DNA from: Candidatus Eiseniibacteriota bacterium
Lineage (GTDB): Bacteria; Joyebacterota; Joyebacteria; Joyebacterales; Joyebacteraceae
Direction: 5' to 3'
NCBI GenBank assembly: GCA_030595835.1
Contig: JAUVLG010000006.1
Coordinates: forward strand, 1-56,292
Length of the DNA: 56,292 nt
Under the pieces are notes generated by a model, which saw only the letters and a list, made by a program, of their open reading frames with translations, was not told the origin of the DNA and did no database searches. Shown piece by piece: positions 1 to 56,292 of the stretch; position 1 is the first letter of the stretch; every line of letters starts with the position of its first letter. The position numbers were made by a program, and so were the translations under genes.

Positions 1-3000
1 ATCGAAGTCCAGATCCAGGAAGTCCGCGAACTTGGCATCAATCGTGATCCTCTCGGCCAATCCGATGTCGTCACGAACATCAGACAGGCGGATGTCGTCC
101 AGCCAGATCTCGCCTGTGATGTCAGGATCGCCCGCCACGTCGTTCCGCACGCCGATGGTCAGTCTGCGGATCCTGGAGAGCGAGGGCCGGCCGACCACCT
201 CGAAGCGCTCTCTCCGGACCGCGTTCGTATCGCCCCACGCCCAAGCCACGCTGCATGTCTCGCACATACCCATCTTGAGATCCGTGAAGTCCGTGAACGG
301 GATGGTCAGCAGGTTGTCCCCGCTACTCCTGTCCTGGACCCACCCGGGCCTGACCTCCAGGCTGTACTCGTAGTAGTTGAGCGAGTCGCGCCCCAGACGC
401 ATGAAGAAGACCGTTCCCTCCTCCACGGCCGCGTCCCCATGGAGATAGAACTCGAGCGCCTGATAGCCCGTGTAGTCGTCTTCGGAGAACAGGATCTTCT
501 TAGCGGACGCCGTGTGCCCGGCGAGAAGATTCTCGTAGAGCAGGAAGAGGGACTGCTCGCGTTTGGGGAGATTCGTTTCGTTGTCGTTTTCCGGATCGAA
601 CGGCGGGTCGTAATCCACGTCCTCCTTCGTGTTCTTCGTCCCCACGCGGAAGTCCATGTCGCCCATCGCCGTGTCGGCAACGGCCACTCCGTCGGAATCG
701 AGGATCTGCTGCGGCTCCCACTGACTGCCGATGATGTCGATCGAGCCCACCATCAACTCCGTTGGTGCCACGGGCAGACCGTCTACCCAGATACGAGCCG
801 ACTTGATGGACAGCCACGAGCCAATGCCGTTGATGGGCTCGGCGTCCCCCAGTGGGATTCGGTACTTCCTCCAGTGGTTGCCAGCAACCAGCTCGCTGTT
901 GTCCTGGATCAGGTAGGTCGTATCCGACAGGTCGACCGACAACGTCCAGTAGCTGTTGTCCTTGTCGACGTAGCCGTTTCCGTTCAGGTCCTCCGTGTCC
1001 AAGCGCTCATTGCCCTCTGTGCCATTGATGCTGGAGTATTCTTCGGAACCGTACTCGAAGCTGTAGTCATCGTCACCGTCGTCGCCGGGAGTTCCATCTC
1101 CGTCGATGCCCGCCACGGTGTCGAGACCCACGTCCTCGTCCGCGTCGAATCCGTTCGGCGGCACGTCCACGTCCTCGGTGTCCAGCTCACCGTTCGGGGA
1201 CATCAGCGGGTAGTAGTCCTCGCTGATCGTGCCGAGGTCGATGTGGAAGGTACCGGTCGACTGCGCAGCCGATCCCCCGTCGTTGATCCACATCTCCACG
1301 AACTGATAGTCGGAGTAGTCGTTCCCCGTCTTCGACATGAGCCGCATCAGTCCGGCCCACGACGCCGCATCGATGCTGTCGCCGAATGACATCTCCAGCA
1401 CGCTGTGATTGTCATCGGCCTCCTGAGCCGGGAGGTCAGGGTGCAGGTCACCCTCCTGGACCTTCCGGTCGGGATTGTACCAGTCGATCCCAACGCGGTC
1501 AGCGGCCTGGATCTCAGCCACACCGGGAACACTCGACGGCACCCAGAGCCGCCTCGCCACCCCCAGCATGCTTCTGTTCTCAGCCCCCTCCATGTCGTCA
1601 ACGCTGACGAACCCCTTGGTGTTCGGGTTCGGGATCGAGACCGCCGCTTCTGCCGCGATCCTGAGGCGCGACGGCGCGTCCGTGTCTATGAACGGGATCG
1701 CATCCACAGCCTTGGTCATGAAATCCGGCGTGAAGTCAGCTGAGAAGTTCACATCGCCCACGACCGTGCGCGATGGTTCCTCACCCAGTCGCGGGTTGTC
1801 GTCAGGCGTGCCCTTACTCTGGTACATCCAGGTCGTTCCCAGCCTGACCTTCTCGCTCCAGTTGTACACTCCCCTCGCGCCCAGCAGCGTCTTCTCACCG
1901 GCGATGCCGAACGGCTTGTAGTCGTACTCCACGGTTACCTTGGCGTCCGGTTCCTTGGCCTCCGCCGCCAGAATTGTGAGCTGACCCGATGGGTAGTAGA
2001 TCGTGTAGTCCGTTCCCTTGGTCAACCTGACGCCGTTCAGGCGAACAACCTCGCTGTTCTCAATGATGTTGATCTGGCCAAGGTAGAAGGTGGTCTTCGG
2101 GCGGTTGTACTTGATGACAAGGTAGTAGTCGTCGTCACCCGCGTCGAAGTTGTCCTTCGAGTAGACCGCGCAGTTCTTGTCACTGTCATCGAACTCGTCG
2201 GCGTAGTAGATGGGATCGGGCTCGGCGCCCTCGGCGTAGTAGAACCCGGTGGTGTCATAGTCGGGACAGAACGGGGTGTAGTGGGGGAAACTGAGCAGTC
2301 CGTTCCGCAGGTCTACCCACGTCGGGTCGACGGTGCTCGAACCAACGCCCACGTCCTCGGTGTCGAGCCCGAGGAGCTTCGTGTAGGGCACGCCCGATGG
2401 GTGAACGTCCTGATCCTCGCCCGAGGCGGCGGCCCTGCGGATCGTCAGCTGGAATCCCTCTTCCGGGATGTCCTCAGCTCCCAGATCGTATATGTGCTTG
2501 AATTCGTAGAGCCGCGTTCTCTCCCAGCCGGCGGGTGTTGTTCTGTCGTCGTGCTTGATCATCTTCAGATGGAGCCGCTCACCGTCGTAGCCGCCGATCG
2601 CATCCCTATCGCTGCCCGTAACCCGCTCGTAGCTGACCGCCAGCATCCTGCCGGCACGTATGGCCCTGGTCATCACGATCACGCCCGACTGGTAACCCGA
2701 CTGCTCACCGTAGAAGCCGCTGCCCTGCGGGATGAAGTAGTCTTCGTCCTCTATGAGCTCAACGAAGAAACCCTCGCGTCTGTGCACGGTGTCCGCCGGA
2801 GCCCCCGCACCGGGGGGCTCCTCAAGATACGCGCTGCCCCCCTGCGCGCCGTCTTCGGCGTCGTTGGATGAGATTCGGTCGTCGAGGTAGACCGTGATCG
2901 CATCGACGGTAACGTCGGAGTACTTCAGCGCCAGATCGTCAATGACGAAGAACTTCCCGCTCTTGTAGGAGATGTCCTTGATAACCAGCGAATCCGATTC

Positions 3001-4335
3001 GGAGGTCCCCGTGAAGCTCGCGCCTGAGGACTGGCCCTCCTCCTTGCTCGCGATCGTGATCAGGTCGAACTTGCCGATCTTCGAGGTCATCTTCGCGCCG
3101 AAGAGCCCCTGGTGGTGACCGCTGTAGCTGACGAACTCGGTGCCCGGCAAAGAGAGATTGACCTCGCCGAGCTCTATCTTCTGAATGATCTCGTCCTCAT
3201 CGCCGTCGTAGCGCACCCGGATCTGGTCTGCCTTGACCCCACCGAACGTGTCGCCTCCACTGCGGTGGTCCACGTAGACGTGGATCTTGCGGCCGATCGT
3301 TCCTTCCAGATTGACGGTCAGCTGCTGCTCCATGTCCAGCTGCGGGAATCTCGACGGACGCCCGGCTTCCGTCTCGATCGCCTCTACCACGTAGCTCGTC
3401 TGCCCGCCGAACGTGATGCGTTCGCTTCCGCGCACCTTGAGATTCGCACCCGGACCAATCGCTCGAACAAACGGACCTGGCATCGGCATGGGAATATCGA
3501 TGTCCAGGAGCCCCCGCCCCTGATCGAGCTCACCCCTGCCAAGCCTACCAACGACGGCGGTCTTCCACGCGGCCTCCACGTACCCATCACCACTGAGATG
3601 CAGGTAGTGTTCGAGCGGCACCGCGCAGCTCACCCAGGACACGTGCTCGCCCACTTCCGTGACCATCAGGATCGTCTCATTCTCGCGGCTCACAATGACG
3701 CGGCGTGAGAACGGTACGGACAACGGGGCGCCGAGAGGTATCGAAGGCGCCCTGACAGCCAACCCCGGCGACAGCCCGGACACCATCGACCAGGGCCTCA
3801 GGAAGAGGTTGTTCAATGAAGGGAGAAGTGAAACGCCGATGGAGTAGGAAGCACGCGCTGCTGCGCGTTCAGGACCGGCGGCGAGGGAATCGGCGGCGGC
3901 CTCAAGAGTGTCACCGAATGGCGGAAAGGGTCCGATCGCAGTGAGGCTGTCCGCCTCTGCGACAGGGGGTCCGATCGCAGCGAGACCGTCCGCCGCCGCG
4001 ACAGGGGGTCCGATCGCAACGAGGCTGTCCACCTCTGCAACAGGAGGCTCGACCACAGCGAGGCTGTCCGCCGCCGCGACAGGGGACTCGACCACAACGA
4101 GGCTGTCCGCCGCCACGGCAGAGGGCTCGGTTGTGTCCAGGCTGTCAGTTCTGTCGCTGAAGCTCGCAATGAAATCCGCGATTTCCCTGCGCACGTCCAG
4201 AGCCGTTGGAAGGTCGCCGCCTTCGCCCCAGCTCTGACAGAACGCCGGACTGACACTGAGAAGCAGCAAGATCAGCGCGCCGACCGTCGCGGCTCTCGGA
4301 GAGACTATCGTCCGGACGGCGCCATCGAGGGACAT
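1..4335 (-). CDS. sprA: SprA-like type IX secretion outer-membrane translocon, 5' part (runs off left edge)
   Basis: 1445 codons are open from ATG 4335 to the window edge with no stop, so the gene is partial. GGAG lies 7 nt before the ATG. The N-terminus is a signal peptide (hydrophobic LILLLLSVSPAFC near residues 21-33), then a low-complexity linker with five 13-residue repeats (73-137), then a long beta-rich body. SprA-family hallmarks are LYEFKHIYDL near residue 610, NPNTKGFVSVDDMEGAE near 901-918 and GEIWLDDIRLSDV near 1410. Bacteroidota SprA/Sov proteins of about 2400 residues form the giant outer-membrane pore of the type IX secretion system, so roughly 900 residues are probably outside the window. 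It stands alone, divergent from lptF, with its own promoter. Family assignment is firm; function in this organism is inferred from Bacteroidota. Confidence 0.85.
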   Translation of the reverse strand, partial: MSLDGAVRTIVSPRAATVGALILLLLSVSPAFCQSWGEGGDLPTALDVRREIADFIASFSDRTDSLDTTEPSAVAADSLVVVESPVAAADSLAVVEPPVAEVDSLVAIGPPVAAADGLAAIGPPVAEADSLTAIGPFPPFGDTLEAAADSLAAGPERAAARASYSIGVSLLPSLNNLFLRPWSMVSGLSPGLAVRAPSIPLGAPLSVPFSRRVIVSRENETILMVTEVGEHVSWVSCAVPLEHYLHLSGDGYVEAAWKTAVVGRLGRGELDQGRGLLDIDIPMPMPGPFVRAIGPGANLKVRGSERITFGGQTSYVVEAIETEAGRPSRFPQLDMEQQLTVNLEGTIGRKIHVYVDHRSGGDTFGGVKADQIRVRYDGDEDEIIQKIELGEVNLSLPGTEFVSYSGHHQGLFGAKMTSKIGKFDLITIASKEEGQSSGASFTGTSESDSLVIKDISYKSGKFFVIDDLALKYSDVTVDAITVYLDDRISSNDAEDGAQGGSAYLEEPPGAGAPADTVHRREGFFVELIEDEDYFIPQGSGFYGEQSGYQSGVIVMTRAIRAGRMLAVSYERVTGSDRDAIGGYDGERLHLKMIKHDDRTTPAGWERTRLYEFKHIYDLGAEDIPEEGFQLTIRRAAASGEDQDVHPSGVPYTKLLGLDTEDVGVGSSTVDPTWVDLRNGLLSFPHYTPFCPDYDTTGFYYAEGAEPDPIYYADEFDDSDKNCAVYSKDNFDAGDDDYYLVIKYNRPKTTFYLGQINIIENSEVVRLNGVRLTKGTDYTIYYPSGQLTILAAEAKEPDAKVTVEYDYKPFGIAGEKTLLGARGVYNWSEKVRLGTTWMYQSKGTPDDNPRLGEEPSRTVVGDVNFSADFTPDFMTKAVDAIPFIDTDAPSRLRIAAEAAVSIPNPNTKGFVSVDDMEGAENRSMLGVARRLWVPSSVPGVAEIQAADRVGIDWYNPDRKVQEGDLHPDLPAQEADDNHSVLEMSFGDSIDAASWAGLMRLMSKTGNDYSDYQFVEMWINDGGSAAQSTGTFHIDLGTISEDYYPLMSPNGELDTEDVDVPPNGFDADEDVGLDTVAGIDGDGTPGDDGDDDYSFEYGSEEYSSINGTEGNERLDTEDLNGNGYVDKDNSYWTLSVDLSDTTYLIQDNSELVAGNHWRKYRIPLGDAEPINGIGSWLSIKSARIWVDGLPVAPTELMVGSIDIIGSQWEPQQILDSDGVAVADTAMGDMDFRVGTKNTKEDVDYDPPFDPENDNETNLPKREQSLFLLYENLLAGHTASAKKILFSEDDYTGYQALEFYLHGDAAVEEGTVFFMRLGRDSLNYYEYSLEVRPGWVQDRSSGDNLLTIPFTDFTDLKMGMCETCSVAWAWGDTNAVRRERFEVVGRPSLSRIRRLTIGVRNDVAGDPDITGEIWLDDIRLSDVRDDIGLAERITIDAKFADFLDLDFD
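3925..4119 (-). repeat. five tandem 39-bp repeats encoding 13-residue units in the SprA linker
   Basis: Five consecutive in-frame 39-bp units encode variants of VAAADSLAVVEPP, at residues 73-137 of the SprA-like protein, just after the signal peptide. The units are imperfect (ending ESP, EPP, GPP, GPP, GPF), so this is an old expansion. It probably forms an acidic, extended periplasmic linker. Confidence 0.85.
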
Positions 4336-4478
4336 TGGAAGACTCCGATTTCGAGAAGCGCGCCCGGCGCGCGCCGTATTGCGGACCGAAAGCGACCGCG
4401 GGGCGTCCCGTACGTCGCTCACACGGCGCCCATGCACGGCTCCACAAGAGACGACGACCAGCTGCTACGCCGGAGCGG

Positions 4479-4507
4479 AATGTAGCAAAGCAAACCGCAC
4501 ATGTCAA
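4479..4507 (-). promoter_or_regulatory. sigma70-type promoter for sprA
   Basis: On the minus strand TTGACA (4502-4507, perfect -35) is followed by a 17-bp spacer and TACATT (4479-4484, 4/6 match to the -10). The predicted start is near 4472, about 137 nt upstream of the sprA ATG. Prediction from consensus only. Confidence 0.6.
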
Positions 4508-4615
4508 GCCGACCCCGAAAGCGCCAGCCTCTCCACCGTGTTGAATACGAGCGGTGCCCGAACCCTCCAATCTCAGAGAAAGGGCGCCGCCAACGACGCG
4601 GATGGGACAATGATA

Positions 4616-4645
4616 TTGCGCACCGACGAGCTTTGGTAGTATATG
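4616..4645 (+). promoter_or_regulatory. candidate promoter for lptF-lptG
   Basis: TTGCGC (4616-4621), an 18-bp spacer and TATATG (4640-4645) precede the lptF ATG by about 77 nt. The match is moderate, and this is the best candidate in the divergent region for the plus-strand pair. Confidence 0.35.
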
Positions 4646-4721
4646 TTGTCGGGGTGCGGCGTCGGCCGCGCCCTCGACTCCAGGCCCGCACTGCGGCAGC
4701 GGTGCGCATTTCGGATCTGCC

Positions 4722-6077
4722 ATGAGCACTCTGTCCAGGTACGTTCTCAGAGCGCACATCCCCCCCGCCGCGGCGGGACTCGCCATTTTCTACTTCGTTC
4801 TCTCCATGGACTTCATCGTCGACTACCTGAACCTCTTCATCGCCAAGGGAGTCCCCGGTCTGGCCGTGCTCGAGGGGTTCCTCCTCAGCCTCGCCTGGAT
4901 GACGGTGATGGCCGTTCCTATGGCAGTGATGGTCGCCGTCCTCACGGCCTTTGGACGGCTCTCCGCGGACAACGAGGTCACCGCCGCCAAGGCTACAGGC
5001 GTGAACATCTTCACTCTGATCGCGCCGGTTCTGACCGCCTCCGTGATCATCGCCCTGGGGCTCTTCTGGTTCGGGAATCACATGCTCCCCGCCGCCAATC
5101 ACCGGCTGAAGAAACTCCTGGTGGACATCCACAGGATACGCCCGCTCGCGACCATCGAGCCGGGCATCCTCACCGAACTGCCCGGGGGCTACAGCATCCT
5201 GGTGGACAAGCTCGACCCCAGAACATCGGAAGTCTCCGGAGTGAGGATCCACCGGCACGAGGGCACAGAGCCCCTCCAGACGATCGTGGCCGAGCGAGGG
5301 CACATCAGCAGCGAAGGGGGAGACGAATTCGTGCGCCTGGAACTCCTCGACGGCGAGATCCATGAGGTGGACCCGGATGATGCGACGCGGTTCAACCGTC
5401 TGCTATTCGAGCGCCATGTCATCAACATCGAGCAGGGGTCCTCGGAGCTCGTCAGGAACGACGGCACGAGGCGCGGGGACAGGGAACTCTCTCTGGCCGA
5501 GCTCGGCTCCCGCATAGCCGTTCGCCGCGAGGACGCCGACGCCGCTACGGTCAAGGTCGCGGACGGGCTGGAAACCCATCTGGCAGAGCTACTGGACCTC
5601 GCTGACGGCACCTCTACGCTCCCTCTGACCGCCGACATGCGAGCCAGTCGCAGCCGGATGCTGCGGTCCGCGGAGTCAGACCTTCGGGCTCAGGCAAGCA
5701 GCTTGAGACAGGTGCGGCGTCTCGAGGTGGAATATCACAAGAAGCTCTCGATCCCCTTCGCCTGCGTGGTCTTTGTGCTCGTCGGGGCCCCGCTCGGGAT
5801 CAGGAGCAAGCGCGGTGGGGTTGGTATCGGGGCGGGCACCGGCATACTGTTCTTCCTGATCTACTACCTGTTCCTTGTCGGTGGCGAGCAGCTGGGCGAT
5901 CGCGGCTTTGTCACACCGTTCTGGGCCATGTGGACACCCAACGTTGTTTTCGGAGGACTCGGCCTCTTCCTCACGCTCTCCGTGTCGCGCGAGTGGCGAT
6001 TCCCACGCATCAGGAAGGGGCTGGGAACTGTGCTCCGTGCCCTTCACAGGCCACGGGCCCGCACGGAGACCACATGA
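4722..6077 (+). CDS. lptF: LPS export permease LptF (YjgP/YjgQ family)
   Basis: A 451-residue inner-membrane permease of the LptBFG ABC transporter that extracts lipopolysaccharide and passes it to LptC. It has three N-terminal transmembrane segments (residues about 10-115), a periplasmic beta-jellyroll-like region, and three C-terminal segments. The LptF/G hallmark MAVMVAVLTAFGRLSADNEVTAAKATG lies near 65-95 (its core is GRLSADNEVTAAKATG). It is about 90 residues longer than E. coli LptF because of a charged, probably helical insert at about 240-330. The stop overlaps the lptG start as ATGA. LptF versus LptG is assigned by order and similarity and could be swapped. Confidence 0.9.
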   Translation: MSTLSRYVLRAHIPPAAAGLAIFYFVLSMDFIVDYLNLFIAKGVPGLAVLEGFLLSLAWMTVMAVPMAVMVAVLTAFGRLSADNEVTAAKATGVNIFTLIAPVLTASVIIALGLFWFGNHMLPAANHRLKKLLVDIHRIRPLATIEPGILTELPGGYSILVDKLDPRTSEVSGVRIHRHEGTEPLQTIVAERGHISSEGGDEFVRLELLDGEIHEVDPDDATRFNRLLFERHVINIEQGSSELVRNDGTRRGDRELSLAELGSRIAVRREDADAATVKVADGLETHLAELLDLADGTSTLPLTADMRASRSRMLRSAESDLRAQASSLRQVRRLEVEYHKKLSIPFACVVFVLVGAPLGIRSKRGGVGIGAGTGILFFLIYYLFLVGGEQLGDRGFVTPFWAMWTPNVVFGGLGLFLTLSVSREWRFPRIRKGLGTVLRALHRPRARTETT

Positions 6078-7147
6078 GCATCATCGACACCTACGCCCTC
6101 AGGAAGATAGGCGGGCCCCTGGCCATCATGCTCTGTCTGTTCGCGGGCATCTTCGTGCTGGTCGATCTGTTCGATCACGCCCACTCGTTCATAGACAACG
6201 ACGTCACGCTGGGCGTCGTTTTCTCATACTACGCGTACTACCTCCCCCTCATAGTCGTCCTGACATCGCCGGTGGCGATGCTCCTTGCCACTCTCCTTGC
6301 CGTTGGTGGGCTGGCGAAGAACAACGAGCTAATGGCGCTCAAAGGATCGGGCGTCAGCCTTTACCGGATCCTCGCGCCGGTGCTCGCTCTCGCGGTCGCG
6401 GTCAGCCTCGCCAACGTGCTCATCGGCGAGCTGATCCTGCCCTCAGCCACGCGCCATCGTCTTCAGATCAAGGAGACCACCATCTCGCGGCGCGCGAGCG
6501 AGGTTGTCACAACCGACCCTGTCTACGTGAGCCCCGACGGCACTATGTTCCATGCGCGGAGACTCAACTCGCGAACGAGAACTCTGGAGGAGATCACTGT
6601 CGAGGAGTTCGACCAGGCCAACAGCCCGACCAGCAGAATCGATGCGAAATCAGCGGTGTGGGAGAACGGCCAGTGGGTGTTCTACGACGGCAGTCTGAGA
6701 CGCTTCACGACCACCGGTGAGGAGGTGACCAACTTTGACACGCTGGAGCCCGGTTACTCGGAACCCCTCCCGGGCGAACTCGGCGTGCGCAAGCTCCATC
6801 CCGACGAAATGCCCTTCCGTGAGCTCCGATCCTACATCTTGAAGTTGCGCGCCACTGGGAGTGACCCGCGTGATCTTACGGTGCAGCTGCGGCTCAAGAT
6901 CGCCTTCCCATTCATCACCGTGATCATGACGCTCCTCGGCGGAACCCTCGTGGCCGGGGCGCGGCGGAGCGGCTTCGCCCGCTCTTTCGCGGCCGCGCTG
7001 GCCATCTCGTTCTTCTACTATGGGGCGCTGCAGGTGGGTCAGGTACTGGGCCGCCAGGGCATACTCATGCCCTGGCTGGCCGCGTGGATATCCAACATCA
7101 TCTTCGGAGGAATCGGGGTGGGCCTACTCATACGAGCCCCGAAGTAG
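6074..7147 (+). CDS. lptG: LPS export permease LptG (YjgP/YjgQ family)
   Basis: The second LptBFG permease subunit, 357 residues from ATG 6074, which overlaps the lptF stop by 4 nt (ATGA). A longer upstream reading frame exists, but the ATGA coupling and the family-like N-terminus MSIIDTYALRKIGGPL decide the start. It shows the usual three N-terminal and three C-terminal membrane segments around a periplasmic domain, and the core GLAKNNELMALKGSG near residues 80-95. The cognate ATPase gene lptB and bitopic partner lptC lie on the minus strand near 23-24 kb. The next gene, ahcY, is convergent. Confidence 0.9.
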   Translation: MSIIDTYALRKIGGPLAIMLCLFAGIFVLVDLFDHAHSFIDNDVTLGVVFSYYAYYLPLIVVLTSPVAMLLATLLAVGGLAKNNELMALKGSGVSLYRILAPVLALAVAVSLANVLIGELILPSATRHRLQIKETTISRRASEVVTTDPVYVSPDGTMFHARRLNSRTRTLEEITVEEFDQANSPTSRIDAKSAVWENGQWVFYDGSLRRFTTTGEEVTNFDTLEPGYSEPLPGELGVRKLHPDEMPFRELRSYILKLRATGSDPRDLTVQLRLKIAFPFITVIMTLLGGTLVAGARRSGFARSFAAALAISFFYYGALQVGQVLGRQGILMPWLAAWISNIIFGGIGVGLLIRAPK

Positions 7148-7150
7148 GAA

Positions 7151-7165
7151 CTCCCGCACCGGGAG
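7151..7165. terminator. small hairpin between convergent lptG and ahcY
   Basis: CTCCCG-CAC-CGGGAG forms a perfect 6-bp stem with a 3-nt loop in the 46-bp convergent gap. There is no clear T-tract on either side, so termination is only suggested by position. Confidence 0.3.
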
Positions 7166-7193
7166 AACCGTCATCTTCACCCCCTCCGTCCGT

Positions 7194-8450
7194 CTACGTA
7201 CCCACCTTCCAGGACGCCAGATACTCGACCTGCTCCGGTGTCAGCGTGTCTATGTTCACGCCCATCGACGAGAGCTTGAGCTTGGCCACCCCGTGGTCGA
7301 TCTCCTCGGGCACGGTGTGCACACGGACCGGCAGCTTCTCCGACAGCCCAGCGAGATACTCGCAGCAGAGCGCCTGGTTGGCAAAGCTCATGTCCATGAC
7401 CGCCGCAGGATGTCCTTCCGCGGCGGCAAGGTTTATCAGTCGCCCCTCCCCCAACAGGTTGATCCGCTTACCGCCCGCGAGCACGAACGTCTCCACGGAG
7501 TCACGAGGAGTGCGCACATCGGTCGAAAGCGCATGGAGAGCATCCTTGTCGATCTCGACGTCGAAGTGCCCCGAGTTCGCGACGATCGCTCCATCCTTCA
7601 TGGCCTCGAAGTGGCGTCCGGTCAGCACGCGGATGTCGCCTGTCAGCGTCACGAAGACATCTCCCAGCACCGCCGCCTCGTCCATCGGCATCACGCGAAA
7701 TCCGTCCATCGTCGCCTCGAGCGCCTTGAGCGGGTCCACCTCCGTGATCACGACGGATGCACCGTGGCCGCGCGCTCGATGGGCCAGTCCTCTCCCGCAC
7801 CAGCCGTAGCCCGCGATCACGAATGTCGACCCCGCCAGAAGCGTGTTGGTCGCGCGCAGGATCCCGTCGATCGTGCTCTGCCCCGTGCCGTAGCGATTGT
7901 CGAACATGTGCTTGGTGTCGGCGTCGTTCACGGCGATCACGGGGACCTTGAGCTCTCCGTCCCTCTCCATGGCACGCAGCCGGATCACACCGGTCGTCGT
8001 CTCCTCCATACTCCCGAGGAGGTTCGGGATCAGCTCCTGCTTCTCCGTGTGAATGGTCGAAACCAGATCAGCGCCGTCGTCCAGCGTGATCGACGGCCCC
8101 GCATCGAGAATCGCCCTGATGTGGTCATAGTAGCTCTCGTTGTCCTCGCCCCTGACCGCGTACGTCGACACCCCGTGGTCCACGGTCAGGTGGGCCGCGA
8201 CGTCGTCCTGTGTCGACAACGGATTCGAGGCGCAGAGTGAGACCAACGCCCCGCCGGCCTTGAGCGTTATCATCAGATTGGCGGTCTCGGTGGTCACGTG
8301 CAGGCACGCTCCGATTGCCACGCCGTCCAGAGGGCGTTCTCGTTCGAAACGCTCACGGATGCCGGCGAGCACCGGCATACTCTGAGCCGCCCACTCGGTT
8401 CTGTCGCGTCCCTTCGGTGCCAACCTCTCGTCTTTGATGTCGTTCGGCAT
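7194..8450 (-). CDS. ahcY: adenosylhomocysteinase
   Basis: Hydrolyses S-adenosylhomocysteine to adenosine and homocysteine, removing the inhibitory by-product of SAM-dependent methylation. The 418-residue protein shows [10 protein letters not shown] and [14 protein letters not shown] in the substrate domain, [13 protein letters not shown] near residue 190, and the NAD-binding glycine motif GYGWCGRG near 215. It is the shorter form and ends in WKVGT rather than the KPDHYRY tail of the longer bacterial/eukaryotic enzymes, like archaeal and Thermotoga-type proteins. It starts 5 nt downstream of the metK stop, so the two probably form a SAM-cycle operon at the end of the long minus-strand run. 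Confidence 0.95.
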
Positions 8451-8454
8451 GAAC

Positions 8455-9612
8455 CTATCCCTTCCTGATGTCAGCCACCATGTCCGTGCGTTCCCATGTG
8501 AAGTCCGGCTCCTCGCGGCCGAAGTGACCGTAGGCGGCCGTCGGCAGATAGATCGGTCGTCTGAGCTCGAGCCGCTCGATAATGGCAGCAGGCTTCAGGT
8601 CGAAGTGCTTCTTGACGATTCCCACCAGCTCGCCGTCACTGAGCTCGCTCGTCCCCATCGTGTTCACCATGATCGAGATGGGCTCGGCCACACCGATGGC
8701 GTACGCGATCTGGATCTCGCAACGACCGGCCAGTCCGGCCGCGACCAGGTTCTTGGCCGCGTGCCTGGCCGCGTACGAACCCGACCTGTCGACCTTGGTC
8801 GGATCCTTACCCGAGAAGCAGCCACCGCCGTGGCTTCCCAGCCCACCGTAGGTATCGACGATGATCTTCCGGCCCGTCAGCCCACAGTCGGCGTGAGGAC
8901 CACCCCGGACGAACCGCCCCGTGGGGTTGACGAGCAGCCTGTAGTTCCCACCAGAGACAAGTTCGGCGGGCAGCATCGGCTCCACCACGTGTTTGCGAAT
9001 TGCATCGCCAAGCGAGTCCATGTCGACGTCCGGATGGTGCTGCGTCGAGACGACGACCGTGTCGATCCGCGCGGGAGCGCCGTTCTCGTACTCCACCGTC
9101 ACCTGCGTCTTGCCGTCGGGTCGAAGGTAATCAAGCGTCCCGTCCTCGCGTACATCCGCGAGCCTGCGCGCCAGCTTGTGCGCCAGGTGGATGGGCATGG
9201 GCATAAGTTCCTTCGTCTCGTCCGTCGCGTAACCAAACATCATCCCCTGATCGCCCGCGCCACCCTCGTGCACTGCATGTCCCCTTGAGTCACCCATCCA
9301 GATGTCGGACGACTGCTCCCCGATCGCCGTTACCACTGCACACGTCTCCGAGTCAAAACCGTACGACGCGTCTGTGTAACCGATCTTTCTGATGGTGTCG
9401 CGCACCACGGTGGGGATATCAACGTACGCATCCTTCGTCGAGATCTCTCCGGATATGAACGCCATCCCGGTGGTCACGAGTGTCTCACACGCCACGCGCC
9501 CCAACGGATCCTGAGAGAGGATGCCGTCCAGGATGGCGTCCGAGATCTGATCCGCGACCTTGTCGGGGTGCCCCCCCGTCACCGACTCCGATGTGAAAAG
9601 GTGCTTCTCCAA
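8455..9612 (-). CDS. metK: S-adenosylmethionine synthetase
   Basis: Makes SAM from methionine and ATP. I place the start at TTG 9612 (385 residues): it is preceded by GGAGGG about 6 nt upstream and gives the family N-terminus [18 protein letters not shown], whereas the longer ATG (9639) adds a nine-residue tail absent from the family. Conserved [38 protein letters not shown] and [15 protein letters not shown] (phosphate-binding loop) are all present. It is followed directly by ahcY and lies 53 nt downstream of the sugar nucleotidyltransferase; the gap is too short for a SAM riboswitch. Confidence 0.95.
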
Positions 9613-9665
9613 GCGTACCCTCCGTTCATGTTTAGCCATGCCGCACCCAGGTCCGGAACCTCGGG

Positions 9666-10649
9666 TCAGCCGCCAATCTCTATCTCCGATGAATCTCCGA
9701 CGTTCAGTCGCTGGAAGTGTCCCCGCACGACCGCCCCCTCACCGATCAGCGAGCGGCTGAGCAGGCTCATCTCGACTACCGCACCGGCACTCAGAATGCT
9801 GTCCCGCACGACCGAGTCACGTATTGTCGCGCCCGCCGCGACTGATACGTACGGCCCCACGACTGACTTCTCGATCACGGCGGTCGGATCGATGGACACC
9901 GGCGGCAGGATTATCGAACCCTCGATGGTCTTCCCGTTACCGCCCGAACGCTCTAGGAGCACTCTGTTCGTGTCCAGGAGCGTCTCCGGAAGCCCGCAAT
10001 CGTGCCACCCCTGCACGGGGTAGACACCCATATCCTCTCCGCGCTCCAGCATCAGCTTGAGCGCATCCGTCAGCTGGTACTCGCCCTTGGTGCGGACGTC
10101 CTTTTCCACGATCTCCGTCAGGCACTCGAACAGAAGCGGCGAGTTGACGATGTAGTATAGCCCGACGATCGCCAGGTTGCTCGGCGGCACGTCCGGCTTC
10201 TCCACCAGATCCCTGACCCGCCCATCCTCCACCTCGACGACGCCGAAGCGCTCCGGGTCATCCACTTCCTTCACACCGATCAGGGTGCGCTCGCCTCCCA
10301 CAAAGGCTGAGTAGTCCGCCGTTACAACCGTGTCGCCCAGCACAATCAGAACGGGTCCGTCGGCCACGCATTCCTTCGTCAGATAGATGGCGTGTCCCAG
10401 CCCCAGCCGCTCCTCCTGATCAACGCAGCAGACGTCGAGGTGCGGGAAGCACTCAGCAACGTAGTCCTTGACCCGGTCGCCCATGTAGCCGGTCACCAGG
10501 ACGATCTCATTGACGCCGAGCGGCGCCAGCTCCTCGAGAATGTGGCCGACGATGGGCTTCCCCGCGACCGGAACCAGTGCCTTCGGAATCGTGTGTGTAT
10601 GCGGCCTGAGCCGCGTGCCGATTCCCGCGACAGGGATGACAGCCTTCAT
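9666..10649 (-). CDS. sugar-1-phosphate nucleotidyltransferase with C-terminal left-handed beta-helix
   Basis: 327 residues. The N-terminal NTP-transferase domain opens with the pyrophosphorylase signature [24 protein letters not shown] (key GxGTRLxP...PK, residues 8-31) and continues with LVTGY and VLGDTV. The C-terminal third (from about 235) has hexapeptide-repeat character typical of a left-handed beta-helix. It is most like long-form glucose-1-phosphate thymidylyl/uridylyltransferases (RmlA/StrD or archaeal GlmU-like), but sugar and nucleotide specificity cannot be read from the sequence. Downstream of the phosphoglucose/phosphomannose isomerase it could supply activated sugars for envelope polysaccharide. 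The ATG has a good AAAGGA site. Confidence 0.88.
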
Positions 10650-10718
10650 GAGCGTTCCTTTCAGAAGGACCGGACGTTCCTTTCGCGCCGGCCAGTGCTT
10701 CCTGACCGCGCGAGATCC

Positions 10719-11783
10719 CTAGAACCGTGTCAGTTCTTTCTTGAGCCTGTCGATGGGCGCCACGGGTGTCGGGTCGATACCGCCGAGCATCGCCAGATAG
10801 AAGCTTACGAAGTCGCCGAGCTGCACCAACGAGATCAGCCTGGCGAGCTTCGTCCTCCCCCGGCTCACGACATCCCGCACCTCCGTTCCGCTCCCCGCTA
10901 TCGCTTCGCGCGTGATCTCGGCCCTGCGCGCCACACGCGGGTGGTCGTCCTGGTCCCGAAGGAACACCACTCGGGCGTCGCCTCCCACCGGGCGCGGACC
11001 ACTCCACCCCACTATCTCATTGTGGTTCATCTCAGGCAACTCGTTCCTGTGCGCGACCACCTTGGAATTCTCGGCGAGCTGCCCGCACCAGCGATTCGCA
11101 ACAACCGAAGTGACAGGTACGCTCCCGTATACTACAGGAACATGCCCGAACAGCCAGGACGCAAGTTCCTTCGCCTCGTTCTCACTCGACGGCACGGCCA
11201 GACCCAGACGCTCAATGCACGTCGACGCGGTCTCGATGGCGTCAGCGATGTCATCTGATGGATCCGGCGCCAGACCAAGGCGCCCCAGAACGAAGAGCAG
11301 GGGCACAAGCCCGAATCCAAGCGCAGCGCGCGGAGGGTAACCCGTCGGCACGCGCACGACGTCGTGTCCATGCTCGTCCGCGATCCTGCCCACCTCTCCG
11401 CCGGTCGTGGAGCAAACGATCCGCGCGCCCCGATCTCGCGCCTCGGCATAGCCGGACAGCGTCTCCTCGGTGTTACCCGAGTAGCTGGATACGTACACGA
11501 GCGTCGAGGGACCGACGTATGCGGGAAGCGAGTAGCCCCTGATCACCGAGAGCGGTACGGACATACTCCCGGTCAGGTACCCGCCGGCCAGCTCGCCGCC
11601 GATCGCGGACCCACCCATCCCTGCGACCACAACGGAGGTGATGCCGTCTCCCGATACCGAGAGCGGCGTATCCCGCCCCATGGCGACCGCTTCTCTCAGC
11701 TGATCCGCAAAGCCCTCCAGGTGCCCACGCATCCCGCCGGGATCGAGGCCGAACATCTCCTCCACATTCGCGAGCGCGCTCAT
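10719..11783 (-). CDS. bifunctional phosphoglucose/phosphomannose isomerase (SIS domains)
   Basis: 354 residues in the bifunctional PGI/PMI family, which interconverts fructose-6-P with glucose-6-P and mannose-6-P. Seen: two SIS domains, with VVAGMGGSAIGGELAGGY (residues about 51-68) and the YVSSYSGNTEETLSGYAEA core (about 95-115), a family-typical CSTTGGE, and a C-terminal segment with NHNEIVGW. The family is found mainly in archaea and some bacteria such as Actinobacteria. The ATG overlaps the ptsI stop as ATGA, so translation is coupled to enzyme I. Its product pool links the PTS to the downstream sugar nucleotidyltransferase. Confidence 0.9.
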   Translation of the reverse strand: MSALANVEEMFGLDPGGMRGHLEGFADQLREAVAMGRDTPLSVSGDGITSVVVAGMGGSAIGGELAGGYLTGSMSVPLSVIRGYSLPAYVGPSTLVYVSSYSGNTEETLSGYAEARDRGARIVCSTTGGEVGRIADEHGHDVVRVPTGYPPRAALGFGLVPLLFVLGRLGLAPDPSDDIADAIETASTCIERLGLAVPSSENEAKELASWLFGHVPVVYGSVPVTSVVANRWCGQLAENSKVVAHRNELPEMNHNEIVGWSGPRPVGGDARVVFLRDQDDHPRVARRAEITREAIAGSGTEVRDVVSRGRTKLARLISLVQLGDFVSFYLAMLGGIDPTPVAPIDRLKKELTRF

Positions 11784-13564
11784 GAGATCATCTCCGTCTC
11801 GTTTATCTTCGGGAACTTGACCCTGAATATCTGTTCAAGATAGCGCCGAACATCCGAACCCGTCTTCATCTTGAGGGCCTTCCCCACGACGCGCTTCGCG
11901 TAGCCGTAGCTCGTCGAGCGGATGATGCTCTTGATCTCCGGCACAACGGCCGGCGCGGCCGACAGCTCGTCGAGACCAAGCCCCACCAGGAGCAGTGTGG
12001 CGAGCGGGTCTCCCGCCATCTCACCGCACAAACCGACCCACTTCTTGTGCTTCCGCGCCGCACGCACCGTCATGTCCAGGAGCCTCAGCACGGCCGGGTG
12101 GAACGTGTCGTAGAGGTAGGCCACCCTGTCGTTGCCCCGGTCCACGGCCAGCGTGTACTGCACCAGGTCGTTCGAGCCAATACTGAAGAAATCCACCTCC
12201 TGGGCCAGCTCGTCCGCTATCATCGCCGCCGCGGGCGTCTCGATCATAACACCCAGCGGAACGTTGTCATCGAAGTCCTTCCCTCGCGCCCTGAGTTCCT
12301 GCTTGGCTGCCTCCAGCACCTGCTTCGCGTCCCTGACCTCGTGGAGCGACGAGATCATCGGCAGCATTATCTTAACGTTCCCGTGTGCGCTGGCCCGGAG
12401 GATCGCTCTGAGCTGGCGCAGCAGGAGGTGCGGCTGCGACAGGCTGTAGCGGATGCCGCGCCACCCGAGAAACGGGTTCGCCTCGGCTTCCGGAGCACCC
12501 TGGGGGCCGAACTTGTCACCTCCGAGGTCGACGGTCCGTACGACCACCGTCGCGGGGGCCGCCAGCGACACAACCCCGCGATACGCCTCGTACTGCTCGT
12601 CCTCAGAGGGAATCTCGTCCCCGGTGATGAACAGATACTCCGTCCTGAACAGCCCGATCCCCTCGGCTCCGTGAGAGATCGCCGCGCGCACCTCGTCCGG
12701 GATCTCGATGTTGGCCGCAACTTCGAACCGCCGCCCGTCCACGGTGACGGCCGGAGCGTCCCTGTCCACCAGGAACTCCTTCTCCAGTTTCTCGTGCTTT
12801 CGCTGACGGTCCTGGAAGTACTCCAGGACCGCATCGTCGTATCTGTAGATGAGAAGCCCCAGCGTCCCGTCGACGATGATCCTCTCACCCTGCTTGATGA
12901 TGTCGGTGGCCTCGTGGAGCCCGACGACGGCGGGTATCTGAAGAGACCTGGCCATGATGGCCGCGTGCGACGTGCGGCCGCCGACGTCCGTGGCGAAGCC
13001 TGTGACCCGCTCCTCGTGCATCGACGCCGTGTGCGTTGCGGCCAGCTCGTGGGCAACCACGATGACGTCGTCGTCAAGATACCGGAGCGATCTCTGCTTG
13101 CGGCCCAGCAATCTCAGCAGGAGACGTCTCTCAATGTCCTTTATGTCAAACACACGCTCCCGCAGATACTCGTCCTTGGTGCGCCCCATCACGCTCGTGA
13201 TACAACCTATGGTCTCGGTCAGCGCGAAGGCGGCGCTCTGACGCTCCTCACGGATGCGGCGCTGAGTTCCTTCGATCACCGTCGAGTCCTTGAGCATCAT
13301 CAGGTGCGCATCGAATATGCGCGCGTGCGATTCTCCCAGCGCTTCCTCGAGTCCGCCTCTCAGCCTCTCGAGTTCCCGCGTGGTCTCGCCGATGGCGGAC
13401 ATGAAGGCCTCTATCTCAGCCTCAATGTCATCAGGGCGGATCTCCTCTTCCTCGACGTGCGGGCGCTCCGTATCCAGCACGAACGCCTTACCTATGACGA
13501 TGCCGGGTGAGGCCGGCACGCCCTCGAGAACCTCGGTCTTACCTATCGCCTTGATGTCTACCAA
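11780..13564 (-). CDS. ptsI: PTS enzyme I (phosphoenolpyruvate-protein phosphotransferase)
   Basis: Transfers phosphate from PEP to HPr. I choose TTG 13564 (594 residues): it is preceded by GAGGCGG, clears the HPr gene by 13 nt, and begins LVDIKAIGKTEVLEGVPASPG as in the family; the longer ATG would overlap HPr. The phospho-histidine motif GGRTSHAAIMARS lies near residue 190. The C-terminal PEP-binding barrel shows RTEYLF, VVRTVDLGGDK, MIETPAA, FSIGSNDLVQYTLAVDR and LCGEMAGDP. Length is close to the usual 570-590. It lies directly between HPr and the PGI/PMI gene and supplies the man-type EII genes of the same run. Confidence 0.95.
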   Translation of the reverse strand: MVDIKAIGKTEVLEGVPASPGIVIGKAFVLDTERPHVEEEEIRPDDIEAEIEAFMSAIGETTRELERLRGGLEEALGESHARIFDAHLMMLKDSTVIEGTQRRIREERQSAAFALTETIGCITSVMGRTKDEYLRERVFDIKDIERRLLLRLLGRKQRSLRYLDDDVIVVAHELAATHTASMHEERVTGFATDVGGRTSHAAIMARSLQIPAVVGLHEATDIIKQGERIIVDGTLGLLIYRYDDAVLEYFQDRQRKHEKLEKEFLVDRDAPAVTVDGRRFEVAANIEIPDEVRAAISHGAEGIGLFRTEYLFITGDEIPSEDEQYEAYRGVVSLAAPATVVVRTVDLGGDKFGPQGAPEAEANPFLGWRGIRYSLSQPHLLLRQLRAILRASAHGNVKIMLPMISSLHEVRDAKQVLEAAKQELRARGKDFDDNVPLGVMIETPAAAMIADELAQEVDFFSIGSNDLVQYTLAVDRGNDRVAYLYDTFHPAVLRLLDMTVRAARKHKKWVGLCGEMAGDPLATLLLVGLGLDELSAAPAVVPEIKSIIRSTSYGYAKRVVGKALKMKTGSDVRRYLEQIFRVKFPKINETEMIS

Positions 13565-13577
13565 GCGTAAACCGCCT

Positions 13578-13850
13578 CTACTCTGATTCCGTCTCCAGGA
13601 ACTTCGCCACGACATCCACGACCTCGATCTCGTCGGGCCCCTCGGCGGTGATGATCACTTCGCTCCCGCACTCCGCTGCCAGCATCATGACCCCCATGAT
13701 GCTCTTGGCATCGACAGTTATGTCGTCCTTGGTGAGCTTCACGTCGGACCTGAAGCGACCGGCAAGCCGCACAAGGTCTGCGGCAGGCCGCGCGTGCAGA
13801 CCGTGCTTGCTTGCGAGAACCACTGTGCGCTCTATCAAGTTATCCCCCAT
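13578..13850 (-). CDS. ptsH: phosphocarrier protein HPr
   Basis: 90 residues, the usual length. It has both phosphorylation sites: His19 in HGLHARPA (phosphorylated by enzyme I) and Ser50 in DAKSIMGVMML (target of HPr kinase). Together with hprK in the same run, this indicates regulation by Ser-phosphorylation and not only sugar transport. The start overlaps the EIID stop by 11 nt. The paralogue NPr is less likely because a full set of EI and EII proteins is encoded alongside. Confidence 0.95.
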   Translation of the reverse strand: MGDNLIERTVVLASKHGLHARPAADLVRLAGRFRSDVKLTKDDITVDAKSIMGVMMLAAECGSEVIITAEGPDEIEVVDVVAKFLETESE

Positions 13851-14607
13851 TCAGCCCGGTCAGGAGCAGCACAAGACCAGCAGCCGCTCCACCGAACGCC
13901 ACCACCGTCACCGGCACCCTTGCCCTGGCCGCCGCATACGCAAGTACAAAGAAGAGACCTGCCGCCAGGACCCTCCGGGGCTCCACCACCCCACCCGAAG
14001 CCACCGCCCTCGCGAGAATCAGCCCCACGGCGAACGCCACCAGTGCTCTCGTCCACCGGACGGCCCCTCTGAAACGTGGCCCGAGCAGCTCTCGAGCGCC
14101 CATCGGACCGGCCACGGCCCCGACACCAATGCCCCTGACCCTGAGGACGAGGTGCGGCACGTTGTATATCACGAGGAGCGCCACAGCCGCCCACACGACG
14201 CCCTGCAGCGCCAGCAGAACCGCTACGGCGCCTGCCAGGGGACGAAGCGCCCCCCAGAACAGCGCGTCACCCGCCATACCCACCGGGCTCGCGAGCCCTT
14301 TCTTCACCGACGCCACAGCCGAAGCCTCGGCGCCCGCCACCTCCTGAGCCGCGGCGGCTCCGAGAACGTACGACGCGAGGACCGGGTTCGTGTTGAAGAA
14401 GCCGAGGTGCCGTCGCAAGAACGCGCTCTTGGCCTCCCTGTCCTCCCCGCACCTGCGGAGTAGCGGCAGCATCGCGAAGCAGAAACCGACGTTCTGCATC
14501 CCGAGCGGATTCCAGACCGACTGCAGCAGGAGAGAACGCCAGAGCATTCCGGCGCGCTCCCCGCGCGTCAGAACCTGAGCGGTCTCCCGGTCGGAGTCTG
14601 TGGTCAA
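13840..14607 (-). CDS. PTS system mannose-family EIID component
   Basis: Membrane subunit of a mannose/sorbose-type permease. The start is taken as TTG 14607, with GGAGG about 6 nt upstream, giving 255 residues; upstream of it the frame loses coding character. Family motifs: LLLQSVWNPLGMQNVGFCFA near residues 20-40, FNTNPVLASYVLGAAAA near 70, and GMAGDALFWGALRP near 115-128. The C-terminal half carries hydrophobic helices. It is separated from EIIC by 100 nt and overlaps the HPr start. Slightly shorter than characterised EIID proteins (about 275). Confidence 0.9.
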   Translation of the reverse strand: MTTDSDRETAQVLTRGERAGMLWRSLLLQSVWNPLGMQNVGFCFAMLPLLRRCGEDREAKSAFLRRHLGFFNTNPVLASYVLGAAAAQEVAGAEASAVASVKKGLASPVGMAGDALFWGALRPLAGAVAVLLALQGVVWAAVALLVIYNVPHLVLRVRGIGVGAVAGPMGARELLGPRFRGAVRWTRALVAFAVGLILARAVASGGVVEPRRVLAAGLFFVLAYAAARARVPVTVVAFGGAAAGLVLLLTGLNGG

Positions 14608-14707
14608 GAAACCTCCGTTCTGCGCAGGGCAGCGAGCCACGGCGCTCGGCCGGCGCCGCGTGGTCCCGGACGCGCGAATCGGCTCACGCGAAAACCGTAG
14701 TGCCCGA

Positions 14708-15385
14708 TCAGGAACTAACCACCAGCACAAGCCCAACGGCGAACCCAGCGGCCAGGAACCAGATCTCCTTCTTGCCCTTCCCCCCGATCGTGATCGCCGC
14801 GGCGGCGACGGGTGCCGCCCACAGAACCGTGGGAAACACGCCGCCAACCGTGAACGACCCCAGGAACCTGAGCAGCAGCGACGCGGTCAGAAGCGCGGCG
14901 GCCAGAAGCGAGGCCGTGACGAACCTCGTGGCGACCCCGAGCGCGACAGCCGCCCTGACGCCCCGTGCGTCACCCTGCTGCGCTCGCGACTCCGCGATCG
15001 CGGCGTACCCCACGTTGAGCCTGCGAACGTGCGACGTGACGCTCTGTCCCACCACACCGGCCGTCAAACCAGCGATCGTACCCGCTGCGACCGCCAGCCC
15101 CTCGGATACCCCCGAGCCCGCGAGAATGGCCCCGACACCAACACCGACCGAGCCTGCCACGGCGCCGTCCGGGAATGGCGTCGCACCAACGGGCAGCACT
15201 CCGATCCAGATCAGTTGCAGCGTGGATCCCACGACTAGTCCGAGAACCGGGTCTCCCACAACAACGCCGGCGATGCTCCCGGCCACCAACGGCTGAGACA
15301 ACATCACCTGCAGTGCGGCGGTCGCATCGACCGACAGAGCCCCGCCGAGCAGCGACAACACCACTATCATCTGGACTTCAGACAT
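14708..15385 (-). CDS. PTS system mannose/sorbose-family EIIC component
   Basis: 225-residue integral membrane permease subunit with at least six hydrophobic segments. Family-typical SLLGGALSVDATAALQVMLSQPLV (N-terminal), GSTLQLIWIGVLPVGATPFPDGA (about 54-75) and a glycine-rich GSVGVGVGAILAG are present; the QLxWIGxxPVGA core is diagnostic. It lies between the GH57 gene (upstream in transcription) and EIID. Sugar specificity cannot be predicted. EIIA and EIIB are encoded on the far side of the GH57 gene. Confidence 0.9.
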   Translation of the reverse strand: MSEVQMIVVLSLLGGALSVDATAALQVMLSQPLVAGSIAGVVVGDPVLGLVVGSTLQLIWIGVLPVGATPFPDGAVAGSVGVGVGAILAGSGVSEGLAVAAGTIAGLTAGVVGQSVTSHVRRLNVGYAAIAESRAQQGDARGVRAAVALGVATRFVTASLLAAALLTASLLLRFLGSFTVGGVFPTVLWAAPVAAAAITIGGKGKKEIWFLAAGFAVGLVLVVSS

Positions 15386-15463
15386 GTGCCTGCTTCCATG
15401 CTGTCAGACAGCTCTCGCCACGCTCGCCGCAGCCTCGCTCGACGCGGCAGTTCAATGGCTCTG

Positions 15464-17656
15464 TCACTCGGCAGGCAGCGGTGAGAACGCGAACTCAACC
15501 GCGAAGCTCGCGCGCGCTCCTCGCCCCCCCGTGACGCGCCAGTGTGTGATCACCGTCAGTCCCTGGAACACCCGCTCGAGCCCCCCCTCCGAGCGGGAAG
15601 CAGTCTCGAGAGGCCAGGTCCAGACACCGGCCGCTGGTTCGCATGAGATCGAGAGCCGCTCTCCCCTGAGACGATCGTCGACTCTCATTGCGCCAACATC
15701 ATCCAGCGTCATCCCTTTCCCCAGCCCGTTGCCTTCCGCGTCGCCCACGTGAAACGACACCCACTCCTTCTCGGGCGTGAGGAACGACAGGTTCCACTCG
15801 GGTGCGAACAGAACGTCCAAGTCACCATCGGGTGTCAGGTCGTACTCGACGCGCACCTTCCCCCCATCGGTGAGCCAGACGCGCTTCTCGATCGTCACCG
15901 GACACTCCCGTCCATCCGCGGTCACAACGGTCGTCCTGCTCATCTCCACGCCTATCGAACCGTTCCTTCTCCCTAGCTCGAACTCATAGCTACCCCACGC
16001 GGAGTCACCCAGTTCCACACCTCCGGCCTCCATCTCCGCGCGCTTGACGTCCGGGGCGAGGAAATGGTCGATCGCGGCAACCGCGGGATGCGAATCGGAG
16101 CACGCGAGCCTGGCCAGACCTTCTTCCTTCACGTTCAGTCCGTCGTGAATGCTCTGTATGCCCTCACCGTACTCGGCGTCGCCATCCTCGGGTATCCCAT
16201 CGTGGTACGCCTCGCTGTGGCGAGACATCGTCGCCAGCACGTTCCAGTCTGCCCGTCGGACGTCGAGTTCGAATATGGTGCCTCCTCGCGAAGGCGCGAC
16301 GTACACGTTGATGCTGTCCGACTCGAGCAGGACCTCATCCCGTCCATCGATATCGTAGTCAGTCACCTCGGCATGATCCCACGTTCCGCTCCGGGCACCG
16401 TCTATCAAACGCTCGGCCCTGATGAGGTGGTCGTAGATGGCCGTTCTCAGGTGCGGCAGGTAGAGCCCACCGAAGATCCCGTGCCAGTAGGCGCAGTTGC
16501 ACTGCCCCCGCCACAACTCACGCTTCGCCTCCGCAAGCACCGCAGCCGGGACCGTGGCGGGACCGCCGTCAGCAGGCTCCTGGCCGGCCTCGAGCTCGTC
16601 GAGCGTCTCAAGGATATCGGCCCTCCGCTGCGTGCTTGCGATCTTCTCGCTGACGCGCATCATCTTCCTGACCATCAGGTTCGACTCATCGTACTTGGAC
16701 AGGAAGCCCTTCCATGTGCCTCCCGAAACGAAGGGTCCCCACTCATCCAGGAGCCCGTCGTCCCCGAGCTTGCCCAGGAACTTCTCGTAGCTGCGCCTGG
16801 CACCAGTGGGCAGAGCCCACTCCATCATCTCGGGGTACGACGACGTGGGCAGGTATACGCGCCCCCTGGGCAGCGCGTCGTCTGCAACCTCCGCAAAGGT
16901 CGCTGTCGTTACCCAATCGCGATTCTCCGAGAGCGTTCTCAGGAAGCGCTTGAGCCATCCGTTGGTGTGAACGTGTGCGTGTGTCCCGGGCCAGACGCCG
17001 AGCTTCTCCCCGTCGTCTCCGAACACGGCGACGCCGCCTTCACCCCGCTCGGCGATCGAGCGGAGGACGTTCAGTGTTTCCTCGGGCTCGGCGAAGGGAA
17101 TCGCGTATCGAAGCTTCTTGCTGATCGGGAAAACGCGGACGGCGACCCCCTGCTCCTCGGTGAGGAACGGCCCCGCCAGGTCCTTGTCCTCTATCCCGGC
17201 GAGGCGGAACTCGTAGTCGTCAAGCGGCAGGTACTCCAGGCCGGCGTCGTGGATGGTCTTGGCCAGGCGCGGTTCCCAAACTCTCTCTGCCAGCCACATC
17301 CCCCGGGGTCTTTCTCCAAAGCTCTTGGCCACGTAGTCCGTCATCATCTGCATCTGCCCGCGAGCGTCCCGCTCCGGGATCGCGCAGAGTATCGGCTCGT
17401 AGAAGCCCCCTCCCAAAATCTCCACCTGGCCCCTCGCCACCAGTGCCCGCACACGCTCGATGTAGTCCGGGGCGTGAGCTTCGTACCACTCCAACAGAGG
17501 ACCGGTGTTGTGAAGCACGACCTTGATCTCGGGGAACTCTTCAATCGCCTCCAGAAACGGCAGGTAGGCCGATCTGTAGGCGTCTTCGAACACGCCCGGG
17601 AGATTACCTACTGGTTGGTGGTTGTGTATGCAGAGGACAAGCGTGACACCGTTCAT
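15464..17656 (-). CDS. glycoside hydrolase family 57 (4-alpha-glucanotransferase / amylase type)
   Basis: 730 residues. The GH57 signature starts at once with LCIHNHQPVGN (residues 8-18). The catalytic nucleophile is Glu87 in GGGFYEPIL and the acid/base Asp is 214 or 215 in VFGDDGEKLGVWPG. The C-terminal half matches the DUF1925/DUF1926 beta-domains of Thermococcus-type 4-alpha-glucanotransferase, with GGTIFELDVR near 470. It has no signal peptide, so it is cytoplasmic and probably remodels glycogen or maltodextrin. It interrupts the PTS genes (EIIB before, EIIC after), 27 nt from EIIB. Alpha-amylase is the alternative activity. Confidence 0.92.
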   Translation of the reverse strand: MNGVTLVLCIHNHQPVGNLPGVFEDAYRSAYLPFLEAIEEFPEIKVVLHNTGPLLEWYEAHAPDYIERVRALVARGQVEILGGGFYEPILCAIPERDARGQMQMMTDYVAKSFGERPRGMWLAERVWEPRLAKTIHDAGLEYLPLDDYEFRLAGIEDKDLAGPFLTEEQGVAVRVFPISKKLRYAIPFAEPEETLNVLRSIAERGEGGVAVFGDDGEKLGVWPGTHAHVHTNGWLKRFLRTLSENRDWVTTATFAEVADDALPRGRVYLPTSSYPEMMEWALPTGARRSYEKFLGKLGDDGLLDEWGPFVSGGTWKGFLSKYDESNLMVRKMMRVSEKIASTQRRADILETLDELEAGQEPADGGPATVPAAVLAEAKRELWRGQCNCAYWHGIFGGLYLPHLRTAIYDHLIRAERLIDGARSGTWDHAEVTDYDIDGRDEVLLESDSINVYVAPSRGGTIFELDVRRADWNVLATMSRHSEAYHDGIPEDGDAEYGEGIQSIHDGLNVKEEGLARLACSDSHPAVAAIDHFLAPDVKRAEMEAGGVELGDSAWGSYEFELGRRNGSIGVEMSRTTVVTADGRECPVTIEKRVWLTDGGKVRVEYDLTPDGDLDVLFAPEWNLSFLTPEKEWVSFHVGDAEGNGLGKGMTLDDVGAMRVDDRLRGERLSISCEPAAGVWTWPLETASRSEGGLERVFQGLTVITHWRVTGGRGARASFAVEFAFSPLPAE

Positions 17657-17683
17657 GAACAGACGCTCCTGAAAGACCAGCCG

Positions 17684-18175
17684 TCACTTCTCTCCGAGCG
17701 CCCGAAGCAGGACGGCCAGGTCCTGCGGCTGCGCCTGTGGAACATCGCGCGCCGTGAGCTTCGTGCCCGCGGCCATGATCTCTTCCATGGCCGTGACCTC
17801 AGCGTCATCGACAAACACGTAGGGAAGAAGCTCCCGCTTCCCCTCCGCGTAGTGCATGCCTCCAACGTTCGCCTCCGGCACCTCGAGACCTCCTCTGATG
17901 AGCGTCAGAAGGTCGTGAGGGCTACCCACGATCACGAATGCGCGCACATCGTCCCATTCACCCGCCTTGAGTCCTTCGGCGAATCCCTCACACGTGACGA
18001 CCGACACGGGCACGCCCATGGAGTCGCCGTCGGCGTAGAGGGCACACCTCCAGTCGCAGCAGCAGACCTCGTCGTTGACGAGAACCATGCACTCAGGCGA
18101 GAGCGAGATACCCCAGGCAACCGTCACCTGGCCGTGAATCAATCGGTCGTCCACCCTCACCAACACGAAGGGCAT
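17684..18175 (-). CDS. PTS system mannose/sorbose-family EIIB component
   Basis: 163-residue soluble subunit. The start is set at ATG 18175, which gives the canonical N-terminus MPFVLVRVDDRLIHGQV, with the phospho-accepting His14. MVLVNDEV and the C-terminal helices are also typical. It accepts phosphate from the adjacent EIIA. It lies 34 nt downstream of the EIIA gene and 27 nt upstream of GH57. Confidence 0.93.
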   Translation of the reverse strand: MPFVLVRVDDRLIHGQVTVAWGISLSPECMVLVNDEVCCCDWRCALYADGDSMGVPVSVVTCEGFAEGLKAGEWDDVRAFVIVGSPHDLLTLIRGGLEVPEANVGGMHYAEGKRELLPYVFVDDAEVTAMEEIMAAGTKLTARDVPQAQPQDLAVLLRALGEK

Positions 18176-18209
18176 TCGCGAACTCCCGGGCCGCACGTCG
18201 GCTCAACGA

Positions 18210-18608
18210 TCACAGGATGCGCACGGCGTCGCGCCCGCGCTCCTTGACCAGGTGTATGAGTTCCTCCACCTCGGTGCGGTCCCTTCTGACGAAGAACTCA
18301 AGGAGCATCATCAGATTGACGCCCGTCAGAGCCCGAATGCCGTTGCCTCCGGCCACGATCTCCTGGCAAACATGATGGCAGCTCCCACCCGGCATGTCAC
18401 TGATCACCACCACTTCACACTCCGACGCCAGACCGGCCACCGCACTCGCCACCGCCTCTTTCAGGTCGCCCAGACCCATGCCGGAATTGGACACCGCCGC
18501 CCAGTTCGCCTGCGTCCCGAGGATCCCCTGCACCGCATCCATCAGGCACTCCCCGACGTTGCCGTGTGCCACGATGACACACCCTATGCGCTTGTCCTGA
18601 CCGCTCAC
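18210..18608 (-). CDS. PTS system mannose-family EIIA component
   Basis: 132 residues. The active-site histidine is His15 in GCVIVAHGNVGECLMDAV, followed by the family motifs VVISDMPGGS and GVNLMMLLEF. It starts at a GTG that overlaps the hprK stop (GTGA), so its translation is coupled to the HPr kinase. It transfers phosphate from HPr-His to EIIB. Confidence 0.93.
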   Translation of the reverse strand: MSGQDKRIGCVIVAHGNVGECLMDAVQGILGTQANWAAVSNSGMGLGDLKEAVASAVAGLASECEVVVISDMPGGSCHHVCQEIVAGGNGIRALTGVNLMMLLEFFVRRDRTEVEELIHLVKERGRDAVRIL

Positions 18609-19576
18609 TCTTCGTCACCTCGCGTCGCACGCAGCACGCCGGCCTCTCTCGCCATAGCGTCCCTCTGGCGTTTATCGAAGTCTCTGGCAGCGTTTATGCC
18701 CTTGAGCTTCAGGAGGTAGTTCAGGGCAATGACCTCAGAGATAACGGTGATGTTCTTGCCGAGAACGAGCGGCAATCTCACCGCGGGTATCTCAACACCG
18801 AGGATACTCGATGTCTCGTCCTCGAAGCCCAGGCGTTCGTAGTCGGAGAGATCAGACCACGCCGCGAGTTTCACCTCCACCTCGATCCGCTTCCGTTGCC
18901 TGAACGCTCTGGTGCCGAACATCGCCTGAACGTCGATGATCCCGACGCCTCTGATCTCCATGTAGCTTCGTAGAAGCTCGTTCCCGTAGCCTATCAGGTA
19001 GTCAACTCGCGTGCGCATGACGCAGACGACGTCGTCCGCAACGAGCCTGTGTCCGTTCGCCACGAGGTCGAGCCCGCACTCGCTCTTCCCTATGCCGCTC
19101 TTCCCCGTGAAGAGGAGTCCCACACCGTGAACGTCCACGAGCGTGCCGTGAATGATCTCATGGGGCGCGAGCAGGTCCTCCAGTTCAGAAACGAGTTCTC
19201 TCGCCAGCTCGTCGGAGGTAAGAGGCGTCGTGAAGACGGCGACGCCGCGCGAATTGCCGAGTTCCACCAGCAGCGAGGGTGGTGCGAGACCGTCAGCAAC
19301 GATGACACACGGTACGGGCGGATTGCACAGCCGATCAAGCGCGGCCTTGCGCGCATCCTCGGTCAGCGAGTTGACGTAGCTCACCTCACGAGCGCCCAGG
19401 ATCTGCACCCGCTCGGCGCGGAACCCCTCGTCGTAACCCGCAAGCAGCAGGCCCGGCAGACAGACGCTGCTCTCCCGGATGGTCCCGCCCGATACTTCCG
19501 GCCTGGTAACCGCGGAGAGCGACAGCAACTCCCCCATTCCGGCCGCGAGCGATTGAACCGTGAGTTCCTCAGCCAC
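18605..19576 (-). CDS. hprK: HPr kinase/phosphorylase
   Basis: 323 residues, GTG start with a GGAGG site. It phosphorylates or dephosphorylates HPr on its regulatory serine. The N-terminal domain precedes the P-loop GKSGIGKS (158-165), followed by ECGLDLVANGHRLVADD and the HprK signature region EVEVKLAAWSD near 235. The partner HPr 5 kb away retains the serine. Linkage to hpf, rpoN and lptB upstream resembles the rpoN-hpf-PTS neighbourhoods of Proteobacteria. No rapZ is seen here. Confidence 0.95.
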   Translation of the reverse strand: MAEELTVQSLAAGMGELLSLSAVTRPEVSGGTIRESSVCLPGLLLAGYDEGFRAERVQILGAREVSYVNSLTEDARKAALDRLCNPPVPCVIVADGLAPPSLLVELGNSRGVAVFTTPLTSDELARELVSELEDLLAPHEIIHGTLVDVHGVGLLFTGKSGIGKSECGLDLVANGHRLVADDVVCVMRTRVDYLIGYGNELLRSYMEIRGVGIIDVQAMFGTRAFRQRKRIEVEVKLAAWSDLSDYERLGFEDETSSILGVEIPAVRLPLVLGKNITVISEVIALNYLLKLKGINAARDFDKRQRDAMAREAGVLRATRGDEE

Positions 19577-19609
19577 CTTCGTGCCTCCTGCCGGAGCCTC
19601 CGCTCACAC

Positions 19610-20131
19610 CTACTTCTCCGGCTCGACCAGTCCGTAATCGCCGTCGTCGCGACGATAGATAACGTTGACCTTGTCCGTCTCCGAGTTCATGAAGACCAGG
19701 AACGCCGCGCGCAGCTCCTCCAGCTCACTGAACGCCTCGGCCGCCGTCATCGCCCGGGACGCCAGGCTCTCTGGGACGATCCCGAGATCGTCCAGCGACA
19801 CACCGCCCGACGCCTCGGCCACGCTGGCCGTCGTCTCCACACCCTTGTGGTGCCTGACGCGTTCCTTGTAGCGTCGTATCTGCCGCTCGACCTTGTCTAT
19901 CGAGCGGTCGAAGGCGGACCTCAAGTCGTCCGCGGACTGCTCGCTCGAGATCACCGCTCGGGACGCGTGCACCGTGATGTCCGCGATGCTGCGATGCCCC
20001 TCGATCTGGAAGACGACGTGCGCCTCGTCCACGCGGTCGAAATAGCGCGCCAGGTGCGCGACCTTGTCTTCGACGTGTGTCCTCAACGCAGGTTCCAGTT
20101 CACAATGTCTACAGGTGATCGTGATCCTCAT
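19610..20131 (-). CDS. hpf: ribosome hibernation-promoting factor, long form
   Basis: 173 residues from ATG 20131, which overlaps the lipA stop (ATGA); the longer upstream frame reads through lipA. The N-terminal S30AE domain begins MRITITCRHCELEPALRTH. A linker at about 90-125 leads to the C-terminal dimerisation domain ending FLVFMNSETDKVNVIYRRDDGDYGLVEP. Long HPF dimerises 70S ribosomes into 100S particles in stationary phase. It sits between lipA and hprK in the sigma-54/PTS run. Confidence 0.93.
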   Translation of the reverse strand: MRITITCRHCELEPALRTHVEDKVAHLARYFDRVDEAHVVFQIEGHRSIADITVHASRAVISSEQSADDLRSAFDRSIDKVERQIRRYKERVRHHKGVETTASVAEASGGVSLDDLGIVPESLASRAMTAAEAFSELEELRAAFLVFMNSETDKVNVIYRRDDGDYGLVEPEK

Positions 20132-21039
20132 GCTCGCTCCTCTCCCCGCACGCTGTCCACGAACGCGGGACGCCGGCTGCCCAGCGCCTCCACCGCTTCG
20201 TGAGCCCTGTACGAACTCCTGATGAACGGTCCCGCCGATGCCCACCTGAATCCCATCGACAGACACTCAGACGCAAACTCGTCGAATTCCTCTGGTGTCA
20301 CGAAGCGCGCCACCGGATGGTGCTCGGCGGACGGCCGAAGGTACTGACCCATATAGATGATCTCAACGCCCGCCGCCAGCAGATCGACCAACACCCGCCT
20401 CACCTCTTCCCGCGTCTCCCCCAGGCCGAGCATGATCGACGATTTGACCAACGCCCCGGAGGTCGAGGCCGCCGCGCGGGACAGGACCTCGAGCGACCGC
20501 TCGTACCGCGCGTCCTTCCTGACCGCGTGATACAACCGCTCGACCGTTTCAACGTTGTGACCGAAGACGTCGGGCCCCGCCGCTAACACCGTCTCTATGG
20601 CGTCCGTCGAGCCCCCGAAATCCGGTACCAGCACCTCGATCCCGGCCGAGGGATCGGCACGCTTGATCGCGTGGATGGTCGCCGCGAACTGAGCCGCTCC
20701 TCCGTCCGGAAGGTCATCCCGTGTCACCGACGTCACGACCACGAAATTGAGCCCGAGCGTCGTGGCCGCCGAGGCCACCTCGTCGGGCTCCGCTGGATCA
20801 ACCGGGAGGGGACCCGCGTGAGAAACCGCGCAGAACCTACAATCCCGCGTGCACCGGTCTCCTAGAATCATGAACGTCGCCGTTCCCCGAGAGAAGCAGT
20901 CGGCGCGGTTCGGACACCTCGCCTCGTCACACACGGTGTTCAGGCCATGAGACCTGAGCGTCTCCCGAACAAACCTGGTCTCCGCGGGATTGGCCAACGG
21001 CTTGGTCAGCCAGGCTGGAAGACGCGCCCCGGTCTTCAC
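20128..21039 (-). CDS. lipA: lipoyl synthase
   Basis: 303-residue radical-SAM enzyme that inserts two sulfurs into octanoyl groups on lipoyl domains. Both clusters are visible: the auxiliary cluster CDEARCPNRADC (Cx4Cx5C, residues about 37-48) and the radical-SAM CTRDCRFC (Cx3Cx2C, about 62-69). TSVTRDDLPDGG and the C-terminal serine-containing RSSY near 280 are conserved. The GTG start overlaps the stop of the lipoyl-domain gene (GTGA). No lipB or lplA is present in the window. Confidence 0.95.
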   Translation of the reverse strand: MKTGARLPAWLTKPLANPAETRFVRETLRSHGLNTVCDEARCPNRADCFSRGTATFMILGDRCTRDCRFCAVSHAGPLPVDPAEPDEVASAATTLGLNFVVVTSVTRDDLPDGGAAQFAATIHAIKRADPSAGIEVLVPDFGGSTDAIETVLAAGPDVFGHNVETVERLYHAVRKDARYERSLEVLSRAAASTSGALVKSSIMLGLGETREEVRRVLVDLLAAGVEIIYMGQYLRPSAEHHPVARFVTPEEFDEFASECLSMGFRWASAGPFIRSSYRAHEAVEALGSRRPAFVDSVRGEERA

Positions 21040-21281
21040 TCGACGTCTATCCTCCCCAGCCTGTCACCCGGCGCGACGGTCGCATTTTCCTGCACCAGGA
21101 TCTCGGCAAGAGTTCCCGCGTGGCGAGATATCACCGCCAGCGCGGTTTTGTCATCGACCGATTCCACAATGAGCAGCTCGTCGCCCTCGCGCACGGCAGC
21201 GCCCGGGTCCACCTTCCAGTACGAGACAGTGAACTCGGTAGCTTCCGACTCGGTCGTCTCCAGAACTATGTCTTTGAGCAC
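21036..21281 (-). CDS. stand-alone lipoyl/biotinyl-domain protein
   Basis: 81 residues that make up a single lipoyl-type beta-barrel: VSYWKVDPGAAVREGDELLIVES, then the modification hairpin DDKTA with Lys45, then the symmetric half ending GDRLGRIDVE. The DK context favours lipoylation over biotinylation (which uses MKM). It overlaps lipA translationally, so LipA is its likely modifier. There is no E2 catalytic domain, and no dehydrogenase genes are adjacent. Likely a mobile lipoyl carrier or a detached E2 domain. GTG start. Confidence 0.85.
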   Translation of the reverse strand: MLKDIVLETTESEATEFTVSYWKVDPGAAVREGDELLIVESVDDKTALAVISRHAGTLAEILVQENATVAPGDRLGRIDVE

Positions 21282-21302
21282 CTCACTCAGCCCCCAGACC
21301 CG

Positions 21303-22781
21303 TCAGATCTCCTTGCGGAGACCCGCCCTCAGGATCTTCATCTGATCGCGGTATTTGGCCACCGCACGCCGCGAGATCTTGAACCCCATGTCCCTGAGCT
21401 CCTCAGCGACCTTCTGGTCCGAGAGCGGCTTCTTCTTATCTTCCTTGCTGATTATCTCTCGCATGGAATCCTGCACCGCCTTCGAGGCAACGTGGTCGCC
21501 GTTCCTCTTGGGTATGCCGCTTGAGAAGAAGTACTTCAGTTCGTATGTCCCACGGGGCGTCTGCACGTACTTCCCGCGTGTCACGCGGCTGACGGTCGAC
21601 TCGTGCATGCCGACGTCATCGGCGATCTGCTGCAGCGTCAGAGGCTTAAGAGCGGACAGGCCCTTCTCGAAGAACGCCCGCTGCGCCCTGACGATGCTCT
21701 CTGTCACACGGACCATGGTGCGCCGCCGGTTCTCGATGCTCTGCACGATCCACCGCGCCGCCTTGAGCTTCTTGGAGATAAACTCCCTCTCCTCTGAAGC
21801 GGCGCCGGACGACAGGATCCTGCGATAGGTCGGGTTGATCCGCACTCGCGGAACATCCTGGTCGTTGAGATAGACCACGAACTCCCCGTCGACCTCATCG
21901 ATCACGAGGTCCGGCGTGATGTAGCCGGGATCGCCGGCAACGGGGTCGATGCGAGGCCTGGGGTCGAGCTTCGCTATCTCACCTACCGCCTCGCGGAGTT
22001 CGTCCGTCGAGACGGACAGCTTCCGGCGAATCGCATCGTACTTGCACGCCTTCAGTTCCTCAAAGCAGATTGACACCACTCGCGCGGCCAGCGTGTCTCC
22101 GAGTTCCTTCCGCTGCAGCTGGAGAAGCAGGCACTCCTCTATGACGCGTGCCGCTATCCCAGCAGGGTCAAGCGCCTGCACGATCGCGAGCGCCTTCGCA
22201 ACTCTCTTGACATCAATCTTGAGCGCGGCCGCGATCTCTTCCAGCGTGTCAACGACGTAGCCGTCGGCGTCCAGTTCGTCAATGATGTACTCGGCGATGC
22301 CCACAAGCCCGTCGTCTTCACACTCCATGTGAAGCTGGTGCTTCAGTTCATCCTCGAACGTCGCGATGGCCACCGGAACCCGCTCGAACCGTTCGTCATC
22401 GTCGTCTCTGACGAAGTTCTGCCCGTAAGCGTGCGAGTAGACGTCGTCGAGATAGTCGTCCCAGTCGAGGTCATCACCGGACGCGTCCTTCTCCTCGGTG
22501 CTCTCTGTCTTCTCCGCGTCGGAACCCGCCGCTTCCTCGCCCTGTCGCTCTTCCCCGGCCCCTTCCCCATCCTCGGCGCGTTCAGCCTCCGATTCCTCCT
22601 TCTCGAGTTCCGCTTCCTCGTCCTCAAGACGGTCAAGCAGCGGGTTCTGCAGCAGCTCCTGCTTGAGAAACTGCTCCAGCTCGAGCGTCGACACCTGCAG
22701 GATCTTGAGTGCCATCTGCAGCCGTGGAGTCATCACGAGCTGCTGCGACATCCTCATGTGAAGTCCCTGCTTAAGATCCAT
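21303..22781 (-). CDS. rpoN: RNA polymerase sigma-54 factor
   Basis: 492 residues. The N-terminal activator-interacting region is Gln/Leu-rich (QQLVMTPRLQMALKILQ). It is followed by an acidic linker (about 45-110), the core-binding domain, and the C-terminal DNA-binding domain with HTH and the RpoN box near the end (RRAVAKYRDQMKI, one residue different from ARRTVAKYR). ATG 22781, three bases into a GTG-ATG pair, has GGGGG 6 nt upstream. Next to lptB, as in many diderms. Enhancer-binding partners are not in this window; the hybrid kinase at 29-32 kb has no AAA+ domain. Confidence 0.95.
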   Translation of the reverse strand: MDLKQGLHMRMSQQLVMTPRLQMALKILQVSTLELEQFLKQELLQNPLLDRLEDEEAELEKEESEAERAEDGEGAGEERQGEEAAGSDAEKTESTEEKDASGDDLDWDDYLDDVYSHAYGQNFVRDDDDERFERVPVAIATFEDELKHQLHMECEDDGLVGIAEYIIDELDADGYVVDTLEEIAAALKIDVKRVAKALAIVQALDPAGIAARVIEECLLLQLQRKELGDTLAARVVSICFEELKACKYDAIRRKLSVSTDELREAVGEIAKLDPRPRIDPVAGDPGYITPDLVIDEVDGEFVVYLNDQDVPRVRINPTYRRILSSGAASEEREFISKKLKAARWIVQSIENRRRTMVRVTESIVRAQRAFFEKGLSALKPLTLQQIADDVGMHESTVSRVTRGKYVQTPRGTYELKYFFSSGIPKRNGDHVASKAVQDSMREIISKEDKKKPLSDQKVAEELRDMGFKISRRAVAKYRDQMKILRAGLRKEI

Positions 22782-22874
22782 CACCGTCCCCCTGTGCCAG
22801 TTCAGTTGGTCCTGCAGGCGCCCCCGGTGAGGCCCCGCGCGCGGAACCAGACTCCTCAGGTAGCCCAGCTCCCG

Positions 22875-23645
22875 CTAGAGGCGGAAGCGCTCTCCCAGAT
22901 ACAGCTTCCGGGCATCTTCGTTCGACGCCAGCTCATCGGCGCTCCCGGACAATAAGATCTGACCCTCGTACATGATATAGGCTCTGTCGGTCACCGACAA
23001 CGTCTCGCGGACGCTGTGGTCGGTGATCAGAATCCCTATCCCTCTGTCTCTGAGCTTCCTGATGATCGCCTGGATATCCTGCACCACTATCGGATCGATG
23101 CCGACGAAGGGCTCGTCCAGAAGCAGGAAGGAGGGTCGCGTGACCAGGGCCCGCGTTATCTCCACGCGCCTGCGCTCTCCACCGGAGAGTGTATCGGCCG
23201 AGCGGTCGCGCAGCTCCTCGACACCCAGCTCTCCGAGGAGCTCGCTCAGCCTCTCTTCACGCTCCGATCGGGTTCCGCCAAGCGTCTCAAGGATGGCAGT
23301 GATATTCTGCGCTACCGTCATCCCCCTGAAGATCGAGGACTCCTGCGACAGGTAGCCCACACCCATACGGGCACGCCGGTACATCGGCAGCCTGGTGATC
23401 TCCTGATCATCGAGGAGAACGGCCCCGCCATCGGGCGTCAGAAGCCCGACTATCATGTGGAACGTCGTCGTCTTGCCCGCACCGTTGGGGCCCAGGAGTC
23501 CGACGACCTCACCTCTGTCCAGACTGAGTTCCACCTGATTGACCACCGTGCGGCGGCCATAGCGTTTCACCAACCCGACCGCGCGGAGGCTTCGCACCGC
23601 AGACGTGCCACCTGCATCTCCCGCTCTCTCACTTTTCCTCGACAA
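22875..23645 (-). CDS. lptB: LPS export ABC transporter ATPase LptB
   Basis: 256-residue ABC ATPase that powers LptFG. Walker A GPNGAGKTT (52-60), LSGGERRRVEI signature near 153, Walker B FLLLDEPFVGIDP, and the LptB-typical GIGILITDHSVRETL H-loop are all visible. The TTG start at 23645 has a strong GAGGGGGAGC site and overlaps the end of lptC by 17 nt; an internal GTG at 23597 is possible. There is no lptA between lptC and lptB. Confidence 0.93.
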   Translation of the reverse strand: MSRKSERAGDAGGTSAVRSLRAVGLVKRYGRRTVVNQVELSLDRGEVVGLLGPNGAGKTTTFHMIVGLLTPDGGAVLLDDQEITRLPMYRRARMGVGYLSQESSIFRGMTVAQNITAILETLGGTRSEREERLSELLGELGVEELRDRSADTLSGGERRRVEITRALVTRPSFLLLDEPFVGIDPIVVQDIQAIIRKLRDRGIGILITDHSVRETLSVTDRAYIMYEGQILLSGSADELASNEDARKLYLGERFRL

Positions 23646-24186
23646 GCTCCCCCTCTGGCGTCCGGACGAACGCCTTGAAGCCGCTCTTCACCTTGATGTT
23701 CTTGAGGTCGGGATCGGCCTCTACGCCAACGCCGGTCATCACGTCGTCGCCTTTCGTCACGCGGACGGGGCGGTCCGACTCCACCTTCCCCTTGCGCTCG
23801 TTCCAGCTGAGCCTCTCGGTCGTCAGGATGGTGCCGTCCGCCGCGTAGACGATGACATTGCCTATGGCCTCCATGTCGTTCGTCCGGCGGGCCAGGATGC
23901 CCTCGTTCGCGGTCAGAGTAGAGCGGACCTCACCGTCGTCATCAAAGAAATCGATTCGCAGAATTATCATCTCGACGCGGTCCGCGTCCTCATAGATAAG
24001 CGCGTGATCCGCGGAGATGGACCAGACCCTCGTGCCTTCCCGCGTCTGCGTCAGCGTGAAACCGTCCACCTCCTGATCGGCAAGCGTCCCGGACCTCCTG
24101 AACTCACCACCCTCGTCATCACCGCACCCATGCAGCAGCGTGCATGCGAGGACGACGGCCAGTGCGAAGAAGGGCGACGACTTCAT
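23629..24186 (-). CDS. lptC: LptC-family LPS export protein
   Basis: 185 residues. The N-terminus MKSSPFFALAVVLACTLLHGC is a lipoprotein-type signal with a lipobox ending at Cys21, unlike the bitopic anchor of E. coli LptC. The remaining beta-strand repeats (LTANEGILARRTNDMEAIGNV, then DGTILTTERLSWNERKGKVES) match the LptC/OstA-like jellyroll. ATG 24186 is chosen because it gives the signal sequence. It is followed by lptB. As no separate lptA is present, it could also act as the LptA-like bridge. Confidence 0.82.
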   Translation of the reverse strand: MKSSPFFALAVVLACTLLHGCGDDEGGEFRRSGTLADQEVDGFTLTQTREGTRVWSISADHALIYEDADRVEMIILRIDFFDDDGEVRSTLTANEGILARRTNDMEAIGNVIVYAADGTILTTERLSWNERKGKVESDRPVRVTKGDDVMTGVGVEADPDLKNIKVKSGFKAFVRTPEGELVEEK

Positions 24187-24433
24187 TGGGTTTCCGTTCC
24201 CCTTTCGGACAATCTCGTCTCTACAGTGAAGCACCACCGGCGGCGGCTGGCGCGCGCTTTCAATATACCCGAGAAGACCCTCGTCCTCAAGGGTACGTGC
24301 CGACTACTGCACAAGTTCACAGGGGCCCTTCAGAAGAGGAGAATAGCAGAATGCTGAATGGGGGGTCAACAAGGAGCCGCGCACGTAAGAAACCGGCCCA
24401 CCGCACGCCGCCGGGCTCTTGCACGCGGGCCCT
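24187..24433. other. 247-bp gap between kdsC and lptC
   Basis: No gene seen. It contains a promoter candidate for lptC and shows no clear terminator after kdsC, so the long run may have a second transcription entry point here. Confidence 0.5.
24262..24290 (-). promoter_or_regulatory. sigma70-type promoter candidate for lptC-lptB-rpoN
   Basis: On the minus strand TTGAGG (24285-24290), a 17-bp spacer and TATATT (24262-24267, 5/6) place a start near 24255, about 70 nt before the lptC ATG. Confidence 0.5.
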
Positions 24434-24972
24434 TCAGATGCCTGCCAGGAACTCCGCAACCACTTCCTTCCAGTCACCCCTGGCCCTTAGAATCGCCTCG
24501 ACCGTCTCGCGCACGGCCCCACGGCCGCCGGGAGCTTCGGTGACGTACCGGGCCGACTCCAGAAGGTCCGCGCACGCATCGGCGACTGCCACACCCAACC
24601 CAACTTCCCGTATCGACGCCATGTCAACGAGATCGTCGCCGACGTAGGCTATGGCCCCAAGCCCGACACCGTGCTTGCTTGCGATCTGTCGCACGACCTC
24701 GAGCTTCTGCTGCTCGCCCTGGTAGATCTCACGGACGCCCAGCATTTCGGCACGGCGCTTCACGATCTCGGACACGCGCGCCGACAGGAATATCACCTCG
24801 ACACCCGCGAACTGCGCGACCTTGATCCCTATGCCGTCGCGAACCGAGAACTCCTTGATCTCCTCACCCGACGGACCCAGTACGATGTGCGCGTTCGTCA
24901 GCACACCGTCCACGTCAAGGATCAGGAGCTTTATGTCGGCCGCGGCACCACTGTCAAACGATAGCAAGGGCA

Positions 24973-24973
<1 letters not shown>
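24434..24973 (-). CDS. kdsC: 3-deoxy-D-manno-octulosonate-8-phosphate phosphatase
   Basis: 179-residue HAD phosphatase that makes Kdo from Kdo-8-P for the LPS inner core. The catalytic Asp20 and Asp22 lie in LLILDVDGVLTNAHI, the KdsC-typical FSVRDGIGIK follows, and YVGDDLVDMAS supplies the Mg-binding acidic pair. The GTG start at 24973 overlaps the stop of the kdsA remnant (TAGTG). Length is normal for KdsC (about 175-190). YrbI-type is the same family. Confidence 0.92.
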
Positions 24974-27086
<2,113 letters not shown>

Positions 27087-27166
27087 CTACCGGGAATCAG
27101 GAGGCGCTCATGCGTCTCTCGACCTCGGGAACGACGCGAGTCGCCCGAGCGCCGCGCGCCGGAAGC

Positions 27167-27194
27167 AGTATATCCCAACGTGATGAAGATACAA
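27167..27194 (-). promoter_or_regulatory. sigma70-type promoter for pyrG
   Basis: Minus strand TTGTAT (27189-27194), 16-bp spacer, TATACT (27167-27172, 5/6). The start would be near 27160, giving a leader of about 115 nt before the pyrG ATG. This is probably the head of the long minus-strand run. Confidence 0.55.
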
Positions 27195-27301
27195 AGCGCT
27201 AACGCCGCTGGATTCCCAGCAGTATCGCCCGGGCGTTAGGAGAGAGACAGAACCCACTTCCGCTCGGTCCAGCGGCCACCTCCGCCCTGCAATCCCGGTC
27301 C

Positions 27302-27331
27302 GCAGCCGGCACGCGGTCGCTCCCCGGCTGC
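27302..27331 (-). terminator. hairpin after the MBL hydrolase gene
   Basis: GCAGCCGG and CCGGCTGC pair in an 8-bp stem with a 14-nt loop, about 13 nt beyond the stop of the gene at 27344. There is no T-tract, so it could be a Rho-associated or RNA-stability hairpin. Confidence 0.3.
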
Positions 27332-27343
27332 CCTCACTCGCTT

Positions 27344-27997
27344 CTATTCGTAATCGAGGACCACGACCTTCGCCGTGTCACCAAGATCGCTCGCGTCAAT
27401 CTCCACGGTCGTACTGTTCAGTCTCTCGACGTGTTCCATCAGCTTCAGGAAATCATCGACCGGCTGGATTGGAAAACCCAGCACGTCGGTCTTGTAGTGC
27501 ATCGGGATGATGATCTTCGCCCCCAGCGCCTCGGCCGTCCTCTTGGCCTCCTCCGGGCCGATCGTGTAGTATCCGCCGACGGGCGTCAGCAGAACATCCA
27601 CACTCCCCAGAGCCGCTACGTCATCCGCGGAGAGAAGGTGCCCGAGGTCCCCGAGGTGCCCCACCTTCACACCGTCGACCTCCATCACATAGATGTTGAT
27701 GCGCCCCCGCTCCTGCCCCTTGCTCTCGTCGTGGAAGGCGGAGATGCCCCTTATGGGGATCCCTCTGACCGTGCGCTCCTCCGGGTCACGCACGACCTCC
27801 GGCCCGCCGCTGACCGTATCGACCGCGTTGTGGTCGGCGTGCTCGTGGCTCACGGTTACCACGTCGGCGTGCGTGTCAATGGGAGAGTAGCCGACGGCCC
27901 CGTCGTAGGAACCGGCCTCGAACGGGTCGGTCACGATTCTCGTACCATCCTTCGATTCGACCAGGAACGAAGAGTGCCCCAGCCAAGTGATCTTCAT
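27344..27997 (-). CDS. metal-dependent hydrolase, UPF0173 family (MBL fold)
   Basis: 217 residues from ATG 27997 (AAAGGGGAG site), beginning MKITWLGHSSFLVES as in UPF0173. The metallo-beta-lactamase ligands are seen in SHEHADHNAVD, GHLGDLGH and PMHYKTD. UPF0173 proteins are predicted Zn-dependent hydrolases of unknown substrate. It is third in the rplU-rpmA transcript, 222 nt beyond rpmA, so linkage is uncertain. Confidence 0.88.
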   Translation of the reverse strand: MKITWLGHSSFLVESKDGTRIVTDPFEAGSYDGAVGYSPIDTHADVVTVSHEHADHNAVDTVSGGPEVVRDPEERTVRGIPIRGISAFHDESKGQERGRINIYVMEVDGVKVGHLGDLGHLLSADDVAALGSVDVLLTPVGGYYTIGPEEAKRTAEALGAKIIIPMHYKTDVLGFPIQPVDDFLKLMEHVERLNSTTVEIDASDLGDTAKVVVLDYE

Positions 27998-28218
27998 TGT
28001 CTCAAACTCCCCTTTCGACCTATCCGCGGTGCCTCGTAGACGACGCAGTAACGACAAAGGGGCCCCGCTGGAACGCGGACGTTCCCAAGCGATGCCCCCT
28101 CTGATCCTGCTGCAGTCTGGTGTTCGGTCTCTGGCCGGGATGTCCCCTCACCCAGTTGTGACTCTCCCCCGTCCCGGTCGTCGCTCTCTCGCTGCAACTC
28201 GACGTTCACCTCTGCGTT

Positions 28219-28467
28219 CTATTGGACGCTCACACGCTTCCTGTCGCGACCCCATCGCTCAAACGTCACGAGCCCGTCCGTCAGAGCAAAGAGCGTATCG
28301 TCCCCGCCCTTCCCAACATTCTGCCCCGGGTAGAACTTCGTGCCGCGCTGTTTGAGAATGATGGTTCCCGCACGCACGAACTGCCCGCCGAAACGCTTGA
28401 CGCCCAGGCGCTGTGAATTGGAATCACGCCCGTTCCTCGAACTGCCAACGCCTTTCTTGTGTGACAC
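28219..28467 (-). CDS. rpmA: 50S ribosomal protein L27
   Basis: 82 residues from GTG 28467, preceded by GGGGG, giving the mature N-terminus [20 protein letters not shown]; the upstream in-frame ATG adds residues not seen in L27. The body shows [17 protein letters not shown] and [20 protein letters not shown]. The N-terminal tail reaches the peptidyl-transferase centre. Downstream of rplU by 49 nt, the standard order. Confidence 0.96.
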
Positions 28468-28516
28468 TTTCCAGACCCCCTGTTCAGACACGGCTCTCCC
28501 GCACGGGCAGTGCGGC

Positions 28517-28831
28517 CTACGCGGTTATGCCCGTGATGCGAATCTCCGTGAAGTCCTGCCTGTGACCCTTCTTAACGCGATAGTCCTTCCTGCGCTTCTT
28601 CTTGAACACGATGACCTTCTTACCCTTCCCATGCCCCACCACCTCAGCTCTCACCATCGCGCTCTCGACAAGCGGCGCGCCGACCTTCACGTCTCCACCG
28701 ACGCTCAGTGCCAGCACATCCGATATCTCAATGCCCTCGCCAACCTCGCTCTTCATGCGCGGGACGCGGACAACGTCTCCCTCGGAAACTCTGAACTGAA
28801 GACCTCCGCTCCTCACTACTGCGTAATCCAC
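28517..28831 (-). CDS. rplU: 50S ribosomal protein L21
   Basis: 104 residues, GTG start with GGAGG nearby: [19 protein letters not shown] at the N-terminus and [21 protein letters not shown] at the C-terminus, which is the L21 signature. First gene of the rplU-rpmA unit, with its own promoter about 60 nt upstream. Confidence 0.96.
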
Positions 28832-28890
28832 GACTCCTCCCAGACTGTCTCGTAACTCCTTTTCGGGACGTCTTTTCTACGAACCTGAAT

Positions 28891-28918
28891 AGTATATGCC
28901 TGTAGCCTGTCCTGTCAA
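28891..28918 (-). promoter_or_regulatory. strong sigma70-type promoter for rplU-rpmA
   Basis: Minus strand TTGACA (28913-28918, perfect), 16-bp spacer, TATACT (28891-28896, 5/6). The predicted start is near 28884, leaving a leader of about 53 nt. The tandem repeat begins 5 bp upstream of the -35 box. Confidence 0.7.
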
Positions 28919-28922
28919 GCAA

Positions 28923-28978
28923 CAAGTGTCCCACCACCAGTGTCCCACCGCAAGTGTCCCACCGCAAGTGTCCCACCC
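28923..28978. repeat. four tandem copies of a 14-bp unit upstream of the rplU promoter
   Basis: The unit CAAGTGTCCCACCG starts at 28923, 28937, 28951 and 28965 with a constant 14-bp period; copy 2 differs at one or two bases (CCAGTGTCCCACC). On the strand of the ribosomal genes the unit reads CGGTGGGACACTTG. It is not inside any reading frame I trust. Confidence 0.9.
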
Positions 28979-29111
28979 ACCGCGGCTGCCCGTCTCTTCT
29001 CCATCGAGGCTCCTGCGACCGCTCGCACGCCGAATCGCGCTCGTCACCACCCCTTGAGCTGTACTACCCTCCCCGAACCGTTCGAGCCTTCACTTCCAGA
29101 GGGGCACACAA

Positions 29112-29241
29112 GTGACGATTCCTCATCTCGGTGAGATGCTTTCTGTCCTCGCCGCCCTTATCTGGGCCTTCTCCGTCGTGCTCTTCCGCGCTAGCGCTCG
29201 CGATGGCCCTGGGCGATGTGCTGCTCGTCACCCTCACTTGA
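29112..29241 (+). pseudogene. EamA/DMT-type permease remnant (internally deleted)
   Basis: GTG 29112 has an AGAGGGG site and starts a first-helix-like segment, GEMLSVLAALIWAFSVVLFR, typical of the EamA N-terminus. It then shifts by one frame into ALAMALGDVLLVTLT followed by a stop, resembling the GIALADTLFF helix that normally lies about 60 residues further on. About 130 bp remain of a gene that would be about 900. Short, so the identification is tentative. Confidence 0.4.
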
Positions 29242-29287
29242 TGCGTTTCGTGCCCCCAACCCCATTCTGAACCGGCCGTACACTAAC

Positions 29288-29314
29288 AGACCGGAGCGCC
29301 GTTCGCTCCGGTCT
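29288..29314 (-). terminator. hairpin terminator after the hybrid kinase
   Basis: AGACCGGAGCG and CGCTCCGGTCT form a perfect 11-bp stem with a 5-nt loop, about 30 nt beyond the kinase stop. The following T-tract is weak on both strands, so Rho-independence is uncertain; the stem itself is very stable. Confidence 0.6.
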
Positions 29315-29345
29315 TGCCGTTGCTGTCCCTCTGCGATGAAGTACG

Positions 29346-31955
29346 CTACTGAGTGCCCCGAGCACCGGCCCTGGCCGCCGCTTCGACTTCCGCAACGAGC
29401 TTCTCGAACCTGTACGGCTTCTGAACGAAGCCGCAGACTCCACCCTCCGCGAACCTCCCGATGACCTCGTGCTCACTGAATCCGCTCGACAGCACAACCA
29501 TGACGTCGTCACGGATCTTACGCAGCTCGTGGAACGTCTCCTCGCCACCCATCCTGGGCATCGTGAGGTCGAGAAGCACACAGGAGATCTCGTCGGAATG
29601 CTCGCGGTAGTAGTTCACGGCCTCGCAGCCGTCGGCCGCGCCGACGACCTCGAATCCCGCCTGCTCGAGAAGGCGCATCCCGATATCACGCACCGCATCT
29701 TCGTCATCCACCAAAAGTACGGTCCCGCCCTTCGTCTCGCTCTCTGCCACCTCCGGCTGCGTGTCCATGCTTCTCACGGCAACGCAGTTCCCCACCGGCA
29801 GAAGCACCGTGAACGCGGTCCCACGTCCCGGCTCGCTCACTGCTTTGATGGCGCCCGAATGGCCGCGGACGATCCCCAGAGCCGATGCCAGACCCAGTCC
29901 CCGCCCCGCGAATTTCGTCGAGAAGAACGGATCGAAGATCCTCTGCAGAGTCTCCGCGTCCATGCCACATCCCGTGTCGCTCACCTCGATGAAGAGGTAC
30001 GCTCCCTCCGGCAAATGGTCGTCGAGGTAGGTCTCGCTCAGATAGGCTCGGTCACACTGCCTGACGCCCGTGCGGAGCCTGACGACACCTCCATCCTCCC
30101 CGATCGAGTCGGACGCGTTCGTGATGAGGTTCAGCACCACCTGATGGAGCTGCGTGACATCCGCGATGACCGCGGGGAGGTCGTGACACAGGTCGTAACT
30201 GAGCGCGACGTTCTTCGATACGGACACCTCCAACAGGTTCCCGATCTCGGTTACCAGCTCGTTGACATCCACCGCCTCGATCACGAAATTGCCCTTCCCC
30301 GAATACGCCAGCATCTGGCGCGACAGATCGGCCGCCCGCTCGGCTGACGCTCTCGCCTCCTTCAGACAGGACCGCGTTGGGGAACTCTCATCCACCTGCA
30401 AGAGACCGAGCTCGATGTTGCCGAGCACGCCGGTCAACAGGTTGTTGAAGTCATGGGCTATCCCACCGGCAAGGACACCGAGGCTCTCCAGCTTCTGTGC
30501 GTGTCGGATCTGCGCCTCAAGACGCTCTCGCTCTTCCTCGGCCAGCTTCCGCTCGATCGACACGGCTATGTTGTCTGAGACGAACGTCATCACCTGGAAA
30601 TCACGCTCCGAGTAGGGAGAGCTCTCCTCGTAGCTTTGCACAACGACCACGCCAATGACCTTGCCCGCCGCCTTGAGCGGAACACCAAGCCAGATGGCCG
30701 ACGAGGCGCCTATCAGCTCGACCTCGCCTGAATCGACCAATTCCTGGAAGGCGGCCTCATCGATCATCTGGGCCGTGCCCGCTCGGCGCACGTAATCGGT
30801 CAGGCTCTTCGCCACGGTCGCCGGCTGAACCTCATCGTTGTCATCAAATTGGTCGACGTGGTACGGGAAGGTGTACTTGCCGATGTCCTCGTGGTAGAGG
30901 GCAACGTAGAAGTTGGTGGTATCGATCAGTCTGCCCAGCTCACGATGGATGGTAGCAAGGAGTTCCTCGAGGTTGCCGGACTCGCTCACCGCCTGCGAGA
31001 CGTTGAGCAGCACCGACTGCACTTCTTCAGCTTCCTTCCGCTCGGAGATGTCCTGGACGGCGCCGTAGATGCGCGCTACGCGCCCGGTCTCCTCGTCCAC
31101 AACCGGCCTCGCGTAGTCGCGGACCCACCGGATGCTCCCGTCCTTGCACGTCAGACGGAAATCGGCGACCATCGCCCTGCCCGCGAGGATCTCCGCGAGC
31201 TGTCCTTTCACGACCTCCGCGTCGGCAGGGTCGGCCGAGGCCGACCAACCCTCGCCCGCGATGAACTCCTCCTCCGTGTATCCGGTCATCTCGGTGACCG
31301 CGCCGGTGACCCACTCCCGCGACAGCTCACCGCTCGGCCCCACGCGAAAACCGTAGGCGAAGTCGGATATCAGACTGGAGACGACGCGGTAACGCTCCTC
31401 GTTCTCGCGCAGGGCCACCTCCATCTCCCTGTAATCCGAGATATCCTGGGCGGCGCCATAGATGCGAGCCACGCGCCCCGTCTGCTCATCCAGTACCGGT
31501 CTCACATGACCACGCATCCGCCGGATCTCCCCGTCTTTGCGGATGATCCGATACTCGACCACTGTCGACCTGCCGTCGAGCACGTCGTCCAGCTGGCCCA
31601 TCGCGATCGGCATGTCGTCGGGATGAATAACGTCCTGCCAGCGGCGTCCTTGGTTGAGCTCGTCGAAGGTGTAGCCCGTTATCCGGAACAGGTCGCCAGC
31701 TGCCCACGCGCCGCCCAGCTCGCCGTCCGGCCCCACACAACATCCATAGGTGTAGTCCGATATCAGGCTCGAGATGACGCGGCAGCGCTCCTTGATAGCG
31801 CGCAGCTCCTCGGCAGAGTCCGCCTGCGCGAAGCTGTGATCACTCTCCAAATGGAGCTCCCCGCTCCACTCGCGCGGCCGCCCGTCGCTGGTCTTGTGCT
31901 CGTTGTCCGTTCCGATGACCGCCCCCTGACACGTCCGGTCGCGGGGACGGTCCAA
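29346..31955 (-). CDS. hybrid sensor histidine kinase (PAS-PAS-GAF-HisKA-HATPase-receiver)
   Basis: 869 residues without transmembrane segments, hence cytoplasmic. Two PAS domains (about 55-175 and 185-305) each end in a PAC-like GRVARIYGAxQDIS. A GAF domain (about 310-470) precedes the dimerisation helix with the phospho-histidine in GIAHDFNNLL near 505. The ATPase shows NLITNASDS (N box), DTGCGMD (G1) and GRGLGLAS. The C-terminal receiver begins VLLVDDED and has its acceptor Asp in CVLLDLTMP. The TTG start has a GAGGAG site. No cognate regulator is adjacent, and the signal is unknown. Confidence 0.93.
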   Translation of the reverse strand: MDRPRDRTCQGAVIGTDNEHKTSDGRPREWSGELHLESDHSFAQADSAEELRAIKERCRVISSLISDYTYGCCVGPDGELGGAWAAGDLFRITGYTFDELNQGRRWQDVIHPDDMPIAMGQLDDVLDGRSTVVEYRIIRKDGEIRRMRGHVRPVLDEQTGRVARIYGAAQDISDYREMEVALRENEERYRVVSSLISDFAYGFRVGPSGELSREWVTGAVTEMTGYTEEEFIAGEGWSASADPADAEVVKGQLAEILAGRAMVADFRLTCKDGSIRWVRDYARPVVDEETGRVARIYGAVQDISERKEAEEVQSVLLNVSQAVSESGNLEELLATIHRELGRLIDTTNFYVALYHEDIGKYTFPYHVDQFDDNDEVQPATVAKSLTDYVRRAGTAQMIDEAAFQELVDSGEVELIGASSAIWLGVPLKAAGKVIGVVVVQSYEESSPYSERDFQVMTFVSDNIAVSIERKLAEEERERLEAQIRHAQKLESLGVLAGGIAHDFNNLLTGVLGNIELGLLQVDESSPTRSCLKEARASAERAADLSRQMLAYSGKGNFVIEAVDVNELVTEIGNLLEVSVSKNVALSYDLCHDLPAVIADVTQLHQVVLNLITNASDSIGEDGGVVRLRTGVRQCDRAYLSETYLDDHLPEGAYLFIEVSDTGCGMDAETLQRIFDPFFSTKFAGRGLGLASALGIVRGHSGAIKAVSEPGRGTAFTVLLPVGNCVAVRSMDTQPEVAESETKGGTVLLVDDEDAVRDIGMRLLEQAGFEVVGAADGCEAVNYYREHSDEISCVLLDLTMPRMGGEETFHELRKIRDDVMVVLSSGFSEHEVIGRFAEGGVCGFVQKPYRFEKLVAEVEAAARAGARGTQ

Positions 31956-31969
31956 GGCGCTCCTCGGAC

Positions 31970-32212
31970 TCAGTCCCTACTTATCTCAAGAAACACGGGT
32001 TCTTCGTACAGCGGCTCGAAGTCCGTGTCCAGTCTGGCCCTCGGTCCCAGCGTCTCGTCCCTGTTGACCGCGGCCCTGAGCTCCTCCAACGCTGCCGCCG
32101 TCTCGAACATCGGGGATGCCACGGCACACGCTGCCGCCAGCACGAGCGCGGTCAGAACCGACCTACCGGCTCTCCTCATGCAAGTGTGAGGCCATATTCC
32201 CGAATCACGCAT
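31970..32212 (-). CDS. small secreted or membrane-anchored protein of unknown function
   Basis: 80 residues from ATG 32212, with a GGAAG site and a start that overlaps the preceding stop; ATG 32179 is an alternative. A hydrophobic segment SVLTALVLAAACAVASP near residues 18-34 looks like a signal peptide or anchor. The remaining 45 residues are acidic (AALEELRAAVNRDETLG, ending PVFLEISRD). I do not recognise a family. It lies 14 nt before the hybrid kinase and could be co-expressed with it. Confidence 0.5.
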   Translation of the reverse strand: MRDSGIWPHTCMRRAGRSVLTALVLAAACAVASPMFETAAALEELRAAVNRDETLGPRARLDTDFEPLYEEPVFLEISRD

Positions 32213-32680
32213 CGTCTTCCATTCCCTTCGTGCGGCCTGCAGCGCGCCGGATGCCATCACTGAGCGTCCCATCAGTTATCGCACCCAGTACCTCGTTGAA
32301 CCACTCCTCCCCCCGCTCCCGTTTCGCCGCCAGTTCCTCTCCACTTGCAACGAAGATGAGCTCCGTCAGGCGCTTGACATCGCTCTCTGGGAAGGCGTAG
32401 TGCACGTATCGCGTGTGGAAGTTGTGACGCGTCGGATCGTGGAAGATCCGGAGAGCCTCGACCCTCTCCCTGAGCTTACTCGCGAACGAGTCGGCGTCGA
32501 GCGGCTTGAAACGCACGACTCCGCTCTTGTCGAAGTAAACGTGCGGCCGGCCGTCGATCTCCGGCTGCAGGAACTTCTCCTCGCCCCCGCTTCCCACATC
32601 GCCTGAATGTGATCCGGCGGTTCCAGTGCCGCAGGCATGGCCGACAGTACATCCTCGCAACCCACGGCGTACCGGGGCAT
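32205..32680 (-). CDS. unknown protein, probably interrupted by a frameshift in a G-run
   Basis: ATG 32680 (AGGAG site) opens a plausible N-terminus, MPRYAVGCEDVLSAMPAALE, that reads to WEAGA and then goes astray. The better-coding continuation EEKFLQPEIDGRPHVYFDKSG is in the next frame and runs to the stop at 32205. The switch lies in a run of five G (32584-32588); one more G would join both parts into about 158 residues. The second half contains VVRFKPLDADSFASKL and a charged C-terminus. No family recognised. It could be a sequencing error, a true frameshift mutation, or a start within the second frame. Confidence 0.5.
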
Positions 32681-32727
32681 TGACCATCTCCTCTTGTCGG
32701 GTGTGATTCCGTCCTGAGGGCAGCGCG

Positions 32728-33318
32728 TCAGTCAGCCAGGTCCTTCACAGAGACGATGACGAACTTCAGATCCTTGAACGACTGCGCGAGCTCAGTTGCT
32801 CCGCGGACTATCGCCTCCGCTCCGCGCCCGGAGAACTCGTTCTTCTGTACCTGGGAGAACAGAAGCAGCTCGAACGCGGTCGACCGCAGCCAGTTGACCT
32901 CAACGCTGTAACCACACACGGCGAGCGCGCCTGTCTTCCTCAGGAACCGCAGCAGGACCCGTTTCGCTATCCTGAGCGTGCTGCACGAGGAGAACATGAT
33001 GAAGCGGTTGGCGCACTTCCCCTCAAGCAGATCGCCCAGGGCCTCGATGGAATACGCATCCTCGCCGATCTGAATCTCGCTCTCGCTGCCGTGACTGGCC
33101 ACGTACAGGATGGGGTAATGGCTGTAGCGCTTCTGCGTCCACTTCCGGATGTAGAACTCGAACTCCTCGTGCGTGGCGACATCCACACGGATGTACTCCA
33201 GGAGCGCATTGAGGTTCAGCAGGTCCAGCAGCGGTTCCACGCTGGAGCTGACCCGCAGGTCCGGGTCCCACAGACCCTCGATGCAGAAAATGCCCTTGCT
33301 CTCGTCGCGTTTTCTCAC
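32728..33318 (-). CDS. caspase-like (clan CD-type) protein, DUF6642-like
   Basis: 196 residues from GTG 33318, which overlaps the upstream yihY-like stop by GTGA and has a G-rich site. It opens KGIFCIEGLWDPDLR, continues through a TxEExEFYIRKWTQKRYSHYP region, and contains PILYVASHGSE (His) followed about 40 residues later by FIMFSSCSTL (Cys). The rest includes TGALAVCGYSVEVNWLRSTAFELL and NEFSGRGAEAI. From memory this matches a family listed as DUF6642. The strand-HG ... strand-xxC order is that of clan CD caspase/CHAT-type proteases, which I infer but cannot confirm. Soluble; translation is coupled to a membrane protein. Confidence 0.8.
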   Translation of the reverse strand: MRKRDESKGIFCIEGLWDPDLRVSSSVEPLLDLLNLNALLEYIRVDVATHEEFEFYIRKWTQKRYSHYPILYVASHGSESEIQIGEDAYSIEALGDLLEGKCANRFIMFSSCSTLRIAKRVLLRFLRKTGALAVCGYSVEVNWLRSTAFELLLFSQVQKNEFSGRGAEAIVRGATELAQSFKDLKFVIVSVKDLAD

Positions 33319-34232
33319 GAGCCCCCCCGTTCGCGCGCCGAGGCGCGCTCGCACTCCGCCGGATCCCCTGGCTCCACCACCCCCTCTTCCTCCTCGATGA
33401 TGGCGTGTCGCGTGTTCGCGGCGATCGCAGCCCCGACGTGCGCGCCGCCCAGCACGATGAGACTCGCGATGTAGACCCAGGACAGGAGCGCCAGGAACGC
33501 CCCGAGCGAACCGTAGATCAGATTGTAGCGGGCCAGACCACTGGCCAGGAAGTGCGTGAACAGACTGGTCGCTCCCCAGAGGGCCAGCGACGACGTCGCC
33601 GCTCCAGCCAGCGCTTCCCGCCAAAGCACACTTGTCCTCGGGAGCCACCTGTACAGCATCGTCAGCACCACAAACATGAAGAGCGAGAGGGCCGCCGACG
33701 ATGGGATGGGAATCACGTCGAGCGCCCACGCCGCCGCGCGTTCTGCAACCTCCCAGTCACCCGGCAGGTTGACCAGTGCCTTCGCCACCAGGTAAAGAAG
33801 CAGGACCGCGACGAGACACACAACAATGAGCAGCGCGAGGAGACGCTCGCCGAACAGGTTCCGCGGTCGCGCCGTGGCCCACGCGCGATTGAGATTCCGC
33901 ACGAGCGTGGAGAACGCGCTTGTCGACGCCCAGACCAACCCTATCGCACTGAGGCCACTGACCGCTCCGCGAACCCTCACCACCGCCAGGACGTTCTGAT
34001 GGATCAACTCCCGGGAGACCGGCATGAAGCGCAGCACCGCGTCGAGCAGCCGCTCCTGCGCTCCCGCGGTCTCGACAAACCTGCTGCCCACGGCGACCAG
34101 CATGAACAGTAGCGGGAACATGGAGAAGACCGCGTAGAAACCGATGCTCGCGGCGGCCTCGGGGCAGCGTTCACATCCCAGCCGGTGGAACACCGTCCTG
34201 AGCACTCGGTAACTCGCCCGCAGAAATCGCAT
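33315..34232 (-). CDS. YihY/virulence factor BrkB family membrane protein
   Basis: 305 residues from ATG 34232 (AGGAGAG site). Six hydrophobic helices. Family motifs: AAASIGFYAVFSMFPLLFML near residues 26-45, LVWASTSAFSTLVRNLNRAW near 105-120, and YGSLGAFLALLSWVYIASLI near 250-270. Members were once called RNase BN in error; the real role is unknown, possibly transport. It ends in an acidic tail (IIEEEEGVVEPGD) and shares a GTGA overlap with the caspase-like gene downstream. Confidence 0.9.
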   Translation of the reverse strand: MRFLRASYRVLRTVFHRLGCERCPEAAASIGFYAVFSMFPLLFMLVAVGSRFVETAGAQERLLDAVLRFMPVSRELIHQNVLAVVRVRGAVSGLSAIGLVWASTSAFSTLVRNLNRAWATARPRNLFGERLLALLIVVCLVAVLLLYLVAKALVNLPGDWEVAERAAAWALDVIPIPSSAALSLFMFVVLTMLYRWLPRTSVLWREALAGAATSSLALWGATSLFTHFLASGLARYNLIYGSLGAFLALLSWVYIASLIVLGGAHVGAAIAANTRHAIIEEEEGVVEPGDPAECERASARERGGS

Positions 34233-34346
34233 CGGCTCTCCTGTCCGTTTCCTGCTCTGCGCTCGCAAGAGCGGCGGTGTCCGCAGGTGTCATTCGTGAC
34301 CTCCATGCTCCAACGCCACCTGCTCCAGAAGCGCTCGAACCCGGCA

Positions 34347-34655
34347 CTACCCGCGTCTGACGCTCCTTCCGAGAACGCGCTCGATATCCTCGATCTTCCC
34401 GGTCAGGCGCCCGGTCACTCCCGCGCGATCGTCGATGGTGATCGACGTGAGCACTCGCGACGCCGTGTCGCGCGCGGCACGGTGGCACTTCATTATGAGG
34501 TTCATCACCTCGTCCTCACTACCCTCGACCGTCGTCTCCATTGCGCCGAGCCTGTAGTCCAGTCCGGATTCATCGATGATGGCGATTATCCTCGCCACGT
34601 GTTCACTCAGTGCCTCTCCGACACCGACCGGCAGCACGCTGAAGCTCGCAAGCAC
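34347..34655 (-). CDS. MTH1187/UPF0045 family thiamine-binding-type protein
   Basis: 102 residues, GTG start with GGAGGAGG. MTH1187/YkoF-like fold: ASFSVLPVGVGEALSEHVAR, then SGLDYRLGAMETTVEG and a C-terminal ITIDDRAG. Some family members bind thiamine or act with thiamine/HMP transport, but no thiamine genes are near. Soluble. Confidence 0.85.
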   Translation of the reverse strand: MLASFSVLPVGVGEALSEHVARIIAIIDESGLDYRLGAMETTVEGSEDEVMNLIMKCHRAARDTASRVLTSITIDDRAGVTGRLTGKIEDIERVLGRSVRRG

Positions 34656-34684
34656 AGTGACCTCCTCCTGCTCAATCGCGGGAA

Positions 34685-35398
34685 CTAGAGCCTGCGGAAG
34701 ACCAGGATGCTCCCCGACGCCTCATCCGGGTCGAACGCCGCTTCCGCGAAGCTCCCCTTGTGCTCTATGAATTCGAACCCCGACTCCCGGTGCACGTGGA
34801 TGTAGTCCTCGCTGCGCGCCGGGAACAGGACCGTCTCGCCCTCGAAGACGGAGCGCTCGCCATCTCGAAGGCGCATCTTGAACAGCGCCTTCTCCTCCGA
34901 GATCTCCGGGTAGCTCCGCTCGAATACGAGGCTCGTGCCCTCAACGGGCACATCCGGGAACCTGTAAGCCTCCTGCCCGAGGATGAAATCCCAGTTGACC
35001 GTCTGGACCACCCACGCCGCTCCCATCGTCAGACGTTCCCGCAATGCCCACAGGAAATCGGACCACCGATGCAGAGCGAGGTAAGCCCCCACGTTCCCGA
35101 TGCAGTAAGCGGCGCCGAATGAACCGGTCAGGGTGCCCACGTCCTGCATGCCGAGCACCATGAACTTCGACGCGGGATACCTCTTCGCGGCTCGCTCTAC
35201 CATCCACGGATCAAGGTCGATGCCCAGCGTCTCGTACCCCCGAGATGCGAACCGTCCGCAGTAGTCGCCTGTCCCACATCCCAGATCCAGTACGCGGGCG
35301 GCGTCCGACGGGAACCGATCTCGCAGGAACGAGTAGGTCTCCTCCTCGAACGGGAAGATCGCATCGTAGTAATCGGCGAACTCCGAATGGATAAACAT
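34685..35398 (-). CDS. class I SAM-dependent methyltransferase
   Basis: 237 residues. Motif I VLDLGCGTGDYCGRFASRG (residues about 36-54) and the acidic end of beta2, LGIDLDPWMVE, define a Rossmann methyltransferase; AAYCIGNVGAYLA near 112 resembles motif IV. The substrate is unknown. It begins 24 nt downstream of glnS, so it may be in the glnS transcript. Confidence 0.88.
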   Translation of the reverse strand: MFIHSEFADYYDAIFPFEEETYSFLRDRFPSDAARVLDLGCGTGDYCGRFASRGYETLGIDLDPWMVERAAKRYPASKFMVLGMQDVGTLTGSFGAAYCIGNVGAYLALHRWSDFLWALRERLTMGAAWVVQTVNWDFILGQEAYRFPDVPVEGTSLVFERSYPEISEEKALFKMRLRDGERSVFEGETVLFPARSEDYIHVHRESGFEFIEHKGSFAEAAFDPDEASGSILVFRRL

Positions 35399-35422
35399 GT
35401 GTGCAGCTCCTGTCCGCCGGGG

Positions 35423-37114
35423 CTATTTCCCGGCCTGCGCCTTGCTGATCCTGGCCCAAGTGTCACGTAGCGACACCGCCCTGTTGAACACCAGCGCACC
35501 CGCCTGTGAGTCCACGCTGTCGATACAGAAGTACCCCCGTCTCAGGAACTGATACGTGCGTCCAGGCTTGGCGTCGCACAGAGAGGGTTCGACCATGCAG
35601 CCGGTGAGCACGCTCAGCGACTCGGGGTTCAGCAGTTCCATGAAGCCCTTCTTGCCTTCGCCGTCGTCAGGCAGCAGAAGATGGTCGAACAACCGGACCT
35701 CCGCTGGAACAGCGTGTCCCACCGACACCCAATGCAGCGTGCCCCTTACCTTGCGTCCGTCGGGCGCCTCGCCACCACGTGACTCCGGGTCGTAGGTGCA
35801 ACGGAGTTCCGTCACCTCGCCCGTCGCCTCGTCCTTAACCACGCTCTCGCAGGTGACGAGATAGGCATGCTTCAGTCTGACCTCTCTGCCGGGTGCAAGC
35901 CTGAAGAACTTCCTCGGTGGATCCTCGAGGAAGTCGTCGCGCTCGACGTAGACCACCTTCGAGAACGGCAGCTCCCGTGACCCCGCGCCCGGGTCCTCAG
36001 GGTTGTTCGCCGCGGAGAACATCTCGACCTTGTCATCGGGGTAGTTGTCTATGACGACGCGCAGGGGTTTCAGCACCGCCATAACGCGCGGCGCGACCCT
36101 GTTGAGGTCCTCCCGCAGGCAGTGCTCGAGGAGAGCCATGTCGATGACGCTCTCCGTCTTGGCAACACCCACGCGCTTGAGAAACTCCCTTATCGACGCA
36201 GGCGTGTAGCCGCGCCTGCGGAGCCCCGAGAGTGTGGGCATCCTCGCATCGTCCCAACCGGTGACGTGCCCCTCATTCACGAGCTGCAGCAGCCTTCGCT
36301 TGCTCAGCACTGTTCCGCTCAGATAGAGCCGCGCGAACTCGATCTGACGCGGGTGGTAGATCCCAAGCTCGTCCAGGTACCAGTCATAGAGCGGCCGATG
36401 GTCCTCGAACTCGATCGAGCAGATTGAATGCGTCACGCCCTCGATGGAATCGCTCTGCCCGTGAGTCCAATCATACGTCGGGTAGATGCACCACTTGCTG
36501 CCGGTTCGGTGATGCGCCGCGTGCAGTATCCGGTACATCACCGGGTCGCGCAGGTTCATGTTCGGCGAGGCCATGTCTATCCTGGCCCGCAACGTCCGCC
36601 GGCCGTTGTCGAACTCGCCGGCCCGCATCCGGTCGAAGAGATCCACGTTCTCCTCGATGGTCCTGTCACGATAGGGGCTGTTCCTGCCGGGCTCGGTTAT
36701 GGTCCCGCGATAGTGCCTGACCTCATCGGAGGTCAGGTCGCAGACGAACGCCTTGCCCTCTCTGATGAGCTGGAGGGCAAGTTCGTAGAGCTGGTCGAAG
36801 TAGTCGGACGCGTAGTAGAGCCTGTCACCCCAATCGTAGCCGAGCCACCGGATGTCCTCCATGATCGAATCTACGTACTCGACATCCTCGGCCAGGGGGT
36901 TGGTGTCATCGAAACGGAGGTTGCACAAACCACCGTGCTCGGCCGCGATGCTGAAGTTGAGACTGAATGCCTTCGCGTGCCCGATGTGGAGATACCCATT
37001 GGGCTCCGGTGGGAACCGCGTGTGTACCCTGCCGTCGTTCTTGCCGGTCCGTATGTCCTCCGCGATCATCGCCCTGACGAAATCGACGGAGGTACCGGTC
37101 TCGGAATCTGCCAT
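35423..37114 (-). CDS. glnS: glutaminyl-tRNA synthetase
   Basis: 563 residues from ATG 37114; the longer frame starts in the leader. Class I motifs: HIGH at 43-46 in [16 protein letters not shown], and the KMSKS-equivalent VLSKRRL near 265. The C-terminal anticodon-binding beta-barrels are typical ([17 protein letters not shown]). A direct GlnRS, rather than the indirect Glu-tRNA(Gln) amidotransferase route, occurs in gamma-proteobacteria, Bacteroidota and scattered others. It has its own promoter upstream. Confidence 0.95.
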
Positions 37115-37178
37115 CAGCGCTCTCCAAGGTGAGTGAATCAATGCGCGCCCGCCCGGGCACAAGGCCCATCAAGTGCGC

Positions 37179-37207
37179 ATTCTAACTCCACCGCGGCGTT
37201 CCTTCAA
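37179..37207 (-). promoter_or_regulatory. sigma70-type promoter for glnS
   Basis: Minus strand TTGAAG (37202-37207), 17-bp spacer, TAGAAT (37179-37184, 5/6). Start near 37172, leader about 58 nt. Confidence 0.6.
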
Positions 37208-37250
37208 GAGGGGGAAAGGGCACGCTCGCCGGCCTTCGAGGTCCTGCTCC

Positions 37251-37721
37251 TCACTTGGGGATCATGTTCTCGGGCATCTGCACCGTCACGACCTCGCCCT
37301 CCGCGCACACCACACCGTTGGCTGAGACCGTCGTGGTCACCACGACCTTCCTTCCCTTGATCTCCTTCACCACGCCTCTAAGCTCAAGAGGCACGCCCAG
37401 CGGCGTCGGTTTCAGATAGCTGACGTGGAGCGATGCCGTGACGAAGCGGAAGGCCGGTTCCGTGTCCATCTCCCTCCCCTCAGCCCTGTAGGAGGCCGCG
37501 GCGGCCGTCCCGGTGCTGTGGCAGTCGATCAGCGACGCGATGAGCCCGCCGTAGACGTACCCCGGGATGGCGATGTGATACGGCTCTGGAGTAAAGGTGC
37601 ACACGGCCTCGTCACCGTCCCAGTAGCTCTTGATCTGATGACCGTCCGCGTTGAGCCTTCCGCACCCGAAGCAGTAGCTCACGTCATCCGGGTAGTGATC
37701 CTGAAACGCCTTCTCTGACAT
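37251..37721 (-). CDS. PaaI-family hotdog thioesterase
   Basis: 156 residues from ATG 37721 (GGAAAGGA site). The hotdog core is YVYGGLIASLIDCHSTGTAAAA (residues about 55-76), where Gly-Gly and Asp match the PaaI active-site helix, followed by LHVSYLKPTPLGVPLELRG. An N-terminal CFGCG-type motif (SYCFGCGRLN) is common in this subgroup. Acyl-CoA thioesterase activity is likely; substrate unknown. Confidence 0.88.
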   Translation of the reverse strand: MSEKAFQDHYPDDVSYCFGCGRLNADGHQIKSYWDGDEAVCTFTPEPYHIAIPGYVYGGLIASLIDCHSTGTAAAASYRAEGREMDTEPAFRFVTASLHVSYLKPTPLGVPLELRGVVKEIKGRKVVVTTTVSANGVVCAEGEVVTVQMPENMIPK

Positions 37722-37777
37722 GAAGCAGTCCTTTCCGCCCGCGTCCGCGCGATGCTGTCGAAGCTCCTTGCTGCGCG

Positions 37778-38098
37778 CTACCTGTAATCCTCCCTGACGG
37801 GATGGAACACGTCGATGAGCCGGCACATCGTGACGGCCCGGCCCGAGTGCACCACGTCCGGTGGTACGATCGCGACGAGTCCCGGCACGAGCGTCCTCAC
37901 CTCGCCTCCGACCATTAGCTCAAGCTCGCCCTCAATGAGATTGACTATCTGCTCGTGCGAATGGGAGTGCTCCGGCATCGACGCCCCCGGCTCGATCTCC
38001 CAGTACGCGACGGTCATGCTGTCCGAGTGAATGAACCTGACCCTGAAGCCGGGGACCGGTTCTCTCTCCCGGATCTCTGAAAGCTCAACAAACGGCAT
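37778..38098 (-). CDS. single-domain cupin
   Basis: 106 residues from ATG 38098. Cupin motif 1 is PEHSHSHEQIVNLIEGELEL (two His plus Glu metal ligands), and motif 2 is PPDVVHSGRAV with the third His. Cupin_2-type small proteins bind a metal and serve varied roles (isomerases, regulators). The next gene product in transcription begins 57 nt before it (thioesterase downstream). No specific substrate can be inferred. Confidence 0.85.
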   Translation of the reverse strand: MPFVELSEIREREPVPGFRVRFIHSDSMTVAYWEIEPGASMPEHSHSHEQIVNLIEGELELMVGGEVRTLVPGLVAIVPPDVVHSGRAVTMCRLIDVFHPVREDYR

Positions 38099-38248
38099 CG
38101 CGCTCCGCCCCGCTCTCGGTCGGCGTGAACCCGTTCGGGATCTCATCGAGCCGCCGCGCAAGCCTCCTGTAAACGTCATAGCTCATCGCGCACTGCCTTC
38201 CCAATCACAGGTCGTGGTGCGTGCAGCCGCGTCCCGAACATCGCCGGA

Positions 38249-38608
38249 CTACGAAGTACTCCCAAACAAAATGACACCGCCCACGATGAAACACGCCGCG
38301 AGAAGCGCCCACGGCTGCATGGTGTCCACGAGCGGCAGGACGCGCGCTGCGTTCAGTACGAGCAACGCGGCGGACAGAACACCGAGCCCGAAGAGAGCGC
38401 CCCCCGCGCGTTTCACGAGGCGCTCCGAGTTCGACACTCCGGAGCAAAGAGACGCCAGCAACAACCCGACGAGATAGGCAGCACCGAAGGACGTCCACGT
38501 GCGAAGCAGACCCGCTTCGTACCGCCCCTCGTAGGCACCGTAGAGTATCGCCGCTCCGCACAGCAACCCAAAGACAATGAGCGCAACACCCAGGTATCTT
38601 CCGATCAT
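38249..38608 (-). CDS. small polytopic membrane protein of unknown function
   Basis: 119 residues from ATG 38608, with GGAGGG about 10 nt upstream; the frame is open further up to 38746, so a longer start is possible. Four hydrophobic helices: YLGVALIVFGLLCGAAILYG, FGAAYLVGLLLASLCSG, ALFGLGVLSAALLVLNAA and ALLAACFIVGGVILFG. No family recognised. Downstream of the permease-EIIA gene on the same strand. Confidence 0.6.
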   Translation of the reverse strand: MIGRYLGVALIVFGLLCGAAILYGAYEGRYEAGLLRTWTSFGAAYLVGLLLASLCSGVSNSERLVKRAGGALFGLGVLSAALLVLNAARVLPLVDTMQPWALLAACFIVGGVILFGSTS

Positions 38609-38776
38609 CAACAACGCACCCTCCGCTCTCTCCGATGCGCGCTTCGGCCAGGCTATCCACAGGCCGTCGCGACCCGCGCGCGTCAGGACGAGCGCCCGCC
38701 CCGCGGCGCCCTCGAACCCCCAGTGTATCAATCGTATCGTCACCATTGCGCATGAGCCTCGGCCACGCCCTCTCGC

Positions 38777-40714
38777 CTACTCCTTCTCGGCTACGTCCCG
38801 CCTCCGCTCTCCCAGAAGCACCGTGTTGCGAAGCTGCTCCGGTCCTGCAGCCGCCATCCACTTCGCGTCGAATCCCGAATCCTGCGTGATCTGCGCTACG
38901 TGCATGAGCGCCCGCAAGTGGTAGTTGCGTTCGTCGGCCGACCCCATGAGCACGAACACCGCGTGGACAGGAGGCGTGTCGTCCCCGAAGTCTATGCCCG
39001 ACTTGGAACGCGCGAGCAGCAGCCGGAAGACGTGTTCTCCCTCCACCACTATGTGTGGTATGGCGAGCCCCGGCCGGAGCGCAGTGGTCGACTCCCTCTC
39101 GCGCTCCACCAGCAGCTCGTACACCCGGTCCTCCGTCATCCCAAGCTCGTCCGCCAGCGTGCCGGATATGCCCCGGAAGAAGTCCCACACACTCTCTCGC
39201 TCCGTTCTGTCGAGAATCGTGCACTCGTGGATCATGCGATCGAACCTGTCCTCGACTATCTCGTCACGCTCCTTAAGAATGTCTCGAAGCTCGCTCTCGA
39301 GCGCCACGCCCGAGGGCTCCAGATCCCTGTCGGTGATTCGCCGCACCACCTGTATCAACGCCGAATCGCGCCGCATGTGGATTCCCACGTAGCCCACGTA
39401 CCACAGCAGGCTCCCGCAGAAGAACGCCCCGGTGAGAGCGAGCGCCATAAGACCCATCTTGAAGACAAGAAAACCGTAGAGAAGAATGCCGGCCCCCTGA
39501 ACCCAGGGGTAGAAGGGCGAGCGGAACGTCGGACGGTAGTGCTGTATCCGGCTCTCGCGCATCATGATGACCGCGAGGTTCACGAGCAGGAACAGGATGA
39601 TCTTCATCGTCGACGCGACCTTGACCAGAGTCACGAGGTCGAGGGTGACGATCGCGACGATCATTATCGCGCCCGTGGCAAAGACGCCGTAGTGAGGCGT
39701 ACCGAACCGCCGGTTCACCCTGCCGAGGAAGCTTGGCAGCAGGCCGTCCTTGCTCATTGCCATCGGGATCCGGGATGCCGCGAGGATACCGGCGTTGCCC
39801 GTGGTGATGAAGGCCGCGAGCGCGGCGATGGCCAGTATGAGAAGGCCCGGCGTGCCGGCGAACGAGGCCGCGGCGGTCGAGAGCGGCGTGCGGGACTCCG
39901 CGAGCACACCAGCATCGAGCGTACCCACGGTCACGAAGATGGCCAGCCCGTAGAACAAGGTGACAACTATGAATGCGAGGATCATGCCGAGTGGAATGTT
40001 GCGCCCGGGATTCCTGGCCTCCTCCGCCACGCTCGCCGCCTTGGTCAGCCCGCCGTAGGATACGAAGACCAGGCCCGCCGTCGCGAACACCGCGCCCGAC
40101 CCCTTCGGCATGAACGGCTCGAAGCGGGCGACCTCCACAGACGGGAGCCCACGAGCCACGAAGTAGACCAGCGCGGCAAGAAGCGCCATGACCAGTCCGG
40201 ACTGGAGCCTCCCGGCGTGCTTCGCACCAACGAAATTGATGAACATGAAGATTATGCAGAGACCGACAGCGAGCAGCTTGACCTCGAAGACCGACATCTG
40301 GGGGAAGAGGAGGACAGCAAACGAACCCATGCCCACCAGAGCGAAGGCCGTCTTGAGCGTCAGCGACAGCCACGCGGCCATTCCGCCGATCGTACCGAAG
40401 GCGCCGCCCAGACCTCTCTCTATGAAAAAGTATGAGCCTCCCGCCTTCGGCATGGCCGTGGCCAGTTCGGCCTTGCTGAAGAGAGCAGGAATGGCAAGCA
40501 AGGCCGCGAGGAGATAGGCCAGAATGACAGAGGGCCCGCTGGCAGCAAACGCGAGGCCGGGCAACACGAAGAGCCCGGAACTTATCATCGCACCGGTCGC
40601 GATGCAGAAGATGGCCAGAACCCCGAGTTCCTTGCGGAGCTTCCCCTCCTGCGCAAGCGGATCCAACTCGGCGCCGTCTCGGCGGCCCGTCATCAGAGAA
40701 CCCAGCGTCAGCAA
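38777..40714 (-). CDS. APC-family amino acid permease fused to a C-terminal PTS EIIA (type 2) domain
   Basis: 645 residues. About 1-430 is an APC transporter with 12 helices: GVLAIFCIATGAMISSGLFV (helix 1), FSKAELATAMPKAGGSY, and a later FVSYGGLTKAASVAEEARNP. After a linker, about 480-640 is an EIIA of the fructose/nitrogen (PtsN) type; the phospho-acceptor His is in RPGLAIPHIVVEGEHVF. PtsN-like domains can receive phosphate from HPr, so transport may be tuned by phosphorylation; EI and HPr are encoded at 11.8-13.9 kb. Amino acid specificity is not evident. An internal ATG seven codons in is an alternative start. Confidence 0.9.
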   Translation of the reverse strand: MLTLGSLMTGRRDGAELDPLAQEGKLRKELGVLAIFCIATGAMISSGLFVLPGLAFAASGPSVILAYLLAALLAIPALFSKAELATAMPKAGGSYFFIERGLGGAFGTIGGMAAWLSLTLKTAFALVGMGSFAVLLFPQMSVFEVKLLAVGLCIIFMFINFVGAKHAGRLQSGLVMALLAALVYFVARGLPSVEVARFEPFMPKGSGAVFATAGLVFVSYGGLTKAASVAEEARNPGRNIPLGMILAFIVVTLFYGLAIFVTVGTLDAGVLAESRTPLSTAAASFAGTPGLLILAIAALAAFITTGNAGILAASRIPMAMSKDGLLPSFLGRVNRRFGTPHYGVFATGAIMIVAIVTLDLVTLVKVASTMKIILFLLVNLAVIMMRESRIQHYRPTFRSPFYPWVQGAGILLYGFLVFKMGLMALALTGAFFCGSLLWYVGYVGIHMRRDSALIQVVRRITDRDLEPSGVALESELRDILKERDEIVEDRFDRMIHECTILDRTERESVWDFFRGISGTLADELGMTEDRVYELLVERERESTTALRPGLAIPHIVVEGEHVFRLLLARSKSGIDFGDDTPPVHAVFVLMGSADERNYHLRALMHVAQITQDSGFDAKWMAAAGPEQLRNTVLLGERRRDVAEKE

Positions 40715-40745
40715 ACGCCCTCCCTGTCTGTGTTAGCTCTCCTCG

Positions 40746-42071
40746 TCAGTCGTCGTCGCGCGCCACTTCCCTGTCCACCACCTCGGCGCCCTCCACCGCG
40801 GTCCCGCCCAGTTCCAGGATGGCCTCGGACTGCGAGTCCGGTAGCTCCTCTACGCCACGGAGCTTCCTCTCGATGGCACGCGTGCGGACGCCCGTCTCCT
40901 CAACCGTCTTGCTCGCGGTGGAGAGCTGCCTCTGGAGCTTGTCCAGCACTCCCGCGAAATTCCCAAACTCGGTCTTCACGGCACCAAGCACCTGCCAGAC
41001 CTCACTCGACCGCTTCTCGATGGCCAGCGTACGGAAGCCCATGCGCAGGCTGCTCAGTATCGCGGCGAGCGTGGTCGGCCCCGCAACCACGATCCTGTGC
41101 GTCCGCATCAGCTCGTCGAGAAGCCCTGGCTGGCGCAGCACCTCCGCGTAGAGCCCCTCGGTCGGGAGGAACATGATGGCGAAGTCCGTGGTGTCGGGTG
41201 GGTAGATGTACTTCTCCGAGATGTCCCTGGCGCACTTCTTGATGGACCTGACCAGGCTCTGGGTGGCGTCCTTGACCGCCTCGATGTCGCCCGCGTCCGC
41301 TGCCTCGACCAGACGCACGTAGTCCTCCTGCGGGAACTTCGAATCGATCGGCAGCCACACGCACTTGTCCGTATCCCCGTCCGGACCGGGAAGCCGGACC
41401 GCGAACTCCACGTTCTCTCCGGAGTCGGGCTTGGTCCGCACGTTGGTGCCGTACTGATTGACAGTGAGAATCTCCTCGAGGATCGCACCGAGCTGAACCT
41501 CCCCGAGGATGCCCCGCGTCTTGACGTTCGAGAGGACCTTCTTGAGATCGCCGACGCCCGTCGCGAGACTCCGCATCTCCCCGAGTCCGCTCTGAACGGC
41601 CTCGAGCTGGTCGCTCACCAACTTGAACGACTCCCCGAGCCGCTTCTCGAGCGTGTCGTGGAGCTTCTCGTCGACGGTCCGGCGCATCTCCTCGAGCTTC
41701 GCCTCGTTGCTCTCACGCAGCTGGTTCAGCTTCGCGTCAACCGTCCCCCGCAGCTTCTCGAACCGTTCCTCGTTCGCGCCGGCGAGGTCCTTGATCTCCC
41801 TTGTGACCAGCGCCAGCGCGTCGCCCTGCCCCTTGCCCAGCTCACCGATCGTTTTCACAACCAGCTCAGCGCTCGCTGCCTGCGAGTTGGTCATCTCCTC
41901 ACGCAGTCTGCCGGCGGTCCCGGCGGACTCCTCACGCGCCGCCCTCAACTCCTCTCGCACGGCCTGCTCGACATTCGAGTCCGACGAGCCGCCCGACCTG
42001 CGCAGCAGGACCACCAACAGCACGACCGCCACGAGCAGTAAAGCGAGACAGAGTATGTCCGGAATCAGCAT
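40746..42071 (-). CDS. rmuC: DNA recombination protein RmuC
   Basis: 441 residues. An N-terminal membrane anchor (LALLLVAVVLLVVLL) leads to a long coiled coil (about 30-180). The RmuC nuclease-like domain follows, with RGILGEVQLGAILEEILT, LPIDSKFPQEDYVRLVEA, YIYPPDTTDFAIMFLPTEGL and VAGPTTLAAILSSLRMGF. RmuC limits recombination at inverted repeats in E. coli. An acidic C-tail ends the protein. Confidence 0.93.
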   Translation of the reverse strand: MLIPDILCLALLLVAVVLLVVLLRRSGGSSDSNVEQAVREELRAAREESAGTAGRLREEMTNSQAASAELVVKTIGELGKGQGDALALVTREIKDLAGANEERFEKLRGTVDAKLNQLRESNEAKLEEMRRTVDEKLHDTLEKRLGESFKLVSDQLEAVQSGLGEMRSLATGVGDLKKVLSNVKTRGILGEVQLGAILEEILTVNQYGTNVRTKPDSGENVEFAVRLPGPDGDTDKCVWLPIDSKFPQEDYVRLVEAADAGDIEAVKDATQSLVRSIKKCARDISEKYIYPPDTTDFAIMFLPTEGLYAEVLRQPGLLDELMRTHRIVVAGPTTLAAILSSLRMGFRTLAIEKRSSEVWQVLGAVKTEFGNFAGVLDKLQRQLSTASKTVEETGVRTRAIERKLRGVEELPDSQSEAILELGGTAVEGAEVVDREVARDDD

Positions 42072-42136
42072 GCGTGGATGTCCTCCCCTCTGCCGGCCGG
42101 AGTCGCGCCGATTCCTCGCTCCCGACCGCCGGAGAT

Positions 42137-43996
42137 CTACTCGATTCTACGGATCTCTATGAGATTCGTGGTACCCGGAACGAAGAGCGAACTGCCCGCC
42201 GTCCAGACCACCAGGTCACCGGTCTCGAGCGTTCCTTTGGATTTGAGTGTGTCGCTACACGCCCTGAAGACGCTCTCGGTGTCGCTGAGAAGCGCGTCCT
42301 CACCCTCGGCCATTCTACCGACGTTCACCGGCCAGACGCCGAAGCTCATCAGAAGTTTCTTCTGGTTGAGCACGTCGTGGGCGCAGCCGAGGATCGGCAC
42401 ATCCGGGCGGAAACGCGCGATCATCCTGACCGTCCTCCCCGACGTCGTCGGGGCAACGATCGCATCGTAGTCGCTCCCGCTCCCGGAGAACGCGCTCGAT
42501 GCCGCCGACATCTCGTCCGTGATCCTCTGCGTCAGGCATCGCTCCAGCTTCTCGGCGTACATCGCCTCAAGCCACTCGTCACCGCGCGCCCGCGTAATGG
42601 CGGCACGCAATCTCTTCTGCATCCTCGGGATCTCGGCCGCAGAGTCAAACACGAGGTCGTGGCTGCGCCGCACGGCGAGCCGCCGCCTCTCGGCCTCTTC
42701 GACCGGCCCGAATCGGCGTGTGCCCTCCAGGTGCTCCTCCGCCGCCTCCGCGATCTCGGCCATGGTGCTCACCGCCTGGAACGGATAGCTGCCCGCCGCC
42801 GTCTCGTCCGAGAGCATTACCGCGTCGGTCCCATCGAGTATGGCATTGAACACGTCGCTGGCCTCGGCACGGGTCGGCTCGGGTTCATCGACCATGCTGC
42901 TCAACATCTGGGTGGCCGTTATCACCGGCTTGCCGCGCAGATTGCACAGCCTGATGAGTCGCTTCTGGAAACCCGGGACGTTGTGAGGACCGATTTGAAG
43001 CGCGAGGTCGCCGCGCGCGACCATCGCCCCGTCCGCCACGTCCAGAATGCGCTCGATGTCCTCGGTGGCATCCTTCGTCTCGATCTTGGCAATGATGTAG
43101 GGCGCGAAGTTCCTCGCCTCGCGCATCAGCCCCTCTTCTCCGAGGTACCCGAAGCGGGGTCGCAGGCGCTCAAGAACGCGCTCTTCAACGTAGCGCTTCG
43201 CCCGCTCGACGTCCTCGGCGTTCCTGACGAACGAGACGGCGATGAACGCAAGGAAACTGCCCCCACTAGCGCTGTCCCACGGGTGCTCATCCCAATCGAT
43301 GCCGTGCTCGAGCAGGAAGTCGACGGCCCGCTCATCGTCCTCCCGGAACGTCCTTAGGTCCAGCGACAGACCCTTGAAGGTGACGCCCTTCCGCTCCCTC
43401 AGCCACCCGTCCTCCTCGGACACGCAGACGATCGCATCGTCCGTGACGTCAGTTAGCCTGAGCGTGGCGCTCCCGTCGCCGATGGAGACGATGGGCCGCT
43501 CCTCGCTCCGGGCGTACCCGCGAAGACGTTCGGCGATCCCTGGGTCTTCTTCCACTACCGGCTTCCCATAGGCGCAGATAGTAGGCCCGCTGCAATCCCC
43601 CGCTATCCTGAGTTCGACACGCTGCCCGGCGCTCAATGCGATCCCCTCACCGACACCCAGCAGCCTCAGCTTGGGTCCGGGGAGATCACCCAACACGGCG
43701 AGATCGCGGAATCGCTGCCGCTGGGCCTTGAGAAGGCTCAGGATCTTCAGTTCCTTGCAGCCGGGGTCGGGGGTCCCGTCGTCCGCCGGCTGGTAGAAGG
43801 ACATGTTGATGCGGAGTACGTCGATCAGATAGCCGTCATCACGCTCGAACCACCCCAGAAATCGCTCCCAATCGTCGGAGCTCCCTCCGAACCGGACGGC
43901 CGTAACACCGTCCGTGCCGTACATCTCGTGCGTGAGCGCCCCCACGGTCGCCACGATCTTGGTTCTCAGTGGCCTTCCGTCCTTCCGCCTGTGCAT
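42137..43996 (-). CDS. divergent, enlarged pyruvate kinase
   Basis: 619 residues, against about 470 normally. Recognisable blocks in order: RTKIVATVGA (15-24), DLPGPKLRL, the B-domain, AVSFVRNAEDVERA, IIAKIETKDA, GAMVARGDLALQIG, PVITATQMLSSMV and EPTRAEASDVFNAILDGTDAVMLSDETAAG, the last holding the substrate-binding turn. Extra length comes from an insert near 28-90 around the RINMSF strand (in place of RLNFSHG), and inserts around 215-250 and 430-470. A C-terminal regulatory domain is present. All catalytic blocks seem intact, so it is probably active. It makes ATP and pyruvate from PEP, competing with enzyme I for PEP. Confidence 0.9.
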   Translation of the reverse strand: MHRRKDGRPLRTKIVATVGALTHEMYGTDGVTAVRFGGSSDDWERFLGWFERDDGYLIDVLRINMSFYQPADDGTPDPGCKELKILSLLKAQRQRFRDLAVLGDLPGPKLRLLGVGEGIALSAGQRVELRIAGDCSGPTICAYGKPVVEEDPGIAERLRGYARSEERPIVSIGDGSATLRLTDVTDDAIVCVSEEDGWLRERKGVTFKGLSLDLRTFREDDERAVDFLLEHGIDWDEHPWDSASGGSFLAFIAVSFVRNAEDVERAKRYVEERVLERLRPRFGYLGEEGLMREARNFAPYIIAKIETKDATEDIERILDVADGAMVARGDLALQIGPHNVPGFQKRLIRLCNLRGKPVITATQMLSSMVDEPEPTRAEASDVFNAILDGTDAVMLSDETAAGSYPFQAVSTMAEIAEAAEEHLEGTRRFGPVEEAERRRLAVRRSHDLVFDSAAEIPRMQKRLRAAITRARGDEWLEAMYAEKLERCLTQRITDEMSAASSAFSGSGSDYDAIVAPTTSGRTVRMIARFRPDVPILGCAHDVLNQKKLLMSFGVWPVNVGRMAEGEDALLSDTESVFRACSDTLKSKGTLETGDLVVWTAGSSLFVPGTTNLIEIRRIE

Positions 43997-44064
43997 CGGC
44001 GTCCCTTCTTCCGTCAGCCGAGCAAGCCGTCACCTCTGGCAGCCCGTGGACAACCCAGTTCCAG

Positions 44065-44463
44065 CTAAGCCCCGCCAGCCGGGTCCCTGCTCGTGACTTC
44101 GAACACGCTCCAATCCATGTCGAGCCAGAGCCCAAGAACCGTCGTCTCGGGGAAATGTCCGGCGATGAAATCCACTGACTCCTCAAGCTGACGTCTCTGC
44201 GTGATCTCGTCAGCCGGATTCCCTCCACAGTCGTCGTGAGCGACGATCGCAACGATCTTCGAGCCGTGCTTCTCCGTGGACACCGCCACTCGACTCAGTA
44301 TTGACTGGCTCACCGTCTCGTCGACCGGTTCGGCAAGGCTCTTGACCGGCCCTGCCTCGGTAACAGAGTCCACATAGAGAACCTCGAACCGATCCTGAAG
44401 GTAACGTATGACGGGAAGCTGAACCCTCCCGTCCATGCAGTTGACTACAGTACAGAACGACAA
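44065..44463 (-). CDS. short beta-carbonic-anhydrase-like protein
   Basis: 132 residues from TTG 44463, which has a GGAAGGGGG site; the longer frame upstream lacks coding character. The zinc ligands of beta-class carbonic anhydrase are recognisable: Cys and the Asp-Arg dyad in NCMDGRVQLPV near residue 8, then HDDCGG (HxxC) near 74. It is much shorter than classic beta-CAs (190-220) and lacks their N-terminal arm. Family members annotated as carbonic anhydrase exist at this size, but activity is unproven. Confidence 0.72.
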   Translation of the reverse strand: MSFCTVVNCMDGRVQLPVIRYLQDRFEVLYVDSVTEAGPVKSLAEPVDETVSQSILSRVAVSTEKHGSKIVAIVAHDDCGGNPADEITQRRQLEESVDFIAGHFPETTVLGLWLDMDWSVFEVTSRDPAGGA

Positions 44464-44557
44464 TCGACGCCCCCTTCCATATCTGTGGTACCGCTGACCC
44501 GCCCTGCCGCTGCGAGGTCGCGCCGCCCGATCACAACACAATCCGAACACGGCGCCG

Positions 44558-44800
44558 TCACCCGGCGTCTCGCTCACACGGCTCCACGTGCACGATAGCT
44601 TCCGCGACGTCACATCCGCAGTCCAGGAGCCGTGCCCGAACCTCGGTGGCGATCTCGTGCCCCTCGACCACACCCAGCATTCCGTCGTTTGGCGTCCTGA
44701 ACGTCCCGATGGCATTGTAGACTATCCAACCCGCCGTTGCCAGCAGCGCCGTCTTCAACGCCGTCTCTGCCTGGGGCCCACTGAACACGGTCAATCCCAT
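44558..44800 (-). pseudogene. truncated cation diffusion facilitator (CDF) remnant or mini-protein
   Basis: 80 codons, starting inside the end of the pentapeptide gene (10-nt overlap). One hydrophobic helix (ALLATAGWIVYNAIGTF) resembles the last CDF helix. It then jumps to GHEIATEVRARLLDCGCDV and AIVHVEPCE, which match the extreme C-terminal cytoplasmic domain of CDF transporters (HEIAxxVE...VHVEP). The first five helices and the middle of the C-domain are missing, though the frame is open. Probably an internally deleted gene; a functional small metal-binding protein cannot be excluded. Confidence 0.5.
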
Positions 44801-45249
44801 CCGGATATCTCTATGTCCAGACCCGAGAGAAGTGACATCACCTCCGGGAGCGAGAATCGCGCACCCTTCAGAACGTTCCGCCCGGGGTCGATGCTGTAGT
44901 TGCGGGCCCTCTCAAGATTTGCGCCCGTGAGATTCGTCCCGCCGAACTGCGCCCCGGTCAGGTCGCTGCCGGAGAAATCCGCATTCGACAGGTCCGCCTC
45001 TCGGAAGTCGACGTCCTTCGCCGTGCAGTCGACAAAACTGATGCCCTTGAGGTCCAACCCAAGGAAGGTCGAGTGGTCGATGACACACTCCTCGAACACG
45101 CACGCACGGAGCACCGAATCGCTGAAACCGCACCGCACGAATCTGCACGCCCGGAACTCAGCAGACACGACGTCGTCCTGCTCAAGCTGCACCTGCGTGA
45201 AGACCTTCTCGGCGTATGTGCGATCTGAGTACATGGTCCGGCCGCCCAT
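44791..45249 (-). CDS. pentapeptide repeat protein
   Basis: 152 residues from ATG 45249 (GAGGAG 10 nt upstream; ATG 45234 also possible). Repeats with an A(D/N)LxX pattern run through most of the protein, e.g. FREADLSNADFSGSDLTGAQF and GGTNLTGANLERA, with cysteine-rich variants before them (FRACRFVRCGFSDS). The fold should be a right-handed quadrilateral beta-helix. Length is below that of Qnr or MfpA (180-215), so a gyrase role should not be assumed. Follows the QueG-like gene by 7 nt. Confidence 0.85.
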   Translation of the reverse strand: MGGRTMYSDRTYAEKVFTQVQLEQDDVVSAEFRACRFVRCGFSDSVLRACVFEECVIDHSTFLGLDLKGISFVDCTAKDVDFREADLSNADFSGSDLTGAQFGGTNLTGANLERARNYSIDPGRNVLKGARFSLPEVMSLLSGLDIEISGWD

Positions 45250-45256
45250 CACTTGT

Positions 45257-46072
45257 CTACTCCTCGGTCGAAGGCGGTCCCATACTACACCGACCAACGA
45301 CGCACTTCCCACAGACTGGGACGCGCCCAAGCTCGCTGAGCCGCGTGGCGACCGCCTCACAGCGGCTCCAACACAGCTCGTTGTCGAGATCTCCTGCGCC
45401 GTTCAGGGCGCCCACGGGGCACCTGGTCACACAGTCCTTGCACGTGCCTCCGCTCATGTGAATGCAGAGCTCGCGCAGAGATCTGTAACTGGGCTTTAGT
45501 ACCGCGTCGGTCACCAAGCTCCCGAACCGCCCCGCGCAACCCGCTTGAGTAATCACCATATGGTGGAGCCCGAAGCGCCCGAGCCCCGCGATGACAGCGA
45601 CGCTCTTGTGTGACCAGTCGCTCGCGAGCGTCGCACGGTCGAATTTGCCGGTGGCCGGCACAGACGCCGAGGTGAATCCCGCGCCGCGGAGTTCCTCATC
45701 CAGCCCCTCGCAGACCGCTCCTATGAGGTCGTTCGTCTCCAGGTAAGCGACCGCCCACTCGCGCGCGACGCGCCCCTTCCGCACCCTGTTCGCCTCCACG
45801 ACCTCCGCCCCGAACGGCAAGAAGAAGGACACCACGGACGCAGCACCGGGCAGAACATCCACGGGGAGCATATGCTCGGGGCCGACCAACCGCTTCAGAC
45901 CCTCGAACGCCGGGTCGTCAGCGGCGGCGAACCCGACCAGCGGTGGTCGATATGTGGTGGCAGTGTCCGCCTCGTCGACAACGGAGCGCACCGTCCGCTC
46001 AATGAGCTCTCGGACCTGCGACTCGCTCAGGGTGGGACCGCTCTCCTCCCGCTTCGACATCCGCTCGCTCAT
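45257..46072 (-). CDS. epoxyqueuosine reductase (QueG)-like 4Fe-4S protein
   Basis: 271 residues. The N-terminal part resembles the corrinoid-binding region of QueG-like proteins (VVSFFLPFGAEVVEANR; SVAVIAGLGRFGLHHMVIT). The C-terminal ferredoxin-like module has CIHMSGGTCKDCVTRCPVGAL (Cx7CxxCxxxCP) and a second set, CGKCVVGRCSM. It lacks the HEAT-repeat tail of true QueG and is shorter, so tRNA modification is uncertain. The start overlaps the DUF6504 gene stop (ATGA). Confidence 0.8.
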   Translation of the reverse strand: MSERMSKREESGPTLSESQVRELIERTVRSVVDEADTATTYRPPLVGFAAADDPAFEGLKRLVGPEHMLPVDVLPGAASVVSFFLPFGAEVVEANRVRKGRVAREWAVAYLETNDLIGAVCEGLDEELRGAGFTSASVPATGKFDRATLASDWSHKSVAVIAGLGRFGLHHMVITQAGCAGRFGSLVTDAVLKPSYRSLRELCIHMSGGTCKDCVTRCPVGALNGAGDLDNELCWSRCEAVATRLSELGRVPVCGKCVVGRCSMGPPSTEE

Positions 46073-46479
46073 GTCTGTTGTTCTCCCCGCGTCCCGGACT
46101 CGGCCGTGCTCGCCTCATCCTCACGCTCCATCTCCCGCAACAGATGCCAGCGGCCCTTCCGATCCTGCGTGTCCCTCGGAGCTCGGTCGTAGTACAGGTC
46201 AAACACGCGGCCGTCGTCGATCCGCACTCGGAAGTAGTAGCGCCCGACTCCGCGCGAGCCTCGCTTCTCCGCCGACTCGAGATGCGACGCGCGCATGTTG
46301 TGCCCCATCTTCCCGCGCCGCGCGTAGTCCCTCCACTCGCGACTGCACTCCTCAATCCGATACGCGTGGCCGCGCCACTCAAAACCGCTGGGGCACAGCG
46401 GCCGCTTCTCGAACCCCTTCTCCTCATCGAAGAAGGGCTCGACTCTCTCGCTGATGAAGCTGAGTGCCTTGCCTTCCAT
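46069..46479 (-). CDS. DUF6504-like protein
   Basis: 136 residues from ATG 46479 (GGGGGAGTG immediately before). Family-type start ALSFISERVEPFFDEE..., then PSGFEWRGHAYRIEE and YYFRVRIDDGRVFDLYYDRAP, followed by RKGRWHLLRE. In Actinobacteria relatives lie near the ImuB/DnaE2 mutasome; here the only neighbour is the QueG-like gene, with which it overlaps. Function unknown. Confidence 0.75.
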   Translation of the reverse strand: MEGKALSFISERVEPFFDEEKGFEKRPLCPSGFEWRGHAYRIEECSREWRDYARRGKMGHNMRASHLESAEKRGSRGVGRYYFRVRIDDGRVFDLYYDRAPRDTQDRKGRWHLLREMEREDEASTAESGTRGEQQT

Positions 46480-46639
46480 CACTCCCCCACTCTCCGGTCC
46501 GCCCTCAAACAAGCGACGGGCCGACGCCAGTTCTGTCGCCGACCCGCTGCTATCAAGACCGCGAGCTCTTCCAACCGAGGCCCACCCGTGGACCGCGGCG
46601 CTCCAGCGCCCCGGCATCAGTCACCGGCGTCGCTCCGGA

Positions 46640-47311
46640 TCAGCTCGCGCCGCCCGAGAACCCCCCGCTCAGGATCTTCGTCAGCCACCCTATGCAGGTC
46701 TTGCGCGTAAGGCGCTCGTGAAGCCGCGACGACCTGCGCCACAGCACGAGCATACCGACCAGGAACAGCCCCTCAACGACGAGACGCTTGTGGATCAGGT
46801 CCGCCGAATAGAGGAGCAGATTGCCGACGGCAAGTATGAAGAAGCCGAACGCAAGAACCAGGCACAACCGCCTCTCAGCGCTCAGTGCCAACAGGCGGCT
46901 GCCGCTGTAGCGGTCAACCACAGTCAGTTGCTCGGCCATCAGATTGGTGTCAGGAAGGTCATCCGGAAGGAGGGTGACTGGCGCCCGTCCGACCGCCTCC
47001 AGAGCACGGCAGTGGTCGTCCAGACACTCCCTGATGAACCCCGTTTCGTGCTCCGCGTCCCTGCGCTCCAGCACTCGTCCAGCCAAGAGTTCACCCAGCT
47101 CCCCGATGATCAGTCCGATGAGGTAGGCAGCAAGCAGGCCCACGCCGAGGCGGCAGACCCAGGACTGACCCTGGTCGCACATCTGACGAAGGACGAAACC
47201 GACGCCCCTCGGCGGCCCCTCCCTGAGATAGAGAGCGCCCAGTATGACCGCGGAGCCAGGAATCACACGGGCAAGGAAATCGTAGTGCACCTGCGGTATC
47301 CACCCCGACAT
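46640..47311 (-). CDS. membrane protein of unknown function
   Basis: 223 residues from ATG 47311 (CAGGGGG site). Two N-terminal helices (VIPGSAVILGALYL; GLLAAYLIGLIIGELGELLAG), a central soluble segment of about 80 residues with ECLDDHCRALEAVG, then helices LCLVLAFGFFILAVGNLLLY and VVEGLFLVGMLVLW. It ends in a basic tail. The beginning SGWIPQVHYDFLARVIPG looks cytoplasmic or interfacial. No family recognised. Confidence 0.65.
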   Translation of the reverse strand: MSGWIPQVHYDFLARVIPGSAVILGALYLREGPPRGVGFVLRQMCDQGQSWVCRLGVGLLAAYLIGLIIGELGELLAGRVLERRDAEHETGFIRECLDDHCRALEAVGRAPVTLLPDDLPDTNLMAEQLTVVDRYSGSRLLALSAERRLCLVLAFGFFILAVGNLLLYSADLIHKRLVVEGLFLVGMLVLWRRSSRLHERLTRKTCIGWLTKILSGGFSGGAS

Positions 47312-47442
47312 AGCTCTAGCCCCCTGTCCGGTTGACGACGACAGAAGCTCACTGCATCGAAGGTACACCGCCAGAGCCCCGGTGTCATCAAGTAAACGGG
47401 GCCCCCGCATGGGGCGCGGGCGAGCCGCGCCACGCGGCAAAC

Positions 47443-47487
47443 CATCGCCCGCCTGGCGCCATCACCCGCCTGGCGCCATCACCCGCC
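47443..47487. repeat. 17-bp tandem repeat, 2.6 copies, at the trmO 3' end
   Basis: The unit CATCACCCGCCTGGCGC (first copy with CATCGCCC) starts at 47443, 47460 and 47477; the last copy is partial and runs into the trmO stop codon. The unit contains the palindrome TGGCGCCA across copies. It may act as a transcription stop by stacked hairpins or be slippage. Confidence 0.75.
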
Positions 47488-47976
47488 ACGCTTGAAGCCG
47501 CGCCGGCCCAGCTCACGGGCGGTGTCGTCATCGACGTCCTCCTGCCATCCCGAGCGAGCATCGTCCCGGCTGTCGTATCTCCCGATGTACGGCTTGATGT
47601 CAAGCAGTGGCGTGCCGTCCAGCACGTCGACATCCTCGATGTCCAGGACCGTTCCTTCTCTGCGCAAAAGCCGGACCAGGCTCATGCCCAGGGCGTTCGG
47701 CCGGCACGGCGCTCTGGTCGCGAACACGCCACGCTCGGTCTCGCCGAGATACGGTATCACCGAAAGCCTCGTCCCATCTGCGCGGTCGAAGGCATAGAGC
47801 AAGTAGATGTGCGAGAACCCCTCGATGTCACGCAGCCCTTCCTCGTACTGGGGCAGAACCTCGACTTGCCCGGCCACGCCCTTCGCGAAGACAGGCTGGA
47901 TGGGAGTATCCTTCTTCTCCGTGTGGGGGCTTCGGATGACCCCGATCGGTCTGCACGTGATATCCTCCACCAGCAT
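47479..47976 (-). CDS. trmO: tRNA (N6-threonylcarbamoyladenosine-37) N6-methyltransferase TrmO-like (TsaA domain)
   Basis: 165 residues from ATG 47976 (GAGGGAGG site). The TsaA/UPF0066 beta-barrel starts CRPIGVIRSPHTEK, with DIEGFSHIYLLYAF, and the SAM-binding signature RAPCRPNALGMSLVRLL near residue 90. It ends with a Y-containing DIKPYIGRYDS. TrmO methylates t6A37 of tRNA-Thr in E. coli; many short members are only annotated as TsaA, so the precise substrate is inferred. A start 15 codons earlier is possible. Confidence 0.82.
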   Translation of the reverse strand: MLVEDITCRPIGVIRSPHTEKKDTPIQPVFAKGVAGQVEVLPQYEEGLRDIEGFSHIYLLYAFDRADGTRLSVIPYLGETERGVFATRAPCRPNALGMSLVRLLRREGTVLDIEDVDVLDGTPLLDIKPYIGRYDSRDDARSGWQEDVDDDTARELGRRGFKRGG

Positions 47977-48070
47977 CGCCTCCCTCTCGGTCAGTTCACC
48001 GAGGTGCGTGCGCCCAGCCACGTTGGTATCTCTTCAACCACCGGGCCCTTCTCCGGTTCGATCGCTCGGC

Positions 48071-49219
48071 CTATCGGTACAGTAACTTGACTCGTCCCCA
48101 GGTGATCGTCTGGACTGGAGTCGCCCCGCAGCCTACGCCCAACGCACCGATCCCGCCACAGTCCGGGTTGCTCTCGGGCGCACACGGCGAATCGCTATGC
48201 AGTGAGTAGCGCTCTGACGGATTCGCGCTGTGGCAAAACAGAGGGTCCTTTCCAATGTTGCCGTCGACGCCATTCTGTCCCGATATGCAGCCGATCCAGT
48301 CCCCGTACTCGTTCTGAAACACGTCGCAGCAGCTGAGGAGCGCGGTGCCCCCGGGCCCAGAACATGCTACCGCCTCTCCCTTATAACCGAACGCAATGAT
48401 GCTCCGTACCCCGATCAGCGTCGAGGTCCCGTCGACGTAGATGCCGCTGCCGCCAACGCCCATGTTTCCCACGAGTGTGCACCTCTCGATCGTCAGAGTC
48501 GAACCAGTGATGCACCCCAGTGCACCTCTCGAGTCGCCCGCGTTTTCCAGGAGCAGGCATTCGCTCAACTCCGGAGCCGAACCATCGGAGCACGAGACCG
48601 CTCCGCCCATATCCGAGGAATTCGCGAAGAACAGGCAGCGTCTGACCCGGGGTGCCGCACCCTGGGAGCAGTAGAGCGCTCCGCCTTCCCCCTCGGCCGC
48701 AAGCTCGGATGAGTTCCCATGGAACACGCAATCGGCGATGAGCGGAGAGGCCGCGGTGCACGCCACGGCCCCGCCCACCCCGACGGTCCCATTCCCGGAG
48801 AACCTGCAGTTCCTCATGATCGGCCAGGAGCCCTTGCAGTACACTGCGCCACCGATGTCGTGGGATCCTCCTGTGATTGTGAAGCCGTCCAGGACGGACG
48901 TTGAGTCCTCACCGCTCGCGAAGAGGAAGCCTCTCCCGGCGCTCGAGCAGTCCACGATGGTCAGCCCGGCGCCCGACTCGGAGACGAGGACAAGATTGGT
49001 CCCGCCGAAGTCGATGTCACGGTTCAGGGAACCCGTGTAGGTCCCCGCCGCCACGAGGACCGTGTCCCCGGAACTCGCCGCGTTGACCGCTTCCTGAATG
49101 GTGGGCTGCTCACCCGGTACCCGGATGATAGCCGCGCTTCCGGAGGAAGGTGCGAATCCCAGACAGAGAACCACCGCCCCCACCACGACACCGGCCTTCA
49201 CAACCTCTCGAGGACTCAC
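48071..49219 (-). CDS. secreted right-handed beta-helix protein with PMP-like repeats
   Basis: 382 residues, GTG start with GGGAGGAAC. A signal peptide (GVVVGAVVLCLGFAPSSGSAA) precedes the pectate-lyase-like opening IRVPGEQPTIQEAVNAASSGDTVLV. The body has repeated GGAVxC units (GGAVYC, GGAVAC, GGALYC, GGAVSC) separated by about 25 residues, as in polymorphic outer-membrane/parallel beta-helix proteins. Many cysteines. It ends TWGRVKLLYR, a short conserved-looking tail that I have seen on FCB-type surface proteins and that may be a sorting tag. It could be a cargo of the SprA-type secretion system. Confidence 0.85.
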   Translation of the reverse strand: MSPREVVKAGVVVGAVVLCLGFAPSSGSAAIIRVPGEQPTIQEAVNAASSGDTVLVAAGTYTGSLNRDIDFGGTNLVLVSESGAGLTIVDCSSAGRGFLFASGEDSTSVLDGFTITGGSHDIGGAVYCKGSWPIMRNCRFSGNGTVGVGGAVACTAASPLIADCVFHGNSSELAAEGEGGALYCSQGAAPRVRRCLFFANSSDMGGAVSCSDGSAPELSECLLLENAGDSRGALGCITGSTLTIERCTLVGNMGVGGSGIYVDGTSTLIGVRSIIAFGYKGEAVACSGPGGTALLSCCDVFQNEYGDWIGCISGQNGVDGNIGKDPLFCHSANPSERYSLHSDSPCAPESNPDCGGIGALGVGCGATPVQTITWGRVKLLYR

Positions 49220-49254
49220 GGTTCCGTTCCTCCCTTCCAGATCGCGGTGACGGT

Positions 49255-49395
49255 CTACTCGTTCGTGAAGGTCATCCCTTCGAACGTCACCTCTCGGTAG
49301 ATCTCATAGCCCGATTTCGTGGCGGGAGCCTTGCGGACGTAGTAGGTCGCGCTCGTTCTAATCGCGTGGGGCTCCGTCACGGACTCAGGCTTCAC
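49255..49395 (-). CDS. small hypothetical protein (46 residues)
   Basis: GTG 49395 overlaps the end of the preceding frame by 11 nt and reads VKPESVTEPHAIRTSATYY, then KAPATKSGYEIYREVTFEG. Amino acid composition looks coding (aromatics, balanced charge). The Shine-Dalgarno site is weak and no family is recognised. Confidence 0.35.
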   Translation of the reverse strand: MKPESVTEPHAIRTSATYYVRKAPATKSGYEIYREVTFEGMTFTNE

Positions 49396-49582
49396 GCTGA
49401 GCGCCGATGAAGTACTTGACCAACCACACAACCCCAAGTGCCCCCCAGGCAGCGCCGAAAATCGCGCGACCCGCGTAGTCGGTTCGCAGAATCAGCCCCC
49501 CGAATGCCACGGCCGCTACCGCGAGGCACAGCAGCGCGGCCACCAAAAGTCCTGTCGACCTGCTCCTCTTGCCCCTTCTCAA
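49385..49582 (-). CDS. small two-helix membrane protein
   Basis: 65 residues from TTG 49582 (a G-rich site precedes). A basic N-terminus (RRGKRSRS) is followed by two hydrophobic segments, LLVAALLCLAVAAVAFGGLIL and AIFGAAWGALGVVWLVKYFIG. This positive-inside hairpin shape is common in small membrane proteins. No family recognised. Confidence 0.5.
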   Translation of the reverse strand: MRRGKRSRSTGLLVAALLCLAVAAVAFGGLILRTDYAGRAIFGAAWGALGVVWLVKYFIGAQREA

Positions 49583-49664
49583 TCAGCCCCCCCCTGTTCT
49601 GCCAGGACGCGTCGATCGCGCCACCGCCGGCTCACTCTCACGCACGAGCACGCGACACCGTCGC

Positions 49665-50030
49665 CTACACCAGAGTGGACCATTTCCTGCCCGCGTAGGC
49701 ATAGGCCAGACCAACTGCCAGGAAGGGCGACAGCACGAGCGCCACGCCCAGCGCATCAGAACCGAGCATCGGACGGGTGAACTCGCTCATGAAGGGCACC
49801 GCGGCAACGAGAATGTAGCCGGAAATGAGCAGCGCGGCGCCGAGCCGGTCACTCCACCAGCCAACGAGCACGCCCAGCAGCATTCCCAGAAAGGCCATGC
49901 TGAAGATGCGCTCGCCGTACATCCACTTCTGAACGATCAATCTGTTGACCTCGTAGATGCCCTGCTGAAAGTGCGCCACGAGCAGAGCCGTCCCGCCCAA
50001 ACGCGCGAGCCAACGAACGATGGTTGCCAT
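49665..50030 (-). CDS. small polytopic membrane protein of unknown function
   Basis: 121 residues from ATG 50030. Four hydrophobic segments: WLARLGGTALLVAHF, MAFLGMLLGVLVGWW, GAALLISGYILVAAVPF and LSPFLAVGLAYAYAG. It resembles uncharacterised proteins of four helices with a WWSDR-type loop after helix 2. Function unknown. Confidence 0.65.
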   Translation of the reverse strand: MATIVRWLARLGGTALLVAHFQQGIYEVNRLIVQKWMYGERIFSMAFLGMLLGVLVGWWSDRLGAALLISGYILVAAVPFMSEFTRPMLGSDALGVALVLSPFLAVGLAYAYAGRKWSTLV

Positions 50031-50084
50031 GAGTCTGATTGGTCAATCCCCCCCCTTCAGTCGGACATCCGATGGCTATGAAAT

Positions 50085-50531
50085 CTAGTTGTACGCCTTG
50101 CGTGTCGCTTCGTCTGCCATAGTCGGCTCAAGAATCGACGCCCACGATTCCGCTTTCCACGTACCCAGTGCCGTGTGCAACTCGAGGTACTTCTCGGGGA
50201 TTGGATGTGTTCCGACCACCACCTTCACACCGAGGCGAGCCTCGAGCAGAGCCTTGAACGTGCGGATATTCGAGCACGGCGGATACCCCACAACGAGGCC
50301 GGTTGCAAGGTGTATCACCTCCGCCCCGTTCTTGACCATCTCATCCCCCGCATACTCGACGTTCCCACCAGGGCACCCATCGCACGTTGTGTAGCCGACT
50401 ACCTCAACGTCCGTGTCCTTGTAGATGCTGAACGCGCCTTCTCTGTTCTTCAGTGCCCGGAAGCACTTGCCACCGGCACAGCGGCGGTAACGGTCACAGA
50501 TCATGATCCCGATCTTCGTCTTGTTCGGCAT
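50085..50531 (-). CDS. CGGC-domain protein
   Basis: 148 residues, ATG with an AAAGGA site. The CGGC domain is evident: IGIMICDRYRRCAGGKCFRAL, where CxGGKC replaces the strict CGGC, then TTCDGCPGGNVEYA and GYPPCSNIRTF. It has seven cysteines, suggesting metal or Fe-S binding, but the role is unknown. It is commonly found in anaerobes (clostridia, deltaproteobacteria, archaea). Confidence 0.88.
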   Translation of the reverse strand: MPNKTKIGIMICDRYRRCAGGKCFRALKNREGAFSIYKDTDVEVVGYTTCDGCPGGNVEYAGDEMVKNGAEVIHLATGLVVGYPPCSNIRTFKALLEARLGVKVVVGTHPIPEKYLELHTALGTWKAESWASILEPTMADEATRKAYN

Positions 50532-50944
50532 GCTAGTCCTTTCAGTCAGTAGCGCGTGCCGGCTCTTCGCACTCCATGGACACAGAGCGGCGGAGTACCT
50601 GTCAATCGATCCACCCCGATGACATCGGAACGCGCGGCGCGTAGATCCGGGGCTGATCGCGGTGGAAGGGGAAGCCGCTCTTCTGAGCGAACAGGACGAG
50701 TGGAGCGATGGGCGTACTCATGTCAACAGCCTAGCACGGACTGACCCTTCTCACCAGAGTCGAGCATGTTCCTGGGTCAGAGGCAACTGCCGGCACGGAC
50801 GCCGGGAGCCAATATCCGTTGACGTCGCGGACGATCTCGCGGTCCCGTATCTTGAACACACCGCCCGCGTCTCGATGTCGTCGTTCTCGATCGCAGCGTA
50901 GAAGGAGTCGATGGAGTTCATGAGATCATCAGGCAGCTGCGCTG
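50532..50944. other. 413-bp region with no intact gene
   Basis: No full-length gene is supported. It contains one decayed coding fragment (50731-50921, minus) and otherwise nothing I can identify. The CGGC gene promoter may lie here, but no convincing boxes were found. Confidence 0.5.
50731..50921 (-). pseudogene. possible remnant of a SnoaL/DUF4440-like protein
   Basis: ATG 50921 reads MNSIDSFYAAIENDDIETRA, resembling the first helix of SnoaL/DUF4440-type small folds. Near 50860 coding character moves to the next frame, VFKIRDREIVRDVNGYWLP, and ends at a TAG at 50731. About 60 residues remain, with an internal loss suspected. The identification is weak. Confidence 0.3.
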
Positions 50945-52126
50945 CTACGCACCGTTCGCCGGCTTCCGTACCCGAGCGCACAGCACACGAGGCCGCCTCA
51001 TGAGCTCTGCGTACTCCTCCGGCTTGACCTCCGCGAACTCCTTGGTCGGCACGGGTTCAACCATCCGCTCGACGGAGAAACCGGCACGAACTATTGCGTC
51101 GATCATGTGCGAGAACGGCCTACGGTAGCATGGCACGACTATCGGAGCACCGAGCCCGCGCCAGGTGTATTCACGTAGCTCAGTCGAGAAGTAGTCATCC
51201 GTCTCGTTGAGAGTGTACTCCGAGCACGGATGACCAACGGAGAATACCACGCATCCCCCCGGTCTCAGCACTCGAGAGAACTCCCGGAACAACGCCAACC
51301 AGTCACGGATGTAACCCAGTGTCCCCGAGCTGAGGATGACGTCGAACGACGAGTCCGCCAGGAAGGGCATCGGTTGCTCGAGGTCGGCGACGTGCAGGGC
51401 GGGCGCTTCGCCGACGCGCTGCTCTGCAAGCTTGAGCATGTTGGCACTCCCGTCGACCCCCACAACATCCGCTCCCTGAGTGAGAAACCACTCCACCATC
51501 ACTCCCGGGCCGCACCCAGCATCCAGAACCCGCCGGCCGGACACGTCGGGCAGCAAACCCAGAAGAGCCGGGCGCTCGTAGTAGATGCTACGAGGGTTCT
51601 TCTCGATTTCCGCCGCATACGCTTCCGCCATCGAGTCGTAGGCATCCAGAGCCACCGGCCGGGTCTGCTCCATGAGAACGAACGGCAACGCCACACCGTG
51701 CTTGTTGAGTTCCGTGGGCTCTAGCTCCACGAAGCCGTGGGCCCGGTAGAAGCCAACCGCGTTCAGAGTGGACGTGAGCTGGATCGGCCCCTCGTGCCCC
51801 CGCGCCGCCAGTTCGATCGCGTGTCTCAGCAGAGCGCCGCCCACTCCTCGACCGGTCTGATCAGGATCGACGAAAAGCGCCTGCACCTCACCCACGGTCG
51901 CGTGTCCGAAGCCGACCATGCGACCGTCAGACTCCATCACGAACATCTCGTCGCGCTCGATGACCGGCAGGTACCCCTCAGGCGTTCTGCCTATCAGAAG
52001 CGCCTTCATCTGGTCATCGTTGTAGTGTCCCCTGCAGAAGGCATCCACGGCTCGGGCGTGGAGTTCATGCATGTCGCGGGCATCCGACACGCACGCTCCA
52101 CGTATGACGTGCTTCTCCGTTCCCAT
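50945..52126 (-). CDS. GNAT acetyltransferase fused to a class I methyltransferase
   Basis: 393 residues from ATG 52126 (the frame is open 6 codons further). Residues about 8-150 form a GNAT domain: VQALFVDPDQTGRGVGGALLRHAIE is motif A (core QTGRGVGGALL) and NAVGFYRAHGFVE the typical end. Residues about 165-390 are a Rossmann methyltransferase: RVLDAGCGPGVMVEWFL (motif I), VVGVDGSANML (acidic), FDVILSSGTLGYI (motif IV) and RVLRPGGCVVFSVGH. Each half is complete and in frame, so this is a real fusion or a bifunctional enzyme; the substrate is unknown. Confidence 0.85.
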   Translation of the reverse strand: MGTEKHVIRGACVSDARDMHELHARAVDAFCRGHYNDDQMKALLIGRTPEGYLPVIERDEMFVMESDGRMVGFGHATVGEVQALFVDPDQTGRGVGGALLRHAIELAARGHEGPIQLTSTLNAVGFYRAHGFVELEPTELNKHGVALPFVLMEQTRPVALDAYDSMAEAYAAEIEKNPRSIYYERPALLGLLPDVSGRRVLDAGCGPGVMVEWFLTQGADVVGVDGSANMLKLAEQRVGEAPALHVADLEQPMPFLADSSFDVILSSGTLGYIRDWLALFREFSRVLRPGGCVVFSVGHPCSEYTLNETDDYFSTELREYTWRGLGAPIVVPCYRRPFSHMIDAIVRAGFSVERMVEPVPTKEFAEVKPEEYAELMRRPRVLCARVRKPANGA

Positions 52127-52212
52127 GTTCCCCTCAGCCGTCATCTAGTCACGCACACAGTGGCGCGCCGGGTGTGTCACGCGCACGTCTCGCGGCCGGC
52201 GTGACGTGCGAG

Positions 52213-52599
52213 CTACGCCCCCGCCTCAGATTGTCTCTTACCCCTGCCCAGACTCCAATACACAACGAGCAGTGTGCCGATGGGAACCAGAAATCCCATT
52301 GCAAACGGGAAGCCGCCCCAGAGCTTCGTCCACAGGGAACTCTCGCTCGCGAACAACCCCCATAGCTTAACTCCCGTGGGGATGACCACGAAAAGCAGCA
52401 CGGGCACCAGGAACCACGCTCTGTTCCCCGCGTCGGCACGCGCCTTGCGCCCGAAGAAGAACGAGACCACGACAACAACGAGCGCTGCGACCACGCCGGG
52501 AACGGCGCCCCAGGAGCCGGCAACCCAACCCACAAACTGGTTCAAGACCAGAATCACCATGACGATCATGATCAGGTTCTTCAGTGCCCGGTCACTCAT
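52213..52599 (-). CDS. small polytopic membrane protein of unknown function
   Basis: 128 residues from ATG 52599 (GGGGGGAGGAACG site). Four hydrophobic segments: LIMIVMVILVLNQFVGWVAG, VVAALVVVVVSFFFG, WFLVPVLLFVVIPTGV and GFLVPIGTLLVVYWSLG. It ends in a basic tail (GRGKRQSEAGA). No family recognised. Confidence 0.6.
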   Translation of the reverse strand: MSDRALKNLIMIVMVILVLNQFVGWVAGSWGAVPGVVAALVVVVVSFFFGRKARADAGNRAWFLVPVLLFVVIPTGVKLWGLFASESSLWTKLWGGFPFAMGFLVPIGTLLVVYWSLGRGKRQSEAGA

Positions 52600-52615
52600 C
52601 GTTCCTCCCCCCGGA

Positions 52616-53368
52616 TCACGCAGTCTGAAGCAACTTGCCAACCGGGATCACGATCCCCGCACGGCAGCGCAGGAATGCGTCACCGTAGTCGTCCGCGAAT
52701 CTCTGAATCGCCGAATCGCCGGAGCAGTGGCAGGGCGCAGCCCATCGCACGTCGAGTTCCTGCAGACGCGATACGACACGTCGGACCGAGGCGTCGCTGT
52801 CCTTGAACAGATGGAAACCTCCAATGGCGAGGAGGACGTCTTGGCCTGTCATCTGTTTGGCTCGCTCCACCGTGCTCACGATCCCCGGGTGGGCGCAGCC
52901 CGTCACGACAGCCACTCCCGAATCAGTCAAGAGAAACAGGGACTGCTCCGCGATACCTCCCTGCTCCATCATCTCCCCACTGAGCGTCGCTCCTGGGCAG
53001 AGCTCGGCAGGTCCGCTGACCTCGATCACGTCGGCGCCCCGACTCCGCGAATCATCTCCGATCTCATCGGGAAAGGACTCGAGGAGATAGACCGTCACGG
53101 CGCTGTGCACGTCGAGGAAGACAGCCAACCCGCCCGTGTGATCCCAATGCGCGTGGGACAACACAACCACGTCGACGTCAGATGGCTCCATCCCAAGTTT
53201 GGCCATGTTCCCCAACAGAGTGGGCCCGTCGGCGCCGGTGTCGAAGAGGATGGTCTTCTCCAGCCCCTCCACGAGACACGCGAACCCCCACGCCGACTTG
53301 AGTCCTTCTACGCCCACGCGATTGTCGTAGATGATGGTGACGGTCAGATCTTCAGTGCGCACGTCCAT
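52616..53368 (-). CDS. metallo-beta-lactamase fold hydrolase
   Basis: 250 residues, ATG with an AAGGAG site. The metal ligands are HAHWDHTGG (HxHxDH), GCAHPG (second His) and GGFHL (third). The N-terminus VTIIYDNRVGVEGLKSAWGFACLVEG matches the subgroup containing the methanopterin-related dihydropterin phosphoribosyl-aminobenzene synthase-like proteins, where IYDN is characteristic. The general role is a hydrolase or synthase; substrate unknown. Confidence 0.88.
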   Translation of the reverse strand: MDVRTEDLTVTIIYDNRVGVEGLKSAWGFACLVEGLEKTILFDTGADGPTLLGNMAKLGMEPSDVDVVVLSHAHWDHTGGLAVFLDVHSAVTVYLLESFPDEIGDDSRSRGADVIEVSGPAELCPGATLSGEMMEQGGIAEQSLFLLTDSGVAVVTGCAHPGIVSTVERAKQMTGQDVLLAIGGFHLFKDSDASVRRVVSRLQELDVRWAAPCHCSGDSAIQRFADDYGDAFLRCRAGIVIPVGKLLQTA

Positions 53369-53496
53369 TCTCCGGCTCTCCTTGGCTGGTACGGCATTCT
53401 CACAGCTCCGGTATCGTATCGAAGCGCTCCCCGCCTTCTCTTCTTGAGCTCACAGATAGCATCGAAAGCAGCGTGCAGCCTCTCAAGCGCGGAGCG

Positions 53497-54075
53497 TCAG
53501 TCACGCGCGCCCCTCGCGGCAAGCGCCAGCCGTTCGTGGTGGGCGAACCACTCGGGCACCGCCTCTATCTCCCAGTAGCGAAGCTCGAGCCCCTCAGACG
53601 AACACGCCAGCGTTCCGCCCTCCACTTCGCAGAGGTACAGGATCGAAACCGTTCCGTGCGGACCGTTGGTTTCTCCCGCCGGCCTGGGGAACAACCCAAC
53701 GAGTTTTGCCGACCGTACGACCAGGCCCGTCTCCTCCTTCACCTCACGGGAGACCGTCTCCGATGGAGTCTCGCTCGGCTCCATCCACCCGCACGGGAGA
53801 CACCATGTGCCGGTGTCCGCTCGCCGCATGAGCAGAATGCGCCCCGCATCATCGAAGATCGCACCATCACCGCCCACCTTGGGTGTGATGTGACCCAGCT
53901 CGGCTCGGAATCGCTCTCGCACCTCGGACGGCGGCAGGTCGAGTGCGTGCCCGTAGTACTCCTCCACAAGCTCCAGGAGGCGAGTGTACCGGGCACGGTC
54001 ATACTCGTTGTCCGCGTACTTCAGACCGTTGGACGCCAGAATCCGAATCTCATCGAGAAGCTCAAGAGCATCCAT
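53497..54075 (-). CDS. Nudix hydrolase with N-terminal helical domain
   Basis: 192 residues from ATG 54075 (GGAGG site). The N-terminal 55 residues (ELLDEIRILASNGLKYADN...) match the NUDIX_N_2 helical domain. The Nudix box GWMEPSETPSETVSREVKEE (Gx5Ex7REVxEE) lies near 95-117. Members hydrolyse ADP-ribose, other nucleotide sugars or dNTPs. LPCGWMEPSE resembles the ADP-ribose pyrophosphatase type. Substrate unproven. Confidence 0.9.
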   Translation of the reverse strand: MDALELLDEIRILASNGLKYADNEYDRARYTRLLELVEEYYGHALDLPPSEVRERFRAELGHITPKVGGDGAIFDDAGRILLMRRADTGTWCLPCGWMEPSETPSETVSREVKEETGLVVRSAKLVGLFPRPAGETNGPHGTVSILYLCEVEGGTLACSSEGLELRYWEIEAVPEWFAHHERLALAARGARD

Positions 54076-54137
54076 GGCACCTCCACGTGGAACCGTCAGG
54101 TCGCCCCGAATGGACGCGCTGGCTACGAACGCGCGGC

Positions 54138-55034
54138 TCACTCTCCCCCGTATGCGTAATCCAGATCAACCACTTCGCCCCGCCAGTACGGGAAGCGTCC
54201 ATCGGGCAGAAGCCAGGCCGCCTCGCCTGCACTCGGCACGAGCACACCGTCTCGCTCTTCATACTCTGAGACTAACGCTTCCCAGGGTGTCGGTACCGGA
54301 GTGCCGTCGACGTCCCGGAATCGCGAGGCGGTGTAGATGCTTTCGACCAAACCGTCGGTACCGAAGCGAAAGTCGCACGACACCGATGTCTCCCCCACCG
54401 TCAGCGATGCCCGCGCACTGGAATCGCTCAGCGCTGTCCAGTGAACACCGTTTCGCCGCAGAAGGGCCGCCGGGAACCACACTGCCTCTCCCAGATACCG
54501 CTGCAGGGCGCCAGCCGAGATCTCGGGCGTCCCGCGAACGTTCACGACCGGCACAAGACCGTGGATGGCGCCTCGCATTGAGCCGCCACCACGCACGAAG
54601 GCGTCACGGACGAGCACATCAAGACCTGGTCCGAGCGGAATGTGCGCATCCCACACAAAGCCCGGCGGACGGGTGTGAAACACCTGCTCCGCCCTGAGCG
54701 GCTTCCACTCATCTGCCCCGGGGCGCAGCGCGAACTCGCCCGTCCAGAGCACACGGACCGTCGCGATCTGTCGCGGATCCACTCCGAGCGCGGCTTCGAG
54801 ATATCTGGCGACCGGCGCGGGCAGCGAGTCGATCTCCGCCGGGAGTATCGCCGCAGACACCGTCTCCATCGAAGAGTTACTCAGTTGAGCGACAAGGTCG
54901 TTCGTGACGGACCGCCACCGCATACGGGCCACCAGCAGTGTCAGCGCGACCGCCACCACAACCACTAAGATCACAAGACCAGCGACTCTCACTTCTTTGG
55001 CTCTCCTCGCCGGCCGCTTTCGCCGGTCAGGCAC
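54138..55034 (-). CDS. DUF6544/DUF6920-type membrane-anchored protein
   Basis: 298 residues, GTG start. An N-terminal anchor (VAGLVILVVVVAVALTLLVARM) is followed by a soluble domain with LPAPVARYLEAALG, PPGFVWDAHIPLGPGL, YLGEAVWFPAALL and VPTPWEALVSEYEERDGVLVPS. These blocks match a family I know as DUF6544/DUF6920; the role is unknown. Its start lies next to the stop of the 48-residue gene upstream. Confidence 0.75.
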   Translation of the reverse strand: MPDRRKRPARRAKEVRVAGLVILVVVVAVALTLLVARMRWRSVTNDLVAQLSNSSMETVSAAILPAEIDSLPAPVARYLEAALGVDPRQIATVRVLWTGEFALRPGADEWKPLRAEQVFHTRPPGFVWDAHIPLGPGLDVLVRDAFVRGGGSMRGAIHGLVPVVNVRGTPEISAGALQRYLGEAVWFPAALLRRNGVHWTALSDSSARASLTVGETSVSCDFRFGTDGLVESIYTASRFRDVDGTPVPTPWEALVSEYEERDGVLVPSAGEAAWLLPDGRFPYWRGEVVDLDYAYGGE

Positions 55035-55035
55035 C

Positions 55036-55182
55036 TCACACTCGGGCCACCGGCTTCAGCAGCAAGCGCGGGTTCGCCGGAAGGCCACGGGCTCGAAGAT
55101 CATTCGCGATTCGGATACCGAAGCCCACCGATGTGAGAGCACAGCCAACTCCCGGCAGCATCAGCACAAGAGCTACGTCCAT
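55036..55182 (-). CDS. 48-residue small protein
   Basis: ATG 55182 has an AAGGAG site 8 nt upstream and runs to TGA at 55036, immediately before the DUF6544 start. The sequence opens MDVALVLMLPGVGCALTSV (one hydrophobic segment) and continues GFGIRIANDLRARGLPANP. It looks like a short membrane protein or the first helix of a truncated gene. No family recognised. Confidence 0.5.
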   Translation of the reverse strand: MDVALVLMLPGVGCALTSVGFGIRIANDLRARGLPANPRLLLKPVARV

Positions 55183-55266
55183 CTCGGGGTCTCCTTACAG
55201 AGTTCAAGATTGGAGCGCAGGAGATCGTCATCAGTGACTATACCGCTGAAGACCCAACGTGTTCCC

Positions 55267-55701
55267 TCATCTTCCCAGTGCGTCTCGTACGGCATGGCGT
55301 TTGGTCGCTCCATCTGGACTCATGTCTCCCGTGACCACGCGAAGACTCAGCACGTGTATCGTCACCCCAACCGCGACAACTAGCAGCAGGGCCCGGACCA
55401 CCCAGCCGTCGGCGACCACAATGGTCGCGTAACCTATGCTCCCCCACAGCAGCGCCATGGTGACTACCTTGACCCTCCGGGTGGTCGCCCTGTGCTCCCG
55501 ATAATTCCTGACATAGGCGCCCATCCATCGGTGATTCAAGAGCCATTCATAGTGCCTGTCTGAGCTGCGCGCGAAACACGCGGCCGCCAGCAACAGAAAG
55601 GGTGTAGTAGGCAGGAGCGGCACGAAAACCCCGACAACACCGAGCCCGACCGCCAGGACACCGGCAGACAGAAACAGCCACTTGCGCACGCGGGGGCTCA
55701 T
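55267..55701 (-). CDS. DUF454 (YbaN) family inner-membrane protein
   Basis: 144 residues from ATG 55701 (GGGAGGAG site). The DUF454 signature is clear: FLSAGVLAVGLGVVGVFVPLLPTTPFLLLAAACFARSS (core VPLLPTTPFLLLAAACFARSS) followed by WLLNHRWMGAYVRNYREHRA. Four helices. YbaN in E. coli is uncharacterised. It lies 19 nt downstream of the flavodoxin gene. Confidence 0.9.
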   Translation of the reverse strand: MSPRVRKWLFLSAGVLAVGLGVVGVFVPLLPTTPFLLLAAACFARSSDRHYEWLLNHRWMGAYVRNYREHRATTRRVKVVTMALLWGSIGYATIVVADGWVVRALLLVVAVGVTIHVLSLRVVTGDMSPDGATKRHAVRDALGR

Positions 55702-55720
55702 CTCCTCTCCTCCCGCGGCG

Positions 55721-56188
55721 TCAAGCCGGTGCACTCAGTTTCGCGCCGAGTTGTTCGGCCCACAGCCTCGCGATCTCCGGGTCAGTCATGTCCTTGAGCT
55801 TGCCCATGGACCCCGGCATCTTCCCCGGAAACGCGTCGCACATGACAGGATCCAGCCCGTACTTCTTCACGAGTGGCTCGAGGAACTTCGCCTTCGATTT
55901 CTCCGCACTCATAACCGCTATGCCGCTGGAGAGGAAGATGGCCAGTCGCTTCCCCTCGAGATCCTTCCGCCGAAGGAACCGCTTGCCCTTCCGGTACACC
56001 ATGCCCATTCGGACCCCCGCGCCGACCACGACGTTCACATACGACGACAGATCGGGGATCTTGTCGCGCTTCAGATCGATCATGTCCACCGCATGTCCGC
56101 GCGACCGAAGAGTGTCGGCAACGACGTGCGCGTACCGCTCGGTCGCACCACCTGCGCTGATGTAGGCGAGCAGCGTCCTTCCGTCCAT
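55721..56188 (-). CDS. flavodoxin-domain protein (protoporphyrinogen-oxidase-like)
   Basis: 155 residues from ATG 56188 (GGAGG site). The flavodoxin fold is seen in LLAYISAGGATERYAHVVADTL (phosphate-binding loop replaced by ISAGGATE), IPDLSSYVNVVVGAGVRMG and LAIFLSSGIAVM. It resembles HemG-type flavodoxin_5 proteins, some of which oxidise protoporphyrinogen. No heme genes are visible in the window, so the redox partner is unknown. Gene upstream of DUF454. Confidence 0.8.
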   Translation of the reverse strand: MDGRTLLAYISAGGATERYAHVVADTLRSRGHAVDMIDLKRDKIPDLSSYVNVVVGAGVRMGMVYRKGKRFLRRKDLEGKRLAIFLSSGIAVMSAEKSKAKFLEPLVKKYGLDPVMCDAFPGKMPGSMGKLKDMTDPEIARLWAEQLGAKLSAPA

Positions 56189-56292
56189 CTCCGAAGCACC
56201 TCCTCCGTCCTTCTCACACGACGGCACGCCGTGGCTCGCTGGCCACACGCGCTAGTCCGCGCGCTTCCCCCGACCCCGCGCTGCCTCACGGA

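Follow-up and report, generated by a model that had tools for sequence, protein, structure and literature searches.

According to current models of type IX secretion, the GldLM proton motor is essential, and in Bacteroidota the GldL-GldM motor, together with the GldN ring, extracts loaded PorV from SprA. When GldLM is disabled in F. johnsoniae, cargo becomes trapped on the translocon (PMC10994853), which makes the lack of GldLM described below a real puzzle. A 2023 review regards the system as strictly confined to Bacteroidota and traces it to one origin, in the ancestor of that phylum (PMC10202324), and a survey likewise restricts it to that phylum (PMC4793230). Nonetheless, type IX secretion has been suggested elsewhere (PMC11285876) and also in FCB phyla, for which one paper tabulates SprA in phyla other than Chlorobiota (PMC12611786). 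Two further papers describe components of the system in Fibrobacter succinogenes (PMC6851124) and sorting domains in Ca. Kryptonia (PMC4737851). The case presented here resembles those in PMC6851124, PMC4737851 and PMC12611786 in that SprA and/or type A sorting domains occur outside Bacteroidota; however, these texts, as far as searched, do not state whether a motor is present, whereas here its absence was tested over 290 genomes.

The DNA analysed (hereafter the window, 56,292 nucleotides) comes from a Candidatus Eisenbacteria-type bacterium and contains two thirds, on the 5' side, of the single sprA gene that this genome possesses. A minus-strand frame spans positions 1-4437 with no end before the contig edge. 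Translation probably begins at the ATG at 4335, downstream of a CGGAG, which places the N-terminal 1445 codons of an SprA/Sov translocon gene inside the window (1-4335, minus strand), truncated at base 1. The encoded protein matches the NCBIfam equivalog TIGR04189 with 431 bits (cut-off 200; E 8e-129) and, above the cut-off, the Pfam domain SprA_N (PF14349; 10-999, minus strand; E 9e-12), while its best solved relative in a phmmer search is F. johnsoniae SprA (PDB 6h3i; E 4.5e-28, four collinear blocks). These matches to SprA profiles and to the structural relative are far above chance level. The original prediction of an SprA-like giant translocon at this position is thus borne out, including by the SprA_N profile that had been proposed as a check, and both SprA blocks that it quoted were located, i.e., NPNTKGFVSVDDMEGAE at 1579-1629 (minus strand), within the region aligned to 6h3i, and GEIWLDDIRLSDV at 76-114, within SprA_N. 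The signal peptide that it described corresponds to the hydrophobic stretch MSLDGAVRTIVSPRAATVGALILLLLSVSPAFC (4237-4335, minus strand), read by eye from the sequence ahead of QSWGEGG (4216-4236).

The remainder of the gene lies on another contig (C224, bases 1-3089) of this assembly (2.85 Mb in 265 contigs, 98.5% complete, 1.4% estimated contamination), where the frame reads on to a stop codon and the SprA profile is matched up to position 2304 of 2319. The 1445 aa encoded in the window and the ~710 from C224 amount to ~2155 residues, a length in keeping with a giant barrel (about 2000-2400 aa); in relatives, sprA is one uninterrupted frame that encodes about 1900-2400 aa. The assembly breaks at window base 1 because a 971-bp stretch (window 1-971 and C224:1-971) exists as two alleles. 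The gene order of relatives is metK, sahH / lptG, lptF / sprA, an M28 enzyme, rimP, nusA, infB, of which the left part corresponds to the window and the right part to C224; since the two contigs rebuild this order, they represent one sprA locus in two alleles. In the window, the conserved neighbours are the divergently oriented genes lptF (4722-6077) and lptG (about 6068-7147; plus strand, 4722-7147; LptF_LptG, PF03739), whose order is kept in relatives, followed by a conserved flank with S-adenosylhomocysteine hydrolase-like (7194-8450) and MetK-like (8455-9639) genes (minus strand, 7194-9639; names read from the sequence). The two alleles share 86% identity, the flanks of the gene being merged into single contigs, and the differences between the allelic proteins are concentrated in one short stretch. 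Owing to this clustering, diversifying selection may be acting on the allelic part of SprA.

Two other origins of the locus were weighed. If the contigs carried two distinct sprA paralogues, each half assembled, the nucleotide identity across the 971 bp, which is low for strains, would be easily understood; however, the two sequences are near-identical at either end of the overlap, the pattern typical of an assembly bubble, and the relatives carry one gene, in an order that joins both contigs across sprA. The paralogue pair was rejected on account of the single gene in relatives and appears very improbable. The fragmentation of the bin and its estimated contamination might, in turn, suggest that sprA and the associated genes are a binning artefact or stem from contaminating Bacteroidota. 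Against this, SprA is present in almost every genome of the phylum (18 of 20 at E 1e-10), and a tree built from 34 SprA sequences places it there in one clade (SH-aLRT 100), amid further lineages that lack the motor, while the SprA of G222, the only genome in our survey with both SprA and Gld proteins, sits on a long branch elsewhere. Furthermore, the gene keeps a conserved order with housekeeping genes, and its product is 25% identical to the Bacteroidota copy. Contamination was rejected because of the phylum-wide occurrence, the gene order and the separate clade, and we give it practically no credence. The neighbours of sprA recur in unrelated families (lptFG in 5 and the M28 enzyme in 6 of 16), and this shared gene order would sit better with a long history of vertical inheritance than with a recent acquisition from Bacteroidota.

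The genome also encodes partners of SprA. PorU (C172:56009-60064) exceeds the cut-off of the equivalog NF033707 (524 vs. 420 bits), PorU 6za2 is the solved structure closest to it, and GHG and SC (the His-Cys pair) are kept in the alignment. PorV follows directly (C172:54963-56000), with 236 bits for NF033709 (cut-off 90) and 77 for PF19572 (cut-off 27), and is closest among solved proteins to PorV 6h3i_F (E 3.6e-25). The adjacency of the two genes is found in 10 of 10 loci of the family and in 12 of 20 distant loci. T9SS C-terminal type A sorting domains gave 83 matches in the genome, 78 of them above the curated cut-off, with a profile that overlaps FlgD-like Ig domains; in all 24 cases inspected, the domain abuts the stop codon. 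Gingipain-family (C25) domains match at 19 genomic sites and are predicted to be part of the secreted repertoire. Given SprA, PorU, PorV and 78 sorting domains, the translocation and attachment half of a type IX system is present.

Several other features of these loci are worth recording. In the window genome, PorU-PorV is followed by an M6-protease protein (C172:51716-54913, minus strand; L076:11716-14913), in which FG-GAP repeats, a sorting domain and an intact HEVAH are seen. It is the constant third gene after PorU-PorV, including in the distant loci L141, L144-L148 and L150-L155, and may correspond to PorZ. The PorU-PorV cluster of the family also conserves, beside an Omp85 protein, a 1139-residue protein with two SprA-repeat-like stretches (38 bits; C172:45565-48984, minus strand; L076:5565-8984). 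In distant genomes (L142, L146, L152, L154, L155), PorV reaches 755-893 residues, apparently because its barrel is interrupted by a large insert. The M28-family enzyme found 3' of sprA (L003, on C224; 3089-4000, plus strand) is closest to glutamine cyclotransferases and follows sprA also at L167, L170, L171, L174, L182, L184, L185, L187, L190 and L194, distant genomes included. A link through this enzyme to the N-terminal glutamine rule was considered and dropped, as the few signal peptides viewed (PorV, M6) have no post-cleavage glutamine.

With the F. johnsoniae SprA-PorV and P. gingivalis Sov-PorV-PorU systems, the following is shared: SprA and PorU lie above equivalog cut-offs, a PorV-family shuttle is encoded beside PorU, type A domains abut stop codons, and C25 domains occur. 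However, this PorV, although well above the PorV/PorQ subfamily cut-off, reaches only 164 of the 250 bits that the stricter PorV equivalog requires, and, unlike in Bacteroidota, GldL, GldM and GldN are not detectable. In the window genome, no match was obtained for GldL at E 0.1 or for GldM at E 1, and profile searches at permissive thresholds detected no GldL, GldM or GldN in the 20 genomes of the phylum (the window genome and 19 relatives), the GldL/GldM searches yielding one weak match of coiled-coil type (G017). GldK was found in none of them at E 1e-40, a threshold too strict for a divergent GldK (~95 bits expected), which would escape it and could therefore be missed. It should be noted that the Gld profiles were built on Bacteroidota, and distant homologues can be missed. 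The SprA of the window genome scores about 16% of what the Bacteroidota SprA of G222 does; the same scaling gives expected scores of ~31 bits for GldL, ~25 for GldM and ~29 for GldN, which should have shown in the searches if rates are equal. By these profile searches, the GldL-GldM motor and the GldN ring are not recognisable in this genome.

The original prediction had left two outcomes to a search of the whole genome, and neither was obtained as worded. That search did return porV and porU, but no gldL, gldM or gldN, and no gldK at E 1e-40. Since neither the genome nor its phylum yields a detectable GldL, GldM or GldN, a GldKLMN gliding and secretion machine is unsupported, none of these three components of a gliding apparatus being found in the genome. 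The other suggestion, that SprA may work alone, was too strong, since a shuttle, a sortase and cargo are all encoded and what is missing is the motor and the ring. The broader claim of type IX secretion outside Bacteroidota holds as to the components, i.e., SprA, PorU, PorV and 78 sorting domains, but not as a novelty, as the occurrence of SprA there has already been published (PMC12611786).

The absence of the motor is not peculiar to this phylum. Our survey covered 290 genomes, of which 20 belong to the phylum and all others to different bacterial groups. SprA was detected in 106 of them (77 above the cut-off) and PorU-type sortases in 97, with 72 carrying both; outside the phylum, 54 genomes have both, and the co-occurrence is strong (Fisher p 5e-16). 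Apart from G222, the survey genomes with SprA presumably lie outside Bacteroidota. GldL, the GldM N-domain, GldN and GldK were clearly present in just two of the 290 genomes, G081 and G222, which served as positive controls; a borderline GldM match in G227 (25.3 bits, with a stop within the frame) is probably due to chance. Assembly gaps are not the cause of the absence, since 70 SprA genomes besides G222 are at least 95% complete, and two of these (G077 and G159) are single-contig. G081 (L082, L178) shows the reverse combination, a motor without the known pore: GldK, GldL, GldM and GldN are present, and SprA is absent at E 1e-10.

The best explanation is probably that of an SprA-PorV-PorU type IX system with about 80 cargo proteins and without a recognisable GldLM/GldN. 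From the components and the missing profile matches, transport, attachment and an energy source can be proposed by analogy with F. johnsoniae and P. gingivalis. SprA would be the outer-membrane channel, PorV the shuttle and PorU the sortase, acting on cargo tagged by the type A domain. Sec would export the cargo; PorV would capture its C-terminal domain inside SprA and take it through to the surface, where PorU would cleave this domain and attach the cargo. Most likely, loaded PorV would be extracted either with a different source of power (folding of the cargo, exchange of PorV, cleavage by PorU, a TonB/Tol-type energiser) or by an unrelated motor.

It might be objected that the system is a full one, whose GldLM-type motor has diverged beyond the reach of profiles. 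The trapping of F. johnsoniae cargo without GldLM (PMC10994853) does lead one to expect an energiser, and SprA itself is just 25-30% identical to the Bacteroidota form. However, SprA, PorV and PorU were readily found in the same 20 phylum genomes that gave no match to GldL, GldM or GldN, and about 100 SprA genomes, single-contig ones included, show the same absence, which makes such divergence unlikely. In mechanism, GldLM is analogous to ExbBD, TolQR and MotAB, all of them proton-driven stators. This analogy would allow a general TonB-ExbBD or TolQR energiser to have been recruited in place of GldLM to power the outer-membrane half, but no such gene stands beside sprA or porUV in the loci read, and we consider this proposal, too, rather doubtful.

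Returning to the SprA-PorV-PorU system without a recognisable motor, the survey points to the outer-membrane half as the core that is widespread, and to the rotary motor as a feature of Bacteroidota. Tentatively, and with nearly as much to be said for it as against it, type IX secretion may exist in two forms: a widespread motor-less core (SprA, PorV, PorU and sorting domains) and a second form, that of Bacteroidota, which gained GldKLMN and with it powered export and gliding. The presence of SprA beyond Bacteroidota had been published before (PMC12611786); what is new is the motor-less system as a common state. In the literature searched, which took in few subscription papers, no report of a missing motor in these systems turned up. 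Should some hundred genomes of many bacterial families indeed possess translocon, shuttle, sortase and cargo and yet do without the motor, then either export works motor-free or another motor awaits discovery, and either outcome bears on the evolution of the rotary gliding machine.

A further claim, that the beta-helix protein at 48-49 kb is a possible cargo, did not fare well. This protein (48071-49219, minus strand; Beta_helix, PF13229) ends in ATPVQTITWGRVKLLYR, and no profile match to a type A sorting domain was found on its contig (C127). It was therefore rejected as type A cargo, and because its C-terminus, PVQTITWGRVKLLYR, is a different, short tail, it is not established as type IX cargo. 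The tail follows the near-identical pattern PVExx[ST]WGxIKALYR-stop (~15 residues), found in 14 frames, five of them in tandem, in 486 kb of the genome, a density biased by the choice of these stretches for sorting domains. Beyond this genome, 0.72 Mb from the family gave four further occurrences, each of them in G003, and 1.0 Mb from other genomes gave none. Besides the window protein, carriers are located at L197:7963-13585, L198:12422-13648, L200:369-893, L203:12455-13312, L210, L211 and L212, and, in G003, at L222 and L225.

No NCBIfam model matches the tail, and no carrier has both the tail and a type A domain, i.e., the two are mutually exclusive. Prevotella intermedia has short sorting domains of 43-55 residues, which keep the usual motifs (PMC11969387). 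Those domains resemble the tail in being C-terminal and below the usual 70-100 residues, but the tail is only ~15 residues long and different in sequence, and on this comparison it was set apart from the P. intermedia type. The tail may represent a new short sorting or anchoring signal, a tag of this kind being the simplest guess. Hydrophobic N-termini are found in 9 of 11 tail carriers, compared with 105 of 349 other proteins (p 0.0008), and one carrier has a choice-of-anchor J domain, the name of which refers to varying C-terminal anchors.
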